Shown here piece by piece: positions 1-64,000 of a stretch of DNA of 64,000 bases. The DNA is from Gammaproteobacteria bacterium (GTDB lineage Bacteria > Pseudomonadota > Gammaproteobacteria > Burkholderiales > Thiobacillaceae): the NCBI GenBank assembly GCA_018820765.1, contig JAHJNN010000012.1, positions 248,001 through 312,000 of the forward strand. Direction: 5' to 3'. Made by a program: the position numbers and the translations under genes. The notes below the pieces were generated by a model. That model saw only the letters and a program-made list of their open reading frames with translations. It ran no database searches and was not told the DNA's origin. Every line of letters begins with the position of its first letter. The first letter of the stretch is position 1.

Positions 1-2683
1 GCAATTCGTCGCCGATGCGGTGCCCCAGCGTGTCGTTGACGTTCTTGAAATGATCGAGATCGACGAACAGGACGGCCAGCTGCGCGTCCTTGCGCTGGGC
101 GGTACTGAGATCGTGGCGGATGCGCTCGCGAAGCAAGGCCCGGTTCGGCAGCCCGGTGAGCGGGTCGTAGTGCGCCAACTGCTGGATGCGCGCCAGGGCT
201 TCCTTGTGCTGGGTGATGTCGCTTGAAATGCCGATGTAGTGGGCCACCTCGCCCTTCGCATCGAGCACCCGGATGATGGAGAGCGACTCCTGGTACAGGC
301 TGCCGTCCTTGCGGCGGTTCCATATCTCGCCCTGCCAGCGGCCCTGCGTGGTGATGGCTTCCCACATCGCGCGGTAGAACGCCCGATCGTGGCGCCCGGA
401 AGACAGCATGTGGGGTTCATGGCCCAGCGCGTCGGATTCGCTGTAGCCGGTGATGGCAGTGAACGCCTGATTGACCAGGATGATCTTGTGCTCGGCATCG
501 GTAATGAGGATGCCCTCGCCGCTCTGTTCGAACACGGTGGCGGCGAGTTCGAGCTGCGCCTTGGCCCGCTTGCGCCCGGTGATGTCGACGAAGGTCGCGA
601 TCGCCCCCACCACCACGCCGTCGGTGACGATGGGGTTGGACCAGTATTCGACCGGGATCGCGACGCCGTCCTTGCGCCAGAACACCTCGTCGGTCACGTT
701 GACCGCCTGGTTGAAGCGGTAGGCGTGGTGCATGTGACATTCGCTTTCCGGATAGGGACTGCCGTCGGCGCGCGCATGGTGGATCAGCGCATGGATGCGC
801 TTGTCCAGCACCTCGCGCTCGTCCTCGTAGCCCAGCATCTTCAGGAAGGCCCGGTTGACGAAGGTGCAGTTGCCGTCGAAGTCCACCCCATAGGCCGCTT
901 CGGCCATCGAATCGAGCAGCAGGCGCAGGCTCTCGCGCGAATCGCGCAAGGCCTGTTCGGCCAGCTTGCGCTCGGTAATATCCTCGCCCGACGCCAGCAC
1001 GCCGATGGCCCTGCCCGCCTCGTCCCGCAGCAGCGCGTTGTGCCAGGCCACCATGCGTTCCTCGCCGCGCTGGGTCAATACCGGGTTTTCCGCATACTCG
1101 GCGAGCTCGCCCTGGCCGCCTTGCAGCAACTGGAAAAAGGTTTCCCTGACGTCCTTGCGGAGGCGTTCGGGCAGGAAGAACTGGAACCAGTCCTTGCCGA
1201 GGATGTCCGCCTCCGGCACACCCAGAATTTCGCAGCCCTTGCGGTTGACGAGCTGCACCCGGCCTTCCGCATCCAGCGCGATCAGCATCACGCCGACGAT
1301 GTTCAGGTACTGCTGCGTCCGCTGCTGGGATTCCAGCAGCTCGCGCTGCGCCTGCACCCGCGCGGTGATGTCGCGGGCGACGCCCAGCACGCCGACGGGC
1401 TTGCCGTCCTCGTCGAGGATCGGCGTCTTGATCGTCTCGAACAGCCCGCGGCTGCCGTCGTCGGCGAAGTTCAGCCATTCTTCGTTGATGCTGGGCCTGC
1501 CGGCCGCCATGGCCTGGCGGTCGTGCTCGCGGAAAAAATCTGCCTGTTCCCGATCGACGAAATCGTAGTCGGTCTTGCCGACGATGTCGGCCTCGCGGGC
1601 GCCATAGAGCCGTTCGAACATCGGGTTGCAACTCAGGAAGACGCCATCCGCATCCTTCAGCCAGACCAGGTCGGGGATGGCGTCGAGCGTGGCGCGCAGC
1701 CTGCGCTGCGCCAGCAGGATTTCGGCGGTGCGCTGGGCGACGCGCGCCTCGAGCTGCTGCTTGTGCGTCCTCAAGTCGACAAAAAATCTGACCAGATAGC
1801 CCAGCATCAGGCTGAAAAGCAGCGCCAGCGCCGCCTTGGCCGCAAACCCGAGCGGGTGGCCCCAGCCCCTGGCCGGCGCCACGCTCAGGGTCCAGCTTGC
1901 GTTGGGGATCTGCAGGGCCTGTTCAACCGGGTCGTCCAGAAAAGCGGGCGAAGCGCGGGCGATGATCTGTTTTTGTCCGCTGTCCGGGTGGATGCGCCAA
2001 AGCTCGTAAGCCAGGCCCTGTTTGTCCAGGCCGGACAGATGGGCCAGATCCAGCCCGCCGGGCAGGCGCATCACGACGATGGTGAAGCCCCAGAACGAGG
2101 CCTTGCCCTTGCCGTCTTCCAGAAACACCGGCAGGCGTCCGACCACGCCCGTCCCCCCCATCGCCAGTTCGAACGGCCCGGCCAGGGTCAGCCTGCCGCT
2201 GTCGCGCGCGCGCAGGGCCTCCTTGCGTTGTGTCGGGGCGGCCAACAGATCCAGCCCGATGGCCTGCTCGTTGCCGGACAGGGGCGCCATGTTGCGGACC
2301 ACGCCGCCGGGCGCCAGCGCCAGCGCAGACGCGCCCGGGTACAAGGGCAACATGCCCGCGGCGACGGACTCAAAGTCGGGAACCCTGCCGTTGCCTTGGC
2401 GCACCAGGGCCGCCAGCGCATGGGTCGCGGCGAGCGCATGTTCGATGGTGTGCTCGATCACGTGGCCATGGTCGGCCGCCACCCGCGCAACCCGTTCCCG
2501 TTCGCCATGAACGGCATGCGCCTCGAGTTGCCAGACGATCACGCCCGAGAGGACGGCAGCAACAAGAAAGGCGAGGCCGCCCGCCATCAGCGAACGGCCT
2601 GGGCGGCCGGTGGGCGGAGGGCCGTCGCTGCCAGCCGGCGACGGCGACGCCTGAGTCGTTGATGCAGGACTTTCCGGCTTCAT
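1..2683 (-). CDS. CHASE/multi-PAS/GGDEF sensor protein (partial, C-terminus off window)
   Basis: Reading from the ATG at 2683, about 894 residues are visible before the left edge. A membrane segment near residues 33-54 is followed by a CHASE-type extracellular region, a second membrane segment near 283-303, and four successive PAS/PAC units, most ending in a D-I-T-x-(R/H)-K type PAC signature. Then comes the start of a GGDEF domain (HYDPLTGLPNRALL, then VDLDHFKNVNDTLGH). The window ends just before the GGDEF motif itself, so catalytic competence and any EAL domain cannot be judged. It is probably an inner-membrane diguanylate cyclase sensing a periplasmic signal. The antisense frame carries an 807-codon ORF that is a composition artefact. 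Confidence 0.88.
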   Translation of the reverse strand, partial: MKPESPASTTQASPSPAGSDGPPPTGRPGRSLMAGGLAFLVAAVLSGVIVWQLEAHAVHGERERVARVAADHGHVIEHTIEHALAATHALAALVRQGNGRVPDFESVAAGMLPLYPGASALALAPGGVVRNMAPLSGNEQAIGLDLLAAPTQRKEALRARDSGRLTLAGPFELAMGGTGVVGRLPVFLEDGKGKASFWGFTIVVMRLPGGLDLAHLSGLDKQGLAYELWRIHPDSGQKQIIARASPAFLDDPVEQALQIPNASWTLSVAPARGWGHPLGFAAKAALALLFSLMLGYLVRFFVDLRTHKQQLEARVAQRTAEILLAQRRLRATLDAIPDLVWLKDADGVFLSCNPMFERLYGAREADIVGKTDYDFVDREQADFFREHDRQAMAAGRPSINEEWLNFADDGSRGLFETIKTPILDEDGKPVGVLGVARDITARVQAQRELLESQQRTQQYLNIVGVMLIALDAEGRVQLVNRKGCEILGVPEADILGKDWFQFFLPERLRKDVRETFFQLLQGGQGELAEYAENPVLTQRGEERMVAWHNALLRDEAGRAIGVLASGEDITERKLAEQALRDSRESLRLLLDSMAEAAYGVDFDGNCTFVNRAFLKMLGYEDEREVLDKRIHALIHHARADGSPYPESECHMHHAYRFNQAVNVTDEVFWRKDGVAIPVEYWSNPIVTDGVVVGAIATFVDITGRKRAKAQLELAATVFEQSGEGILITDAEHKIILVNQAFTAITGYSESDALGHEPHMLSSGRHDRAFYRAMWEAITTQGRWQGEIWNRRKDGSLYQESLSIIRVLDAKGEVAHYIGISSDITQHKEALARIQQLAHYDPLTGLPNRALLRERIRHDLSTAQRKDAQLAVLFVDLDHFKNVNDTLGHRIGDEL

Positions 2684-2739
2684 GGTGTTGTTTTCAGCTT
2701 CCCTGAAGCCGCATCATAGCCGGTCTGGCCTGCGTCGCT

Positions 2740-2991
2740 TCAGATGACCGCGAACCCTACCAGCGCAATTTCGTCGCCGTCCCGGACGGGCGCGGATTTC
2801 TCCACGAACTGCTTGTTGATGGTGATGTTGAGCTTGGGATTGCCGAGCAGCATCTTCTTCCACATTTCGCCGCGTTTGGACAATACGAACAGCAAGCGCT
2901 CGACGTCGGTCACGTCGGGCGGCAGGGCGATTTCGTCCGAGGCCATGCCAAGGGTTTCGACCAGGTCGCCGAAAAACAGGATTTTCACCAT
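2740..2991 (-). CDS. MoaD/ThiS-like ubiquitin-fold protein without C-terminal GG
   Basis: An 83-residue protein with the beta-grasp pattern of MoaD/ThiS sulfur carriers: MVKILFFGDLVETLG at the start and a DGDEIALVGF segment near the end. Canonical MoaD ends in Gly-Gly, which is adenylated and thiocarboxylated. This protein ends in ALVGFAVI and has no GG. Either it is not a sulfur carrier, or it needs processing that the sequence does not show. It lies between the divergently placed uvrD and the sensor gene, with no moaE or moeB neighbour. The MoaD-like fold is well supported; the function is unknown. Confidence 0.7.
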   Translation of the reverse strand: MVKILFFGDLVETLGMASDEIALPPDVTDVERLLFVLSKRGEMWKKMLLGNPKLNITINKQFVEKSAPVRDGDEIALVGFAVI

Positions 2992-3038
2992 GGGGAGCCC
3001 TTTATAATTCGCAATTGACCGCCCGATTTTACCCCCGT

Positions 3039-5165
3039 ATGTCCGCCCATCTGCTGGAGAACCTCAACCCCGAACAGCGCGCCGCCGTGACGCTGCCGCA
3101 CGAATCGGCGCTGATTCTGGCCGGGGCGGGCTCGGGCAAGACGCGCGTGCTGACCACGCGCATCGTATGGCTGATCCAGACCGGCCAGGTGTCGCCGCAC
3201 GGCATTCTCGCGGTGACTTTCACCAACAAGGCGGCCAAGGAAATGCTCACGCGCATTTCGGCGATGCTGCCGATCAACACGCGCGGCATGTGGGTCGGCA
3301 CCTTCCATGGGCTGGCCAACCGGCTGCTGCGCACGCATTACCGCGAGTCGGGGTTGCCGCAGTCGTTCCAGATCCTGGACAGTGCCGACCAATTGTCGGC
3401 GATCAAGCGGCTGATGAAGGCGATGAACGTCGACACCGAGAAATACGAACCGAAGAAAGTGCAGTGGTTCATCAACGGCCACAAGGAGGCCGGGCGCCGC
3501 GCGCGCGACGCCGAGGCCTTCGACGAATACTCGATGCGGCTGGCCGAGCTGTACGAGGCCTACGACGCGCAATGCCAGCGCGAAGGGGTGGCGGATTTTC
3601 CCGAACTGCTGCTGCGCTCCTATGAGCTCCTGTACCGCAACGAGCCGCTGCGCCAGCATTACCGGGACCGCTTCCGCCACATCCTGATCGACGAATTCCA
3701 GGACACCAACACGCTGCAGTACCGCTGGCTGAAGCTGTTCGCCGGCCCGCACACGGCGCTGTTCGCGGTCGGCGACGACGACCAGTCGATCTACGCCTTC
3801 CGCGGCGCCAACACCGCCAACATGGCCGAGTTCGAGCGCGAGTTCGCGCACGGCAACGTGATCAAGCTGGAGCAGAACTACCGCAGCCACGGCCACATCC
3901 TCACCGCTGCCAACACCCTGATCGCGCAGAACGCGCACCGCCTGGGCAAGAACCTGTGGACGGCGGAAGGCGAAGGCGAGCCGATCCGCATTTTCGACGC
4001 CTATTCCGATCAGGACGAGGCGAGCTTCGTGGTCGACGAGGTGCGCGCACTCAACCGCGAGGGGGTGAACCTGTCCGACATGGCGCTCCTGTATCGCTCC
4101 AATGCGCAGTCGCGGGTGCTGGAGCATGCGCTGTTCTCGGCCGGCGTGCCGTACCGGGTCTACGGCGGCCTGCGCTTTTTCGAGCGCCAGGAAATCAAGC
4201 ATGCGCTGGCCTACCTGCGCCTGTTGACCAACCCGGAAGACGACGGCGCCTTCCTGCGCGTGGTGAATTTCCCCACCCGCGGCATCGGCGCGCGCAGCCT
4301 GGAACAGCTGGCCGATTCCGCCGCGCGTTCGGGCGCGAGCCTGTGGCAGGCAGCCTGCACCGGCGGCGGCAAGGTCGCCGGTTTCGCCCGGCTGATCGAG
4401 GACATCAAGGCGGCCACGCGCGACCTGCCGCTGGCGGAAGCGATCGACCATGTGATCGAAACCTCGGGGCTGGCCGACTACTACCGCGCCGACAAGGAAG
4501 GCGCCGATCGGCTGGAGAACCTCAACGAACTGGTCAACGCAGCGGCGCTGTTCTCGGAGGAATCCGAGGAAAACACCCTGGATGCCTTTTTGGCCCACGC
4601 CGCGCTGGAGGCAGGCGAGCACCAGGCCGGCGCCGGCCACGACGCACTGCAGCTGATGACGGTGCATGCCGCCAAGGGACTGGAGTTTCACGCGGTGTTC
4701 ATCACCGGCCTGGAAGAAGGCCTGTTCCCGCACGAGCAGAGCGCGCATGAAGAGAATGGGCTGGAGGAGGAACGGCGGCTGATGTACGTGGCGATCACCC
4801 GCGCGCGGCGGCGGCTCTATCTGTCGCATGCGCAGTCACGCATGCTGCACGGGCAGATCCGCTACAGCCTGCCGTCGCGCTTCCTGGAGGAGCTGCCGGA
4901 GCAGGTGCTGATGCACCTCAACCGCCGCAGCGAGCCGGCCTATCCCTCAGGTGGTTTCAGTGCGCCGGCAGCCGCGCCGCGCAGCACGCAGACCAGCAAC
5001 GACACCGGTTACCGCGTGGGCCAGAGCGTCGCCCACGCCAAGTTCGGCACCGGAATCATCATCGATTTCGAGGGACGCGGCAGTGATGCGCGGGTGCAGG
5101 TGAAATTCCGCGACGCCGGCACCAAGTGGCTGGCGCTGGCGTACGCCAAGCTGTCGACGGCCTGA
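3039..5165 (+). CDS. uvrD: ATP-dependent DNA helicase II (UvrD)
   Basis: A superfamily 1 3'-5' helicase of 708 residues from the ATG at 3039; an in-frame TTG at 3015 is less likely. Walker A is AGAGSGKT at residues 29-36 and motif II is DEFQD at about 218-222. Later helicase motifs include DDDQSIYAFRGA, EQNYRS and VAITRARRRLY. The C-terminal tail (HAKFGTGIIIDFEG, then KWLALAYAKL) is the one found on UvrD rather than Rep. UvrD acts in nucleotide excision repair and methyl-directed mismatch repair. The stop codon directly abuts the stop of the convergent downstream gene. Confidence 0.95.
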   Translation: MSAHLLENLNPEQRAAVTLPHESALILAGAGSGKTRVLTTRIVWLIQTGQVSPHGILAVTFTNKAAKEMLTRISAMLPINTRGMWVGTFHGLANRLLRTHYRESGLPQSFQILDSADQLSAIKRLMKAMNVDTEKYEPKKVQWFINGHKEAGRRARDAEAFDEYSMRLAELYEAYDAQCQREGVADFPELLLRSYELLYRNEPLRQHYRDRFRHILIDEFQDTNTLQYRWLKLFAGPHTALFAVGDDDQSIYAFRGANTANMAEFEREFAHGNVIKLEQNYRSHGHILTAANTLIAQNAHRLGKNLWTAEGEGEPIRIFDAYSDQDEASFVVDEVRALNREGVNLSDMALLYRSNAQSRVLEHALFSAGVPYRVYGGLRFFERQEIKHALAYLRLLTNPEDDGAFLRVVNFPTRGIGARSLEQLADSAARSGASLWQAACTGGGKVAGFARLIEDIKAATRDLPLAEAIDHVIETSGLADYYRADKEGADRLENLNELVNAAALFSEESEENTLDAFLAHAALEAGEHQAGAGHDALQLMTVHAAKGLEFHAVFITGLEEGLFPHEQSAHEENGLEEERRLMYVAITRARRRLYLSHAQSRMLHGQIRYSLPSRFLEELPEQVLMHLNRRSEPAYPSGGFSAPAAAPRSTQTSNDTGYRVGQSVAHAKFGTGIIIDFEGRGSDARVQVKFRDAGTKWLALAYAKLSTA

Positions 5166-5936
5166 CTAGAGCGACACGACCTTACTGGGTGCGGGCTCGT
5201 CCGCCCACACCGCGAAGATCGCCTGATACGACGCATACAGCGAGCCGAACAGGATAGGCATCGCGACCAGCAGACCCAGCAGAAGCGGCACCAGCGCAGC
5301 GAGGATCAGCACCGCGCCGAGCGCCAATCCGTTCACCAGCATCGCCGCCCAGTTTTTGGCGACGGCCCTGAGGCTCACCCCCAGCGCGGTGGCCGGACGG
5401 GCGCCGCCGAACAGGATCAGCGCGGGCGCGAACCAGGTCGCCATGATCAGCGGGGTGAACAGCGCCATCCCGGTGAGCAACGCCGGCATGGACTGATTCA
5501 GGATCGCTTGCATTTCCGCCGGGTCTTGCTGCGTCTGTGCCGCGGCCATCAGCGCCTGCGGGTCGAATCCCATGCCGAGCATGACCTGGCCGATCAACAG
5601 GGTGCCGAGCAGCTGCACCGCGCCGACGGCCATCAAGGGGATGGCGGGCCCCTGCACCCCGGCCAGGAACTGCGGCAGCTCGAGTTCGATGCCGTCGTCG
5701 AGCGCGCGATACGCGGCCATGAAGCCGGCCACCATCAGCGGCGACGCCAGCTCCGACAGCGAGCCGCCCACCACGGGGATGAGGCCGAGCGCCATCACCA
5801 CGCCGAACAGCACGCCGAACGCGGCAGACAGCAACAGGGGATTTTTGCGATACAGGCGAAAGCCTGCGGCCACCCACTGGAAACCCTGGCTGGCCGCGAC
5901 CTTGCGCGGGATGTCTTGATCGGAAGCGGTATTCAT
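5166..5936 (-). CDS. BPSS1780-family membrane protein
   Basis: A 256-residue hydrophobic protein. Its N-terminus (QGFQWVAAGFRLYRKNPLLL) is the hallmark of the betaproteobacterial BPSS1780 membrane family. Several membrane segments follow: LLSAAFGVLFGVVMALGLIPVV, PLMAVGAVQLLGTLLIGQVML, a segment near residue 165, and two C-terminal segments rich in Leu/Ala/Val. No catalytic motif is visible and the function is unknown. It is convergent with uvrD without any spacer, so transcription must terminate inside one of the two genes. Confidence 0.8.
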   Translation of the reverse strand: MNTASDQDIPRKVAASQGFQWVAAGFRLYRKNPLLLSAAFGVLFGVVMALGLIPVVGGSLSELASPLMVAGFMAAYRALDDGIELELPQFLAGVQGPAIPLMAVGAVQLLGTLLIGQVMLGMGFDPQALMAAAQTQQDPAEMQAILNQSMPALLTGMALFTPLIMATWFAPALILFGGARPATALGVSLRAVAKNWAAMLVNGLALGAVLILAALVPLLLGLLVAMPILFGSLYASYQAIFAVWADEPAPSKVVSL

Positions 5937-5999
5937 GCGGCCGATTTTAACCGACGCGCAGGACGATTCCGGCCCGCATTTGAAGCGAGACGCGAAGAA

Positions 6000-6323
6000 T
6001 CAGAACTCCTTGATCACCCACATCGGCGGCTGCACGCCGGAACCGAGGGTGTCGCGCCGCGCAAACTGCCCGGTGCCGTCCTGGTCGATGAGGTAATACG
6101 GCTTGCCGACCTTGGGAATGACTTTCAGCATGTACAGCCGGCCGTTGGCGCGGTATTCGACGACGCGCCCCTGGCTGCTCGGCGTGATCGTCACTGCCGG
6201 CGCGTCGTCCGGACCCGGTACGCCGTCGGGCGCCGGTTTCAGTTCGGGCGGACGGTCGGTCGGAGCGGCGGCAACGGCGATGCCGCTCAGCATCAGGGTC
6301 AACAGCAAGACGGGGGTACGCAT
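6000..6323 (-). CDS. DUF2782 domain-containing exported protein
   Basis: Starting at the ATG at 6323 gives 107 residues with a clear signal peptide (MRTPVLLLTLMLSGIAVAAA). Next is a Pro-rich linker and a compact domain with VVEYRANGRLYMLKVIPK and GKPYYLIDQDGTGQF, matching DUF2782. An upstream ATG at 6416 would remove the signal peptide from the terminus and is rejected. Probably periplasmic; no function is known for the family. The neighbouring LOG gene upstream and polA give no functional hint. Confidence 0.8.
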   Translation of the reverse strand: MRTPVLLLTLMLSGIAVAAAPTDRPPELKPAPDGVPGPDDAPAVTITPSSQGRVVEYRANGRLYMLKVIPKVGKPYYLIDQDGTGQFARRDTLGSGVQPPMWVIKEF

Positions 6324-6357
6324 GGCAGGCTCCGGACAGGGATGAATAGGGCTGGAA

Positions 6358-7086
6358 TTACAGGCTGAACTGGATTTCGCGTTCGGCCAGGGACGGCATG
6401 AAGCCGCGTTTTTCATAGTGGCTGAAAATGGCGTCGACCACCGCTTCGGGGGTGTCGATGATGTGGATCAGATCGATGTCCTCGGGCGAGATCATGCCTT
6501 CGCCGATCAGCGAGGTCTTCACCCAGTCGGCCAGTCCCGACCAGAAGGTCGAGCCCACCAGGATGATGGGAATGTGCGCGATTTTTCCGGTCTGCACCAG
6601 GGTCAGCGCCTCGAACAGTTCGTCCAGCGTGCCGAAGCCGCCCGGCATGACGACATAGGCCGCGGCGAATTTGACGAACATGACCTTGCGCGCGAAGAAG
6701 TGCTGGAAGGTCTGGCTGATGTCCTGGTAGGCGTTGGCGCTCTGCTCGTGCGGCAGCTGGATGTTGAGGCCGACGCTGGGCGATTTGCCGAAATAGGCGC
6801 CCTTGTTGGCCGCTTCCATGATGCCGGGGCCGCCGCCCGAAATGACCGAGAAGCCGGCGTCGGACAGCTTGCGCGCGATCTCTTCGGTCAGCGTGTAATA
6901 GGCATGATCGGGCGGCGTGCGGGCGCTGCCGAAGATCGATACCGCCGGGCGGATGAACGCCAGGCGTTCGGTCGCCTCGACGAACTCTGCCATAATCCCC
7001 AGCATCCGCCACGACTCGCGCGCCGAGTAATCGATCTCGGCAGTACGCCCCGGATCGGCGGCGGCAGGCAATTTATCAAAGTGCAT
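6358..7086 (-). CDS. LOG-family nucleotide phosphoribohydrolase-like protein (TIGR00730)
   Basis: A 242-residue Rossmann-fold protein with the LOG/lysine-decarboxylase-like signatures SGGGPGIMEAANKGA and PGGFGTLDELFEA, the phosphate-binding and catalytic motifs of cytokinin riboside monophosphate phosphoribohydrolases. In bacteria these proteins hydrolyse nucleoside 5'-monophosphates such as AMP to base and ribose phosphate. The physiological substrate here is not determinable. Its ATG (7086) lies only 13 bp from the GTG of divergent polA (7100), so each promoter must overlap the other gene's 5' end. Confidence 0.88.
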   Translation of the reverse strand: MHFDKLPAAADPGRTAEIDYSARESWRMLGIMAEFVEATERLAFIRPAVSIFGSARTPPDHAYYTLTEEIARKLSDAGFSVISGGGPGIMEAANKGAYFGKSPSVGLNIQLPHEQSANAYQDISQTFQHFFARKVMFVKFAAAYVVMPGGFGTLDELFEALTLVQTGKIAHIPIILVGSTFWSGLADWVKTSLIGEGMISPEDIDLIHIIDTPEAVVDAIFSHYEKRGFMPSLAEREIQFSL

Positions 7087-7099
7087 TTTCGAGCGCCTC

Positions 7100-9826
7100 G
7101 TGAACGAATCCAGTGTAAATCAATCCAGAAAAACCCTGCTATTGGTGGACGGCTCGTCCTATCTGTATCGCGCGTTCCATGCACTGCCCGACCTGCGCAA
7201 CACGGCGGGCGAGCCGACCAATGCGATCAAGGGCGTGCTTTCGATGCTGCGCCGCCTGCAGAAGGACTTTGCGGCCGATTATATCGCCTGCGTGTTCGAC
7301 GCGAAGGGCAAGACCTTTCGCGACGACCTCTACCCCGACTACAAAGCGCACCGCCCCCCCATGCCGGACGACCTGCGCTGCCAGATCGAGCCGCTGCACG
7401 AAGTGATCCGCGCCGAGGGCTGGCCGCTCGTCGTCATCGACGGCGTCGAGGCCGATGACGTCATCGGCACCCTGGTGCAGCACGCCACGAGGCAGGGCAT
7501 CCGCAGCATCGTCTCCACCGGCGACAAGGACATGGCGCAACTGGTCGACGACCATGTGACCCTGGTCAACACCATGAGTGAGGAAACGCTCGACGAAGCC
7601 GGTGTCGCCGCCAAGTTCGGCGTGCCGCCCGAGCGCATCCTCGACTACCTCACGCTGATCGGCGATGCCGTCGACAACGTGCCCGGCGTCGCCAAGGTCG
7701 GCCCGAAAACCGCGGTGAAATGGCTGGCCGAATACGGCACACTCGACAACCTGCTGGCGCATGCCGACGAAATCAAGGGCGTGGTCGGCGACAACCTGCG
7801 CGCCGCCCTGGACTGGCTGCCGCAGGCGCGCGTGCTGCTCACCATCAAGTGCGATGTGGCGCTGCCCTTCGATTTCGACGACCTCGTCCTGAAGCCGCGC
7901 GATGCCGATGCGCTGCGCTCGCTGTTCGAGCGCTACGAATTCCGCAGCTGGCTGCGCGAACTCGATGCGGCTGCCACGGCGAGCCCTGAGATGCCGGAAC
8001 AGGATGCCAGCGGCAACCATCGCGTCCATTACGACACTATACTCAGCGACGCTCAGCTCGACGCCTGGATCGCCAAACTGAATGCGGCGCCGGCGTTTGC
8101 GCTCGACACCGAAACCACCAGCCTCAATGCGATGCAGGCCGAGCTGGTCGGCATTTCGTTCGCCATTACCCACGGCGAAGCGGCCTACCTGCCGTTGGCG
8201 CACCACTATGCCGGCGCGCCCGCGCAGCTCGATCGCGCCGCCGCGCTGGCGAAGCTGAAGCCGCTGCTGGAGAACCCCGAACCCAAAATCATCGGCCAGC
8301 ATCTGAAATACGACCGCCATGTCTTTGCCAACGTCGGCATCGCGCTCGGCGGCGTGATCGACGATACGCTGCTGCAGTCCTACGTGCTCGAAGCCCACCA
8401 GTCGCACGAGCTCGGCAACCTGGCGTCGCGCCACCTGGGACTGGCCACGATCAGCTACGACGACGTCACCGGCAAGGGCGCGTCGCGCATCGGCTTCGAG
8501 CAGGTCGACCTCGAGCGCGCCAGCGAATACGCGGCGGAAGACGCCGACGTCACCCTGCGCGTGCGCGATGCGCTGGCGCCGCAGATTGCCGCGTCCGACA
8601 AGCTTGATTACGTGTACCGCCAGATCGAACTGCCGGTGGCCGAAATACTTTTCCGCATGGAGCGCGCCGGCGTGCTGCTCGACCGGAATTTACTGGCGGT
8701 GCAAAGCGGCGAACTCGGCAGGAAGATGCTGGAACTGGAACAGCGCGCCTACCAGGAAGCCGGGCAGCCATTCAACATGAGTTCGCCCAAGCAGATCGGC
8801 GACATTCTCTTTACGCAAAAGGGCCTGCCGGTCGTCCGCAAGACGCCGGGCGGCGCGCCGTCCACCGACGAGGAGACGCTGGCGCTGCTGGCGCTCGACC
8901 ACCCGATTGCGCGGGCGATCCTCGATTACCGCGGCATGGCCAAGCTGAAATCGACCTACACCGACAAGCTGCCGCAAATGGTGCACCCGCGCACCGGGCG
9001 CCTGCACACCAGCTATTCGCAGGCCACCGCGGTGACCGGGCGGCTGGCGAGTTCCGACCCCAACCTGCAGAACATTCCCGCGCGCACCGCCGAGGGCCGC
9101 CGCATCCGCGAGGCCTTCATCGCGCCGCCCGGGCACGTGCTGGTTTCGGCCGACTATTCGCAGATCGAGCTGCGCATCATGGCGCACCTGTCGGACGACG
9201 CCGGCCTCCTGACCGCGTTTGCCGAGGACCGCGACATCCACACCGCGACCGCCGCCGAAGTGTTCGGCGTGCCGCTGGCCGAGGTCAGCAACGATCAGCG
9301 GCGCATGGCCAAGGTCATCAACTTCGGTCTGATCTACGGCATGTCGGCGTTCGGCCTGGCCAGCCAGCTCAACCTGGAACGCGCCGCCGCGCAGGCCTAC
9401 ATCGACCGCTACTTCGCGCGCTACCCCGGCGTGGCCGACTACATGCAGCGCACGCGCGAAGCCGCGCGAAGCCAGGGCTACGTCGAGACCGTGTTCGGCC
9501 GCCGGCTGTACCTGCCCGAGATCAACGCGAAGAACGGCCAGCGGCGTCAGGGCGCCGAGCGCGCCGCGATCAACGCGCCGATGCAGGGCACTGCAGCCGA
9601 TCTCATCAAGCTGGCGATGATCGCGGTACAGCGCTGGCTGGACGACGAAAAGCTGTCCAGCCGCCTGCTGCTGCAGGTGCACGACGAACTCATCCTCGAA
9701 GTGCCCGAGAACGAGCTCGACCGCGTGCGCGCCGAACTGCCGGCCCACATGTGCAACGTCGCCGCGCTCAAGGTGCCCTTGCGCGTCGGCGTGGGCGCCG
9801 GCAGCAACTGGGAGGCGGCGCACTAG
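7100..9826 (+). CDS. polA: DNA polymerase I
   Basis: 908 residues, starting at GTG 7100; the conserved N-terminus KTLLLVDGSSYLYRAFHALP follows after ten residues. It has an N-terminal 5'-3' exonuclease (flap endonuclease) domain to about residue 300. A 3'-5' exonuclease domain follows, with FALDTETTSLNAMQAE keeping the acidic metal ligands, so proofreading looks intact. The polymerase domain has motif A (SADYSQIEL, Asp685), the O-helix (RRMAKVINFGLIYG) and motif C (VHDE at about 860-863). Functions in Okazaki fragment processing and repair. A strong terminator follows. Confidence 0.97.
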   Translation: MNESSVNQSRKTLLLVDGSSYLYRAFHALPDLRNTAGEPTNAIKGVLSMLRRLQKDFAADYIACVFDAKGKTFRDDLYPDYKAHRPPMPDDLRCQIEPLHEVIRAEGWPLVVIDGVEADDVIGTLVQHATRQGIRSIVSTGDKDMAQLVDDHVTLVNTMSEETLDEAGVAAKFGVPPERILDYLTLIGDAVDNVPGVAKVGPKTAVKWLAEYGTLDNLLAHADEIKGVVGDNLRAALDWLPQARVLLTIKCDVALPFDFDDLVLKPRDADALRSLFERYEFRSWLRELDAAATASPEMPEQDASGNHRVHYDTILSDAQLDAWIAKLNAAPAFALDTETTSLNAMQAELVGISFAITHGEAAYLPLAHHYAGAPAQLDRAAALAKLKPLLENPEPKIIGQHLKYDRHVFANVGIALGGVIDDTLLQSYVLEAHQSHELGNLASRHLGLATISYDDVTGKGASRIGFEQVDLERASEYAAEDADVTLRVRDALAPQIAASDKLDYVYRQIELPVAEILFRMERAGVLLDRNLLAVQSGELGRKMLELEQRAYQEAGQPFNMSSPKQIGDILFTQKGLPVVRKTPGGAPSTDEETLALLALDHPIARAILDYRGMAKLKSTYTDKLPQMVHPRTGRLHTSYSQATAVTGRLASSDPNLQNIPARTAEGRRIREAFIAPPGHVLVSADYSQIELRIMAHLSDDAGLLTAFAEDRDIHTATAAEVFGVPLAEVSNDQRRMAKVINFGLIYGMSAFGLASQLNLERAAAQAYIDRYFARYPGVADYMQRTREAARSQGYVETVFGRRLYLPEINAKNGQRRQGAERAAINAPMQGTAADLIKLAMIAVQRWLDDEKLSSRLLLQVHDELILEVPENELDRVRAELPAHMCNVAALKVPLRVGVGAGSNWEAAH

Positions 9827-9846
9827 CTGCCAGGATCGCGGGCGAT

Positions 9847-9875
9847 AAAAAACGGGCGCCGAAGCGCCCGTTTTC
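9847..9875. terminator. Bidirectional rho-independent terminator between polA and the OmpA-like gene
   Basis: The arms AACGGGCGC (9851-9859) and GCGCCCGTT (9864-9872) form a nine-pair stem with a CGAA loop. The stem is preceded by an A-run and followed by a T-run, so it can serve both convergent genes. Confidence 0.88.
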
Positions 9876-9892
9876 ATCTGCACCGATCCGGC

Positions 9893-11104
9893 TTACTGCT
9901 GCGGGACCAGTTCCACGCGGCGGTTCTTGTAGCGACCGTCGGCGGTCTTGTTGTCGGCCACCGGATTGGCTTCGCCATATCCCTTGGCAGTCAGGCGATC
10001 CGCCGCCACGCCCTGCTTGATCAGGTAGGCGCGCACGGCTTCGGCGCGGCGCTGCGACAGCCTGAGGTTGTAGGCATCGGAGTCGACCGAATCGGTGTGC
10101 CCCGCCACTTCGACCTTGACCTCGCCCCACTCCTTCAAGGTGGCCGCCGCATTGTCCAGAATCGCGATCGATTCCGGGCGCAGCTTGGCGCTGTCGTTGT
10201 CGAAGTTCACCCCTTCCAGCGTCAGCTTGCGGGGCGCGGCAGGTTCGGCGGCCGGGGCCGGCTCGGGCTCGACCACCTTGGGCGGACAGCCGTCGGCGGT
10301 GCCGGGCGCGGGAACGGTCGGGCACTTGTCCAGATAATCGGGGATGCCGTCGCCGTCGGAATCCAGAGGGCAGCCGTCGGCATTGACCTTCACCCCCGCG
10401 GGGGTGTCGGGACACGTGTCGAGGCCGTCGAACACGCCGTCGCCATCGCTATCCAGCGGACAGCCCCTGGCGTCGACCTTGGCCCCGGCGGGCGTGTTGG
10501 GGCACTGGTCCCGGCGGTTGGCCACGCCGTCGCCATCGGAATCCAGCGGCACGCCCAGCCCCCAGGAATAACCCACCAGCAACTGGTAATTGGTCAGCCT
10601 GTTGCTGCCCGGCAAATCGCCATTACCGAAGGCGTGGTCGGCACGCACTTCCCAGCGGACGGAATTGTTCGCACCCGCTTCCCAGACCTGGCCAAGTCCA
10701 ACCGATGCCATCGGCTCGGTGAAATCGTCGTCATCGTTGACATAGACATACATGGCGCCCAGGCCGCCGGACAGGAACCAGTTGTAGCGCTGCTGCTTGG
10801 AGAAAAGCCACTCGAGGCCGCCGCGCGCAGTCACAATGCCCAAATCATCGATACCGGGAACATCGCCGTTGTAGGGGCCGCCGACCACATCGCTGAAAAA
10901 ATTGAAACTGTATCCCAGTCGATGGCCATAACGCAGGCCTAACAGCGGATTGATTTCGTCGTCCCTGCCTCCGACCAGATCCTTGTCTGCCCAGCCGCCG
11001 CCCAGCAACAGACCCAATTCGCGTTCCGGCATCTCGGCCGCCTGGGCGCTTACGCCCAGCATGGCTAGACCCGCCAGCAGCCCGATTGCGTGTGTTCTCT
11101 TCAT
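9893..11104 (-). CDS. OmpA-family outer membrane protein with calcium-binding type 3 repeats
   Basis: 403 residues from the ATG at 11104, chosen because GGGAG lies 7 nt upstream; in-frame starts at 11110 and 11125 are less well spaced. Signal peptide MKRTHAIGLLAGLAMLGVSAQA. An N-terminal beta-barrel of about 190 residues is followed by at least three DSDGDGV-type thrombospondin type 3 repeats (likely Ca2+ binding). The C-terminal OmpA peptidoglycan-binding domain includes VNFDNDSAKLRPES, GHTDSV and NRRVELV. It anchors the outer membrane to peptidoglycan. Confidence 0.93.
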   Translation of the reverse strand: MKRTHAIGLLAGLAMLGVSAQAAEMPERELGLLLGGGWADKDLVGGRDDEINPLLGLRYGHRLGYSFNFFSDVVGGPYNGDVPGIDDLGIVTARGGLEWLFSKQQRYNWFLSGGLGAMYVYVNDDDDFTEPMASVGLGQVWEAGANNSVRWEVRADHAFGNGDLPGSNRLTNYQLLVGYSWGLGVPLDSDGDGVANRRDQCPNTPAGAKVDARGCPLDSDGDGVFDGLDTCPDTPAGVKVNADGCPLDSDGDGIPDYLDKCPTVPAPGTADGCPPKVVEPEPAPAAEPAAPRKLTLEGVNFDNDSAKLRPESIAILDNAAATLKEWGEVKVEVAGHTDSVDSDAYNLRLSQRRAEAVRAYLIKQGVAADRLTAKGYGEANPVADNKTADGRYKNRRVELVPQQ

Positions 11105-11282
11105 TTGCATACTCCCATGTAACAAAAAGGGAAACCGGTTATGCCCTGAACCTGTGTCGGTGCCGGCCTGATGACACCCGGATAGTACGATTGTATCTGC
11201 CTTCTTCGGCCGGCCCCCCCGACGCCGGACCGGCTGACTTACAAACTAGCTGCAGGGTTGCGGCTTCGCAACACGCGGCGCC

Positions 11283-11705
11283 TTATTTTTTCAGGCTGTC
11301 CCGAATCTCGCGCAGCAGCACGATGTCTTCCGGCGTGGCGGCGGGCGGCGCAGGCGGCGCTTCCTTTTTCAGCCGGTTGAGCTGCTTGACGATGACGAAG
11401 ACGATAAAGGCCAGAATGATGAAGTTGAGCAGGATGGTGAGGAAATTGCCGTAGGCGAACACCGGCACGTTGGCTTCCCTCAAACCCTCCAGCGTCATTG
11501 CCGTGCCTTCCGGCACGCCGTCGAGCGCCACGAACAGGTTGGAAAAGTCGAAGCCGCCGAACACCGCGCCGACGATCGGCATGATGAGGTCCTTGACGAT
11601 GGAATCGACGATCTTGCCGAAGGCGGCGCCGATAATGACGCCGACGGCCAGGTCCATGGCATTGCCCTTGACCGCGAACTCCTTGAATTCCGACATGAAC
11701 CCCAT
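11283..11705 (-). CDS. mscL: Large-conductance mechanosensitive channel
   Basis: 140 residues from the ATG at 11705, preceded by a purine-rich AGGGGGAAGC. The N-terminal helix [29 protein letters not shown] and TM1 are canonical MscL. The second membrane segment is [22 protein letters not shown], followed by the cytoplasmic helix with the Lys-rich RLKKE segment. It forms a pentameric channel that releases solutes on hypo-osmotic shock. The gene is monocistronic and divergent from dusB. Confidence 0.96.
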
Positions 11706-11824
11706 GCTTCCCCCTTGGTATTTGTCGATGGAATCGTGCTCGATTGATGATAGCCACAGCGGCAACAAGCTGCCAGCACAAAAGTAAATTTTCCGGCTTG
11801 GTGGGGGCCCGCGAGGAGGGTAAA

Positions 11825-12889
11825 ATGCCTCCCCTTATGCGTATCGGCAGCCACCTTCTCAAGAACCGCCTGATCGTCGCCCCCATGGCCGGGGTGACCG
11901 ATCGGCCCTTCCGCCAGCTTTGCAAAAAGCTGGGCGCGGGCATGGCCGTGTCCGAGATGGTGACGTCGAACTCGCTCCTGTACGGCTCGGCCAAGACGGC
12001 GCGGCGCGCCAACCACGAAGGCGAGGTCGACCCGATCAGCGTGCAGATCGCCGGCGCCGACCCGGCGATGATGGCGGAGGCGGCACGCCACAACGTCGAC
12101 CGCGGCGCGCAGATCATCGACATCAACATGGGCTGCCCGGCGAAGAAGGTGTGCAACGTGATGGCGGGCTCGGCGCTGCTGCAGGACGAGGCGCTGGTCG
12201 GCCGCATCCTCGACGCCGTGGTGCAGGCCGTTCCCGAGGTGCCGGTGACGCTGAAAATCCGCACCGGCTGGGATCGCGAGCACCGCAATGCATTGAGTAT
12301 TCTGAAGATCGCCGAGAACGCCGGGGTGCAGGCGCTGGCGATGCACGGCCGCACCCGCGCCTGCGGCTACACCGGCGAAGCCGAATACGACACCCTCCGC
12401 GCAGTGAAGGCGGAGGCGAAGATTCCGGTGATCGCCAACGGCGACATCACCACGCCGGAGAAGGCGAAATACGTCCTCGACTACACCGGCGCCGATGCCG
12501 TGATGATCGGCCGCGCCGCGCAGGGCCGGCCGTGGATCTTCCGCGAGATCGAGCATTATCTGGCCACCGGCGCGCACCTGCCGCAGCCGGAAGTGGCGGA
12601 AATCCATGCCGTGCTGCTCGAGCACATCCACGACCTCTACGCGTTCTACGGCGATGTCACCGGCGTGCGCGTCGCGCGCAAGCATATTTCCTGGTACACG
12701 AAGGGGCTGGTCGGCAGCAGTGCCTTCCGCCACACCATGAACCGGCTCGATTCGGTGGCCGAACAACTCTCTGTGGTCAACGAGTACTTTGCCCAGGCGG
12801 CGCGCGCCGACGACCGCCTGCGCTATGAAACCGGCCACGACAACAATAACGCGCAAGATATGCCGCCCGCTTCACGGCTTGCGGCATAA
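11825..12889 (+). CDS. dusB: tRNA-dihydrouridine synthase B
   Basis: 354 residues from the ATG at 11825, preceded by a strong GAGGAGGG site. FMN-binding TIM-barrel signatures are [13 protein letters not shown] at the start, [11 protein letters not shown] with the catalytic Cys, [13 protein letters not shown], and [12 protein letters not shown] with [15 protein letters not shown]. It reduces uridines in the tRNA D-loop using NADPH. It begins the dusB-fis pair, a long-conserved proteobacterial operon; fis follows after 14 nt. Confidence 0.95.
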
Positions 12890-12903
12890 AGGGGAACTTC
12901 AAA

Positions 12904-13143
12904 ATGATAGAAGAAAACGAAATCGCCGCCTGCATGCGGCGGTCGCTCAACCGCTATTTCAAGGATCTTGACGGCGAGGCGCCGAGCGAGATCTACGACA
13001 TGGTGGTCAGCGCGGTGGAAAAACCCCTGCTGGCCTACATCCTCGATCGCGCCGAGGGCAACCAGACGCGCGCGGCCGACATGCTCGGCATCAACCGCAA
13101 CACCCTGCGCAAGAAAATGCGCGAACACGGCCTCTCCGAATAA
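12904..13143 (+). CDS. fis: Fis family DNA-binding protein
   Basis: 79 residues, mostly the Fis fold. The C-terminal helix-turn-helix reads [24 protein letters not shown], nearly identical in pattern to E. coli Fis and to NtrC C-termini. It would act as a nucleoid protein and regulator of rRNA and recombination. It is slightly shorter than E. coli Fis (98 residues), as is usual in betaproteobacteria. It is cotranscribed with dusB, and purH follows after 5 nt. Confidence 0.93.
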
Positions 13144-13148
13144 ATCCC

Positions 13149-14708
13149 ATGAAAATTCAACGTGCCCTGCTTTCCGTGTCGGATAAAACCGGCCTCGTCG
13201 ATTTTGCCCGCGCGCTCGCCGATGCCGGCGTCGAACTCCTGTCCACCGGTGGCACCGCCAAGGCGCTGCGCGACGCCGGCCTCGCGGTGATCGACGTCAG
13301 CGAATACACAGGCTTTCCGGAGATGCTCGACGGCCGCGTCAAGACCCTGCACCCGAAAGTGCACGGCGGCATCCTGGCGCGGCGCGATTTGCCCGAGCAC
13401 GTGGCGACGATGAATGAACACGGCATGGGCTACATCGACCTGGTGTGCGTCAACCTCTATCCCTTCGTCGCCACCGTGTCGAAGCCGCATACGCTGGACG
13501 ACGCCATCGAGAACATCGACATCGGCGGCCCGGCGATGGTGCGTTCTTCAGCCAAGAACTACCGCCATGTCGCCATCGTCACCGACCCCGCCGACTACCC
13601 GGCATTGGTCACAGAAATGCAGGCCCATGGCGGCACGCTGACCGACGCCACCCGCTTCAATCTGGCGAAAAAGGCCTTCACCCACACGGCGCAGTACGAC
13701 GGCCACATCAGCAACTACCTCACCGCGCTGAACGACAAGGGCGAGCGCGAAGCCTTCGGCGAGCAGCTCACCCTGCAGTTTTCCCGCGCGCAGACCTGCC
13801 GCTACGGTGAGAACCCGCACCAGGCCGGCGCCTTCTACGTCGAGGCCAACGCCCCTGCCGGCACGATTGCCACTGCACGCCAGATCCAGGGCAAGGAACT
13901 CTCCTACAACAACATCGCCGACACCGATGCTGCGCTCGAGTGCGTGAAGCTGTTCGACATCGCGCCCGCCTGCGTTATCGTCAAGCACGCCAACCCCTGC
14001 GGTGTCGCCTACGGCGTCAACCTGCTGGAAGCCTACGACCGCGCCTACAAGACCGACCCCGAGTCGGCTTTCGGCGGCATCATCGCCTTCAACGGCCGCC
14101 TCGACGGCGAAACCGCCCAGGCCATCGTCGAACGCCAGTTCGTCGAGGTCATCATCGCGCCCGAAGTCAGCCCGGAAGCATCCGCCGCGGTCGCCGCGAA
14201 GAAGAACGTGCGTCTGCTCGAATGCGGCCAGTGGTCGGGATCGGTCGCCCAGCTCGACATGAAGCGCGTGGCCGGCGGCCTCCTGGTGCAGGATGCCGAT
14301 GTGCTGTTGCACGGCGAACTGAAGACCGTCACCGACCGCGCGCCGACTCCGCAGGAGATGGACGACCTCTTGTTCGCCTGGCGCGTCGCCAAGTTCGTCA
14401 AGTCCAACGCCATCGTCTACGCGAAGGACCGCATGACCGTCGGCGTCGGCGCGGGTCAGATGAGCCGCATCAACTCCGCGCGCATCGCCGCGATCAAGGC
14501 CGAGCACGCCGGCCTGCCGGTGCCCGGATCGGTGATGGCCTCCGATGCCTTCTTCCCCTTCCGCGACGGCATCGACCAGGCCGCCGCAGCCGGCATCAAA
14601 GCCGTGATCCAGCCCGGCGGCTCGATGCGCGACGACGACGTCATCGCCGCCGCCAACGAGCACGGCATCGCGATGGTATTCACGGGCACGCGGCATTTCA
14701 GGCATTAA
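13149..14708 (+). CDS. purH: Bifunctional AICAR transformylase/IMP cyclohydrolase
   Basis: 519 residues. An N-terminal MGS-like IMP cyclohydrolase domain ([28 protein letters not shown]) is followed by the AICAR formyltransferase domain ([25 protein letters not shown], and [10 protein letters not shown] with [14 protein letters not shown]). It catalyses the last two steps of purine synthesis. It is linked to dusB-fis upstream. Downstream the expected purD is displaced by a two-gene insertion of lower GC. Confidence 0.97.
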
Positions 14709-14740
14709 ACTGAGCAAGAAACTCAGGCAAAGGAATCGAT

Positions 14741-15931
14741 ATGCGATTAAACAGTCTGCGGATTCGCAATTTTCGGATGCTCGATGATTTTCAAGTGCCT
14801 TCATTGGGAAGGGTGAACCTGATCGTCGGTCGAAATAACTCTGGAAAAAGCACTGTTTTGGAAGCAATCCGGATTCTGGCGGCTCGTGGGAATCCGCGTT
14901 TACTGATATCGGTCTTGACCGATCATGATGAAACAGCACTACTTGAATCTGACCCTACGGTCTTAGGTGAAGAGTTGGTCGCTAATGGATTGAAGTATTT
15001 ATTTCCTGAAAGGCGTTTTCCCACTTTTGACGATTTCGCCATTCGAATTGGGGATACGAATTCCGATTTACTGAAAATTGAGCATTTATTCTTTCGAACA
15101 GAATCCGAAGAAGTTCAAGATGAGGAAGGAGAACTTTTCGAGAATAGGCTCAAGCGCATACTAATTAGCAAAGCTGACCATAACGGGTTATCTGCTGATG
15201 GTGTCGGGCAGGGTTTGCGGATTTCAAATGGTTCCAATCCGGCCATTTCACGATCAACTTTTATTGAGTTTGACTCAGTACGTACCCGCTTGCGCCATGC
15301 ATTATGGGATGCGGGAGTGCTCTCAGAAATACCGTGTAGCTTCATTCCAACGCATTTCATACCGCAGACTAATTTGTCTGATTTATGGGATAGAGTTTCT
15401 TTAACTTCTTTTGAAGACAAAGTACTTGGGGCCATGCGACTGATCGAGCCCAAGTTACGCGGCATGGCTTTCATTAAGGCCCCTATTGCTCTCCCCTCCA
15501 CAAATATGCGGCGCACAGAAGCACGCATACCTGTTGTCAAGCTGGAAGGTTCTGATGAACGAATCCCGCTTAACAGCATGGGGGATGGGATGTTGCGCGT
15601 ACTTCAACTTGTACTGGCCATTCTTCCGGCACAGGGCGGATTCTTACTAATTGATGAGTTCGAAAACGGCCTGTACTACGGAGTACAGGAAGCCGTTTGG
15701 AAAATGGTATTCGAGCTTGCTGCAGAACTAGACATTCAAGTATTTGCAACAACACACAGCCAAGACTGTATTCGAAGTTTTGCTCAAGCCTCGCAAAAGC
15801 ATCCTGAGGAAGGGGTTCTATTCAAACTTTCGCAAAGCCGGGCTGCCAGTGATGAAAAGAGAATCATCGCCACCGTCTATTCGGAAGAGCAATTGGCGTT
15901 TGCGTCTGAAACAGAGATGGAAGTGCGCTAA
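14741..15931 (+). CDS. OLD-type AAA ATPase of a putative two-gene defence module
   Basis: 396 residues. The N-terminus LNSLRIRNFRMLDDF leads to a Walker A GRNNSGKST at residues 30-38. Late in the protein come LNSMGDGMLRVLQLVL (ABC-like signature), LLIDEFENGLYYGV (Walker B) and TTHSQDCIRSF (switch His). This is the layout of AAA_15/AAA_21 ATPases of the OLD class, but there is no fused TOPRIM domain; the next gene supplies a candidate one. Base composition and codon use are clearly more AT-rich than in the flanking pur genes, suggesting horizontal acquisition. An AAAGGA site precedes the ATG, and the stop overlaps the next start by 1 nt. By analogy with PARIS (AriA) it could be a phage-sensing ATPase; that is inference. 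Confidence 0.8.
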   Translation: MRLNSLRIRNFRMLDDFQVPSLGRVNLIVGRNNSGKSTVLEAIRILAARGNPRLLISVLTDHDETALLESDPTVLGEELVANGLKYLFPERRFPTFDDFAIRIGDTNSDLLKIEHLFFRTESEEVQDEEGELFENRLKRILISKADHNGLSADGVGQGLRISNGSNPAISRSTFIEFDSVRTRLRHALWDAGVLSEIPCSFIPTHFIPQTNLSDLWDRVSLTSFEDKVLGAMRLIEPKLRGMAFIKAPIALPSTNMRRTEARIPVVKLEGSDERIPLNSMGDGMLRVLQLVLAILPAQGGFLLIDEFENGLYYGVQEAVWKMVFELAAELDIQVFATTHSQDCIRSFAQASQKHPEEGVLFKLSQSRAASDEKRIIATVYSEEQLAFASETEMEVR

Positions 15932-16614
15932 TGCCAGGAAAAATTTTGCTGGTAGAGGGCCCCGAAGACCGAGAGTTTTTTTTTGCTGCTTTGAAGTACT
16001 CCGGATTGGGAAACGTACAGATTGAGCCCAAAATCCCACGTGAGTCTCACCCAGATGTTCGAGGTAACGGGGTAGATAACTTACTTACGGCGCTTGAGCT
16101 TCAGGTCAAAAAGCTGTTTGAAGAAGATGGCCCAGAGGCCCTAGGGATCGTTCTGGACGCCGACCATTCTACCGGTAACCCATCATGCGATTTCGGATTT
16201 ACTGTTCGTCGCAATCAAGTAGCGGATATTCTGACGAGCCATGGATGGCATCCTGCACTGTCTGCTTCATCTAAAGGCGAGATTTTTTCGAACCCGAACG
16301 GTCTTCCACCTATCGGCCTATGGGTGATGCCCGATCATCAAAGCGACGGGATGTTAGAAGATTTTGTTGCGTCGCTTGTTATTGGACATGACCAACAAAC
16401 GTTACTCATTCATGCGCAGAGTACTGTCAGCAACCTGCCTACAAAGCTGTTCGATCCTGTTTTACACACAACCAAAGCCAATGTTGCAACATGGCGGGCT
16501 TGGCAAAAACCGCCTGGAACGCCTCTGAATAGACTAGTCGAAAACGGCATTTTGGATTTGTCTTTAAACCCCGCGTCAGACTTTACCGACTGGCTCAAAG
16601 CCACATTTCTGTAA
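15931..16614 (+). CDS. DUF3226/TOPRIM-like protein, partner of the upstream ATPase
   Basis: 227 residues. [17 protein letters not shown] at residues 5-21 resembles the TOPRIM glutamate motif, and GIVLDADHS at 72-80 gives the DxD pair (Asp76, Asp78). [16 protein letters not shown] at 131-146 is the DUF3226 signature. Together these suggest a metal-dependent nuclease- or primase-type active site. Its ATG lies inside the stop of the ATPase gene (TAATG), indicating translational coupling. Composition is AT-rich like its partner. The arrangement resembles a split OLD nuclease, or the AriA/AriB pair of PARIS in which AriB is DUF4435. The identity of DUF3226 with that role is inferred. Confidence 0.75.
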
Positions 16615-16619
16615 ACACT

Positions 16620-17897
16620 ATGAAACTCCTAGTCATCGGCTCCGGCGGACGCGAACACGCTCTGGCGTGGAAGCTCGCGCAATCCCCCCGCGTCTCGCAG
16701 GTTTTCGTCGCGCCCGGCAACGGCGGCACGGTGACGGAGGATGGCCTCGTCAACGTCCCGCTGACGGAAATTTCGTCGCTGGTCGAGTTTGTCCGCCGCG
16801 ATCCTGACATCGCGCTGACCGTGGTCGGCCCGGAAGCGCCGCTGGCGGCCGGCGTGGTCGACGCCTTCCGCGCCGCCGGGCTGAAGATTTTCGGCCCCAC
16901 GCAGGCCGCCGCCCAGCTCGAAAGTTCGAAGGATTTCGCCAAGCAGTTCATGGCGCGCCACGGCATCCCCACCGCCGCCTTCGGCACCTTCACCGATGCC
17001 GCCGCGGCGCATGCCTACATCGACGCGCAGGGCGCGCCTATTGTGGTGAAGGCCGACGGCCTGGCCGCCGGCAAGGGTGTGGTCGTCGCCGCGACCGCGG
17101 AGGAGGCGCACGCCGCGGTCGACGCCATGCTCGCCGGCAACAGCCTGGGCGATGCCGGCCACCGCGTGGTGATCGAGGAATGCCTTCTGGGCGAGGAAGC
17201 CAGCTTCATCGTCATGGTCGACGGCGAACACGTGCTGGCGCTGGCATCCAGCCAGGACCACAAGCGCCTGGGCGACGGCGACAGCGGCCCCAACACCGGC
17301 GGCATGGGCGCGTATTCGCCGGCGCCGGTGGTCACGCCCGAGCTGCATGCGCGCATCATGCGCGAGGTGATCCACCCCACCGTCGAGGGCATGGCCGCCG
17401 ACGGCATCCGCTTCACCGGTTTTCTGTACGCCGGCATCATGGTCGGTGCCGACGGCGCACCCAGGGTGCTCGAATTCAACTGCCGCATGGGCGATCCGGA
17501 AACCCAGCCGATCATGATGCGGCTGAAGTCCGACCTCGTCGCCCTGGTGGACGCCGCCGTCAACGGCAAACTCGACCAGATCGAAGCCGAATGGGATCGC
17601 CGCACTGCACTCGCCGTGGTGCTCGCCGCCGCCGGCTACCCGGACGCACCGCAGAGAGGCGCCGTCATCGGCCCGCTGCCGGCGGCGGCCGACGACCTGC
17701 ACGTGTTCCATGCCGGCACGACCGAACAGGATGGCCTCACCGTGGTGAGCGGCGGCCGTGTGCTGGCGGTGACCGCGCTCGGCGACAGCGTGCGCATGGC
17801 GCAGAAACGCGCCTACGAAGCCGTGGCCGCCATCCGTTTCGACGGCATGCAGTTCCGTCGCGACATCGGCTGGCGCGCGCTCGACCGGAAAAAGTGA
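16620..17897 (+). CDS. purD: Phosphoribosylamine-glycine ligase
   Basis: 425 residues of ATP-grasp type. [20 protein letters not shown] begins the N-domain; [16 protein letters not shown] is the ATP-grasp lid; [11 protein letters not shown] and [16 protein letters not shown] are the metal- and ATP-binding segments. It makes glycinamide ribonucleotide. The start lies 5 nt after the stop of the inserted DUF3226 gene, so purD expression may now depend on read-through from purH across the insert. Confidence 0.97.
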
Positions 17898-17907
17898 GGC
17901 GTGAGGG

Positions 17908-18456
17908 GTGAAGGCTGAGGCGGACACTCTGCGTGCGCATCTGCGACGCGGCGGCTTGATCGCCTACCCGACCGAATCCTGCTACGGCCTCGGCTGCGAC
18001 CCGCGCAATCCGCGCGCGCTGAAGCGGCTCATCCGGCTGAAGGGCCGCGGCGCCGCCAAGGGCCTGCTCTTGATCGCCGACCACTTCAAACGCCTGCGGC
18101 CCTTCATGCAGCCCCCGAGTCCGGCTGACCGCGCGCGGATGCTGCGCAGCTGGCCCGGCCCCGTCACCTGGGTGGTGCCGGCCTCCAAAGCCTGCCCGCC
18201 CCTGCTCACCGGCGGCCGCCCCACGATTGCCGTGCGCGTCACCGCCCATCCCGGCGCTGCGCGCCTGTGCCGCAGCCTCGGCATGGCGCTGGTCTCCACC
18301 AGTGCCAATAAAAGCGGCAAGAAACCTGCCAAAACCGCCGCGGAATGCCGCAGAATATTCGGTGCGCACGTGCGCGTGATCGCCGGCCGCATCGGCCAGC
18401 GCCGCCGCCCTTCCACCCTGATCGATCTCGCAACCGGAACCGTCCTTCGCCCCTGA
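17908..18456 (+). CDS. tsaC: L-threonylcarbamoyladenylate synthase (TsaC/YrdC family)
   Basis: 182 residues from GTG 17908. Family signatures are [15 protein letters not shown], then [18 protein letters not shown] (the K-R-x-x-x-K region), [12 protein letters not shown], and [17 protein letters not shown]. It is single-domain, of TsaC length, without the Sua5 extension. It makes threonylcarbamoyl-AMP for the t6A37 tRNA modification. The stop overlaps the hemF ATG (TGATG), a pairing with heme synthesis seen in many proteobacteria. Confidence 0.93.
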
Positions 18457-19442
18457 TGTCTGCCACCGCTATCGATACCGCTTCCATCAAGACCTACCTG
18501 CTCGACCTGCAGGCGCGCATCGTCGCCGCGCTCGAAGCTGCCGACGGCCTGCCGTTCCGCACCGACGCCTGGGAGCGTTCCCCCACCCCGCCTTTATCCC
18601 CGCAAGGCGGGGGCTCCCCCCAGATGGGAGAGGGAGACAAGGCTGAGCCTGCCTTCAATGGCGGCGGCGGCATCTCACGCCTCATCGAGGAAGGCCAGGT
18701 CCTGGAGCGCGGCGGGGTGAACTTCTCGCACGTGCTGGGCAGCCAGCTGCCGCCCTCGGCCAGCGCGCACCGCCCCGAGCTCGCCGGCCGCCGCTGGGAG
18801 GCGATGGGCGTCTCGCTGGTGCTGCACCCGCGCAATCCCTACGCGCCGACGGTGCACATGAACGTGCGCTGCTTCGTCGCGATGAAGGACGGCGAGGAAC
18901 CCGTGTGGTGGTTCGGCGGCGGCATGGATCTGACGCCCTACTACGGCTTCGAGGAAGATGCGCGGCATTTTCACGCCACCTGCAAGGCCGCGCTCGACCC
19001 GTTCGGCGCCGATCTGCATTCGCGCTTCAAGCAATGGTGCGACCGCTATTTCTTCCTCAAGCACCGCAACGAGCCGCGTGGCATCGGCGGCGTGTTCTTC
19101 GACGACTTCGCCGAAAGCGGCTTCGACCACGCCTTCGCCATGACGCAAAGCCTGGGCGACGCCTTCCTCGCCGCCTATCTGCCCATCCTCGAACGCCGCC
19201 AGGACATCGCCTACGGCGAACGCGAACGCGATTTCCAGGCCTACCGGCGCGGGCGTTACGTCGAATTCAATCTGGTGTTCGACCGCGGCACCCTGTTCGG
19301 CCTGCAGTCGGGCGGCCGCACTGAATCCATCCTGATGTCGCTGCCGCCGATCGTGAAATGGCGCTACGACTGGCACCCCGCGCCCGGCACGCCGGAGGCT
19401 GCGCTGTACACCGACTTTCTCACCGCACGCGACTGGGTTTAA
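18456..19442 (+). CDS. hemF: Oxygen-dependent coproporphyrinogen III oxidase
   Basis: 328 residues. Canonical segments are [58 protein letters not shown] and [25 protein letters not shown]. It oxidatively decarboxylates coproporphyrinogen III. Known HemF proteins are about 300 residues. This one carries roughly 24 extra residues (about 42-68) between WER and GGGGISR, encoded by a palindrome-rich element. The insertion keeps the frame and sits in a surface region near the N-terminus, so the enzyme may stay active. Confidence 0.94.
18576..18660. repeat. Palindromic element inserted in frame within hemF
   Basis: CCCCGCCTT (18586-18594) is inverted at 18604-18612 as AAGGCGGGG. Further short inverted pairs follow, including AAGGC (18639-18643) with GCCTT (18651-18655). 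The stretch encodes low-complexity Pro/Gly/Ser residues absent from other HemF proteins. It looks like a REP/MITE-like intergenic palindrome that landed in a gene. Exact ends and target duplication are not determined. Confidence 0.7.
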
Positions 19443-19444
19443 GG

Positions 19445-22400
19445 GTGCGTAAAATTCCGCGCCGCATCCTCATCGGTTTCGGCATCCTGTTGCTGACGCT
19501 CGGACTGGTCGGGCTCGTCGCCTGGGAACTGCTGTCGTCGGCACTGGAAGCCAGGTACCTCGCCAAAACCGCGCAGAAAATGACCTGGCAGATGCGGCCG
19601 GGGCCGTCCGACCGCATCCGCTACCCGGGCCAGGGGCCCTACGACGTTCGCCTGGGCTACAGCAAGCTGCCCGACTATCTGGCGCGGCTGGACAAGGCCG
19701 GCTGGCAGATCGACCGCCAGGCCAGGGTCAGCCTGCAGATGTCGCGCGTGGCCGACCTTGGGCTGTTCCTGCCCTATCACGAGAAGGACCAGGCCGGCTT
19801 GAGCCTGGTCGACAGCGACGGCAAGCAGTTGTATCAGACGCTGCACCCGACGCGGGGATATGGCCGCTTCGAAGAGATCCCCAGGATCCTGGTGGATGCC
19901 CTGCTCCACATCGAAAATCGCGAGTTGCTGAGCGAGCAGTACCCCACCCGCAACCCGGCCGTGGAATGGGACCGGCTGGCACAGGCGCTGCTCGAAAAAG
20001 GCATCAGCGTGATCGACACCAACCGCAACGTGCCGGGCGGCAGCACCCTGCCGACGCAGATCGAAAAATACCGCCACTCGCCGGAAGGTCTGACCAGCAG
20101 CATGGGCGAAAAGCTGCGCCAGATGGGCACCGCCAGCCTGCGCGCCTACCTCGACGGCGCCAACACGCTGCCGATGCGCAAGAAGACGGTGATGGCCTAT
20201 CTCAACACCGTGCCGCTTTCCGCCGCGCCGCGGTTCGGCGAAGTCAACGGCATCGGCGACGGCCTGTGGGCGTGGTATGGGCTCGACCTCGACGAGATCA
20301 ACAAAACGCTGGCGAGAAAGCCGCGCACCAAGGACGCTGCCTATGCCAGCGCGCTGAAACATGCGCTGTCGCTGATCGTGGCGGAACGCCGCCCCTCGTA
20401 CTACCTGGCCGCCAACCGCAAGGCGCTCGATGCGCTGACCGACGACCACCTCGATCTGCTGGCCAACGCCAACCTGATTTCGCGCGAACTGGCCGACCAG
20501 GCCAAGCGGGTCCGGCTGCGCCCCACCAGCCGGCGCACCGATCCGCCGCCGCCGCGCTTCGTCGACCAGAAAGCCATCAATGCGCAGCGCATCCGCGTCG
20601 CCGCGCTGCTGGGCGAATCGCGCCTGTACGATCTCGACCGGCTCGATCTCAAGGTCGACACCACCATCAACCAGCCGGCGCAGAAAATCGTCAGCGCTTA
20701 TCTGCAAAGCTTGGCCAAGCCGGAAGCCGCTGCCGCGTCGGGCCTGATCGGGCATCGCCTGCTGAGCCCGAACAACCCGCTGGGAAGCGTGATCTACAGC
20801 TTCACGCTGTATGAAAAAACACCGCAGGGCAATCTGCTGCGCATCCAGGCCGACAACCTCAATCAGCCTTTCGACATCAACAGCCAGGCGCGGCTTGATC
20901 TCGGCTCCACCGCCAAGCTGCGCACCCTGGTCACCTACCTGGAAATCATCGCGCGGCTGCATGCCGAATACCGCACGCTCGACGCCGCCGTGCTGGCGCA
21001 GAAAGCCCAGCCGCAGCGCGACGTGCTGGCGCAGTGGGTGGCCGGGCGCCTGCTCGGAAATCGCGGCGAGACGCTGGCGGGCACCCTTGATGCGGCGATG
21101 AGCCGTCCCTATTCCGCCTCGCCGGAACCCTTCTTCACCGGCGGCGGCGTGCACCACTTCGCCAACTTCGACGCCAAGGACAACGGCCGCGTGATGGACG
21201 TGTGGGAGGCCACGCGCAATTCGGTCAATCTGGTCTACATCCGCATCATGCGCGACATCGTCCGCCACTACGCCACCAGCACCCCGGGCGCGGCGGCACG
21301 CATCCTCGACGACGCCAGCAATCCGCTGCGGGAAACCTATCTCGCCCGTTTCGTCGACCAGGAAGGCCGCGTCTTCACCCATCGTTTTTACCAGCGCCAC
21401 AAGAATCTGGGCGCCGCGCAGATGGCCGACGATCTGTACGCCCGCATCGAACACAACCCGCGCCGGTTTGCCGCCGTGTTCCGCTATCTGGAGCCGCAGG
21501 CGGACCTTGAGGCCTTTGTGCGCGCCCTGCACACCCATGTGCCGGCCAGCGCCAGCCTCGATCCCAAAACGCTCGATTCGCTGTACCGGGCCCATGCGCC
21601 GGACGCCTACAGCCTGACCGACCGCGGCTACATCACGCAGATCCACCCGCTGGAGCTGTGGGTGGTGAAAACCCTGCGCGCCGCGCCCAAGACCGACCTC
21701 AAGACCCTCTACGAATCCGGCACCGGCGTGCGCCTCGAGGTCTACAACTGGCTGTTCGATACCAGCCGCAAGAACACGCAGGACATCCGCATCCAGTCGC
21801 TGCTCGAAGTCGAGGCCTTCGACCGCCTGCTGGTCGACTGGAAGCGCCTGGGCTACCCGTTCGACAACATCACGCCGTCCTACGCCACCGCCATCGGCAG
21901 TTCGGGCGACCGCCCCGCCGCGCTTGCGCAACTGATGAGCATCCTGGTCAACGACGGCATGCAGGTGCCGCTGACGAGCCTTGCCGGCCTGCACTTTGCA
22001 GCCGACACGCCCTACGACACGCGCCTGTCGCCCAAGCCGGTCAAGGTCGAACGCCTGATGCCGGCCGAAGTCGCGCAGACGGTGCGTCGGGCGCTGGCCC
22101 AGGTGGTGGAATCCGGCACCGCCGTGCGGCTGGCCGGCGCGCTCAAGACGTCCGACGGCCAGCCGCTCACCATCGGCGGCAAGACCGGCACCGGCGACCA
22201 CCGCTTCGAACGCTACGGCAAGGGCGGCCAGCTACTCGAATCGCGCGTGGTCAACCGCACCGCCACCTTTGTCTTCTACCTGGGCGACCGTTATTTCGGC
22301 ACGCTGACGGCGCTGGTGCAGGGCGAGCAGGCCGGCCGGTTCGGCTATACCAGCTCGCTCACCGCGCAGATCCTGAAAACCCTGCTGCCGCAACTGCAGC

Positions 22401-22681
22401 CGCATCTGTACCCGCAGCCACCCGCGCCGCCCAAGCCGGCGGCCGTGCCCGAGGCCGAACCTGTCGTCGAGCCGGTGCCCGCCGCCGCCCCCGCACCGGT
22501 TGTCCCGCGCGTGCCGGTCAAGGAAAAACCCGACGGCTCCACCAGCCAGGCCGATCCGCCGGTCAAGCAGCCGCCGCCGGCCCAGGGCGGCTTCCCCGAG
22601 GACCTCGAACCCAGCGTGGTGGTGCCGGTTCCGGTCGCCCCGCTCGTGCCGGATGCCGCGCCCGACGCGCCGGCGCCGTGA
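19445..22681 (+). CDS. Class A penicillin-binding-protein-like transglycosylase/transpeptidase
   Basis: 1078 residues from GTG 19445, two nucleotides after the hemF stop. A single N-terminal membrane anchor (ILIGFGILLLTLGLVGLVAWEL) is followed by a GT51-type glycosyltransferase region (LLHIENRELL with the likely catalytic Glu; PGGSTLPTQIEKYRHS). A transpeptidase-like domain has LGSTAKLRTL as the S-x-x-K candidate and IGGKTGTGD as the KTG box. The C-terminus is a Pro-rich tail of about 90 residues. It is much longer than usual PBP1 proteins. The role is probably peptidoglycan synthesis at the inner membrane; the subclass is uncertain. Confidence 0.82.
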   Translation: MRKIPRRILIGFGILLLTLGLVGLVAWELLSSALEARYLAKTAQKMTWQMRPGPSDRIRYPGQGPYDVRLGYSKLPDYLARLDKAGWQIDRQARVSLQMSRVADLGLFLPYHEKDQAGLSLVDSDGKQLYQTLHPTRGYGRFEEIPRILVDALLHIENRELLSEQYPTRNPAVEWDRLAQALLEKGISVIDTNRNVPGGSTLPTQIEKYRHSPEGLTSSMGEKLRQMGTASLRAYLDGANTLPMRKKTVMAYLNTVPLSAAPRFGEVNGIGDGLWAWYGLDLDEINKTLARKPRTKDAAYASALKHALSLIVAERRPSYYLAANRKALDALTDDHLDLLANANLISRELADQAKRVRLRPTSRRTDPPPPRFVDQKAINAQRIRVAALLGESRLYDLDRLDLKVDTTINQPAQKIVSAYLQSLAKPEAAAASGLIGHRLLSPNNPLGSVIYSFTLYEKTPQGNLLRIQADNLNQPFDINSQARLDLGSTAKLRTLVTYLEIIARLHAEYRTLDAAVLAQKAQPQRDVLAQWVAGRLLGNRGETLAGTLDAAMSRPYSASPEPFFTGGGVHHFANFDAKDNGRVMDVWEATRNSVNLVYIRIMRDIVRHYATSTPGAAARILDDASNPLRETYLARFVDQEGRVFTHRFYQRHKNLGAAQMADDLYARIEHNPRRFAAVFRYLEPQADLEAFVRALHTHVPASASLDPKTLDSLYRAHAPDAYSLTDRGYITQIHPLELWVVKTLRAAPKTDLKTLYESGTGVRLEVYNWLFDTSRKNTQDIRIQSLLEVEAFDRLLVDWKRLGYPFDNITPSYATAIGSSGDRPAALAQLMSILVNDGMQVPLTSLAGLHFAADTPYDTRLSPKPVKVERLMPAEVAQTVRRALAQVVESGTAVRLAGALKTSDGQPLTIGGKTGTGDHRFERYGKGGQLLESRVVNRTATFVFYLGDRYFGTLTALVQGEQAGRFGYTSSLTAQILKTLLPQLQPHLYPQPPAPPKPAAVPEAEPVVEPVPAAAPAPVVPRVPVKEKPDGSTSQADPPVKQPPPAQGGFPEDLEPSVVVPVPVAPLVPDAAPDAPAP

Positions 22682-22744
22682 ACCGGGACGCGGGATCGCA
22701 CTCAAATCGGATATGCTGAAAGCCAGCCTCATCATCGCGGAGCC

Positions 22745-23962
22745 ATGAAAGACAACATCCAGCCCCTGATCCAGCACACCGCCGCCGACTCGGGAAACGT
22801 CAGCATCCCGGCCTTGCGCGTGCTGTCGGAGATCACCACCAGCCTGTCGACCGATTCCAACGTCGAACAGCTGCTGGGGCGCTTCCTGTCGACCATGATC
22901 CGGCTGGCGGGCGCGCAGGCGGGCGCGGTGCGCGTCATCACCGACGACCGCACCCACCTGCGGCTGATCGGTTCGGTCGGCCTGCCGGCTCACCTGGTCG
23001 AGCACGAAACACTCGTCAGCGTCGACTGCGGCGTGTGCGGCAAGGCCGCGCGCGAGGTGACGGTGAGCAGTTGGAACAACGTCGCCTTCTGCAAGCGCCA
23101 GGCCAATGACGCCTATTTCAGCGGCAGCTGCAACACCGTGGTGGCGGTGCCGCTGATGCACAAGAACCAGGTCATGGGCGTCTACAACCTGTTCCTGGAA
23201 GAAGGCAAGACCGTTCCCGAGGACGTGCGCCTGCTGTTCCGCTCGATCAGCGAGCACCTCGGCATCGCGCTGGAAAACGCGCGGCTGACGCGCGAGAACA
23301 TGCGCATCTCGCTGATGAACGAACGCCAGATGCTGGCCAACCAGATCCACGATTCGCTGGCGCAGACGCTGGCCTACGCCAAGATGCGGCTCACCGTATT
23401 GAGCGACGCGATGCGCCACGAGGACTATCCCAAGGCCAACCGCTATCTCGGCGACGTCGAGGAAGCGGTCGACCTCGCCTACGCCGACCTGCGCGACCTC
23501 ATCACCCAGTACCGCGACCGCATCAACCCGCGCGGCCTGGTGCCGGCGATCCAGGAACTCGCCAAGAGCTTCCGCAAGAAGGCCAACGCCGACGTCGATT
23601 TCCTCAACCTGGTGCAGGACGTTTCGCTCACGCCCGACGAGGAAATCCAGGTCTTCCACATCATCCAGGAATCGCTCTACAACATCGCCAAGCACGCCCG
23701 CGCGCGCCATGTCGTCATCACCTTCGACCTCGAAAACGGCCAGTACATCGTCAACGTCGCCGACGACGGCGTCGGCGTGCAGAAGAAGAAGGACGAATCG
23801 TCCACCCTGGGCAAGAGCTTCGGGCTGACCATCATGCGCGAGCGCGCCGCCAAGCTGGAAGGCAAGCTCACCGTGGAATCGCGTCCCGCCGGCGGCACCG
23901 TGATCCGCCTGGTGTTCCCGCAGCGCGCCGCGTCCCACCAACACAGCGAGCACGCCACATGA
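22745..23962 (+). CDS. GAF-domain sensor histidine kinase of the NarX/NreB type
   Basis: 405 residues without membrane segments. The N-terminal GAF domain (about 25-180) contains four cysteines (95, 98, 116, 129) in DCGVCGK, AFCKR and SGSCN. A HisKA_3 dimerisation domain carries NQIHDSLAQTLAYAK (phospho-His near 204), and the HATPase domain has HIIQESLYNIAKHARA and VADDGVGV. It is a cytoplasmic kinase; the cysteine set could bind a metal, Fe-S cluster or respond to redox. Its stop overlaps the downstream regulator gene by 4 nt (ATGA), fixing its partner. Confidence 0.9.
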   Translation: MKDNIQPLIQHTAADSGNVSIPALRVLSEITTSLSTDSNVEQLLGRFLSTMIRLAGAQAGAVRVITDDRTHLRLIGSVGLPAHLVEHETLVSVDCGVCGKAAREVTVSSWNNVAFCKRQANDAYFSGSCNTVVAVPLMHKNQVMGVYNLFLEEGKTVPEDVRLLFRSISEHLGIALENARLTRENMRISLMNERQMLANQIHDSLAQTLAYAKMRLTVLSDAMRHEDYPKANRYLGDVEEAVDLAYADLRDLITQYRDRINPRGLVPAIQELAKSFRKKANADVDFLNLVQDVSLTPDEEIQVFHIIQESLYNIAKHARARHVVITFDLENGQYIVNVADDGVGVQKKKDESSTLGKSFGLTIMRERAAKLEGKLTVESRPAGGTVIRLVFPQRAASHQHSEHAT

Positions 23963-24624
23963 GCCTCACCCGCATCATCCTCGTCGACGACCACACCCTG
24001 TTCCGCAAGGGCCTGGCCGAACTGCTCGAACAAAGCGGCGAGATCGAAGTCACCGCCTTCACCGGCAACCCCGACGAAGTCGAGATGCTGCTGCGCGCCC
24101 ACCGCCCCGACGTCCTCATCCTCGACCTCAACATGCCCGGCACCGACGGCATCACGCTCATGCAGCAACTGCGCACCGACGGCTTCGAGCTGCCCGTGCT
24201 CATCCTCACCCTCTCTGAGGCCGAAGACGACCTCGCCCGGGCGCTGCGCGCCGGCGCCAACGGTTATCTGCTGAAAAGCATGGAACCCGACGAAGTCGTC
24301 GACGCCATCCAGCGCGCCCAGCGCGGCGAAACCGTCGTCGCCCCCGCCATGACCGCCAAGCTGGTCAACCTGTACGACAAAAAAGGCCAGGATTCGACTT
24401 CCCTGCTCGACGCCCTCACCCCGCGCGAACGCGAAATCCTCTCCCACCTGTCGCGCGGCGAAAGCAACAAAGCCATCGCCCGCACCCTCGACATCAGCCA
24501 CGACACCGTCAAACTGCACGTGCGGCATATTCTGGCCAAGCTGAACCTGTCGTCGCGGGTGGAAGCGGCGGTGTTTGCAGTGGAGCATCGGGTGGCGCCG
24601 GGGGGGCGCGGCGAGGGGCGGTAA
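23959..24624 (+). CDS. NarL/FixJ-family response regulator
   Basis: 221 residues. The receiver domain has DDHTLFRKGL and a phospho-acceptor Asp in VLILDLNMPGTDG. The C-terminal LuxR-type helix-turn-helix reads LTPREREILSHLSRGESNKAIARTLDISHDTVKLHVRHILAKL (in two parts). It is translationally coupled to the histidine kinase. NarL-type heptamer-like motifs occur upstream of dsrA, but regulation of dsr by this pair is only a conjecture. Confidence 0.93.
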   Translation: MSLTRIILVDDHTLFRKGLAELLEQSGEIEVTAFTGNPDEVEMLLRAHRPDVLILDLNMPGTDGITLMQQLRTDGFELPVLILTLSEAEDDLARALRAGANGYLLKSMEPDEVVDAIQRAQRGETVVAPAMTAKLVNLYDKKGQDSTSLLDALTPREREILSHLSRGESNKAIARTLDISHDTVKLHVRHILAKLNLSSRVEAAVFAVEHRVAPGGRGEGR

Positions 24625-24963
24625 GCGCTGCGATACCCGTTGCCCCCCCACACCCTTGACCCGCTCCCGATTTCCCCACTAGAGTCTGGAAAAATCACGG
24701 CACGCGCAACGCACGTGGGCCGACCCTGCGGAAGAACAAGAAATCAAATGCGGTAGAAGTGAAGGGGGAAATCCATGGGGATAGGTTCGTGCACGCAACA
24801 CGTGTGTGCCCGGGATCGCACCGGTTCCGCGACAGGAGGTGTTTGCCGTTTCCCGACCGCGTTATGCACCTTTTGGGCTTCTGGATATACACCTGAAAAG
24901 GTGTCTACTTAACGTTGGGCGTCAAAGGCACATGGCCACAAGTATCCCCACCTTCTGGAGCGC

Positions 24964-25068
24964 GTAAGCAACATCGTTAATGGGGTAAGCAACATCGTTA
25001 ATGGAACATCGTTAATGGGGTCGGACACGATATCCGAACATCGTTAATGGGGTCGGACACGATATCCG
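24964..25068. repeat. Tandem direct repeats sharing AACATCGTTAATGG
   Basis: AACATCGTTAATGG occurs four times (24970, 24991, 25005, 25037). The first two copies are part of a 20-21 bp tandem unit starting GTAAGC (24964-24984, 24985-25004). The last two are an exact 32-bp tandem duplication (25005-25036 and 25037-25068) that includes GGGGTCGGACACGATATCCG. The nested structure suggests slippage or stepwise duplication of an element end. Confidence 0.92.
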
Positions 25069-25140
25069 AATAGCCCATCCAACACCCAGGCGGAGATTGA
25101 CCCCGGCTTTTCCATGCCCGCTTAAATTGACAACCGATGC

Positions 25141-25151
25141 TTAACGGTTAA
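25141..25151. promoter_or_regulatory. Candidate HigA operator (TTAAC-G-GTTAA)
   Basis: A perfect inverted repeat of 5 bp arms with a 1-bp centre, ending 9 bp before the toxin start codon. Antitoxins of the HigA family autoregulate by binding such palindromes over the promoter; binding here is inferred. Confidence 0.5.
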
Positions 25152-25160
25152 CAATACGTC

Positions 25161-25439
25161 ATGATCAAATCGTTCAGGCATAAGGGGCTTGAGGCGTTTT
25201 TCAGGACGGGCAGCAAAAAGGGCATCCAGCCGCACCATGCTGCAAGGCTGCAACTTCAGCTCGCCGTCCTGGACAACGCAACCGGGCCGGATGATATGAA
25301 TGCGCCGAATTGGCGATTACATGAATTGAGTGGGAACCTGACCGGCCATTGGTCTGTATGGGTCAACGGAAACTGGAGGCTGACATTCCGTTTCGACGGC
25401 AAGGATGCCGAGCTGGTTGACTATCAGGATTACCATTGA
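25161..25439 (+). CDS. higB: HigB-type (RelE superfamily) toxin
   Basis: 92 residues. MIKSFRHKGLEAFFRTGSKKGI, ARLQLQLAVLDNA and GHWSVWVNGNWRLTFRFDG with YQDYH at the end match the RelE/HigB toxin family of ribosome-dependent mRNA interferases. Toxin-before-antitoxin order is typical for higBA. The antitoxin starts 10 nt downstream. The pair lies next to repeats and away from operons, as is common for accessory modules. Confidence 0.92.
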   Translation: MIKSFRHKGLEAFFRTGSKKGIQPHHAARLQLQLAVLDNATGPDDMNAPNWRLHELSGNLTGHWSVWVNGNWRLTFRFDGKDAELVDYQDYH

Positions 25440-25449
25440 AGGAGTAGAT

Positions 25450-25737
25450 ATGACCCGAATGCACAATCCCCCCCACCCTGGCGCCGTGTTGCGCGAGTGG
25501 ATTCCGGAGAGCCTGAGCGTGACCCAGGCGGCAGCCGATTTGCATGTATCTCGTGTTTCCCTGAGCAAGATACTGAACGGCAAATCCGGGATTTCCGCCG
25601 ATATGGCGATCCGGCTTTCGCGATGGCTCGGTACTTCTCCGGATTTATGGATTGGTATGCAAGCCCAGTACGATTTGTGGCAGGCGGGAAAACTCAAACA
25701 GCCGAAGATTCAGCCCTTGCTCAAGCAGGCTGCTTGA
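25450..25737 (+). CDS. higA: HigA-type antitoxin (HTH, XRE family)
   Basis: 95 residues from the ATG at 25450; AAGGAG lies upstream. MTRMHNPPHPGAVLREWIPE is the standard HigA opening. The XRE helix-turn-helix follows (SVTQAAADLHVSRVSLSKIL, NGKSGISADMAIRLSRWLGT) and the C-terminus is DLWIGMQAQYDLWQA. It neutralises HigB and represses its own operon, probably through the palindrome at 25141-25151. Confidence 0.93.
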   Translation: MTRMHNPPHPGAVLREWIPESLSVTQAAADLHVSRVSLSKILNGKSGISADMAIRLSRWLGTSPDLWIGMQAQYDLWQAGKLKQPKIQPLLKQAA

Positions 25738-25873
25738 GCGCAGCGCCGATTCTCGTGCGCATACAGCAAGCTCCGGAGGCAGGTCTTGCACACGATCCCG
25801 CCGGCGCATGGGACTGGCAGGACAGGGGCTCTCGCGGCGCAAAGCCCAAGCCTGACAGGCGCATCAGACGAAC

Positions 25874-25900
25874 AAAAAGCGAGGCTGAGCCTCGCTTTTT
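25874..25900. terminator. Bidirectional rho-independent terminator after higBA
   Basis: GCGAGGC (25879-25885) pairs with GCCTCGC (25889-25895) across a TGA loop, flanked by AAAAA and TTTTT. It can terminate both higBA (plus) and the nifJ-linked operon (minus). Confidence 0.9.
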
Positions 25901-25936
25901 GTTTTCCGGTTGCGCCAAACGGATACCCCCGCTGCA

Positions 25937-26950
25937 TCAGGACCACACCCCCGGCCGCGGCGTGAAGCTGTCCAGCACGCGCAGGTAGCTGGCGCGCGCA
26001 ACCACCGAAGGATCGGGCAGGTTTTGCTGGCTCATGCTGCCCTTCAGCTGGGCGACCGATTCGTATTCCTTTTCCTCCATCCAGTTCTGCATGCCCGCCA
26101 GGATTTCGGTGAGCTTGTCGGGCCCGTGCTGCAGCAGGCAGGAGGCGAGATGCACGACGTCGGCACCGGCCAATAAAAGCTTGAGCGCCTCACTCTCGCT
26201 GTGGACGCCGCCGGTGGCGGCGAGCGTCAGGCGGGTGCGGCCGTGCAGGATGGCGATCCAGCGGATGCGCAGCAGCGCCTCGTCTGCGGTGGACAGATGC
26301 AGCTGGTCGACCATGCGCAGTTCGTCGAGGTCGATGTCGGGCTGGAAGAAGCGGTTGAACAGGGCGACGCCCTGTGCGCCGGCATGCTCGAGCTGCTGCA
26401 CGAAATGCGGCAGCGAGGAAAAGAAGGGCGACAGTTTCATCACGATGGGCAGGCTCACCACGCGGCGCAATTCGATGAGCAGCTCGAGGTAGCGCGCCTC
26501 GACCGCATAGCCGGATTTCTGCGCATCCGCGGCGATGTGATAGACGTTCAATTCCAGCGCATCGGCGCCGGCCTGTTCCAGTGCGCGGCCGAGTTCCACC
26601 CACCCTGAAGTCGACACGCCGTTGAGGCTGGCCACCACGGGGATTTCGAGGCGACGCTTGAGCTGGTGCAGCTGCGACAGATAGCGTTCGAGTCCGCCCT
26701 GGAATTTGCCATGGCCGGGCAGAAAGCTGTCGGCCTCGCCGTGGCCGAGGTCGGCGTGCAGCAGGAAGCGGTCGAACATGGCGTCCTCCGCCTGCAGTTC
26801 TTCCTCGAACAGCGAATGCATCACCAGCGCGGCGGCGCCGGCATCCTCCAGCCGCAGCGCGGTGTCGAGGTCGCGCGACAGCGGCGAGGCCGAGGGCACC
26901 AGCGGGTTCTTCAGCTTGAGGCCGACGTAGTCGGTGGAGAGATCGATCAT
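25937..26950 (-). CDS. Dihydroorotate dehydrogenase-like flavoprotein linked to nifJ
   Basis: 337 residues from the ATG at 26950 (TGACATG after nifJ). MIDLSTDYVGLKLKNPLVPSASPLS is the DHODH-like TIM-barrel start. LPIVMKLSPFFSSLPHFV and LAATGGVHSESEALKLLLAGADVV form the FMN phosphate site. This subgroup is regularly found next to nifJ and is not the pyrimidine-pathway enzyme of the cell. The substrate is unknown. The one-base gap to nifJ implies a shared transcript and coupled translation. Confidence 0.85.
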   Translation of the reverse strand: MIDLSTDYVGLKLKNPLVPSASPLSRDLDTALRLEDAGAAALVMHSLFEEELQAEDAMFDRFLLHADLGHGEADSFLPGHGKFQGGLERYLSQLHQLKRRLEIPVVASLNGVSTSGWVELGRALEQAGADALELNVYHIAADAQKSGYAVEARYLELLIELRRVVSLPIVMKLSPFFSSLPHFVQQLEHAGAQGVALFNRFFQPDIDLDELRMVDQLHLSTADEALLRIRWIAILHGRTRLTLAATGGVHSESEALKLLLAGADVVHLASCLLQHGPDKLTEILAGMQNWMEEKEYESVAQLKGSMSQQNLPDPSVVARASYLRVLDSFTPRPGVWS

Positions 26951-26951
26951 G

Positions 26952-29900
26952 TCAGGCTCCGGATTTGGATTCGTCGACATGGCTCTGCGCCATGTCCTGG
27001 TATGCCTTGAAGCGCCGCTCGGCGTCCTGCTGCGCCTGCGCCAAGAAACGCTGCGCGGCTTCGGGATGGCTGCGCGCGAGCATGGCGAAGCGGGTTTCCG
27101 ATTCCATGAAGGTCTGGATCGGCTGGCTGGGCGCGGCGGAATCGAGCTTGAAGGGATTGGCGCCGGTTTCCGCCAGCCGCGGGTCGAAGCGGAAGAGCGG
27201 CCAGTGTCCGCTCTTCACCGCCAGTTCCTGCTGGCGCTGGTTGTAGAGCAGGTCGTAGCCGTGGGCGATGCAGGGGCTGTAGGCGACGATGAGCGAGGGG
27301 CCGAGATAGGCTTCCGCTTCCTGAAACACGCGCAGGGTCTGCACGTCCTTGGCGCCGTAGGCCACCGTCGCCACGTAGACGTGGCCGTAGTCCGAAGCCA
27401 GCCTGGCGAGATCCTTTTTCGCGGTGGCCTTGCCGCCGGCGGAGAACTTGGCGACCGCGCCGAGCGGCGTGGCCTTGGAGGTCTGGCCGCCGGTGTTGGA
27501 ATAGACCTCGGTGTCGAGCACCAGGACGTTGACGTCGTAGGGCAAGGCCAGCACGTGGTCGAGGCCGCCGTAGCCGATGTCGTAGGCCCAGCCGTCGCCG
27601 CCGATGATCCATACCGATCGGCGGATCAGCCATTCGGCGACGCTGGCGAGTTCCTTCGCGCGCGGGTGCCCGGAACCGGCCAGTTTCTCCTGCAGCAACG
27701 CGACGCGCTGGCGCTGTTCGACGATGCCCGCCTCCTCACGCTGGTCGGCATTGATGAGCGAGTCGACAAGATCGCCGCCAATGTCCGTGGCCAGCTCGCG
27801 CGCCAGTTGCTGCGCATAGGCCATCAAATGATCTGAAGTGAGCCGCATGCCGAGACCGAATTCGGCGTTATCCTCGAACAGCGAATTGCTCCACGCCGGG
27901 CCGCGGCCGGCGCCGTTCACCGTGTAGGGGGTGGAGGGCAGGTTGCCGCCGTAGATGGAGGAACAGCCGGTGGCGTTGGCAATCAGCATGCGGTCGCCGA
28001 AGAGTTGCGTGGCGAGCCGGATGTAGGGCGTCTCGCCGCAGCCGGCGCAAGCGCCGGAAAACTCGAACAGCGGGTCGAGCAGCATCGAGCCGGGGATCGT
28101 TCCGTGCCTGATCGCGCTGCGGTCGAACTCGGGCAGGCGCAGGAAGAAGGCGAAGTTGTCGCGCTCCTGATCCCTGAGCGGGCCGACCGGCGCCATGTTC
28201 ACCGCGCGCCGGCTGACGTTGGATTTGTCGTGGATCGGGCAGGCCTCGACGCAATCGCCGCAGCCGGTGCAGTCCTCCGGCGCCACCTGGTAGCTGATAT
28301 GGGTGCCGACGGGCAGGTCCTTGCTCTTCGCCGGCACGTGCTTGAAGGTCGGCGGCGCATCGGCCGCATCTTCGGCCTCGAAGGCGCGCGCGCGGATCGT
28401 GCTGTGCGGGCAGACGAACACGCACTTGCCGCACTGGGTGCAAATGTCCGGCTCCCACACCGGGATCTCCAGCGCGATGTTGCGCTTTTCGAACTGCGCG
28501 GTGCCGAGCGGATAGGTGCCGTCGGCGGGAAAGCGCGATACCGGCAGGGCGTCGCCGTAGCCGTGGTAGATGGGCAGGGTGAGGTCGCGCGCGAAATCAG
28601 GGATCGGCACCGTCGTGGCGGGCACAGGTGTTTCGGCCACTCCCTGCTCTGCCGGAATCACAACCTGGTGCAGCTCCGACAGCGTCATGTCGATGGCCTT
28701 GAAATTCAGCTCCACCAGCCGTCTGCTCTTCTTGCCATAGCTCTTGTCGACCGCGTGCTTGATCGCGACGATGGCTTCGTCCTTCGGCAAAATGCCGGAA
28801 ATGGCGAAGAAGCAGGTCTGCATGATGGTGTTGATGCGCCGCCCCATGCCGGCTTCGGCGGCAACGGCGTAGGCGTCGATCACCCACAGCTGCAGGCGCT
28901 TCTCCAGAATCTGCGCGCGCAGGACCTGCGGCAGCGTGTCCCACACTTGCTCCGGCGGCGCCGGCGTGTTGAGCAGGAAGACGCCGCCGGGTGCGGCGTG
29001 CGCCAGCAGGTCGTATCGGTCGACGAACATCGGCTGGTGGCAGGCGACGAAGCCGGCCATACCCGCTTCCACCAGATAGGTGGAACGAATCGGCGCGGGG
29101 CCGAAGCGCAAGTGCGACACCGTCACCGCGCCGGACTTCTTCGAATCGTAGACGAAGTAGCCCTGCGCCATGAGGTCGGTCGCCTCGCCGAGGATCTTGA
29201 TCGAGTTCTTGTTGGCCGACACCGTGCCGTCGGCGCCCAGGCCCCAGAACACGGCGTGCTGCAGCTGACGCGAGGCGTCGGTGCGGAAGTCCGCGTCCCA
29301 CGGCAGCGAGAGATGGGTGAGGTCGTCGTGGATGCCGATGGTGAACTGGCGCATACGATCTTTCACGGGCTTCAGCCCGTAGAAAGTCGGAGTCCCCTTG
29401 TGGGGCTTGGGCGAAGCCTTCGCAAGTTCGTCGAACACCGCCTTCACCATGCCCGGGGTGAATTCCTTGCTCGCCAGCCCGTAGCGGCCGCCGATGACTT
29501 TGGGCATGGCGCGTGCGCCGTCCGCCGCCGCCTGCGCCAGCGCCGTCACCACGTCCTTGTACAGCGGCTCGCCGTCGGCGCCGGGCTCCTTGCAGCGGTC
29601 GAGCACGGCGATGGAGGTCGCCGTGGGCGGCAACGCGGCGAGCAGCGCATCAGGCGAGAACGGCCGGTACAGGCGCACCTTCAGCACGCCCACCTTGTCG
29701 CCGTGCGCGTTGAGATGCTCGACCGTTTCGTGCACGGTCTCGGCGCCGGAACCCATCAGCACGATGACGCGTTCGGCATCCATCGCGCCGACGTAGTCGA
29801 ACAGTGTGTAGTGCCGCCCGGTAAGCTCGCCAAAGCGGTCCATCGCATCCTGCACGATGCCGGGAAACGCGTCGTAGAAGGGATTGGCGCGCTCGCGCGA

Positions 29901-30578
29901 CTGGAAGAACACGTCCGGGTTCTGCGAGGTGCCGCGCAGCACCGGGTGCTCGGGCGACAACGCGCGGGTGCGGTGCGCGGCGATCAACTCGGGGTCGAGC
30001 ATGGTGGCGACGGTGGCGGGTTCGATCGCGACGATCTTCGCCACCTCGTGCGAGGTGCGGAAGCCGTCGAAGAAATGGATCACCGGAATGCGACCGGCCA
30101 GCGTCGCCGCCTGCGCGATCAGCGCGAAATCCTGCGCCTCCTGCGGCGAGTTGGCGGCGAGCATGGCGCAGCCGGTGGCACGACAGGCCATGACGTCGGA
30201 CTGGTCGCCGAAGATCGACAGCGCGTGCGTCGCCAGCGTGCGCGCCGCGACGTGCAGCACGAAGGGCGTCAGCTCGCCGGCGATCTTGTAGAGGTTGGGG
30301 ATCATTAGCAGCAGGCCCTGGCTGGCGGTGAAGCTGGTCGCCAGCGCGCCGGTGGTGAGCGCGCCGTGCAGCGCGCCCGCCGCGCCGCCTTCCGACTGCA
30401 TCTCGATGATTTTCGGCACCGCGCCCCACAGGTTGGGCCGCCCCTGCGACGCCCATTCGTCGGCCCACTCGCCCATGCTGGAGGCCGGCGTGATGGGATA
30501 GATGGCGATGACCTCGTTGCCAAGGTAGGCGATGCGGGCAACAGCCTCGTTGCCGTCGATGGTGAGCGTGGGGGTCAT
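26952..30578 (-). CDS. nifJ: Pyruvate:ferredoxin (flavodoxin) oxidoreductase
   Basis: 1208 residues, all domains in one chain. The N-terminal pyrimidine-binding domain is VARIAYLGNEVIAIYPITPASSMGE (in parts). The gamma domain is in the middle. Two [4Fe-4S] motifs lie near residue 710 (ICTQCGKCVFVCPHS) and about 50 residues later (DCTGCGDCVEACPI). The TPP-binding motif GGDGWAYDIGYGG is near residue 990. It interconverts pyruvate + CoA and acetyl-CoA + CO2 with reduced ferredoxin. In an autotroph it may serve anaerobic or microoxic metabolism. The enzyme is oxygen-labile in many organisms. Confidence 0.96.
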   Translation of the reverse strand: MTPTLTIDGNEAVARIAYLGNEVIAIYPITPASSMGEWADEWASQGRPNLWGAVPKIIEMQSEGGAAGALHGALTTGALATSFTASQGLLLMIPNLYKIAGELTPFVLHVAARTLATHALSIFGDQSDVMACRATGCAMLAANSPQEAQDFALIAQAATLAGRIPVIHFFDGFRTSHEVAKIVAIEPATVATMLDPELIAAHRTRALSPEHPVLRGTSQNPDVFFQSRERANPFYDAFPGIVQDAMDRFGELTGRHYTLFDYVGAMDAERVIVLMGSGAETVHETVEHLNAHGDKVGVLKVRLYRPFSPDALLAALPPTATSIAVLDRCKEPGADGEPLYKDVVTALAQAAADGARAMPKVIGGRYGLASKEFTPGMVKAVFDELAKASPKPHKGTPTFYGLKPVKDRMRQFTIGIHDDLTHLSLPWDADFRTDASRQLQHAVFWGLGADGTVSANKNSIKILGEATDLMAQGYFVYDSKKSGAVTVSHLRFGPAPIRSTYLVEAGMAGFVACHQPMFVDRYDLLAHAAPGGVFLLNTPAPPEQVWDTLPQVLRAQILEKRLQLWVIDAYAVAAEAGMGRRINTIMQTCFFAISGILPKDEAIVAIKHAVDKSYGKKSRRLVELNFKAIDMTLSELHQVVIPAEQGVAETPVPATTVPIPDFARDLTLPIYHGYGDALPVSRFPADGTYPLGTAQFEKRNIALEIPVWEPDICTQCGKCVFVCPHSTIRARAFEAEDAADAPPTFKHVPAKSKDLPVGTHISYQVAPEDCTGCGDCVEACPIHDKSNVSRRAVNMAPVGPLRDQERDNFAFFLRLPEFDRSAIRHGTIPGSMLLDPLFEFSGACAGCGETPYIRLATQLFGDRMLIANATGCSSIYGGNLPSTPYTVNGAGRGPAWSNSLFEDNAEFGLGMRLTSDHLMAYAQQLARELATDIGGDLVDSLINADQREEAGIVEQRQRVALLQEKLAGSGHPRAKELASVAEWLIRRSVWIIGGDGWAYDIGYGGLDHVLALPYDVNVLVLDTEVYSNTGGQTSKATPLGAVAKFSAGGKATAKKDLARLASDYGHVYVATVAYGAKDVQTLRVFQEAEAYLGPSLIVAYSPCIAHGYDLLYNQRQQELAVKSGHWPLFRFDPRLAETGANPFKLDSAAPSQPIQTFMESETRFAMLARSHPEAAQRFLAQAQQDAERRFKAYQDMAQSHVDESKSGA

Positions 30579-30742
30579 GGGCCGAGCTTACAAGACACGT
30601 CTGTCGTTTATTCTAGTCCCGAGTTGCGATTGGGCCAGCCTTCCGCCAGATATCCCATCTGCTCAATCGATGCGGATGCATCCTGTAAACTCGATCTGAC
30701 CTTTTTTCATCCAGGCGCTTCCGCTGCCATTGGCGTCCCGTT

Positions 30743-32461
30743 ATGCCACATAGTGTCGACCTCATCACCACGATCGCCACCGCACTTGGACTGGCGCTGA
30801 TATTCGGTTTCGTCGCCGTGCGCCTGAAGCTGCCCGCATTGGTCGGCTATCTGCTGGCCGGCATCGTGATCGGCCCCTTCACCCCCGGCTTCGTGGCGGA
30901 TACCTCGCTGGCAGGCCAGCTCGCCGAAATCGGCGTGATGCTGCTGATGTTCGGCGTCGGCTTGCATTTCTCGCTCGACGATCTGCTGTCGGTGAAAAAA
31001 ATCGCATTGCCGGGTGCTGTGGTGCAAATCGCCGTGGCCACGGCGATGGGGATGGGCGTGGCCCACTGGTGGGGCTGGAGTCTGATGGCCGGCATCGTGT
31101 TCGGACTGTCGCTGTCGGTGGCAAGCACGGTGGTGTTGTTGAAAGCGCTGGAAAGCCGCGGCGTGCTGGCGACGCCGAACGGCCGCATCGCGGTGGGCTG
31201 GCTGGTGGTGGAAGATCTGGTCATGGTGCTGGTGCTGGTGTTGCTGCCGCCGCTGGCCGAAATGCTCGGCGGCAACGGCGCGCCAGCGAGCACGCAATCG
31301 CTGCTGGGCACGCTGGTATTCACCCTCGGCGAAGTGACGCTGTTCATCGCGCTGATGCTGGTGGTGGGACGGCGTTTCTTTCCCTGGCTCTTGTGGCAGG
31401 TGGCACGCACCGGTTCGCGCGAGCTCTTCACGCTGTGCGTGGTGGCCGCGGCGCTCGGCATCGCCTACGGCTCCTCTGCCCTGTTCGGCGTGTCGTTCGC
31501 GCTGGGGGCCTTCTTCGCCGGCATGGTGCTGCGCGAATCGGCACTGAGCTACCGCGCTGCCGAGGAATCGCTGCCGCTGCGCGACGCCTTCGCGGTGCTG
31601 TTCTTCGTCTCGGTCGGCATGCTGTTCGATCCGCGCGTGCTGATGGAGCAGCCGCTGCACGTGCTGGCAGTGGTTGCCATCATCGTATTCGGAAAATCGC
31701 TGGCAGCATTTCTTCTGGTGCTGGCATTCCGCTATCCGCTCAATACCGCGCTGACGGTTTCCGCCAGCCTGGCGCAGATCGGCGAGTTCTCCTTCATTCT
31801 GGCCGGGCTGGGGGTGGCGCTCGGCGTGCTGCCCGTCGAGGGGCAAAGCCTGATTCTGGCAGGGGCGCTGATTTCGATTGCGCTCAATCCGCTGGCATTC
31901 CAGATGGCGGAACCGCTGCAGCTCTGGATCCGCGCACGCTCGAAACGGGCACGCCAGCTGGAGCAGCGCGACGACCCGCTGGCCGAATTGCCTGCCGACG
32001 TGGCTTCACACATCCTGAGCGGCCACGTGGTGCTGGTGGGATTTGGCCGCGTCGGGCAGCACATTGCCGAAGCGCTCGACGCACAGGGGCTGCCCTATGT
32101 CGTGGCAGAACAGCATCGCGAAGCGGTCGAGAAGTTGCGCGGGCGTGGGATCCATGCCGTGGTGGGCGATGCGGCCGAACCTGCGGTGCTGATCCAGGTC
32201 CATGTCGCGCGCGCGCAGATTCTGGTCATCGCCACACCTGATGCATTCCAGGCCCGCAAAATGATCGAGATTGCCCGCACCCTCAACCCGCACATCCACG
32301 TCGTTGTGCGCAGCCACAGCGAGGACGAGGCCGAACTGCTGCGGCGCGAACAGGCGGTCGATGTGCTGGTGGGAGAGCGAGAACTGGCGGACAGCATGGT
32401 GCGGCATGTGAGCGAGCATGTTGACGCGCACCGCGGCTCAGGCATGGACGCTCAGCCCTGA
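30743..32461 (+). CDS. Cation:proton antiporter of the KefB/YbaL (CPA2) family
   Basis: 572 residues. About twelve membrane segments form a Na+/H+ exchanger domain (GYLLAGIVIGPFTPGF, IGVMLLMFGVGLHFS, FALGAFFAGMVLRES). A cytosolic TrkA-N/RCK domain follows, with the Rossmann motif VVLVGFGRVGQHIAEAL near 430. The likely role is K+ efflux coupled to H+ uptake, gated by nucleotide or glutathione adducts as in KefB/C. The RCK domain lacks an obvious TrkA-C extension, more like YbaL. It is convergent with the dsr cluster end, with 49 bp between them and no visible hairpin terminator. Confidence 0.9.
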   Translation: MPHSVDLITTIATALGLALIFGFVAVRLKLPALVGYLLAGIVIGPFTPGFVADTSLAGQLAEIGVMLLMFGVGLHFSLDDLLSVKKIALPGAVVQIAVATAMGMGVAHWWGWSLMAGIVFGLSLSVASTVVLLKALESRGVLATPNGRIAVGWLVVEDLVMVLVLVLLPPLAEMLGGNGAPASTQSLLGTLVFTLGEVTLFIALMLVVGRRFFPWLLWQVARTGSRELFTLCVVAAALGIAYGSSALFGVSFALGAFFAGMVLRESALSYRAAEESLPLRDAFAVLFFVSVGMLFDPRVLMEQPLHVLAVVAIIVFGKSLAAFLLVLAFRYPLNTALTVSASLAQIGEFSFILAGLGVALGVLPVEGQSLILAGALISIALNPLAFQMAEPLQLWIRARSKRARQLEQRDDPLAELPADVASHILSGHVVLVGFGRVGQHIAEALDAQGLPYVVAEQHREAVEKLRGRGIHAVVGDAAEPAVLIQVHVARAQILVIATPDAFQARKMIEIARTLNPHIHVVVRSHSEDEAELLRREQAVDVLVGERELADSMVRHVSEHVDAHRGSGMDAQP

Positions 32462-32510
32462 GCGGGCCTGCAGGTCAGGGGCGGCGTGCCGAAACGCTGA
32501 GGCAGCCGGT

Positions 32511-33332
32511 TCAGAGCGATGGCGGCGAACGACGCTGGCTGCACAGGCGCGCCAGGTCGCCATAGCGCTGCGTCTTCAACACATCGCGCCGCTGCATGCG
32601 CTGCGGCAACCAGCGCAACGCGCGCAGCCAGGCAGTGCGGCGCAGCGCGCTGTAGACCCCTTCCCTCACGGCCGCGTCTTCGTTTTCCAGCACGCTGCGG
32701 ATGGCCGCGCACAGCACCGGCAACCGGTTCTCGAAATGGATCGCGGTGGAGAAGAAGTACGGCAACCAGTCGCGGATTTGCGCCTGCGCCAGCGACATGG
32801 CGCTGATCGGGTCGTCCTCGAAGTCGATCGCGCCGGGTCCCTGCTCGGGCGACCACACCATGTTGCGCGCGAAGGCCTGGCTGAGATATTGCCCGGCCCG
32901 GTGCGCCTGCAGGATATAGTCGGCGCCGCGCTGCCAGTATTCGTGCTGCAGGGCGGGATCGGAATGTCGGATCAGGGTTTCGAGCGTGTTGTGGCCGATA
33001 TCGGAAATCAGCAGCCAGTGCTCGCCCTGCGCCAGCAGCCGGGGCGCGCGCAAGCCGGCCTGGGCCAGGGCATCGAGGCGGCCGGCCTCGTTGCGGATGC
33101 CGGCCGCCCCGCCGTGCGGCCGCACCGGTTGCATGGCGGGATGCTGCAGCAGTCGCGCCATGCCGGCCATCAGCTGATAGCGCCAGGCGGGCGGCTGCGG
33201 CAGGCTGAGCTTGAGCCAGGCAAGCTGCCCGCGCCACTCGACCTGCCGGATGTGCGCGCCGCTCTGCCTCAGTACCTCCACCTGCGCGTCGAGGTCGGTG
33301 CGGCTGTCCAGTTGCGGACGCATGGCTGACAT
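32511..33332 (-). CDS. Small kinase-like protein (LPS kinase/Bud32-like fold)
   Basis: 273 residues from the ATG at 33332, five nucleotides after cysG. The pattern fits a minimal protein-kinase-like fold: WRGQLAWLKLSL (possible ATP-binding Lys), LISDIGHNTLETLI (hinge region), AHRAGQYLSQAFARNMVW (catalytic-loop-like His/Asn) and GAIDFEDDP (DFG-equivalent metal site). It resembles KdkA/WaaP or Bud32-like kinases rather than DsrS, which occupies this end of the cluster in Allochromatium. The substrate is unknown. Cotranscription with cysG and dsr is likely from spacing. Confidence 0.65.
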   Translation of the reverse strand: MSAMRPQLDSRTDLDAQVEVLRQSGAHIRQVEWRGQLAWLKLSLPQPPAWRYQLMAGMARLLQHPAMQPVRPHGGAAGIRNEAGRLDALAQAGLRAPRLLAQGEHWLLISDIGHNTLETLIRHSDPALQHEYWQRGADYILQAHRAGQYLSQAFARNMVWSPEQGPGAIDFEDDPISAMSLAQAQIRDWLPYFFSTAIHFENRLPVLCAAIRSVLENEDAAVREGVYSALRRTAWLRALRWLPQRMQRRDVLKTQRYGDLARLCSQRRSPPSL

Positions 33333-33337
33333 GCGGC

Positions 33338-34777
33338 TCAGCGCAAGTGGTCCGGCGTTTCGAGCGGGGTGCGGTGCGCCTGTTCGCTGTGCAGTTCGGG
33401 CTGGTACCAGCCGAGCTTTTCGCGCAGCTTGACGACGTTGCCGACGATGATCAGCGTGGGGGCCTTGAGCTGGGCCGCTTCCGCCAGTGCCGGCAGCGTG
33501 GTGAGGGTACCGGTGATCACGCGCTGGGTGGGCAGCGTGCCGTGCTGGATGATGGCGGCCGGGGTGTCGGCGGTGAGGCCGTGCTTGATCAGGGCCTCGC
33601 ACAGCATCGGCAATCCCTTGAGGCCCATGTAGATGACGATGGTCTGGTCCTTGCGCGCGATGCCTTCCCAGTTCATGTTGAAGGTGTTGTCCCGCAGATG
33701 CCCGGTGACGAAGGCGACCGACTGCGCGTAGTCGCGGTGGGTGAGCGGGATGCCCGCGTACGACGCGACGCCCGCGGCCGCGGTGATGCCGGGCACCACC
33801 TGGAACGGCACACCGTGCTCGACCAGGGTTTCGATTTCCTCGCCGCCGCGTCCGAAGATGAAGGGGTCGCCGCCCTTCAGGCGCAGCGTGCGCTTGCCCT
33901 CCTTGGCCAGGCGCACCAGCATCAGGTTGATCTCTTCCTGCGGCACCGCGTGGTCGTCGCGCTCCTTGCCGACGTAGACGCGCTCGGCGTCGCGCCGGCA
34001 CATGTCGAGGATGGGCTGCGAGACAAGGCGGTCGTAGACGATGACGTCGGCCTGCTGCATCAGGCGCAGCGCGCGGAAGGTCAGGAGGTCGGGGTTGCCC
34101 GGACCGGCGCCGACCAGATAGACCTCGCCGCGCGGGATGTCGTGCCCGGCGCTGTCCTTGATCATGGCGTCGAGCTGGGCCTCGGCTTCGACGTCGCGAC
34201 CGGAGAACACCATTTCGGCAACCGGCGAGAGGAACACCTTTTCCCAGAAGGCGCGGCGCTGTTCCGGCTTGATGGCCGCGCGCACCCGATCCTTGTAGCG
34301 TGACGCCAGCGCGGAGAGACGGCCGTAGGCGGCGGGAATCAGCGTTTCCAGCCGCGCGCGCAGCATGCGCGCCAGCACCGGCGATTCGCCGCCGCTGGAG
34401 ACCGCCACCATGATCGGCGAGCGGTCGATGATGGACGGCAGGATGAAGCTGCACAGCGCGGGCTTGTCCGCCACGTTGACCGGGATATGCCGTTCACGCG
34501 CCGCATCGGCGACGGTCTTGGCCACGTCTGCATCCTCCTCGACCACGATCACCGCGTCCTTGCCGTCGAGCAGCTCGGGCGTGAACGCATCCGCGATGCG
34601 TTTCAGGTGATCGGCGTGCGGCAGGCGTTCGAAGCCTTCGTGCAGCGCAGGGGCGGCGACATCGACGTACGCGCCGGCGCGCAGCAGCAATTCGGCCTTG
34701 CGTGCGGCGGTTTCGGAGCCGCCCACCACCAGGCAGTGGCGGTCGCGCAGGTCGAGGAAAATGGGCAGGTAGTTCAT
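33338..34777 (-). CDS. cysG: Siroheme synthase, trifunctional CysG
   Basis: 479 residues. An N-terminal precorrin-2 dehydrogenase/ferrochelatase domain (YLPIFLDLRDRHCLVVGGSETAARKAE in parts, VAVSSGGESPVLARMLRARLE) is followed by a SAM uroporphyrinogen III methyltransferase domain (VYLVGAGPGNPDLLTFRALRL, RLKGGDPFIFGRGGEE, PGITAAAGVASYAGIPLTHR). It converts uroporphyrinogen III to siroheme, the DsrAB cofactor. The placement 5 nt after dsrR ties cofactor supply to dsr expression. Assimilatory sulfite or nitrite reductases would also use its product. Confidence 0.96.
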   Translation of the reverse strand: MNYLPIFLDLRDRHCLVVGGSETAARKAELLLRAGAYVDVAAPALHEGFERLPHADHLKRIADAFTPELLDGKDAVIVVEEDADVAKTVADAARERHIPVNVADKPALCSFILPSIIDRSPIMVAVSSGGESPVLARMLRARLETLIPAAYGRLSALASRYKDRVRAAIKPEQRRAFWEKVFLSPVAEMVFSGRDVEAEAQLDAMIKDSAGHDIPRGEVYLVGAGPGNPDLLTFRALRLMQQADVIVYDRLVSQPILDMCRRDAERVYVGKERDDHAVPQEEINLMLVRLAKEGKRTLRLKGGDPFIFGRGGEEIETLVEHGVPFQVVPGITAAAGVASYAGIPLTHRDYAQSVAFVTGHLRDNTFNMNWEGIARKDQTIVIYMGLKGLPMLCEALIKHGLTADTPAAIIQHGTLPTQRVITGTLTTLPALAEAAQLKAPTLIIVGNVVKLREKLGWYQPELHSEQAHRTPLETPDHLR

Positions 34778-34782
34778 GGGAT

Positions 34783-35118
34783 TTACTCGGCGGGGGCGGA
34801 TTCGTCGCCAGACTCGGCGGGCCCGTCTTCTGCCGAATAGGGCGGGATGAAAATGAAGCGCATGTCACCCGGGTTCATTTCGACGAAGTCGAGCGTCACG
34901 CCCTGCAGGTAGGGCGTGCTGGAGGCGGCAATCAGAATCTCGATGCCGTTGACGACGAGGTGCTCGTCGGCCTCGCGCTCGATGTCGAAGCCCATGCCGT
35001 AGTTCACGCCGCCATCGTCTTCCTGGTAGGCGGCGACGCGGAGGATCATGTCGAACACGTCGGGGTTGTTGTTGGCAACGCGAATCTGCGCGGCGGCGGC
35101 GTCGGTGATCTTGATCAT
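34783..35118 (-). CDS. dsrR: DsrR, cysteine-free A-type (IscA-like) protein
   Basis: 111 residues with the A-type scaffold fold (MIKITDAAAAQIRVANNN, NYGMGFDIE, VNGIEILIAASSTPYLQGVTLDFVE in parts), but no cysteine anywhere, so it cannot be an Fe-S scaffold. DsrR of Allochromatium likewise lacks the IscA cysteines and affects dsr expression post-transcriptionally. The C-terminus is an acidic tail. It lies between dsrN and cysG. Confidence 0.9.
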   Translation of the reverse strand: MIKITDAAAAQIRVANNNPDVFDMILRVAAYQEDDGGVNYGMGFDIEREADEHLVVNGIEILIAASSTPYLQGVTLDFVEMNPGDMRFIFIPPYSAEDGPAESGDESAPAE

Positions 35119-35152
35119 GGGCGTGTCCTTGTGAAAATGAAGCTGCCTGAAA

Positions 35153-36568
35153 TTAATCCGCGGCGCGCGCCTTGTGCGCGCGCACCTGGCTCAGAAACGG
35201 CGCGATCCAGCCTTGCGCGCCGCTGCCGCGGCGGTGCACGTAGCCGGCCAGCAGGTTGTTCCGCTGATAGCCGTCATGCTGACCGTCGATGCCATGGCCG
35301 CGCTGCACCTGGTAGGCGTATATGGAGTCGGCCGGCAGGTTTTCCAAGCTCGAATAGTGAAATTCGTGTGCCGGTATCGGGGCGGTTTCCTGCCAGCGGT
35401 CGTCGCCGGTCGGCTGCAGGCGCGCATAACCGCGCCCGACCGGACGTGCGTGCATCACGGTATCGCCCGGCACCACGCCGACCATCTGCCGAGTCTGCCC
35501 TTCCCAGCTGAGGCTCTTCGACAAATACATCAGCCCGCCGCATTCGGCATAGGTGGGCAGCCCGGACTCGATGGCGCTGCGAATCTGCGTCCGCAGGGCG
35601 GTATTGGCTTCCAGTTCCGCCATGAACACTTCGGGGAAGCCGCCGCCGATGATGAGGCCATCGACCTTGGGCAAGGCCTCTTCATGCAGGGTATCGAGCT
35701 CGACCAGTTCCACGTTGGCGGCACGCAGGCTGTCGATATCCTCGCTGTAGTAAAAACCGAACGCCTGGTCGTGCGCGATGCCGATGCGCACCCGCTCGGC
35801 AGCGGGTGCCGCCTCCGCCGCGAGCGGGATGTCCAGCGCGGGCGCGCTGTCGGCGATCGCCAGCAGCCGTTCAAGATCGACCTGCGCCGCCACCCGTTCG
35901 CCGACGTGCCGGATGCGGGCGCGCGCGGCGTCCTGCTCGTTGGCCGGCACCAGCCCCAGATGGCGTTCGGCGATCTGCAGGCTGGCCTCGTGCTGCACGG
36001 CGCCGATCACCTCGACATCGGTGTAATGCTCGATCACCGCGCGCAGCTTGGACTCGTGGCGGCTGCCGCCGAGATTGTTGAGGATGACGCCGGCGATCCG
36101 GATGTCGGGATCGAATGCCTGATAGCCCAGGATCAAGGGCGCCACCCCGCGCGTCATGCCGCGCGCGTCGATCACCAGCACCACCGGCGCGCCCAATAGC
36201 TTGGCGAGCGCCGCGTTGCTGTTGCTGCCGTCGAGATCGAGTCCGTCGTAGAGGCCCTTGTTGCCCTCGATCAGGCTGATGCGGGCATTGGCCGCTGCGC
36301 GGGCGAACTGCTGCTCGATCTCGCTGCGCTGCATCATGTGGAAATCGAGGTTGTAGCAGGGGCGCTGCGCGGCCATGCCCAGCCACAGCGGATCGATGTA
36401 GTCGGGCCCTTTCTTGAAGGGCTGCACCGCATGGCCGCGCGCGTGCAGCGCGGCGCACAGGCCGAGCGTCAGCGTGGTCTTGCCGGACGATTTGTGCGCA
36501 GCCGAAATGAAGACGCGGGGCAGAGCCCCGCGCTTCATGGATTCGGATGATTTGGCTTGCTGGTTCAT
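35153..36568 (-). CDS. dsrN: DsrN, siroheme amidase (cobyrinate a,c-diamide synthase-like)
   Basis: 471 residues from the ATG at 36568, with GGAGGA upstream. The N-terminal P-loop domain reads PRVFISAAHKSSGKTTLTLGL, then KKGPDYIDPLW. The C-terminal class I glutamine amidotransferase domain has GLIIGGGFPEVF and YAECGGLMYLS with the nucleophilic Cys, then HEFHYS. Homologous to CobB/CbiA. In dsr clusters it converts siroheme to its amide for DsrAB using glutamine and ATP. It is adjacent to cysG, which makes its substrate. Confidence 0.93.
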   Translation of the reverse strand: MNQQAKSSESMKRGALPRVFISAAHKSSGKTTLTLGLCAALHARGHAVQPFKKGPDYIDPLWLGMAAQRPCYNLDFHMMQRSEIEQQFARAAANARISLIEGNKGLYDGLDLDGSNSNAALAKLLGAPVVLVIDARGMTRGVAPLILGYQAFDPDIRIAGVILNNLGGSRHESKLRAVIEHYTDVEVIGAVQHEASLQIAERHLGLVPANEQDAARARIRHVGERVAAQVDLERLLAIADSAPALDIPLAAEAAPAAERVRIGIAHDQAFGFYYSEDIDSLRAANVELVELDTLHEEALPKVDGLIIGGGFPEVFMAELEANTALRTQIRSAIESGLPTYAECGGLMYLSKSLSWEGQTRQMVGVVPGDTVMHARPVGRGYARLQPTGDDRWQETAPIPAHEFHYSSLENLPADSIYAYQVQRGHGIDGQHDGYQRNNLLAGYVHRRGSGAQGWIAPFLSQVRAHKARAAD

Positions 36569-36610
36569 GCAGCGCAATCCTCCGCCAGGCGGGTGCCTGG
36601 CAGACTGCAA

Positions 36611-37813
36611 TCAGTGTTCCAGCTTGGCGACGGTGGCGTCGTCCAGGCTGGCCGGCAGCAGACGCAGCACCTTGATCGCAAACACGGTCACGAGCAGCGC
36701 AATGGCGACGCCGCCGAGGCCGAGGAAGAGCTCGGGCAGGCTGGGCGTATAGCTGTGCACTTCGCCGTCGAAGAAGCTGCTCTTCTCGATGAGGCCGGGG
36801 AACATGTCCAACGGATAGGCCTGCGCACCGATGATGGTGACGTACATCTGCACGATGCCGCCGAGGATGATAAGCGCGCACGCAATCATGATCCAGGTGC
36901 GCTGCTTGCCGAGGCTGCTCAGCAGGATCACCAGCGGCACCACGCAGCCGATGACGATCTGACCCACCCAGAACAGCGTGGTGAAGATGCCGCCATCGCG
37001 CAGGATGAAGGCTTCCACCGCGTGAAACTTGGTGAAGTAGAGGCTGGTCATGTGCTGGACGACGACGAAATACAGCACCGCCGCGACGAACACCGCGAGC
37101 AGGCTTTTAAGGCGCATCATCACCGCATCGCCCAGGGGACGGCCGGTCCACGCGTAGGCCGCGGCCAGCACCATCAGGTAGATGGCCAGGCCGTAGGCAA
37201 ACGACATGATGATGAACATCGGCGCCAGCATGGCGGTGCCGTACAGTTCACGCGCAACCAGAAAGCCGAACAGGGAACCGGTACCGGTCGTCAGAACCAG
37301 GCGCCAGATGAAGGCCGCGGTGCCCGCCGCCTTCGAATAGGTCTTGACGCTGCGGTCCAGCATGGTCCACAGGTAGACGCCCACCAGGCCGAAGAAGCCG
37401 GAATAGAGGAACACGTTCCAGGTGAACATGGACTTGAAGTTGAAGTGCGTCATGGCCACGATCAGGCGGTCGGAACGGCCCAGGTCGAGCACCAGCACCA
37501 GCAGACCGCCCAGCATCAGGGCCAGTGCGAGGATTGCCGACAGCGGCGCGAGCGGCTTGTACATCGGCTTGTTGAACACCGAGGCGATGGAGGCGACGTT
37601 CAGCGCGCCCGAGGCAGCCACGATCAGGAACACCGCGAACACGTGCGGCAGGCCCCAGACGATCTGGTTGTCCATGCCGGTGATGACGTGGCCGTGGTGG
37701 TGCATGGTGTTCCATGCCAGCGCGCCGAACAGCACGAACAGGCCGAGGAACCCGAACAGCAGCCAGTACTTGAGGCTGCTGCCCTCTACTTCGCGGAAGG
37801 TAATGCTTGCCAT
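36611..37813 (-). CDS. dsrP: DsrP, NrfD-like membrane subunit of DsrMKJOP
   Basis: 400 residues with about ten membrane segments (LKYWLLFGFLGLFVLFGAL, HVFAVFLIVAASGALNVASI and others) and the NrfD/PsrC family pattern. It forms the second quinone-interacting membrane module, with DsrO and DsrJ on the periplasmic side. No cofactor motif is expected in this subunit. It follows dsrO by 6 nt. Confidence 0.95.
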   Translation of the reverse strand: MASITFREVEGSSLKYWLLFGFLGLFVLFGALAWNTMHHHGHVITGMDNQIVWGLPHVFAVFLIVAASGALNVASIASVFNKPMYKPLAPLSAILALALMLGGLLVLVLDLGRSDRLIVAMTHFNFKSMFTWNVFLYSGFFGLVGVYLWTMLDRSVKTYSKAAGTAAFIWRLVLTTGTGSLFGFLVARELYGTAMLAPMFIIMSFAYGLAIYLMVLAAAYAWTGRPLGDAVMMRLKSLLAVFVAAVLYFVVVQHMTSLYFTKFHAVEAFILRDGGIFTTLFWVGQIVIGCVVPLVILLSSLGKQRTWIMIACALIILGGIVQMYVTIIGAQAYPLDMFPGLIEKSSFFDGEVHSYTPSLPELFLGLGGVAIALLVTVFAIKVLRLLPASLDDATVAKLEH

Positions 37814-37819
37814 GTTGTT

Positions 37820-38596
37820 TTAGATTCCGTGATAGCGAACGCCAAGATTGAGATTCAGATCGGCACGCACCTGCTTGGTCGGCAGTTCGCGCAGACGCTT
37901 GGAAATCTCGCTTTCGGGGTCGTTCATGTCGCCGAACAGCAGGGCGTTGTGGCCCGCGGCGGTACACGCTTCGGCACACGCGGTGTTGCCGTCGCCCCGA
38001 TCGACCTTCTGCACGCACAGGGTGCACGACTCGACGCAGCCGATGCCGCGCGGCACATCCGGCTTCTGCGTGTCGTTCAGCGGCTCATGCACCAGCGAAC
38101 GCGCCTTGTACGGGCAGGCCATCATGCAGTAGCGGCAGCCGATGCAGGTGTGGCGGTTGACCAGCACGATACCGTCGGCGCGCTTGAACGAGGCGCCGGT
38201 CGGGCAGACGTCCACGCAAGGCGGCTCGGCGCAGTGCTGGCACATCATCGGCAGGTTGGTTTCCATCTGCGTCAGCGGGTCCTGCAGTTCCAGCTTGCGG
38301 ATCCACTGCGGCGCCTGCCTGGCATGCGCGCTTTCCGCCACCGGCGTCCAGCCGTTTTCGGTGCTGCACGCGGTCACGCAATCATTGCAGCCGGTGGCGC
38401 ACTTGGTGGCGTCAACCAACAGGCCCCAGCGCACGGCATTGCTGGCCGCCTGGTCTTCGGGCCGGCCATGCGCCACTTCGATCAGCAGCACGCCGGGCGC
38501 AATCGCCAGGCCCGCTGCCGCGGTGGCGGCGCCGACAAAGCGGCGGCGCTCGGGCGATGCGGGCGCCGGGTTGGACATTGGTTTCAGTTCGCTCAT
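37820..38596 (-). CDS. dsrO: DsrO, Tat-exported ferredoxin-like subunit
   Basis: 258 residues. The N-terminus carries a twin-arginine signal (PERRRFVGAATAAAGLAIAP). Multiple [4Fe-4S] motifs follow: CATGCNDCVTAC, CQHCAEPPCVDVCPTGA, CIGCRYCMMACPYKAR, and CVESCTLCVQKVDRG with CAEAC. It is the periplasmic electron-transfer subunit between DsrJ and DsrP. The ATGA overlap with dsrJ (38593-38596) indicates coupling. Confidence 0.96.
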   Translation of the reverse strand: MSELKPMSNPAPASPERRRFVGAATAAAGLAIAPGVLLIEVAHGRPEDQAASNAVRWGLLVDATKCATGCNDCVTACSTENGWTPVAESAHARQAPQWIRKLELQDPLTQMETNLPMMCQHCAEPPCVDVCPTGASFKRADGIVLVNRHTCIGCRYCMMACPYKARSLVHEPLNDTQKPDVPRGIGCVESCTLCVQKVDRGDGNTACAEACTAAGHNALLFGDMNDPESEISKRLRELPTKQVRADLNLNLGVRYHGI

Positions 38597-39078
38597 TGGG
38601 CAACCCCAGCCATTTCTTCTGCGCTGACCTTGCTTGCTGCCTGGGCGGCCAGCTTGTGCTTGTAGTGCGCCGTTTCAGCGTTCAGCGGGTGCATCGCCGC
38701 CGAGCCTTGCGGCTTGGTTGAATGGCAATCGAAACAATCGATTTTCACCGCAGCATAGCTGTGGCAGCTCACGCAAAAATCATCCTTGGCGGCCGCAACG
38801 CTGCCCGTCGTTTCGCTGGCGTGGCAGTTGATGCATTCCTTGAGGCTGTACTTCTTGGTGCGGACACCTTCGATCACAGTCTCATCGCGTTGATGGCTCA
38901 GCAGCCTCATGTGGTTGCGCCGCATGAAATCGGTCGGCTCCACACACTGCTCGCCCTTGACGGCTTTGGTGATCACCGGTTTGGGCGCACCACTGGCCTT
39001 GGGCTGGGCGTCCGACCCGGCCCAGGCCAGGGCCGCCGTCGTCAGCACGACCGCGCCCACAGCAAGGAGGCGTTTCAT
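38593..39078 (-). CDS. dsrJ: DsrJ, periplasmic triheme cytochrome c
   Basis: 161 residues from the ATG at 39078, chosen because GGCAGG lies just upstream and the protein then begins with its signal sequence (MKRLLAVGAVVLTTAALAWA); GTG 39090 is possible. Three heme-binding motifs are present: CINCH, CVSCH and CFDCH. The extra Cys in KGEQCVEP is the likely distal ligand of the unusual His/Cys heme known for DsrJ. It is a component of DsrMKJOP. Confidence 0.95.
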   Translation of the reverse strand: MKRLLAVGAVVLTTAALAWAGSDAQPKASGAPKPVITKAVKGEQCVEPTDFMRRNHMRLLSHQRDETVIEGVRTKKYSLKECINCHASETTGSVAAAKDDFCVSCHSYAAVKIDCFDCHSTKPQGSAAMHPLNAETAHYKHKLAAQAASKVSAEEMAGVAQ

Positions 39079-39092
39079 TTTGCCTGCCACGC

Positions 39093-41051
39093 TTAGTCAC
39101 CCATACCCATGACGATGTAGCCGGTCGGGCAGACGTCGGCGCAAATGTGGCAGCCGATGCACTTGCCGTAGTCGGTGTCGACGTAACGGCCCAGGGTGGG
39201 GTTGTCCTTCTTCTTCACCTTGAACACGGCGGTCTGCGGGCAGTACACCACGCAGTTGTCGCATTCGAAACACTGGCCGCAGGACATGCAGCGCTTGGCT
39301 TCGTCGACGACGGCCTTGTCGGTCAGTGCGTGCAGGCGCTCTTCGAAGTTGCCCAGCGCGCCTTCCTTGTCGAGCACGGTCACGTCGCGGATGTGGCGCG
39401 ACACGTTGGGGAAGTGGCCGAGGAACAGTTCGTTGTGCGGGATGATGTGGCGCTGCGAACGGTCTTCGAAGTTGTGCAGGATGTCCTTGCGCTCCGAGGT
39501 TCCCAGAACCGCGCCATGGACTTCATTGTATTCGTGGCCGGTTTCGAGCCACTTGCGGATTTCGTCGAAGTGATGGACGTCCACTTTCGGGCGCTTGTCG
39601 AGTTCCTTGCCAGCGAGGAAGGCGTCGATGCCTTCCACGGCGATGGAGGCGTGACCGATTGCGGTGGTCAGCAGGTGCGGGCGCAGCACGTCGCCGCCGA
39701 CGAAGATGTGCTCTTTGCCAGGGAAGCGGTAGTTCTTGTCCGCTTTCATCAGGCCGTTGTTGTTGTTGAACTGCTCGATGCCGGTGAAGTCGACGCCCTG
39801 GCCGATCGCGGACACGATCAGGTCACCCGGAATGTCGCGCTCGGTGCCTTCGACAATCTTGGTTTCCTTGCCTTCCATCACGAAGTCGGCCACGCGTAGC
39901 GCGGTGGCACGGCCATTCGCATCGACCACCACGGCCACCGGGGTGACGCCGCCGACGATCTCGATACCTTCCTGCAGGGCATGCTCGACTTCGTGCTTGT
40001 TGGCAGCCATCTTGTCCATGGTGGCGCGCGACACCAGCACGACCTCGGCGCCTTCGCGGGCGGAGATCGAAGCGACATCGGAGGCCATGTGGCCGGCGAT
40101 GACGCTTTCCGGGCGCTCGTCGTGCGTGCCGGACTTGGTGACATTGCCCAGACGACGGGCAACGGTGGCCACGTCGATCGAGGTATCGCCACCGCCGATG
40201 ACCACCACGCGGTTGCCGACGTGCTGCAGGCGGCCTTCGTTGAAGGCGCGCAGGAACGCAACGGCGGTCACACAGTTGGGCGCTTCGGCGCCGGGCACCG
40301 GCAGCGGACGGCCCGCCTGTGCGCCCATGGCCATGAAGATGGCGTCGAATTCCTTCTCGATCTGCTCGAAGCTGACGTCGGAGCCGATGCGGGTCTTCAG
40401 ACGGGTTTCAACGCCGAGGTCGATGATGCGCTTGATTTCGGCGTCGAGCATTTCACGCGGGGTGCGGAAGCCGGGAATGCCGTAACGCATCATGCCGCCG
40501 AGTTCTTCGTGCTCGTCGAAAATGGTCACGCCGTGGCCGCGCAGGCGCAGCTGGTAGGCGGCGGCCAGGCCGGCAGGGCCGGCACCGATGATGGCCACTT
40601 TCTTGCCGGTTTCGGCAGCGGTGGAGGTGTAGGCCATGTTGTTTTCGATGCCCCAGTCGCCCACGAAGTGCTCGACCGAGTTGATGCCGACGTGATCTTC
40701 AACCATGTTGCGGTTGCAGCCGGATTCGCACGGTGCCGGGCAGACGCGGCCCATCACGCCCGGGAAGGGATTGGCTTCGGTGATGCGGCGGAAAGCATAT
40801 TCCTGCCAAGTCACGCCTGCGGGCGGCTTCTCGATGCCGCGCACGATGTTCAGATAACCGCGAATGTCTTCGCCGGCCGGGCACGAACCCTGGCAAGGCG
40901 GCGTGGAAAGCACGTATTCCGGGCACTTGTGCGTCCAGCTCGACTGGAAAATCCTGTCCTGGTTGGAGCGGAAGTCAGCATCTGACTCACCGTCCTTATA
41001 ACGACGCCATGTAACGCCTTCGGTTTTTGCTTTGTTCGTCGTGACAGCCAT
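39093..41051 (-). CDS. dsrL: DsrL, NAD(P)H-dependent iron-sulfur flavoprotein
   Basis: 652 residues homologous to the glutamate synthase small subunit. N-terminal cysteine cluster (STPPCQGSCPAGEDIRGYL, CPAPCESGCNRN), FAD motif (VAIIGAGPAGLAAAYQLRLRG in parts), NAD(P)-binding VVVIGGGDTSIDVATVARRLG, and a C-terminal ferredoxin domain (CMSCGQCFECDNCVVYC, CIGCHICADVCPTG). It passes electrons from rDsrAB-catalysed sulfur oxidation to NAD(P)+. It is essential for sulfur globule oxidation in Allochromatium. GGAG precedes the ATG. Confidence 0.96.
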   Translation of the reverse strand: MAVTTNKAKTEGVTWRRYKDGESDADFRSNQDRIFQSSWTHKCPEYVLSTPPCQGSCPAGEDIRGYLNIVRGIEKPPAGVTWQEYAFRRITEANPFPGVMGRVCPAPCESGCNRNMVEDHVGINSVEHFVGDWGIENNMAYTSTAAETGKKVAIIGAGPAGLAAAYQLRLRGHGVTIFDEHEELGGMMRYGIPGFRTPREMLDAEIKRIIDLGVETRLKTRIGSDVSFEQIEKEFDAIFMAMGAQAGRPLPVPGAEAPNCVTAVAFLRAFNEGRLQHVGNRVVVIGGGDTSIDVATVARRLGNVTKSGTHDERPESVIAGHMASDVASISAREGAEVVLVSRATMDKMAANKHEVEHALQEGIEIVGGVTPVAVVVDANGRATALRVADFVMEGKETKIVEGTERDIPGDLIVSAIGQGVDFTGIEQFNNNNGLMKADKNYRFPGKEHIFVGGDVLRPHLLTTAIGHASIAVEGIDAFLAGKELDKRPKVDVHHFDEIRKWLETGHEYNEVHGAVLGTSERKDILHNFEDRSQRHIIPHNELFLGHFPNVSRHIRDVTVLDKEGALGNFEERLHALTDKAVVDEAKRCMSCGQCFECDNCVVYCPQTAVFKVKKKDNPTLGRYVDTDYGKCIGCHICADVCPTGYIVMGMGD

Positions 41052-41112
41052 GTTGGTTCTCCTAACGCCTACGTAACTAAAGATAGATAAATCGCAATCT
41101 TCCGGACTGGGC

Positions 41113-42636
41113 TCAGTCCAGTTTGATCGCCTTGCTGACCAATTGATGTACCCCGCCCACCATGCTCATGTCGAAGCCATACTTGGGCAAAACCTTGGTG
41201 AACTGTGCCTTGCAGATGGCGCAGATCGTGGCCATGAAGTTGACCTGGTGTTCCTTGACCACGTTGTTCAGCGCGGTCACGCGCGGCAATGCGCCCTTGA
41301 CCCGCACTTCCATCAGGTCGTCGGTCAAGAGGCCGCCGCCGCCGCCGCAGCAGAACGTCGATTCGTAAATCGTGTCGTCCGCCATGTTGTGGAAATTGTT
41401 CACCACCGACTTGATCAGTTCGCGCGGGATGGTGAACTGGCCGCCCGGCTCGGTACCCATGCGCGACGCACGCGCCACGTTGCACGAGTCGTGATAGGTC
41501 ACCACCAGGTCGTCGTTGAGAGACGGATCGACCTTGATCTTTCCGGACTTGATCAGGTCGTTGGTCAGTTCGCAGATGTGCTGCGGCTGCGGATAGGTCG
41601 GGTCAAGCTGCTTCTGCAGTTCGATCGAGAACGGGTCGTTGCCGCCGTAGCCGATGCCGGTCAGCGTGTTCCAGAAGCTGTAGGCGACGCGCCAGGCGTG
41701 GCCGCACTCGCCGACCACGATGCGCTTGACGCCGAGTTCCAGCGCGGCGTCCCGGATGCGCATGGCAACCTTGCGCATGGTCTCGTAGTTGCCGTTGAAG
41801 AGGCCGAAGTTGCCGGCTTCCGAAGCGTGCGTGGACAGCGTCCAGCTGATGCCTGCGGCGTGGAACACCTTGGCATAACCGATCAGCGACTCGACGTGCG
41901 GCTCGGAGAAGAAGTCCGCGGACGGCGTGACCAGCAGCACTTCTGCGCCTTTCACGTCGAGCGGCATTTTCACCGCCACGCCGGTGTCGGCTTCGATGTC
42001 CTCTTCCAGGCCTTCCAGGGTGTCTTCCAGCGCGGGGCCGGGCAGACCAAGGTTGTTGCCGATCTTCTGCACCTTGCCCAGAATCTCGTTGGAATACTTT
42101 TGCCCCATGCCGACGTGGTTGAGGATCTCGCGGCCCGCCATGGTGATTTCGGCGGTGTCGATGCCGTACGGGCAGAACACCGAGCAGCGGCGGCATTCCG
42201 AGCACTGGTGGTAGTAGCTGTACCAGTCATCGAGGATGTCCTTGGTCAGGTCCTTGGCGCCCACGAGTTTGGGGAACAGCTTGCCCGCAGTGGTGAAATA
42301 ACGGCGGTAGACCTGACGCATCAGATCCTGGCGCGCCACCGGCATGTTCTTGGGATCGGAGGTGCCGAGATAATAGTGGCACTTGTCGGTGCACGCACCG
42401 CAGTGCACGCAGGCGTCGAGGAAGACCTTCAGCGAGCGGTACTTGCCCAGCAGATCGCCCATCTTGTCGATGGCGCGCTCTTTCCAGTCCTCGCCCAGTT
42501 CATGCGGGTAGCCCATGAAATCCTGAACCGGCTTGCCGGCGAGGAAGGACTTGGCATGCGCCATCGAGCCTTCCCGCAGCTTGGGGGTCTCGATCTCGTC
42601 CTTGATTTCTGGAATGTCAAATTCAGCAGCAGCCAC
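41113..42636 (-). CDS. dsrK: DsrK, HdrD-like catalytic iron-sulfur subunit
   Basis: 507 residues from GTG 42636, preceded by AGAGGA. The N-terminal ferredoxin-type clusters are CVHCGACTDKCHYY and CSECRRCSVFCPYG. The C-terminal half holds HdrD-like CCG regions (ECGHAW near the middle, TYHDSCNVARA and TFCCGGGGGLL) that bind the noncanonical [4Fe-4S] site. It interacts with DsrC trisulfide or disulfide on the cytoplasmic side and with DsrM in the membrane. Confidence 0.95.
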   Translation of the reverse strand: MAAAEFDIPEIKDEIETPKLREGSMAHAKSFLAGKPVQDFMGYPHELGEDWKERAIDKMGDLLGKYRSLKVFLDACVHCGACTDKCHYYLGTSDPKNMPVARQDLMRQVYRRYFTTAGKLFPKLVGAKDLTKDILDDWYSYYHQCSECRRCSVFCPYGIDTAEITMAGREILNHVGMGQKYSNEILGKVQKIGNNLGLPGPALEDTLEGLEEDIEADTGVAVKMPLDVKGAEVLLVTPSADFFSEPHVESLIGYAKVFHAAGISWTLSTHASEAGNFGLFNGNYETMRKVAMRIRDAALELGVKRIVVGECGHAWRVAYSFWNTLTGIGYGGNDPFSIELQKQLDPTYPQPQHICELTNDLIKSGKIKVDPSLNDDLVVTYHDSCNVARASRMGTEPGGQFTIPRELIKSVVNNFHNMADDTIYESTFCCGGGGGLLTDDLMEVRVKGALPRVTALNNVVKEHQVNFMATICAICKAQFTKVLPKYGFDMSMVGGVHQLVSKAIKLD

Positions 42637-42686
42637 TTGAGAGTCCTCTGTCCGTACTTGGGTGTTCGTTAATCGATGTCAACGAA

Positions 42687-43421
42687 TCAGTTGTTCTGAT
42701 CGAGGCGAGCCGCCCACGCCGCCACATGGCGATGCTCACGCGGGTTGTCGGCCTGGTTGCGCGTGGGGCTGAAGAACAGGCCCGGCGCGTGCAACAGCTT
42801 GCTGATCGGGAAGATCACCATCAGCAGGGCAACCAGCGCAAGGTGCACCAGCAGGATGGGGTCCATGGGAACCGGCTGCACATCCAGATACATCAAGCCC
42901 ATGAAGAAGGCCTTGAGTGCCACGATGTCGGTATGCGCGACAAAGGTCATCAGCATGCCGGACAGGCCGATCGCAAGCAGCAGCACCAGCATCAGGTAAT
43001 CGGACGGCGTCGAGATGTAGCGCACGCGATCCACCAGGAAGCGGCGCGCCAGCAGGCCCGCGAGGCCCAACACCATCATGATGCTGGCGTATTTGCCGAA
43101 CGGCTGCACGATGCCGACCCAGAACCACACCGGCTCGGTGAAGTAGCGCAGATGGCGCGCCAGCACCAGCAGCAGGCCGAAGTGGAACAGCCAGCCGAAC
43201 ACCCATATCCATTTGTTGGATTTGAACAGCGACTCGAACAGCACGACTTCCTTCGCCATCCGGTAGACGACGCCTTTCTGCGTCGTCGGCGCAGGCGTGG
43301 TCGGGATCTTCAGCGGCGCAGGCGTGCGGCTGTAATCAAAAATCTTGTAGCCCAGGCCCACCACCAGCAGCAAGGTGGCGATGTAGAACATCCCGGCATA
43401 AATCATCGTCACAGTAGACAA
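42687..43421 (-). CDS. dsrM: DsrM, NarI-like membrane cytochrome b subunit
   Basis: 244 residues with five to six membrane segments (MIYAGMFYIATLLLVVGLGY, WVFGWLFHFGLLLVLARHL, ASIMMVLGLAGLLARRF, and two more) and the conserved His residues expected for heme b. The start appears to be TTG at 43421, because AGGAG lies 7 nt upstream; GTG and ATG codons 3 and 5 codons later lie too far from it. It transfers electrons between DsrK and quinone. Confidence 0.93.
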   Translation of the reverse strand: MSTVTMIYAGMFYIATLLLVVGLGYKIFDYSRTPAPLKIPTTPAPTTQKGVVYRMAKEVVLFESLFKSNKWIWVFGWLFHFGLLLVLARHLRYFTEPVWFWVGIVQPFGKYASIMMVLGLAGLLARRFLVDRVRYISTPSDYLMLVLLLAIGLSGMLMTFVAHTDIVALKAFFMGLMYLDVQPVPMDPILLVHLALVALLMVIFPISKLLHAPGLFFSPTRNQADNPREHRHVAAWAARLDQNN

Positions 43422-43560
43422 ACCCTATCTCCTAAAGGACTTCGACCCGCGACGCGCTGAAAACGTGTGCGAATCGCCCTAACAACGTTGTGTTTACGAA
43501 TCGAACGCTCGTCCCGGCTCGCGCCGGCCGCATTCGATTGGGAAACACCTGAAAATCGAA

Positions 43561-43587
43561 GTCGCCCCGGACATTCCCCGGGGCGAC
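43561..43587. promoter_or_regulatory. Strong hairpin between dsrC and dsrM
   Basis: Perfect ten-pair arms GTCGCCCCGG (43561-43570) and CCGGGGCGAC (43578-43587) with a 7-nt loop, in the 182-bp dsrC-dsrM spacer. On the minus strand there is no long U-tract behind it, so it fits partial termination or 3'-end protection of a dsrABEFHC transcript rather than full termination. Confidence 0.75.
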
Positions 43588-43603
43588 CCGACGGGTTTAC
43601 AGC

Positions 43604-43939
43604 TTAGATACAGCCGGTCGGCTTGGGCAGGCCAGCGATCTTACAAGCCTGCTTGGCGGGGCCGTAGGGGAACAACTCGTACAGGTACTTGTTGTTGCCT
43701 TTCTCAGGGCCGAGCTTCTTGCCGATTGCCTTGGTCAGAACGCGAACAGCGGGAGCGATCTGGTATTCGGCGTAGTACTCACGCAGGAAGTTGACGACTT
43801 CCCAGTGGCTGTCGGTCAGATCGACCTTCTCTTCGACAGCCATGTACTTGGCGATGTCTTCGTTCCACTGCGACAGGTCGACCAGATAGCCTTCCTCGTC
43901 GACTTCGACTTCCTTACCGGCGATGTTCACCATGGGCAT
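43604..43939 (-). CDS. dsrC: DsrC, sulfur carrier
   Basis: 111 residues from the ATG at 43939, with AGGAG upstream. The C-terminal arm ends ACKIAGLPKPTGCI. Both redox cysteines are present, Cys99 and the penultimate Cys110, separated by ten residues as in true DsrC. It carries sulfur as persulfide or trisulfide between DsrEFH, DsrAB and DsrMKJOP. The spacer after it is the longest in the cluster and holds a strong hairpin, consistent with a need for more DsrC than membrane subunits. Confidence 0.97.
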   Translation of the reverse strand: MPMVNIAGKEVEVDEEGYLVDLSQWNEDIAKYMAVEEKVDLTDSHWEVVNFLREYYAEYQIAPAVRVLTKAIGKKLGPEKGNNKYLYELFPYGPAKQACKIAGLPKPTGCI

Positions 43940-43962
43940 AGCAATACTCCTTTGATTAAAAG

Positions 43963-44262
43963 TTACAGCCAAGACTGGCAGTTGCTGTGCTCTGCGACCA
44001 GATCCACAAAACCGCCGTAATCCACGACATTGACTCCGTCCAGCACACGCCCGGCCATGCCGCGCGCCGCCAGATCAGGACCGAGTGCGTAAATCTTGAG
44101 GTCAGCCGCTGCTGCCTGGATTTTCGCCGCTGCCGCGTTGCCGGTCGTCGCCGCGTACACCGCGTCTTCGATCAGCAATACAGCAGAACCTTTGGTGGCC
44201 ATGCGCAGGCAGCTTTCCAGCGAACTGCGCTCTGCGGCCGATTTATTCACGATATGCAGCAT
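43963..44262 (-). CDS. dsrH: DsrH, sulfurtransferase subunit
   Basis: 99 residues of the DsrH/TusB family (MLHIVNKSAAERSSLESCL, GSAVLLIEDAVYAA). Cys18 lies at the conserved family position. A GGGGATAG site precedes the ATG. It is part of the DsrE2F2H2 hexamer that receives sulfur and hands it to DsrC. Confidence 0.94.
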   Translation of the reverse strand: MLHIVNKSAAERSSLESCLRMATKGSAVLLIEDAVYAATTGNAAAAKIQAAAADLKIYALGPDLAARGMAGRVLDGVNVVDYGGFVDLVAEHSNCQSWL

Positions 44263-44272
44263 GTCTATCCCC

Positions 44273-44668
44273 TTAGAAGCTGATCACGACGTCTTGCTCG
44301 GCCATGAGATTTGCCATCTCATCGACGGAGAGTACCGCCACATCCACAATCAGGTCATCTTCGGTCAGACCGCGTGCATCCATCGACGCCTGATCGACAT
44401 ACAGCTTCTCGACGTCGTAGCCTTCCAGCGCACGGTAGGTCTTGGAGAAATCCTTGACCTCGATGCCCTTGCTGTCGATGCCCTTGATCAACTGGTAGAC
44501 ACCGTCATCGGTGAAGACCATGCTCACATCCTGATCGAAAGCAGCCGTAATCAGCACCACTTCCAGACCTTCCAGCGCGTACACGGTACCGTGCGGCGCC
44601 TTGCGGTTCAGGAACATGAATTTCTTGACGACGCCGGAGCCGTCATCCATTTCGTCCATATCGCTCAT
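44273..44668 (-). CDS. dsrF: DsrF, sulfurtransferase subunit
   Basis: 131 residues from the ATG at 44668, chosen because GAGGAA lies 9 nt upstream; an in-frame ATG at 44683 would overlap dsrE. The family pattern is VVKKFMFLNRKAPHGTVYALEGLEV (in parts), VSMVFTDDGVYQLIKG, YVDQASMDARGL and LMAEQDVVISF. No cysteine is seen in this sequence, as in other DsrF proteins that play a structural role in DsrEFH. Confidence 0.94.
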   Translation of the reverse strand: MSDMDEMDDGSGVVKKFMFLNRKAPHGTVYALEGLEVVLITAAFDQDVSMVFTDDGVYQLIKGIDSKGIEVKDFSKTYRALEGYDVEKLYVDQASMDARGLTEDDLIVDVAVLSVDEMANLMAEQDVVISF

Positions 44669-44679
44669 CTCGTTATTCC

Positions 44680-45039
44680 TCAATCACCGAACGTCACGAG
44701 ACGATCGTACTGAATACCCATTTCCACCAACTGACCCAGACCCGAGATGCGGAAGTTGTCACCCAGAACGCCGTCAGTAATACCGCGGCGCTGCGCAGCC
44801 GCCACGCACACGACCAGATCCACACCATGATCGGCCGCCAGTTTTGACCAGCGTGCACCTACGTTGCGATCATCCTGCGGCGGCGTTGCGAGACGCGAAG
44901 CGTTGTACACGCCATCGTGGTAGAAAAAAACACGCGGAACTTTGTGACCCTTCTCGATCGCCGCACGGGCGAAGAGATACGCGGTGTCACTGGCCTGATG
45001 GGTATATGGCCCTTCGTTTACAAGAATGCCGAATTGCAT
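44680..45039 (-). CDS. dsrE: DsrE, catalytic sulfurtransferase subunit
   Basis: 119 residues from the ATG at 45039. This start aligns the active cysteine (VVCVAAAQRRG) at residue 78, the position known in Allochromatium DsrE; an upstream start at 45084 would add 15 unaligned residues. Other signatures are NEGPYTHQASDTAYLFA and VFFYHDGVYNASRL. It is the persulfide-carrying subunit of DsrEFH. Confidence 0.95.
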   Translation of the reverse strand: MQFGILVNEGPYTHQASDTAYLFARAAIEKGHKVPRVFFYHDGVYNASRLATPPQDDRNVGARWSKLAADHGVDLVVCVAAAQRRGITDGVLGDNFRISGLGQLVEMGIQYDRLVTFGD

Positions 45040-45128
45040 GGCTAGTTCAAACTCCGAAAAAATCCAGTCATTGTTATCAAGCACCCGCCGCAGCCTGGCC
45101 GCGGCGGGACTGACAGCCTTCCAACCGC

Positions 45129-46199
45129 TTAGAAGCGGATGTGCGCGGACGCGTTCAGGTTGGCACGACCACCACGCCAGTTATCGATGTGATACTTGGT
45201 GAAAGGCAGGCCGGTCTTCTCGAAGAATGCGGGCCAGCCGATGCGGTCGATCCAGTCGATCATGCGCTCCCAAGGCTTGCCGTCTTCCTTGTAGGTGGCA
45301 AGAATCTTCTTGACCACTTCGCCCACTTCCGGCCAACGCGGTGCGTTGTTCGGCAGACCCGAGGCAACCAGCTTGTGGAAGGTCGGCTTGGAACGGGCGT
45401 TGGAGTTCTTGCCGCCCACCCAGATCGCAATCTTGGAGTGCTCGGGATCGTTGATCTGCATCGGCGGGCAGGGCGGGAAGCAGGCGCCGCAGCAAATGCA
45501 CTTCTTCTCGTCGACTTCCAGCGAGGGCTTGCCGTTCACCAGAGCGGGACGGATCGCAGCCACCGGGCAGCGAGCAACGACGGAGGGACGCTCACACACG
45601 TTGGCAACCAGATCATGGTTGATCTTCGGCGGTTTGGTGTGCTGGACGATGATGGCGATGTCGGCCTGGCCGCCGCAGTTGATTTCGCAGCAGGAGGTGG
45701 ACAGCTTGACGCGGTTGGGCATCTCGCACTTGACGAAGTCGTCGTACAGCTCGTCCATCAGCGCCTTCACCACGCCGGAAGCGTCGGTGCCGGGGATGTC
45801 GCAGTGCAGCCAGCCCTGGGTGTGCGCAATCATGGACACCGAGTTGGCGGTACCGCCGATGGGGTAGCCCTTGTCGTTCAGCGCCTTGATCAGCGGCTCG
45901 ACCTTGGAACCATCAGCCACCATGTATTCGATGTTGGAACGGGCGGTGAAACGCACGAAACCGTCGCCGTACTGGTCGGCGATGTCGGCCAGTTCGCGGA
46001 TGGTGTAGTGGTCCATCTGACGCTGGGTGCCGGCCTTGACGGTCCAGATTTCGTCGCCGGATTCAGCGCGGTGGTACAGGACACCCGGCTTCGGATGGCT
46101 GTGGAAAGACCACTTGCCATAGTTCTTCACCATCACGGGGTGCATGTAGGGCATCGGATCCGGTGCGCCGGATTCGATAGGCGGACGTAGTTCTGCCAT
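45129..46199 (-). CDS. dsrB: Dissimilatory sulfite reductase beta subunit (oxidative type)
   Basis: 356 residues. The siroheme/[4Fe-4S] region includes LSTSCCEINCGGQADIAIIV, followed by CERPSVVARCPVAAIRP. The inserted ferredoxin domain is KKCICCGACFPPCPPMQI. It pairs with DsrA in an alpha2-beta2 enzyme that, in this gene context, oxidises DsrC-bound sulfur to sulfite. GGAG precedes the ATG. Confidence 0.97.
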   Translation of the reverse strand: MAELRPPIESGAPDPMPYMHPVMVKNYGKWSFHSHPKPGVLYHRAESGDEIWTVKAGTQRQMDHYTIRELADIADQYGDGFVRFTARSNIEYMVADGSKVEPLIKALNDKGYPIGGTANSVSMIAHTQGWLHCDIPGTDASGVVKALMDELYDDFVKCEMPNRVKLSTSCCEINCGGQADIAIIVQHTKPPKINHDLVANVCERPSVVARCPVAAIRPALVNGKPSLEVDEKKCICCGACFPPCPPMQINDPEHSKIAIWVGGKNSNARSKPTFHKLVASGLPNNAPRWPEVGEVVKKILATYKEDGKPWERMIDWIDRIGWPAFFEKTGLPFTKYHIDNWRGGRANLNASAHIRF

Positions 46200-46264
46200 G
46201 ATTTATCTCCAACTGATTTAATGCACGGACCCCAGCTCGCACCGGGATCCGCGGTAAACGAAAC

Positions 46265-47566
46265 TTAAGCGGCGGACTGCTTGTACTCGTTCCACTTCTC
46301 GACTTGCTCGTCCCAGTCGTCGGAACGGAAGTAGGGGTTGGAACGCGGCGAGCTGATCATGTTGGGATCGACCGGGATGTCCAGACCTTCGAGGAAATTG
46401 GTCAGTCCGATACGCTCGATCATTTCACCGGTACGCTCGTGCTCCAGCGCATTTTCGGCGAAGAAGTCGAGAATATTGCGTGCCAGTTCGTTCAGCTTCT
46501 CGAAGTCCTCGTCGGACTCAAGCTTCATGAACGGGATGACCACGGTGCCCATGGAGGCGCCGATCTTCAGCACGCCCTTGCCGCCCACCAGGATGGACAC
46601 GCCCTTGTCGTTACCGGGCAGCAGGCCGCCGGGGATGACGTTCAGGCAGTGCATGCAACGCACGCAGTTCTTGTTGTCGATACACAGGGTGTTGCCGTCG
46701 CCCAGGCTGGCAGCGGAGACGTTCTCGCTGGCCTTGAACTTGTCAGAGGCAACCAGCGTGATGGCCTTGGTCGGGCACTTGCTGATCACGTCATTGACCA
46801 GGTCATTCATGCCGTGGGCCTTGAAGTAGTCCTGAACCTGTGCTTCATTGACGCGGATGTTGTCGCGCCAGGTACCGATGGTCGCCATGTCGGAACGCTG
46901 AATGGCGTTCATGCAGTCGTTCGGGCAGCCAGAGAACTTGAACTTGAACTTGTACGGCAGGGACGGACGGTGCATGTCGTCCAGGTTGTTGTTGATGACG
47001 GTGCGCAGCGCCTTGGCTTCGTCGTAGCAGGACATTTCGCAACGCGAAGCGCCGACACAGGACATGGAGGTACGCAGCGCGGGGCCGGCACCACCGAGGT
47101 CGAAGCCCATCTCGTTGAATTCGTCGAACGCCTTCTGGACGTTTTCGGTCTTGATGCCCTGGAACATGATGTCGCCGGACTGACCATGGAACGCGATCAG
47201 GCCCGAACCACCGGTTGCCGACCAGACGTCGCACATCTTGCGCAGCAGGTCAGACGTGTAGTGCATGCCAGCGGGCGGCTGGATGCGCAGGGTGTGGAAT
47301 TCGGCCGCTTCGGGGAACAGCGGCTTGTGGTTTTCGTCCTTCAATTCAGTGAAACGGGGGATCACGCCGCCGCCGTAACCGAACACACCAACCGTACCGC
47401 CCTTCCAGTAACCAAACTTGGTCTTGTAGGAGGTTTCCAGCTGACCCATCAGGTCAACCATCATGTCGTTATCTTTAGCCAGGCGCTTCAGGCCGGACAC
47501 GAAGCTGGGCCACGGGCCTTTCTCGAGCTCGTCCAGATTGGGCGTGTCAATCATTTGCTTTGCCAT
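46265..47566 (-). CDS. dsrA: Dissimilatory sulfite reductase alpha subunit (oxidative type)
   Basis: 433 residues. Siroheme-linked cluster ligands are CVGASRCEMSCYD (C-X5-C) and FSGCPNDCMN (C-X3-C). The inserted ferredoxin domain has NKNCVRCMHCLNVIPGGL. First gene of the cluster, with AGGAG before the ATG. The oxidative (rDsr) assignment rests on the co-located dsrEFH and dsrL; phylogeny was not computed. Confidence 0.97.
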   Translation of the reverse strand: MAKQMIDTPNLDELEKGPWPSFVSGLKRLAKDNDMMVDLMGQLETSYKTKFGYWKGGTVGVFGYGGGVIPRFTELKDENHKPLFPEAAEFHTLRIQPPAGMHYTSDLLRKMCDVWSATGGSGLIAFHGQSGDIMFQGIKTENVQKAFDEFNEMGFDLGGAGPALRTSMSCVGASRCEMSCYDEAKALRTVINNNLDDMHRPSLPYKFKFKFSGCPNDCMNAIQRSDMATIGTWRDNIRVNEAQVQDYFKAHGMNDLVNDVISKCPTKAITLVASDKFKASENVSAASLGDGNTLCIDNKNCVRCMHCLNVIPGGLLPGNDKGVSILVGGKGVLKIGASMGTVVIPFMKLESDEDFEKLNELARNILDFFAENALEHERTGEMIERIGLTNFLEGLDIPVDPNMISSPRSNPYFRSDDWDEQVEKWNEYKQSAA

Positions 47567-47945
47567 TCTTCTCTCCTAGAAAATTTCGAAATGCCCGCTC
47601 AGCCGACAGCTCAACGGTATTTCAGCATCGTATTGGCTAGACAGCTGCGTCACCATCATTCTCATGGGTAAAACGACTACCCCATCGCGGTAGGGATATA
47701 CCTACCCATAAGGAGTAGATGAATTCCCCCAACGCGGTAATGCCTCATCCTGGCAAACAGTGAGACATTAGGTGCTCGCCACAGGAACCGATAAGAGTAT
47801 TAAAATATTGTTGCGAACGCAAGCCCCTGCCTGCAACAGGGTTGAAATAGTACGGATTACCCTCATAAACGCAAGAAGTCGATGAATTGCATTGTCAAGA
47901 CAGTGCAGTCCATCAATGAATTGATGCAACCCGGATCGAGATTTC
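47567..47945. promoter_or_regulatory. dsr/satellite divergent promoter region with palindrome and heptamer motifs
   Basis: A 379-bp intergenic region between dsrA (minus) and the satellite operon (plus). GGTAGG-GATATA-CCTACC (47689-47706) is an inverted repeat. ATGGGTA (47664-47670), TACCCAT (47703-47709) and AGGAGTA (47711-47717) match the NarL heptamer TACYYMT on one or other strand. The rest, up to 47945, has an AT-rich patch near 47798-47812 but no unambiguous promoter. Confidence 0.55.
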
Positions 47946-48167
47946 ATGCCCGAAATTACCCCCCTGGACAAAATGCGCCTGCCGTTCGGCGGCCAGGAAG
48001 TCGAATTCCAGCACCTGACCCACGAGTCGGGCGGGGTGCCGTTTCTGCGCATCCGCATCCGCGAAAACAAACGTTTCACCATTTTCGATGTCGATCCGGT
48101 CAGCGCGCAAAAGTGGGCCGACCTGATGCAGGCCTGGGCGCATGAGCACGCCGGGGATGCGCCGTGA
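47946..48167 (+). CDS. Conserved small protein of unknown function
   Basis: 73 residues (MPEITPLDKMRLPFGGQEVE, TIFDVDPVSAQKWADLMQAW). No known domain is recognised, there are no cysteines and no signal peptide. It is the first gene of the satellite group and overlaps the next start (GTGA at 48164-48167), so the two are probably translated together. A longer out-of-frame ORF over the same DNA is rejected. Confidence 0.7.
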   Translation: MPEITPLDKMRLPFGGQEVEFQHLTHESGGVPFLRIRIRENKRFTIFDVDPVSAQKWADLMQAWAHEHAGDAP

Positions 48168-48820
48168 GTTGGGACTGGCCTGAAAACAAGCCGGAGGAAT
48201 ACACGCCCCACATGATCGACCTGCAGTTCGATCTGGTCGGCACGACCATCCCGGCCGACAATGCGCAAATGCTGTCCGACGCGCTGCAGCGCCTGCTGCC
48301 GTGGCTGGGTGAAGAGCGTGGCACCGGCATCCAGCACCTCAAGGGCGCCGAAACCAACAAAGGCGATGCCACACTCAACATCAACCGGCGCACCAAGCTG
48401 TTCCTGCGCGTGCCCAAGGCGCGAGTGGACGAGATGCAGCGCCTGACCGGACAAACGCTCGACCTGGCCGGCCACACCATGCAGATTGGCAGTTTCAAAA
48501 CCCGCGCATTCAGTGCGTTCGCCAATATCTACGCGCATTTCGTTGACACGGGCAGCGCCACTGAAGAACAATTCGTGCAGGACGTGATGCGCGAGCTGGA
48601 CGGTCATTTCCAGCTGCGCTGCGGGTTTATCTGCGGCAAGCGGCAAACTCTACAAAGCGCATCCGGCCCGATCCATGGCTATAGTCTGATGCTGCACGAC
48701 GTGCCGCCTCACAAGTCCCTGCAACTGCAGGACGAGGGCATGGGGCGCAACCGTTTGTTAGGCTGCGGGATTTTCATCCCGCATAAATCCATCGCGCCGG
48801 TCGTTCCGGCGAATCTTTAA
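48164..48820 (+). CDS. Cas6/Cmx6-like RAMP protein, no CRISPR array present
   Basis: 218 residues from GTG 48164. The pattern follows the MYXAN-type Cas6 (Cmx6) family: IDLQFDLVGTTIPADNAQML and LLPWLGEERGTGIQHLKGAE at the N-terminus, TKLFLRVPKARVDEMQRLTGQ, GHTMQIGS, and a C-terminal Gly-rich loop GMGRNRLLGCGIFIPHKSI. RAMP proteins of this type bind or cleave RNA. No repeat array, cas gene or phage marker lies nearby; its neighbours are sulfur genes. The family resemblance is from recognition, not a search. Activity, and even RNA binding, is inferred. Confidence 0.72.
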   Translation: MSWDWPENKPEEYTPHMIDLQFDLVGTTIPADNAQMLSDALQRLLPWLGEERGTGIQHLKGAETNKGDATLNINRRTKLFLRVPKARVDEMQRLTGQTLDLAGHTMQIGSFKTRAFSAFANIYAHFVDTGSATEEQFVQDVMRELDGHFQLRCGFICGKRQTLQSASGPIHGYSLMLHDVPPHKSLQLQDEGMGRNRLLGCGIFIPHKSIAPVVPANL

Positions 48821-48845
48821 ATTGACCAACCCGAAAGGAGAAAGC

Positions 48846-49178
48846 ATGTCTTATGTTGTAAACGGCGAAGAGCTCGAAACCGGTGAAGAAGAATTCCTGC
48901 TGGAAGCCAACTTCAGTGACGACGTCCCCCCCGTCATCGCCGCGGCTGAAAAAATCACGCTGACCGACGAGCACTGGACAGTCATCAACTTCATGCGCGA
49001 AAAGTACAAGGAAGACGGCTCAACCCCCAACTTCCGCAACATGCTTGCTGAAATGGATGAACTGCACCCGGGCACCGACTGGAAGAAAAAGCTGTATGAG
49101 CTTTTCCCCAATCAGCCCGCACGCCAGTCGGCTCGCGTCTCCGGCCTGACCAAGCCTTACGGCAAGGGCGGCTACTGA
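48846..49178 (+). CDS. Cysteine-free DsrC/TusE homologue (RspA-like)
   Basis: 110 residues from the ATG at 48846, with AAGGAG upstream. It is clearly DsrC/TusE family (LTDEHWTVINFMREKYKEDG, WKKKLYELFPNQPARQSARVSGLTKPYG in parts). The C-terminal arm ends KPYGKGGY and the protein has no Cys at all, so it cannot carry sulfur as DsrC or TusE do. DsrC-family proteins without either cysteine have been grouped as RspA, proposed to be regulatory. It lies between the Cas6-like gene and a sulfurtransferase. Confidence 0.88.
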   Translation: MSYVVNGEELETGEEEFLLEANFSDDVPPVIAAAEKITLTDEHWTVINFMREKYKEDGSTPNFRNMLAEMDELHPGTDWKKKLYELFPNQPARQSARVSGLTKPYGKGGY

Positions 49179-49269
49179 TTCGGGCAGTCGGCTCCGATTG
49201 AGCGGGCAGCGTGGCGGTTCGTCACGCTGCCCGCTTTCCCCTTGCAGTTCACCTTTCTCGGCTTCATTC

Positions 49270-50118
49270 ATGTTTTCCAACACCCTCGTTACCACTGAAG
49301 ACCTGGCCGCGCATCTGGACGATCCGAACTGGATCATTCTGGATTGCCGCTTCACCCTTACCGATACCGGGGCGGGCCGTCAAGCCTACGAGAAAGCACA
49401 TATCCCGGGTGCACGTTACGTGCATCTGGATGACGACCTATCCGCCCCCCTCGGTGAAACCACGGGGCGGCATCCGCTGCCCGATCCGCGCGCGCTGACC
49501 GAAAAACTCTGCGAGTGGGGCGTCGGCGTCAACAAACAGGTAGTGGTGTACGACGACAGTTATGGCGCCATGGCCGTCAGGCTATGGTGGATGATGCGCT
49601 GGCTCGGCCATCCTGGCGTCGCCCTGCTGGACGGCGGCTATCCGAAATGGACGCGCGAAAAGCGCCCGGTCGATGCCGACATCCCGGCGCCGCACCGGGG
49701 CGCCTGCGCCTGTCTGCCCGAGCCCACCCAGATCGTGGCGGCAAACGAGGTTTTGCACGCCTCGCAGACTGGCGAGCAGATCATTCTCGATGCGCGCCCC
49801 GACCGCCGCTTCAGCGGCGAATTCGAGCCGCTCGACCCGGTGGCCGGCCATGTGCCCGGCGCCATCAACTGGCAGTTCGACGAGAATCTCGACGTCGACG
49901 GCACCTTCCTGCCGCCCGAGGCGCTGCGCGAAAACTACCAGGCATTGCTGAAAGGCAAGCCCGCCTGGCAAGTGATCCACATGTGCGGGTCCGGCGTCAC
50001 CGCCTGCCACAACATCCTGGCGATGGAAATCGCCGGCCTTCCCGGTTCCCGGCTTTACCCCGGTTCGTGGAGCGAGTGGATCACCGACCCCGCCCGCCCC
50101 GTCGCCACAGGAGAATAA
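49270..50118 (+). CDS. Two-domain sulfurtransferase (thiosulfate/3-mercaptopyruvate type)
   Basis: 282 residues with tandem rhodanese domains. The N-terminal inactive domain includes WIILDCRFTL and HIPGARYVHLDDDL; the C-terminal catalytic domain has ILDARPDRRFSG and the active loop CGSGVTACHN with the nucleophilic Cys. SseA-like in size. It could mobilise sulfane sulfur for the Dsr system. It starts 91 nt after the DsrC-like gene, and the next gene follows after 2 nt. Confidence 0.92.
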   Translation: MFSNTLVTTEDLAAHLDDPNWIILDCRFTLTDTGAGRQAYEKAHIPGARYVHLDDDLSAPLGETTGRHPLPDPRALTEKLCEWGVGVNKQVVVYDDSYGAMAVRLWWMMRWLGHPGVALLDGGYPKWTREKRPVDADIPAPHRGACACLPEPTQIVAANEVLHASQTGEQIILDARPDRRFSGEFEPLDPVAGHVPGAINWQFDENLDVDGTFLPPEALRENYQALLKGKPAWQVIHMCGSGVTACHNILAMEIAGLPGSRLYPGSWSEWITDPARPVATGE

Positions 50119-50120
50119 CC

Positions 50121-50741
50121 ATGGCCATGCCCATTCGCGTCAAAACTGTCTGGTTCAAGAAGGACGGCGAGCGCAGCGCCGAAGAAATCGCCGGTGCCGT
50201 CGCCACCACCACGTGGCGCGTCGCCGACAAGGCGGTCGACAATCTCGGCCGCGAGAACTACGACATCATCACGCCGGCACGCGGCTTCAAGCTGATCGCC
50301 GAATTCCTCGCCTTCCTGGTGCATTACTGCGACCGCATGGCCTACGCCTCGCTGACGCCTGAGCGCCGCGTCGCCGTGCTGCAGGCGGTCGCGAACCGGC
50401 TCGGCGAAGTGATGGAAGAGAACATCATCAGCGTGGTCGGTCCCGACCCCAGCCGCAACTTCAAGGCCGAGTTCATCGATTTTCTGAACCGCCGCTTCAA
50501 TGACTACGCCGAATTCGAATTTCCCGACGACGAAAAGGCCAGCTTCCCGGCACTGCGCTTCCTCGGCCTGCAGATCCGCGACGAGATGGGCGACAGCGAC
50601 AAAACCTGGATCATGGACCAGATCATGGACATCGAAATGCCCGAAATGATGGGCACGGTGCGCAAGAGCTTCAAAGGCCTGCTATCCGACGCGCCGGTCA
50701 AGCGCGGCTTCGGTTCGCCCGACATGCTGCCCCCGGAATGA
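50121..50741 (+). CDS. Conserved protein of unknown function in the sulfur satellite group
   Basis: 206 residues from the ATG at 50121, with GGAGAA before it and 2 nt from the sulfurtransferase. Soluble, mixed alpha/beta. Recognisable stretches are VKTVWFKKDGERSAEEIAGA, ARGFKLIAEFLAFLVHYCDRM and FIDFLNRRFNDYAEFEF. No known family is recognised and there is one cysteine. Tight coupling to the sulfurtransferase suggests a joint function. Confidence 0.8.
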   Translation: MAMPIRVKTVWFKKDGERSAEEIAGAVATTTWRVADKAVDNLGRENYDIITPARGFKLIAEFLAFLVHYCDRMAYASLTPERRVAVLQAVANRLGEVMEENIISVVGPDPSRNFKAEFIDFLNRRFNDYAEFEFPDDEKASFPALRFLGLQIRDEMGDSDKTWIMDQIMDIEMPEMMGTVRKSFKGLLSDAPVKRGFGSPDMLPPE

Positions 50742-50815
50742 TTCCGCCCCTGAATCGGACATAGATTTGTCGCCTTCGGCTCAGCTTCGCGCCCTGTCCG
50801 ATTCAGGAACGGAAT
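50741..50815. repeat. Long imperfect inverted repeat (21-nt arms)
   Basis: The left arm 50741-50761 (ATTCCG, then CCTGAATCGGACA) pairs with the right arm 50795-50815 (TGTCCGATTCAGG, then CGGAAT). Each arm has a 2-nt internal mismatch and the loop is 33 nt. It fills the spacer between the 206-aa protein and the dioxygenase and lacks a T-run, so it is not a standard terminator. Confidence 0.85.
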
Positions 50816-50826
50816 CAGGTAACCCT

Positions 50827-51720
50827 ATGAGCAACCCCTTCGACCTCGCCGACGACACCGGCTATCGCGCCTGGCGCGACGCCAAGCTCGCCGCGTATCC
50901 GCGCAGCGTCGACGACCTGATCGTGCCGCTGGCCGACCCGCGCCATCTTACGCCCGACGAAATTTCCGCCCTCGAATCGCGCTGCGCGCGCGCCAACATG
51001 GCCATCTACAGCGCGCCGCACCTGCCCGCCGCCGACAAGTCGCTGTCCACGCAGTTGGGGCGCCAGCTCGGCCTGGTTCACCTGGAGGGCAACTACCTCG
51101 CCGACGAGGACGGCCTGTCCAGCATCACCCCTGCGGGCAACGAAGGCAGCGTGAAGGGCGAATACATCCCCTACACCCACAAGCCGATCAACTGGCACAC
51201 CGACGGCTACTACAACACGCTCGACCGCCGCATCCTCGGCATGACGCTGCACTGCGCGCAGGACGCCGAAGCCGGCGGGGAGAACGCGCTGCTCGACCAC
51301 GAAATCGCCTATATCCAGCTGCGCGACGCCAACCCGGGCTACGTCGCCGCGCTGATGCAGCCCGACGCGATGACCATTCCCGCGCGCATGGACGAGGACA
51401 ATATCGCCCGCCCCGAACAGAGCGGCCCGGTGTTCGCGGTCGACCCGGACGCGGGGTTTCTGACCATGCGCTACACCGCGCGTACCCGCTCCATCGTGTG
51501 GAAGGGCGACGCCGTCACGCAGGCCGCGGTCAGCGCCCTGGCCGACATCCTCGCCACGTCGGAATACATTCTCACCGCGCATCTCGCCCCCGGCATGGGC
51601 CTCATCTGCAACAACGTGCTGCACACCCGCAGCGGGTTTTCCGATTCGCCCGAACACCGCCGCCTGCTCTATCGCGGGCGCTATTACGACCGTCTGAGTT
51701 TTTCCACGCGCGCAGCTTAG
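50827..51720 (+). CDS. TauD/TfdA-family Fe(II)/2-oxoglutarate-type dioxygenase
   Basis: 297 residues. The facial triad is visible as HTDGYY (His-x-Asp) in the middle and NNVLHTRSGF near the end, followed by the Arg-rich segment HRRLLYRGRYYDR that binds 2-oxoglutarate in relatives. TauD-type enzymes release sulfite from sulfonates or hydroxylate other substrates; which applies here is unknown. Its position beside sulfur genes suggests an organosulfur substrate, but that is inference. Confidence 0.85.
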   Translation: MSNPFDLADDTGYRAWRDAKLAAYPRSVDDLIVPLADPRHLTPDEISALESRCARANMAIYSAPHLPAADKSLSTQLGRQLGLVHLEGNYLADEDGLSSITPAGNEGSVKGEYIPYTHKPINWHTDGYYNTLDRRILGMTLHCAQDAEAGGENALLDHEIAYIQLRDANPGYVAALMQPDAMTIPARMDEDNIARPEQSGPVFAVDPDAGFLTMRYTARTRSIVWKGDAVTQAAVSALADILATSEYILTAHLAPGMGLICNNVLHTRSGFSDSPEHRRLLYRGRYYDRLSFSTRAA

Positions 51721-51768
51721 GCGGCGGGTAAAGTAAAATAGCGGTCTTCTTTTTTCGGCCAAAGCCGC

Positions 51769-53019
51769 ATGCAGCTTCTCGCCCTCGGGGTCAACCATCA
51801 CACTGCGCCGCTCGCGATCCGCGAGCAGGTGGCGTTCGGCCCCGAAAAGCTGGTGCAGGCGCTGCATGAGCTGACGCAGAGCCGGCGCGCGTCCGAAGTC
51901 GCCATCCTGTCGACCTGCAACCGCACCGAGCTGTACGTCAACACCCCCTCGCCCGACGACGTGGCGCAATGGCTGGCCGATTTCCACCATATCGAACGGC
52001 GCGAACTCGCCCCCTACCTGTACGCGCTGCCGCGCGAACAGGCTGCACAGCATGCCTTCCGCGTCGCCGCCGGGCTCGACTCCATGGTGCTGGGAGAAAC
52101 CCAGATCCTTGGGCAGATGAAGCAGGCGGTACAGGCCGCCGAGGAAGCCGGCACCCTAGGCCTCCTGCTGCACAAGCTGTTCCAGCGCACCTTCTCGGTT
52201 GCCAAGGAAGTGCGCAGCAGCACTGAGATCGGCGCCAATTCGGTGTCGATGGCCGCCGCCGCGGTGCGCCTGGCCGAGCGCATCTTCCCCAGCATCCGCG
52301 AACAGGCGTGCCTCTTCATCGGCGCAGGCGAAATGATCGAACTGTGCATCACCCACTTTGCCGCACAGCACCCGCGCCGCATGACCGTGGCTAACCGCAC
52401 CGCCGAGCGCGCGCGCCCGCTGGCCGAGCGCTTCAACGCCGGGGTGATCCCGCTCACCGCGCTGCCCGACGAACTGCCCGCCTACGACATCATCATCACC
52501 TCCACCGCGAGCCCCTTGCCCATCCTCGGCAAGGGTATGCTGGAGCGTGCAATCAAGCAGCGCCGCCACCGCCCGATTTTCATCGTCGACCTGGCGGTGC
52601 CACGCGACGTCGAAGCCGAAGTTGTCGACATGGATGACGTGTTTTTATACAGCGTGGACGATCTGGGACAAGTGGTGCGCGAAGGCATGGACAACCGCGT
52701 GGCGCAGGTGGCGCAGGCCGAGGCGATCATCGAGACCAGCGTGGAAAGCTTTGTCCACTGGATGGAGGGCCGCGAACTGGTGCCGGTGATCCGCTCGCTG
52801 CGCGACACCGGCGAGCGCCACCGCCGCCATGAAATCGAAAAGGCGGAGAAGGCGCTGGCGCGCGGCGACGACCCGCGCGCAGTGCTCGACGCGATGAGCC
52901 ACGCGCTGGCCAACAAGCTTCTGCATGCGCCCACCCACGCGCTCAACCACGCCACGCACGACGAACGCGACCAGTTCGTCCGCCTGATCAGCCAGTTGTA
53001 CGGGCTGCACCAGGAATGA
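51769..53019 (+). CDS. hemA: Glutamyl-tRNA reductase
   Basis: 416 residues. [21 protein letters not shown] (in parts), [11 protein letters not shown] with the catalytic Cys, [14 protein letters not shown] and the NADPH-binding [13 protein letters not shown] are canonical. It makes glutamate-1-semialdehyde, the first committed precursor of siroheme and heme. Overlaps prfA by 4 nt. The hemA-prfA-prmC order is conserved in proteobacteria. Confidence 0.97.
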
Positions 53020-54095
53020 AAGCCTCTCTGGCGGACAAGCTCGCTCGCGCCGACGAGCGGCTGGAGGAACTCGACGCCCTGCTGTCGCAGCCGGAAATCG
53101 CGGGCGACATGGACAGCTACCGCAAGCTCACCCGCGAACACGCCGATCTCACCCCTGTGGTGGCGCTGTATCGTCAGTATCGGCAGGTTGAGGCCGACCA
53201 GAAGTCCGCCAGCGACATGCTCGCCGACCCGGAACTGCGCGAGTTGGCCGAAGCCGAGCTCGCCGATGGCGAAGCGAAAATCGCGCAGCTGGAGACCGCG
53301 CTGCAGACCGCACTCTTGCCGAAAGACCCCAACGACGAGCGCAACATCTTCCTCGAAATCCGCGCCGGCACTGGCGGCGACGAGTCCGCGCTGTTCGCCG
53401 GCAATCTCTTGCGCATGTACACGCGCTATGCCGAGCGTCAGGGCTGGAAGGTGGAAATCGTGTCGGAGCACCCCGGCGAGGTCGGCGGTTACAAGGAAGT
53501 CATCATCCGCATCGTCGGCCACGGCGCCTATTCGCGGCTGAAGTTCGAATCCGGCGGCCACCGCGTGCAGCGCGTGCCGGAAACCGAATCGCAGGGCCGC
53601 ATCCACACCTCGGCCTGCACCGTCGCGGTAATGCCGGAAGCCGACGAGGTCGGCGAAATCGACATCAACCCGGCCGACCTCAGGATCGACACCTTCCGCG
53701 CCTCGGGCGCCGGCGGCCAGCACATCAACAAGACCGATTCCGCAGTGCGCATCACCCACCTGCCCACGGGGCTGGTGGTCGAATGCCAGGACGACCGCTC
53801 GCAGCACAAGAACAAGGCACAGGCCATGAGCGTGCTGGCGGCACGCCTGAAGGACCGTGAACTACAGGCGCAGCACGCCGCCGAGGCCAGCGCCCGCAAG
53901 AGCCTCATCGGCACCGGCGACCGCTCCGACCGCATCCGCACCTACAACTTCCCGCAGGGCCGCATCACCGACCATCGCATCAACCTCACGCTGTACAAGA
54001 TCGACGCGATGATGGACGGCGAACTGATCGAGTTGCTCGATGCACTGGCGGCCGAGCATCAGGCGGAACTGCTGGCGACGCTCTCGGGTGAATAA
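53016..54095 (+). CDS. prfA: Peptide chain release factor 1
   Basis: 359 residues. The GGQ motif ([19 protein letters not shown]) sits near residue 230, with [15 protein letters not shown] before it. It reads UAA and UAG. It overlaps hemA by 4 nt, and its stop overlaps the possible GTG start of prmC. PrmC methylates the GGQ glutamine, so the gene pair forms a functional unit. Confidence 0.97.
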
Positions 54096-54984
54096 GCAGG
54101 ATTCAGGGGTCGGGGGTCAGGGGTCAGGGGGGCTGCGAACGGTGGCCGACTGCCTCGGAGCCGCGAGCCGCCAACTCGTCGCTACGCTCGGGCTGGACAC
54201 GCGGACGGCGCGGCTGGAGACCCGCGTGCTGGCGGCGTTTGCCTGGAATGTCAGCCCGGCCTGGCTGATCGGGCACGACACAGATCCGCTGGCCGATGCG
54301 CACATCGCGGCGTTCGATGCGCTGCTGGTCCGCAGGCTGGCGGGCGAGCCGGTTGCCTACCTCACCGGCACCCGCGAGTTTTATGGACGCCCCTTCCATG
54401 TTTCGCCTGACGTGCTGATTCCGCGCCCCGATACCGAATTGCTGGTCGAGCTGGCGCTGGCCCGCATGCCGGACGATCAGGCCGTGGATGTGCTCGATCT
54501 CGGCACCGGCAGCGGCTGCATCGCCATCACCCTGGCGCTGGAACGCCCGCTGGCGCATGTGACGGCAGTGGATCGCTCGGCAGCGGCCCTGGCCATCGCC
54601 CGGCGCAACGCCGACACCCTCAACGCGCGGGTCGAGTTCCTGGCCAGCGACTGGTTCGACACGCTCGCCGGCCGGTATTTCGACCTCATCGTCGGCAATC
54701 CGCCCTATGTCGCCGTCGCCGATCCCCATCTGGCACGCGGCGACGTGCGTTTCGAACCCGTTTCCGCGCTGGCCGCGGGCCATGACGGCCTCGACGATCT
54801 GCGCCGCCTGACCCGCGCCGCCCGCGCCCACCTCAGGCACGGCGGCACGCTGCTGCTGGAACACGGTTACGATCAGGCGGACGCCGTCCAGGCCTTGTTG
54901 CGGGAGAGCGGGATCCCTCAGCCCCGTAGCTGGGCCGATCTGGCGGGGATACTGCGCGTCAGCGGTGGTGAACTGTCGGAATAA
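54088..54984 (+). CDS. prmC: Release factor glutamine methyltransferase
   Basis: 298 residues from GTG 54088; GTG 54142 gives 280 residues and a better match to family N-termini. The SAM-binding motif [17 protein letters not shown] and the Gln-binding NPPYV are present, with [20 protein letters not shown] before. It N5-methylates the GGQ glutamine of RF1/RF2. The sequence between the two starts is a G-run repeat (54106-54132) not expected in a PrmC, so the start is uncertain. Confidence 0.94.
54106..54132 (+). repeat. G-run direct repeat (possible G-quadruplex) at the prfA-prmC junction
   Basis: Four G-runs of 4, 5, 4 and 6 (54106-54109, 54112-54116, 54120-54123, 54127-54132) are separated by TC, TCA and TCA. 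This meets the simple G-quadruplex pattern on the mRNA-like strand, placed between two candidate prmC starts. Confidence 0.85.
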
Positions 54985-55066
54985 TTTACACAGCCGCACG
55001 CTGGATCGTGGCGAGTCCCGCCGAAAGCGAAACAAGACGGGGGATACAGGCGGAACCGGCCGACAT

Positions 55067-55082
55067 TGGTTCGATTCTTGCT
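55067..55082 (+). promoter_or_regulatory. Candidate sigma-54 promoter of the HPr-rel-A cluster
   Basis: TGGTTCGATTCTTGCT matches the -24/-12 consensus TGGCACG-N4-TTGCW at all but two positions. It keeps the GG and GC elements with 10 nt between them. Predicted transcription would start about 33 nt before the ATG at 55126. No activator site was identified. Confidence 0.55.
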
Positions 55083-55125
55083 ATAAAATCTGGGTACAGA
55101 AATCAAACGATTATCGAGGCTTGCC

Positions 55126-55806
55126 ATGTCCGATCACGCACCCGAATCCAGCAACACCCCGCCTGAGGCCACGCAAGACGACGCGATCGACCAATCACGC
55201 CGCAAGCTGAACGGCGCCGCGCTGGGCGTTGCGGCGGTTTTCACGCTCGCAAGCCGGCCGGTGTGGGCCAATCAGTGCAGCATTTCAGGCATGGCGTCCG
55301 GCAATCTGTCCGCGCCCAAGGTGGCATGCGGGGGCTGTACGCCCGGATACTGGAAAGTGTGCCAACACCTGGATTCATGGGGCCCAACCGGCTTCACTCC
55401 CACCGATACGTTCAACACTGTATTCGGCGTCTCCAATTACGTGGATTGCAATGGCACGCCCTATACCCTGCTTGACGTGATGTATTTAAATGGCGGCCGT
55501 CGTGTTTGTGGCTTGTCAATTCCCGGCAACGGGAATGGGAACGACCCCAACAACCAACCCGCCAACCCCGGCGGCCCTCCCGCAGACTGTAGCCAAGGCA
55601 ACGCCTTCGGCGACCTGGGCGGCGACCCCATCTCGGAAAACCTCGGCTACCACGCGGTTGCCGCCTTGCTCAGTGCTGCGCATCCGAGCGTTAACTACGG
55701 ATACACATCCGGCGAAATCATCGACCTGTTCAAGGACAACCTGTATCGCCCGGAAGAATTGAAGACAACGCTGGACATGCTGAACAATCGCGGTTGCCCG
55801 CTTTGA
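55126..55806 (+). CDS. Cys-rich exported protein of unknown function (candidate Tat substrate)
   Basis: 226 residues. QSRRKLNGAALGVAAVFTLAS at about 24-43 looks like a twin-arginine signal, with cleavage near VWA-NQ. The mature part has eight cysteines (51, 68, 71, 79 and four later, the last in RGCPL). It also has CGGCTPGYWK, a motif seen in secreted metazoan- and bacterial-type structural proteins, and a Gly/Asn/Pro-rich middle. No enzyme motif was found. It is first in an operon with PqqD-like, kinase and nucleotidyltransferase genes, so it may be their substrate. No PEP-CTERM tail. Confidence 0.7.
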   Translation: MSDHAPESSNTPPEATQDDAIDQSRRKLNGAALGVAAVFTLASRPVWANQCSISGMASGNLSAPKVACGGCTPGYWKVCQHLDSWGPTGFTPTDTFNTVFGVSNYVDCNGTPYTLLDVMYLNGGRRVCGLSIPGNGNGNDPNNQPANPGGPPADCSQGNAFGDLGGDPISENLGYHAVAALLSAAHPSVNYGYTSGEIIDLFKDNLYRPEELKTTLDMLNNRGCPL

Positions 55807-55814
55807 CCTGATCC

Positions 55815-56087
55815 ATGACCCACGCTTCGCCGACTCCCTCACGCCTGTCGAAAAGCTGGGGGGACGAACAGGTCATTTATGACGCGGCATCGGGCGACAC
55901 CCATTACCTGAAGCCGCTGACTTTGGCGCTGTACCAGACCTGCCGTGACCACCCCGGTTTCACCTCGGCCGAGCTTGCTGCCGCGCTGGCAGCCCGACTC
56001 AACGTCCCGAATACGCCGCAACTCATGGAATTGACCGACGATACGCTCAACAGTCTGCGCAAGACCGGCCTGCTGGAATCCGCATGA
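55815..56087 (+). CDS. PqqD-like protein of the HPr-rel-A system
   Basis: 90 residues with the PqqD-type winged-helix pattern (QVIYDAASGDTHYLKPLTLALYQ in parts, LTDDTLNSLRKTGLLES). PqqD proteins bind precursor peptides for modifying enzymes. It starts 8 nt after the exported protein gene and overlaps the kinase start by 4 nt (ATGA). The family identification is from pattern; the partner is probably the upstream product. Confidence 0.8.
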   Translation: MTHASPTPSRLSKSWGDEQVIYDAASGDTHYLKPLTLALYQTCRDHPGFTSAELAAALAARLNVPNTPQLMELTDDTLNSLRKTGLLESA

Positions 56088-57004
56088 AACTGCTGCAACT
56101 GCCCCACGCCGAGCTGCGTCGGCAGTTGGCCGGCGCCGGCATATGGATGCGCACCGGGCCGTTTTCGCTCAGGTTGCAGTCGCGCATCCCGTTCGTGGCG
56201 GAAGGCCTGGTCGAGCTTTACGGCCAGTTCGAGGTGCGCAGCGTGCACGAGGCCTTTGCTGACTTTCATGTATCGGTCAACCCGCCGGCCAGCCTGCGGC
56301 GCTGGCTGCGGCCCCAGGCCGCGTTTTCGTTCGACGGCAAGCAGCCCTTCAAGCCGCTGCCGCGCGACCAGGCGTTTCCGATGCTCGAATGGGGGCTCAA
56401 CTGGTGCGTATCGACCCAGGCACATCAATACCTCATCGTCCACGCCGCCGTGGTCGAGAAAAACGGGCTGGCGGCCATCCTGCCCGCGCCGCCCGGCTCC
56501 GGAAAAAGCACCCTGACGGCGGGGCTCGTGCTGTCGGGCTGGCGCCTGCTGTCGGACGAACTCACCCTGATCGACCGCAAGACCGGCCTGATCCAACCGC
56601 TGCCGCGGCCCGTCAGCCTGAAAAATCAGTCGATCGACGTCATTCGCCAGTTTTCCCCGGATGCCTACATCAACCGCGCCTCGCATGACACCGTCAAGGG
56701 CACAGTCGCGCATATGCGTCCGCCGCGCGCCAGCGTGCTGCGCCAGTATGAAACGGCGCGCCCGGGCTGGGTGATTTTCCCCAAATGGGAGGCCGGCGCG
56801 CCGGCCACCCTCACCCCGCGTTCGCGGGCGCAGACCTTCATGTTTCTGGCGCAGAACGCATTCAACTACAGCCATCTGGGCGCCGACGGCTTCCGCGTCG
56901 GCACGGCGCTGATCGACCAGACGGCCTGCTACGATTTCCGCTACGGCGCATTGGACGAGGCCATCGCCACCTTCGATGGCCTGGCCGAGCGACGCAGGTC
57001 CTGA
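56084..57004 (+). CDS. HprK-related kinase A
   Basis: 306 residues. The P-loop PAPPGSGKSTL is at 135-144, with VHAAVVEKNG before it and WRLLSDELTLID after, the order of HPr kinase/phosphorylase. Similarity stops at the kinase core; the N-terminal 100 residues differ. It lacks a visible HPr partner gene. The kinase may act on the exported protein before export, or on a small molecule. Confidence 0.8.
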   Translation: MKLLQLPHAELRRQLAGAGIWMRTGPFSLRLQSRIPFVAEGLVELYGQFEVRSVHEAFADFHVSVNPPASLRRWLRPQAAFSFDGKQPFKPLPRDQAFPMLEWGLNWCVSTQAHQYLIVHAAVVEKNGLAAILPAPPGSGKSTLTAGLVLSGWRLLSDELTLIDRKTGLIQPLPRPVSLKNQSIDVIRQFSPDAYINRASHDTVKGTVAHMRPPRASVLRQYETARPGWVIFPKWEAGAPATLTPRSRAQTFMFLAQNAFNYSHLGADGFRVGTALIDQTACYDFRYGALDEAIATFDGLAERRRS

Positions 57005-57007
57005 ATC

Positions 57008-58105
57008 ATGCGTCCGCCGTCACGCGATCTGCTTTCCCGCACCCTGCGTCTGCCCGATGCCGTCACCCGCTTTTCCATGAGCGATTGGGACCTGCTGATA
57101 CGCCAGGCGCGGGCGGCGGGCCTGCTGGCGCGGCTGGCGCACTGCTTTCGCCAGCACGGTCTGATGGACGCCCTGCCGACCTACGTCCGCTGGCACTTCG
57201 ACGCCGCCGAGACGCTGGCCAACAAGCAGCGGCTGGCCGTGTTGTGGGAATTGAAACAGCTGCGCGACGCGCTGGCGGATTTCGACGGTCCGCTGATCGT
57301 GCTCAAGGGCGCAGCGTACGTTGCCGCCGGGCTACCCGCGGCAGCGGGTCGCCTGTTCAACGATATCGACATTCTGGTGCCGCGTGAATACCTGCCGCAG
57401 GCCGAATCCTCGCTCATGCTGGCGGGTTGGCATGCCACCGGCCTGTCGGAATACGACAAGCGCTACTACCGCCGCTGGATGCACGAACTGCCGCCGCTGC
57501 AGCATGTCCAGCGCGACACCGTGATCGATGTGCATCACGCCATCCTACCCGACACGGCACGCTACCATCCCGATTCCGCCAAGCTGCGCAGCCGCGCTGT
57601 GGCGGTGGATGGCCAGCCGGGCATCCATGTGCTGGCGGTGGAAGACCGTGTCCTGCATTCGGCCACGCATCTGTTTCACGACGGTGAACTGCCGCATGGC
57701 CTGCGCGACCTGACCGATCTCGATCTGCTGCTGCGCGATGCCGGTGCGGACCGCGATTTCTGGCTGCGGCTGACCGCGCGCGCCGACGAGTTGCAGCTCA
57801 GCCGCTCGTTGTTCTATGCCGTGCGCTATCTGCGCCATTTTCTCGATACGCCGATACCCGACAGCGCGATGGCCGCCCTGGATGCCGCCGCGCCCAGTCG
57901 CGCCACGCTCGCGCTGATGGACCGCATCTTCACCCGCGTGCTCGCGCCCGACCATGCGAGCTGCGCGGATGCTTTCACCCCGACCGCGCGTCTGTCCGCT
58001 TTCGTGCGCGCCCACTGGTTGCGCATGCCTGCGCATCTGCTGATTCCGCACCTGTTCCACAAGGCCTTCATCAGCCCTTATCAGCGCACCCCAAAAGCGG
58101 CTTGA
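57008..58105 (+). CDS. Nucleotidyltransferase-fold protein of the HPr-rel-A system
   Basis: 365 residues. Motif LKGAAYVAAGLPAAAGRLFNDIDILV (in parts) around residues 98-124 gives the Lys-Gly and Asp-x-Asp of the NTP_transf_5 fold, followed by VIDVHHAI and long helical segments. It could nucleotidylate a protein or carrier. It begins 3 nt after the kinase stop; the grxD promoter starts inside its last codons. Confidence 0.8.
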   Translation: MRPPSRDLLSRTLRLPDAVTRFSMSDWDLLIRQARAAGLLARLAHCFRQHGLMDALPTYVRWHFDAAETLANKQRLAVLWELKQLRDALADFDGPLIVLKGAAYVAAGLPAAAGRLFNDIDILVPREYLPQAESSLMLAGWHATGLSEYDKRYYRRWMHELPPLQHVQRDTVIDVHHAILPDTARYHPDSAKLRSRAVAVDGQPGIHVLAVEDRVLHSATHLFHDGELPHGLRDLTDLDLLLRDAGADRDFWLRLTARADELQLSRSLFYAVRYLRHFLDTPIPDSAMAALDAAAPSRATLALMDRIFTRVLAPDHASCADAFTPTARLSAFVRAHWLRMPAHLLIPHLFHKAFISPYQRTPKAA

Positions 58106-58129
58106 CGCCGATCGCGGCGTGGGTATAAT
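58102..58129 (+). promoter_or_regulatory. Sigma-70 promoter of grxD
   Basis: TTGACG (58102-58107) and a perfect TATAAT (58124-58129) are separated by 16 bp. The -35 box overlaps the stop of the preceding gene. The predicted start lies about 30 nt before the grxD ATG. Confidence 0.85.
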
Positions 58130-58169
58130 TCCCGAGTATTCCAGTCAAGTATTGTTCAGGAGCATTGAG

Positions 58170-58490
58170 ATGACCGCGCTAGACCGCATTCGCGAACAAG
58201 TCACCAACAACACCGTCGTGCTGTACATGAAAGGCACGCCCCAGTTTCCGCAGTGCGGCTTTTCGTCGCGCGCGGCACAAGTGCTGCAGGCCTGCGGCGT
58301 CAAGGATTTTCTGGCGGTGAACGTGCTGGCCGATCCGGAGATTTTCGAGAATCTGAAGCACTACGCCAACTGGCCGACCTTCCCGCAGCTCTACATCAAG
58401 GGCGAGCTGATCGGCGGCTCCGACATCATGATCGAGATGTACCAGAAGGGCGAAATCCAGAAGTTGCTGGAAGAAGCACAAGCCGCCTGA
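58170..58490 (+). CDS. grxD: Monothiol glutaredoxin (Grx4 type)
   Basis: 106 residues from the ATG at 58170, with AGGAG upstream. The CGFS active site is at 29-32 (QFPQCGFSSRA), followed by WPTFPQLYIKGELIGGSDIM. It binds a bridging [2Fe-2S] cluster with glutathione and delivers Fe-S clusters, useful in a cell making many Fe-S sulfur enzymes. Monocistronic, with its own promoter and a strong terminator. Confidence 0.96.
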   Translation: MTALDRIREQVTNNTVVLYMKGTPQFPQCGFSSRAAQVLQACGVKDFLAVNVLADPEIFENLKHYANWPTFPQLYIKGELIGGSDIMIEMYQKGEIQKLLEEAQAA

Positions 58491-58502
58491 ACGGCCTCAC
58501 CT

Positions 58503-58536
58503 AAAAAAGAAGCCGACCAGGGTCGGCTTCTTTTTT
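58503..58536. terminator. Bidirectional rho-independent terminator between grxD and ntrC
   Basis: GAAGCCGACC (58509-58518) pairs perfectly with GGTCGGCTTC (58521-58530) across a 2-nt centre, flanked by AAAAAA and TTTTTT. Confidence 0.93.
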
Positions 58537-58551
58537 GTCCAAATCGGCGAA

Positions 58552-59964
58552 TCACGCCCCCTCTTCGGGCCCCGCATCCATCCCCAGTTCGTGGATCTTG
58601 CGCGTCAGCGTGTTGCGTCCCCAGCCGAGCAGATGTGCGGCCTCGATGCGGCGCCCGCCGGTGTGACGCAGCGCCACTTCGATCAACGTCTTTTCGTAAG
58701 CCTGGGTGAGCTCGTCGAGGATCGCCGCCTCGCCGCGCGACAGCCGCGCGCTCGCCTCGACTGCCAGGCTTTGCAGCCAGTCGCCACTTTGCGCTGCCAC
58801 ATTGCCCTGCATCAGATCGGCCGGCAGATCGCCGACTTCGACCGCCTGGCCCGGCGCCATCACCGTCAGGTAATGACAGACGTTTTCAAGCTGGCGCACG
58901 TTGCCGCTCCACGGCAGATTAACCAGGGTCTTCATCGCGCCCTCCGACACGCCCTTGGCCTCCATCCCCAGCTCGCGCGCGCTCTTCTGCATGAAGTGGC
59001 GCACCAGCAAAGGGATGTCCTCGCGCCGCTCGCGCAACGCCGGCAGGCGCAGGCGGATCACATTCAGCCGATGGAACAGGTCCTCGCGGAACAGGCCTTC
59101 GCGCACCCGCACTTCAAGATCCTGGTGAGTGGCGGCAATCACCCGCACGTTGACCTTGATCGGCGTGTGCCCGCCGACCCGATAGAACTGGCCGTCCGAC
59201 AGCACGCGCAGCAGGCGGGTCTGCAGCTCGGCCGGCATGTCACCGATCTCGTCGAGGAAGAGGGTGCCGCCGTCGGCCTGCTCGAAGCGGCCGCGCCGCT
59301 GTGCCGCGGCGCCGGTGAAGGCGCCGCGTTCGTGGCCGAACAGTTCGGATTCCAGCAGGTCCTTCGGAATGGCGGCGGTGTTGAGCGCAATGAACGGCCC
59401 GCTGGCGCGCGGGCTGTGCCGATGCAGGGCGCGCGCGACCAGTTCCTTGCCGCTGCCCGATTCGCCGGTGATCAGCACGGTGGCATGCGACTGCGAAAGA
59501 CGACCGATGGCGCGGAACACTTCCTGCATCGCCGGCGCCTGGCCCAGCATCTCGGTCATCGGCGCCTCGCTCGGCGCGGGCGTGTCGCGGCTGGCACTTT
59601 CGGCCAGCGCGCGGCGCACCAGTTCAAGCGCCTGGTCGACGTCGAACGGTTTCGGCAGATATTCGAACGCACCGCCCTGGAAGGCCGCCACCGCGCTGTC
59701 GAGATCGGAATAGGCGGTCATGATGATGACCGGCACCTTGGGCAGGCGCTCCTTCAGCGCCTGCAGCAGTTCCAGGCCGGACACGCCCGGCATGCGGATG
59801 TCGGACAGCACCACGGAAGGCGTGCCGCGCTCCAGCTCGCGCAGCGCGTCGCTGGCCGAACTGAAGGTCATGCACGGAATGTCCTCGCGCAGCAGGGCTT
59901 TTTCGAGCACCCAGCGGATGGAACGGTCGTCGTCGATGATCCAGACACAGCTTGGTTTCGGCAT
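58552..59964 (-). CDS. glnG: Nitrogen regulation response regulator NtrC
   Basis: 470 residues from the ATG at 59964. Receiver domain with VWIIDDDRSIRWVLEKAL and Asp55 in VVLSDIRMPG. AAA+ domain with GESGSGKELVARALH, the sigma-54-contacting GAFTGA loop, and FLDEIGDMP. A Fis-type C-terminal helix-turn-helix (GGRRIEAAHLLGWGRNTLTRK) completes it. It activates sigma-54 promoters under nitrogen limitation; a likely target is glnA in this window. It starts 5 nt after ntrB. Confidence 0.96.
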   Translation of the reverse strand: MPKPSCVWIIDDDRSIRWVLEKALLREDIPCMTFSSASDALRELERGTPSVVLSDIRMPGVSGLELLQALKERLPKVPVIIMTAYSDLDSAVAAFQGGAFEYLPKPFDVDQALELVRRALAESASRDTPAPSEAPMTEMLGQAPAMQEVFRAIGRLSQSHATVLITGESGSGKELVARALHRHSPRASGPFIALNTAAIPKDLLESELFGHERGAFTGAAAQRRGRFEQADGGTLFLDEIGDMPAELQTRLLRVLSDGQFYRVGGHTPIKVNVRVIAATHQDLEVRVREGLFREDLFHRLNVIRLRLPALRERREDIPLLVRHFMQKSARELGMEAKGVSEGAMKTLVNLPWSGNVRQLENVCHYLTVMAPGQAVEVGDLPADLMQGNVAAQSGDWLQSLAVEASARLSRGEAAILDELTQAYEKTLIEVALRHTGGRRIEAAHLLGWGRNTLTRKIHELGMDAGPEEGA

Positions 59965-59969
59965 GATAT

Positions 59970-61043
59970 TCAGACAGGCAAGGGAAGAAAAATTGAAAAC
60001 ACGGTGCGGCCGGGGCGGCTTTCGCAATCGATGGTGCCGTGGTTTTGCGCGACCAGGGTCTGCGCGACGGCGAGCCCGAGCCCGCTGCCGCCTTCGCGCC
60101 CGGACACCAGCGGATAGAAAATCTGTTCGCGGATGTCCTCGGGAATGCCGGGGCCGTTATCGATGATCTCGACGCGCAGCCCCAGCTGGTAGCGGCGGCT
60201 TTCCAGCGTGATCTGCCGCGCCACCCGGGTCTTGAAAACGATCTCGCCCTGGCCGTGCCCATGCCCGTTACCGTGCATTGCCTGCACGGCATTGCGCGCG
60301 ATGTTGAGGGTGGCCTGGATCAACTGCTCGGCGTCAGCACGGATTTCCGGCAGGCTGATGTCATAGTCGCGGCGCAGCGTCACGCTCGGCGTTTCGGCCA
60401 GAATCAGGCTGCGGACGCGCTCCAGCACTTCGTGGATATTTACTGCACCAAAACGGGGCATGCGGTGCGGCGTCAGCAGACGCTCCATCAGCGACTGCAG
60501 CCGGTCCGATTCCTTGATGATGACCTGCGTGTATTCGCGCAGGCTTTCGCGCGGCAGTTCGTGTTCCAGCAATTGCGCGGCGCCGCGAATGCCGCCGAGC
60601 GGATTCTTGATTTCGTGCGCCAGGTTGCGCAGCAGTTCGCGGTTGGCTTCCTGCTGCAGGCGCGCCTGCTCCAGGCGGGCGATGCGCAATTGCGGGTCGA
60701 CCGCGCGCATTTCGATCAGCACCGCATGCGGCGTTTTCTCCAGAGGAGAGATACTGCATCCGAGACGGATCGGCGGATGTGTGCTGACCGCGACGTCGAG
60801 CTCGTATTCGATTACGGTTTCCTGCTCGCTGCGCGCGGTGCGTATCGCTCCCAGCAAATCCGGGCTGCGCTCGAAGATCTCGGCGATGGGTTCACCGAGC
60901 AGCAGCACGCCCGATACGCCGAGCAAGGTTTCGGCCGCAGGATTGACATACAGGATGCGGTCATCGGCATCGAGCACCAAGGCGCCGGTGGACAGGCAAT
61001 CAAGTCCGGAGAACTCGGTGGGGAAAGGCGATGTCATGCTCAT
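59970..61043 (-). CDS. glnL: Nitrogen regulation sensor kinase NtrB
   Basis: 357 residues from the ATG at 61043 (61037 also possible). PAS domain near the N-terminus (GALVLDADDRILYVNPAAETLLG in parts), H-box NLAHEIKNPLGGIRGAAQLLE (in parts) and an HATPase domain (IDNGPGIPE, REGGSGLGLAVAQTLV). Cytoplasmic, controlled by PII in relatives. Operon ntrB-ntrC. Confidence 0.95.
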   Translation of the reverse strand: MSMTSPFPTEFSGLDCLSTGALVLDADDRILYVNPAAETLLGVSGVLLLGEPIAEIFERSPDLLGAIRTARSEQETVIEYELDVAVSTHPPIRLGCSISPLEKTPHAVLIEMRAVDPQLRIARLEQARLQQEANRELLRNLAHEIKNPLGGIRGAAQLLEHELPRESLREYTQVIIKESDRLQSLMERLLTPHRMPRFGAVNIHEVLERVRSLILAETPSVTLRRDYDISLPEIRADAEQLIQATLNIARNAVQAMHGNGHGHGQGEIVFKTRVARQITLESRRYQLGLRVEIIDNGPGIPEDIREQIFYPLVSGREGGSGLGLAVAQTLVAQNHGTIDCESRPGRTVFSIFLPLPV

Positions 61044-61075
61044 GCACTCAAGTGAAGCACTGATTGTGCCAGAGC

Positions 61076-61235
61076 GTGGTTGTTGACGCTTTAGCGTCTT
61101 TACAACCACGGCCTACCCCTTGCGGGTGGAGCGTGGTTGTCGACGCATACGACTCCACACGCGCTTCAGCGCGTAGTGGATCGGAGTCCTTTAGGGCTTT
61201 AGCGTCCTACAATCACGGCCTACTCCTTGCGGGCA
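61076..61235. repeat. Intergenic palindromic repeat pair, second copy interrupted by a nested palindrome
   Basis: Copy 1 (61076-61109) folds as GTGGTTGT ... GACGC-TTTA-GCGTC ... ACAACCAC and continues GGCCTACCCCTTGCGGG. Copy 2 starts GTGGTTGTCGACGC at 61133. It is split by a segment with GACTCC ... GGAGTC and CGCGC-TTCA-GCGCG inverted pairs, then resumes as GCTTTAGCGTCCTACAATCAC (61196-61216, in parts) and GGCCTACTCCTTGCGGG. Confidence 0.8.
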
Positions 61236-61240
61236 GGCGC

Positions 61241-61711
61241 TTACTTCAGATTGGCAAGTTCGCGCTGGATGGAGACGATGTTCTGTTCGTGCTGCTGCAC
61301 ACTGGCGCGCAGCTTGTTCACGCGATTGCGATAGCTCGCGTCGGCCGCGCGCTCGCCGGGCTGCAGGCGCTCGCCCAGCGCCAACTGGCGGCGAGCCTCC
61401 TCGGCATTGCGGCGCTCGCCGTCGATTTCATCCTGCAATACCTGGCGGCGAACATCGTCGCGGCGCTTCTGCGTGCCGGCGTCGATTCGTGGAAAATCCG
61501 CCGGGCTGGGATTGTAGGATGCGCGCCTGGGCGTTTTTCCACCGGCTGGCAATTGTGTCGGCGCGCCCGGCAGATCGATGCGCTTGGCCCCTTTGCGGTA
61601 CACGTCGGTGAACGTCACCTGGCCATTCTCATCGACGTATTTATAGATTTCCGCCTGCGCGGGCGCAGCCAGAATCAGGCACAGTAGGAAAGGCAAACGG
61701 AGGTTGTGCAT
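61241..61711 (-). CDS. DUF4124-domain exported protein
   Basis: 156 residues. Signal peptide MHNLRLPFLLCLILAAPAQA, then the DUF4124 core EIYKYVDENGQVTFTDVYRKGA, a basic Pro/Ala linker, and a C-terminal coiled-coil-like part (RRQVLQDEIDGERRNAEEARRQLALGERL in parts). Probably periplasmic. The function of the family is unknown. The gene precedes ntrB in the same direction, but a repeat-rich spacer separates them. Confidence 0.88.
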   Translation of the reverse strand: MHNLRLPFLLCLILAAPAQAEIYKYVDENGQVTFTDVYRKGAKRIDLPGAPTQLPAGGKTPRRASYNPSPADFPRIDAGTQKRRDDVRRQVLQDEIDGERRNAEEARRQLALGERLQPGERAADASYRNRVNKLRASVQQHEQNIVSIQRELANLK

Positions 61712-61781
61712 GGGATCGAGTGTAGCGTTCCCGTTTGATAACGGTCAAAACCCGGCGATCTTGACGGCCGCCAAGCCGGCA

Positions 61782-61808
61782 ATAAAAAGGGGCGGCCGAA
61801 GCCGCCCC
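61782..61808 (-). terminator. Rho-independent terminator of glnA
   Basis: Read on the minus strand, GGGGCGGC-TTCG-GCCGCCCC is followed by TTTTTATT. It lies 20 nt after the glnA stop. Confidence 0.92.
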
Positions 61809-61827
61809 CATCCTGCACACGCCGGAT

Positions 61828-63237
<1,410 letters not shown>

Positions 63238-63310
63238 GCTGAATCTCCTCAAACTGAAATAGACAAAAATAGACGACACCAAGCCGTAGTGTCGCAATGA
63301 ACCGAAACTT

Positions 63311-63326
63311 AGCAGCAACCGTGCCA
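63311..63326 (-). promoter_or_regulatory. Sigma-54 promoter of glnA
   Basis: Minus-strand TGGCACGGTTGCTGCT matches TGGCACG-N4-TTGCW with one mismatch and correct GG/GC spacing. Transcription would start near 63300, leaving a leader of about 60 nt. Confidence 0.8.
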
Positions 63327-63400
63327 TGGGCAAAACCGGGCTTGAATCATTGTGCCACAAGGCCGATGCGGCAGGGTAGGAGAGAACGCGATTCAGTCAA

Positions 63401-63447
63401 TGCACCTTAAACGTGCACCACATTATCTTGTGCACTGATTTAGTGCG
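63401..63447. promoter_or_regulatory. Two NtrC-type enhancer sites upstream of glnA
   Basis: TGCACC-TTAAA-CGTGCA (63401-63417) and TGCACT-GATTT-AGTGCG (63431-63447) each match TGCACY-N5-RGTGCA at 16 of 17 positions. Centres are 30 bp apart, about three helical turns, and roughly 110-140 bp upstream of the predicted glnA start. Confidence 0.82.
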
Positions 63448-63503
63448 AATTGCATCGATTCAGGGCTTTCATATACTGAAATGACAATAATTCAGGATCC
63501 ATC

Positions 63504-63959
63504 ATGGGCCGCATCACGGAGTTGCTCGACGCCGCACAGCACCGCAGCCAAACGCATTCATGGTCGTTTGCAGGCGCCTTGCTGCCGCACGAGGCGAATG
63601 AGCTGTTGCAGTTGGCCCCCGGGACGCGACTGGTCGACGTGCGGTCGCAAGCGGAAATCGAGCTGACCGGCGCCATTCCCGATGCACTGAATGTCGAGTG
63701 GCAATCCTGGCCGGGCTGGGTACTCAACCCCCACTTTCTGGCCCAGCTTGCGCAAGCCACCGATCCGGAATCGCTGCTGATTTTCATTTGCCGCACCGGC
63801 GCATGCTCGTACCGGGCCGCGGCGGCCTGCACCGAGGCCGGGCGCGGCAGTTGCTACAACGTGCTGGAGGGTTTCGAGGGCGAACTCAACAAGGCCACCG
63901 GCCACCGCAACGAAATCAATGGCTGGAAACACCGCGGTCTGCCCTGGGCACAAAGCTGA
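63504..63959 (+). CDS. Single-domain rhodanese-like protein
   Basis: 151 residues. An N-terminal helical segment leads to GTRLVDVRSQAEIELTGAIPDALNVEW and the active loop FICRTGACSYRAA with the nucleophilic Cys, then YNVLEGFEGELN. It probably transfers sulfane sulfur or detoxifies. Divergent from glnA, so it may share the NtrC-site region, but no promoter could be assigned. Confidence 0.88.
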   Translation: MGRITELLDAAQHRSQTHSWSFAGALLPHEANELLQLAPGTRLVDVRSQAEIELTGAIPDALNVEWQSWPGWVLNPHFLAQLAQATDPESLLIFICRTGACSYRAAAACTEAGRGSCYNVLEGFEGELNKATGHRNEINGWKHRGLPWAQS

Positions 63960-63971
63960 TCAAGAAGGCCC

Positions 63972-63994
63972 GGCGCGCTTTAGAATAGCGCGCC
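63972..63994. other. Hairpin just before a possible next gene start
   Basis: GGCGCGCT (63972-63979) and AGCGCGCC (63987-63994) flank TTAGAAT. An ATG follows at 63995, the probable first codon of a gene beyond the window. The hairpin could occlude its start, or simply be the end of the rhodanese transcript. Confidence 0.5.
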
Positions 63995-64000
63995 ATGACC

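Follow-up and report, generated by a model that had tools for sequence, protein, structure and literature searches.

We found that a protein of the CRISPR-associated Cas6 family has apparently become a permanent part of the gene cluster for sulfur oxidation in a large bacterial group. Its gene lies next to dsrA, and facing away from it, in the 64,000-nucleotide stretch of DNA that was analysed (henceforth the window). The gene is near-constant in dsr carriers of one class, which we take to be Gammaproteobacteria in the wide GTDB sense (i.e., with the former Betaproteobacteria included), and was not found outside this class in the samples searched. Recruitment of the protein to the Dsr gene cluster is well supported by its dsr linkage and neighbouring genes, by purifying selection, by its tracking of dsrA and by the 50 of 79 carriers without Cas1. 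Its most likely function would be RNA binding or processing for dsr expression, and of the readings considered, control of dsr at the RNA level ranks first, with a probability somewhat under one half. The relevant features of the window are:

43559–43589, minus strand: GC-rich hairpin 3′ of dsrC, the first-proposed target (hairpins found also in loci without cas6)
43604–43939, minus strand: true dsrC, with a penultimate Cys (from its C-terminus)
45129–46199, minus strand: dsrB (adjoins dsrA; relatives in the fetched loci)
46265–47566, minus strand: dsrA, divergent (TIGR02064, 501 bits)
47567–47945, no strand: divergent control region between dsrA and the DUF6967 gene (alignment of 43 genus-set loci)
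47946–48167, plus strand: DUF6967 (PF22295), 73 aa (Pfam; model; overlaps the cas6 start by 4 nt)
48164–48820, plus strand: cas6/cmx6-like RAMP gene of the Dsr-linked clade (TIGR02807, PF09559, AF2 and Foldseek)
48846–49178, plus strand: DsrC paralogue without cysteine, C-terminus KGGY (profile matches; DsrC family)
49270–50118, plus strand: rhodanese-like sulfurtransferase, downstream of the module (Pfam Rhodanese, 4.4e-29)
50118–50741, plus strand: protein between the rhodanese and the TauD-like gene (no Pfam match over cut-off)
50767–51720, plus strand: TauD-like dioxygenase (Pfam TauD, 9.2e-18)

A reading of the DNA made from the sequence alone (the sequence-only reading) had described the open reading frame (ORF) at 48164–48820 as a Cas6/Cmx6-like RAMP protein with a Gly-rich C-terminal loop, and this identification held. 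The ORF has a GTG start and encodes an intact Cas6-family protein of 218 aa, which scored 228.5 bits against TIGR02807 (cas6_cmx6; curated cut-off 98.85), matched Pfam Cas6 (PF09559) with E 2.2e-61, carries the Gly-rich loop at residues 192–202 and is the only TIGR02807 match in the window's genome. The described layout is likewise as found: the gene overlaps the upstream ORF by 4 nt, dsrA is divergent, the small upstream protein belongs to DUF6967 and the protein encoded downstream is a cysteine-free member of the DsrC family. Structure prediction, proposed as a check for the RAMP fold, agreed. An AlphaFold (AF2) model built on 109 dsr-linked rows (mean pLDDT 94, pTM 0.87) has the predicted double ferredoxin-like fold, with Foldseek matches to Cas6 of several systems; the best were to Cas6 of a type I-B CRISPR transposon (8fcu and 8fcj; for 8fcu, E 7.2e-18 and TM 0.80–0.82), followed by Cas6 proteins from other systems.

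The transposon Cas6 (8fcj/8fcu) was also the one solved chain matched by profile (E 9.6e-34 by sequence), with no other found at E up to 1, and it shares with the window protein the Gly-rich loop and an asparagine at position 33. It differs in context, having been solved within the Cascade of a CRISPR-guided transposon according to the entry titles, whereas neither a cas gene nor an array was found beside the window gene; and in the printed alignment it has Q, A and T where the dsr-linked clade has R76 and H207-K208. The Cas6/Cmx6 proteins annotated on five cyanobacterial plasmids (L187–L191), 26–29% identical to the window protein, belong to type I-MYXAN, are basic and are encoded beside cas3, cas5 and other cas genes. 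By contrast, the dsr-linked proteins are encoded among dsr genes, are close to neutral in charge and carry an HK motif C-terminal to the Gly loop. The PADLOC Cas6 MYXAN model does not separate these clades, since the window protein (228 bits) outscores a genuine I-MYXAN Cas6 (L187, 172 bits), and dsr carriers would thus receive a CRISPR-associated label; the PADLOC Cas6b model leans the opposite way (89 vs. 188 bits).

Linkage to dsr was assessed in 399 genomes of the window's order, with TIGR02807 for cas6 and a dsrA model with its cut-off. TIGR02807 matched in 79 genomes, always above cut-off, and dsrA exceeded its cut-off in 84; two cas6 carriers with split or partial dsrA under the cut-off (G049 and G291) were counted as dsrA-present. 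Both genes were thus found in 79 genomes, cas6 only in 0, dsrA only in 7 and neither in 313 (Fisher's test 6e-76, a statistic that ignores the kinship of genomes), so that cas6 is present in 79 of the 86 dsr-bearing genomes. In all 79 carriers dsrA lies upstream of cas6 and on the other strand; the distance is usually under 1 kb and never exceeds 4.9 kb (in G035 the arrangement was read in the shorter locus L012). The sequence-only reading had proposed linkage of homologues to dsr without CRISPR as a test of recruitment, and the divergent dsrA next to cas6 in every carrier passes it. Within the window's genus, whose 36 searched genomes include that of the window, cas6 was matched in 35, the exception being 85% complete. 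Five of the seven order genomes with dsrA and no cas6 keep DUF6967 divergent from dsrA; another has its dsrA on a 4-kb contig, and in the last (G179) the one of its two dsrA places that was read has no module. Two dsrA places also occur in several other genomes of the order sample, and the window's genome itself has a second dsrA on contig C14 (L200:9520-11418) whose protein is 86.5% identical to the window DsrA; the 20 kb around it contain no cas6, DUF6967 or DsrC by profile.

Across the class the picture is similar. Among 323 genomes dsrA was found at E ≤ 1e-40 in 105, and 80 of the 104 carriers besides the window's genome were tested; TIGR02807 matched in 77 of them (73 above cut-off), with cas6 at most 6 kb from dsrA in 58, farther along the same contig in 2 and on another contig in 17. 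At phylum level cas6 was found in 6 of 397 genomes, namely the window's, four order dsrA carriers and one class dsrA carrier (G789). When the phylum was sampled again, 39 of 249 genomes had dsrA, 36 of them outside the class, and the phylum-sample search found cas6 in none of these 36, meaning that the pathway does not need the Cas6-like protein. Three dsr loci outside the class have a TauD-like gene and DUF6967 facing away from dsrA; the 12 kb read there contain neither cas6 nor KGGY DsrC. The search for phage homologues gave none in INPHARED at E 0.01, and 25 pattern matches in viral contigs yielded none that was confirmed.

In a midpoint-rooted tree, whose bootstrap had not fully settled, six plasmid proteins split from 119 dsr-linked ones with support of 100/95. 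The order and class groups separate, except for L143 and L151, which are nested in the class group (fork 94/82) and whose dsrA also scores like that of the class (598 bits), so that here the cluster seems to have moved whole with its cas6. Distances between cas6 proteins track those between DsrA proteins (Mantel r 0.647 over 107 loci, 0 of 999 permutations; r 0.315 within the class set, 13 of 999), with cas6 evolving faster (mean p-distance 0.59 vs. 0.26 in the order). Selection on cas6 is purifying, with a median dN/dS of 0.144 over 150 pairs of the genus set, and we read the protein, from its sequences, as being under a constraint of its own.

Individual residues separate what the dsr-linked clade has kept from what it has changed. 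R82, G192 and G202 are invariant in 109 rows, with G194 and G200 conserved in at least 90%, and R82 and the loop glycines are common to the clade and all six plasmid relatives. R76 (118 of 119 dsr-linked proteins vs. one of six plasmid proteins), G158 (117 of 119), H207 (106 of 119) and K208 (114 of 119), the last three with 0 of 6 among plasmid proteins, mark the dsr-linked clade; H207 and K208 are each present in 49 of 49 proteins of the genus set. The catalytic residue of Cas6 is often a histidine, although Cas6 catalytic residues vary. Of the two putative catalytic histidines, H33 occurs in 6/6 plasmid, 41/41 class and 52/78 order proteins and H57 in 41/41 class and 50/78 order proteins; the window protein has N33 and Q57, as do most of the genus set (N33 in 40 and Q57 in 44 of 49, histidine in just 1 and 3), and the transposon Cas6, in the printed alignment, shares N33 but has a histidine at 57. 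Median net charge is +6.3 in the six plasmid relatives, +0.3 in the order and −1.6 in the class (window protein +1.7). Given the loss of these histidines and of positive charge, cleavage activity cannot be assumed.

The gene is part of a recurrent module. In the order the sequence is DUF6967, cas6 and the DsrC paralogue, with a TauD-like gene further on; in the class (41 loci, i.e., 40 fetched plus G789) dsrA is followed divergently by the TauD-like gene, a small protein, sometimes another gene, cas6 and the DsrC paralogue. The TauD-like gene is on the cas6 strand in 61 of 77 order and 32 of 41 class loci (some stretches end at contig ends), and it stands between dsrA and the rest, divergent from dsrA, both in the wider class and in the three dsr loci without cas6. 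DUF6967 was recognised by profile at cas6 in 70 of 78 order loci besides the window, and in one of the 41 class loci (L260). The class small protein, present in 26 of 32 class loci holding both dsrA and cas6, was considered as a DUF6967 relative and is not claimed as one (best hhalign E 0.013, probability 3%). In some class loci a further gene precedes cas6, after the one for the small protein; its copy in L221 (L221:8197-9015) gave a Cse2 match below cut-off (E 0.018), a weak hint of CRISPR. The DUF6967 model (pLDDT 91.5) has a predicted bbbba fold whose best Foldseek matches are PUR repeats, with weak E values from 0.079 (PURA, TMq 0.67) and none at 0.001. PUR repeats bind single-stranded nucleic acid, and the predicted likeness hints at nucleic acid binding by DUF6967.

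The DsrC paralogue adjoins cas6 in 103 of 119 loci and ends in KGGY in all 103, whereas the true dsrC encodes a penultimate Cys in 105 of 106 cases (the exception is a cut ORF). In the window, the product of 48846–49178 is a DsrC/TusE family protein (TIGR03342, 74 bits; cut-off 53.5) which ends in KGGY, has no cysteine and thus lacks the C-terminal catalytic Cys of a functional DsrC. Among the 103 adjacent paralogues, 76 ORFs as called have no cysteine at all and 6 have a Cys at the first redox Cys position. Of the 13 genomes without an adjacent KGGY copy, eight carry cas6 and five do not; a KGGY paralogue was found at another place in 4 of the former and 3 of the latter. With KGGY DsrC found without cas6 and cas6 without KGGY DsrC, the pair is not obligate. 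In the accessible part of PMC13137333, the symbiont genes with the highest transcription include a DsrC/TusE gene numbered 11 after another one; it may be the KGGY paralogue, which we treat as a lead only. Three class cas6 loci read without dsrA, TauD-like gene or KGGY DsrC have differing neighbours. Away from dsr, one Cas6 homologue (L257:10739-12004) adjoins a sulfur-transport gene (Sulf_transp) and another (L253:10937-11725) has a TauE/SafE gene two ORFs off.

The module and the altered residues could also mean that the RNA function was lost, with the RAMP fold now serving as a protein-binding scaffold or as an inhibitor of the Dsr sulfur relay, e.g., by holding KGGY DsrC on DsrEFH or DsrAB. 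The lost net positive charge, the disappearance of the two candidate histidines from most proteins of the window's genus and the frequent adjacency of KGGY DsrC fit such a role. We nevertheless consider it unlikely, as R82 and the loop glycines, shared with every plasmid relative, remain invariant or nearly so, and half of the eight cas6 carriers searched (4/8) are without KGGY DsrC. Alternatively, the protein may act on tRNA or another sulfur-transfer RNA rather than on dsr mRNA, keeping dissimilatory sulfur and tRNA thiolation apart. DsrC is homologous to TusE according to the accessible text of PMC3397948. Since TusE is a sulfur donor to tRNA thiolation, an RNA-binding Cas6 relative paired with a DsrC paralogue could separate the two pathways; in one locus (L227), cas6 without the module adjoins an rRNA methylase gene. 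This locus is one of 41 in the class, however, and no tRNA-related gene was seen in the conserved module, leaving the tRNA reading quite unlikely.

Candidate RNA substrates were sought in the dsr gaps and 5′ regions. Each of the gaps dsrA|B, dsrB|E and dsrC|M (36, 34 and 32 loci of the genus set; window positions 46200-46264, 45085-45128 and 43422-43603) holds one conserved GC-rich hairpin, with folding energies far beyond column shuffles (no z could be given for dsrB|E as its shuffles gave zero variance), and the three differ in sequence and loop. Counting stems of 8 bp or more in the order dsrA|B, dsrB|E, dsrC|M, we found them in 22/77, 36/74 and 51/73 order carriers, 22/32, 6/32 and 25/32 class loci, 0/5, 0/2 and 4/5 of the five order loci without cas6 (zeros too few to weigh), and 2/3, 2/2 and 1/3 of the three loci outside the class without cas6. 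The dsr intergenic hairpins look like general operon features. The dsrC-dsrM stretch, with the stop and first dsrM bases included, is at most 25 nt long in 7 of 141 loci, all of them carriers. The 5′ region of dsrA is structured in the genus set (z −5.7), and that of DUF6967 shows no conserved structure (z 0.33). The hairpin 3′ of the KGGY DsrC gene is strong in the window and has no consensus across 49 loci; a 9-bp stem occurs there in 38 of 97 carriers. No RNA substrate for the Cas6-like protein was found among the dsr gaps and 5′ regions examined. Within the divergent region, an inverted repeat, TACCCAT-A-AGGAGTA at 47703-47717, is largely conserved across the 43 genus-set loci and presumably resembles a NarL/FixJ-type site; elsewhere in the window, the ORF at 23959-24624 reads by eye like a response regulator.

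The sequence-only reading had suggested a RAMP protein recruited to process sulfur-gene transcripts, for example at the dsrC-dsrM hairpin. Recruitment to the dsr cluster is supported, with cas6 beside dsrA in 79 of 79 order carriers; the dsrC-dsrM hairpin as target is not. As a general substrate this hairpin was rejected, its sequences varying between lineages, its stems being present without cas6 in order and outside-class loci, and seven carriers having no room for it. The broader proposal of a specific nuclease cutting the dsr polycistron at its intergenic hairpins could draw on the conserved hairpin in each of the three gaps, on the missing dsrA|B and dsrB|E stems of cas6-lacking order loci and on the accessible text of PMC3397948, according to which A. 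vinosum on sulfide contains more transcript of dsrEFH and dsrC than of dsrA. We regard it as very unlikely, given that the hairpins are unlike one another, that most cas6-lacking order loci keep the stem after dsrC, that loci outside the class have stems in all three gaps without cas6, and that seven carriers are nearly gapless after dsrC.

The absence of CRISPR context claimed by the sequence-only reading was retained locally and needs one refinement for the genome. No repeats of array type were found when the window was scanned for exact 22-mers recurring at the spacing of an array, and six neighbouring proteins had no PADLOC match at E 0.01; another contig of the genome (L261), however, carries a type I-C locus with cas1c, cas4, csd2, csd1, cas3 and about 51 repeats. 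Of 295 records scanned, the only ones flagged were this locus, one CRISPR plasmid (L191) and a locus without cas6 (L198), whose repeats we rejected as an array because by eye they are short palindromic units, presumably a REP-like cluster; the other five plasmid stretches were not flagged, and their arrays may lie outside the stretches read. Five of the six plasmid homologues (L187–L191) lie in I-MYXAN operons. The sixth, from a Gloeobacter plasmid (L186:7977-8768), lacks annotated cas genes in the 8 kb flanking it on each side, sits in a run with a PAPS-reductase-family gene and is a possible second orphan Cas6. Linkage of the dsr-linked genes to I-MYXAN cas genes or to an array was not found, dsrA being next door in all 79 order carriers. 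An ordinary displaced Cas6, processing pre-crRNA of an array elsewhere in the genome, is therefore extremely improbable despite the type I-C repeats and the Cas1 found in 29 of 79 carriers, given the linkage to dsrA instead of cas genes, the 50 carriers without Cas1 and the fact that, to our knowledge, type I-C has no Cas6, its crRNA being matured by Cas5.

Capture by the dsr cluster with an RNA-level role in the Dsr system is the best explanation overall, and we put its chances at about even. A Cas6 of the type I-MYXAN/I-B transposon branch would have been captured long ago by the oxidative dsr (rDsr) cluster of one class and since retained with it, mostly by vertical descent. The protein would bind a structured RNA from the dsr regulon, which it may also cleave in some lineages, in concert with DUF6967 (the small protein) and the KGGY paralogue of DsrC. 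Having no catalytic cysteine, this paralogue should not carry sulfur; it could report whether DsrEFH, DsrC and DsrAB are occupied, and this signal would couple sulfur flux to the processing or stability of dsr transcripts. That the Cas6-like protein is a post-transcriptional factor of the Dsr system we judge a little less than evenly probable. More tentatively, and with the balance leaning against so specific a form, a permanently domesticated Cas6 may regulate reverse sulfite reduction at the RNA level; together with a small PUR-like protein and a DsrC decoy devoid of the catalytic cysteine, it would sense the state of the sulfur relay in the cytoplasm and adjust dsr operon output through RNA recognition unrelated to CRISPR repeats.

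In the openly accessible parts of the literature searched, we found neither a dsr-linked Cas6 nor a Cas6 tied to one metabolic cluster. Solo-Cas4 offers a parallel as a cas-family gene living outside CRISPR loci (PMC5704561). The exaptations of CRISPR parts described in the accessible portions of PMC8730458 and PMC6452270 concern defence, transposons or unexplored roles, and a Cas family established as a fixture of a metabolic cluster is absent from them. The Cas6-like gene appears to be present in more than nine in ten of the sampled dsr-bearing genomes of the class (79/86 in the order; 77/80 tested in the class), which means that such sulfur oxidizers match a CRISPR-associated family model although the gene concerned shows no trace of a role in CRISPR. 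It also makes testable the question of why parts of the dsr transcript differ in abundance.
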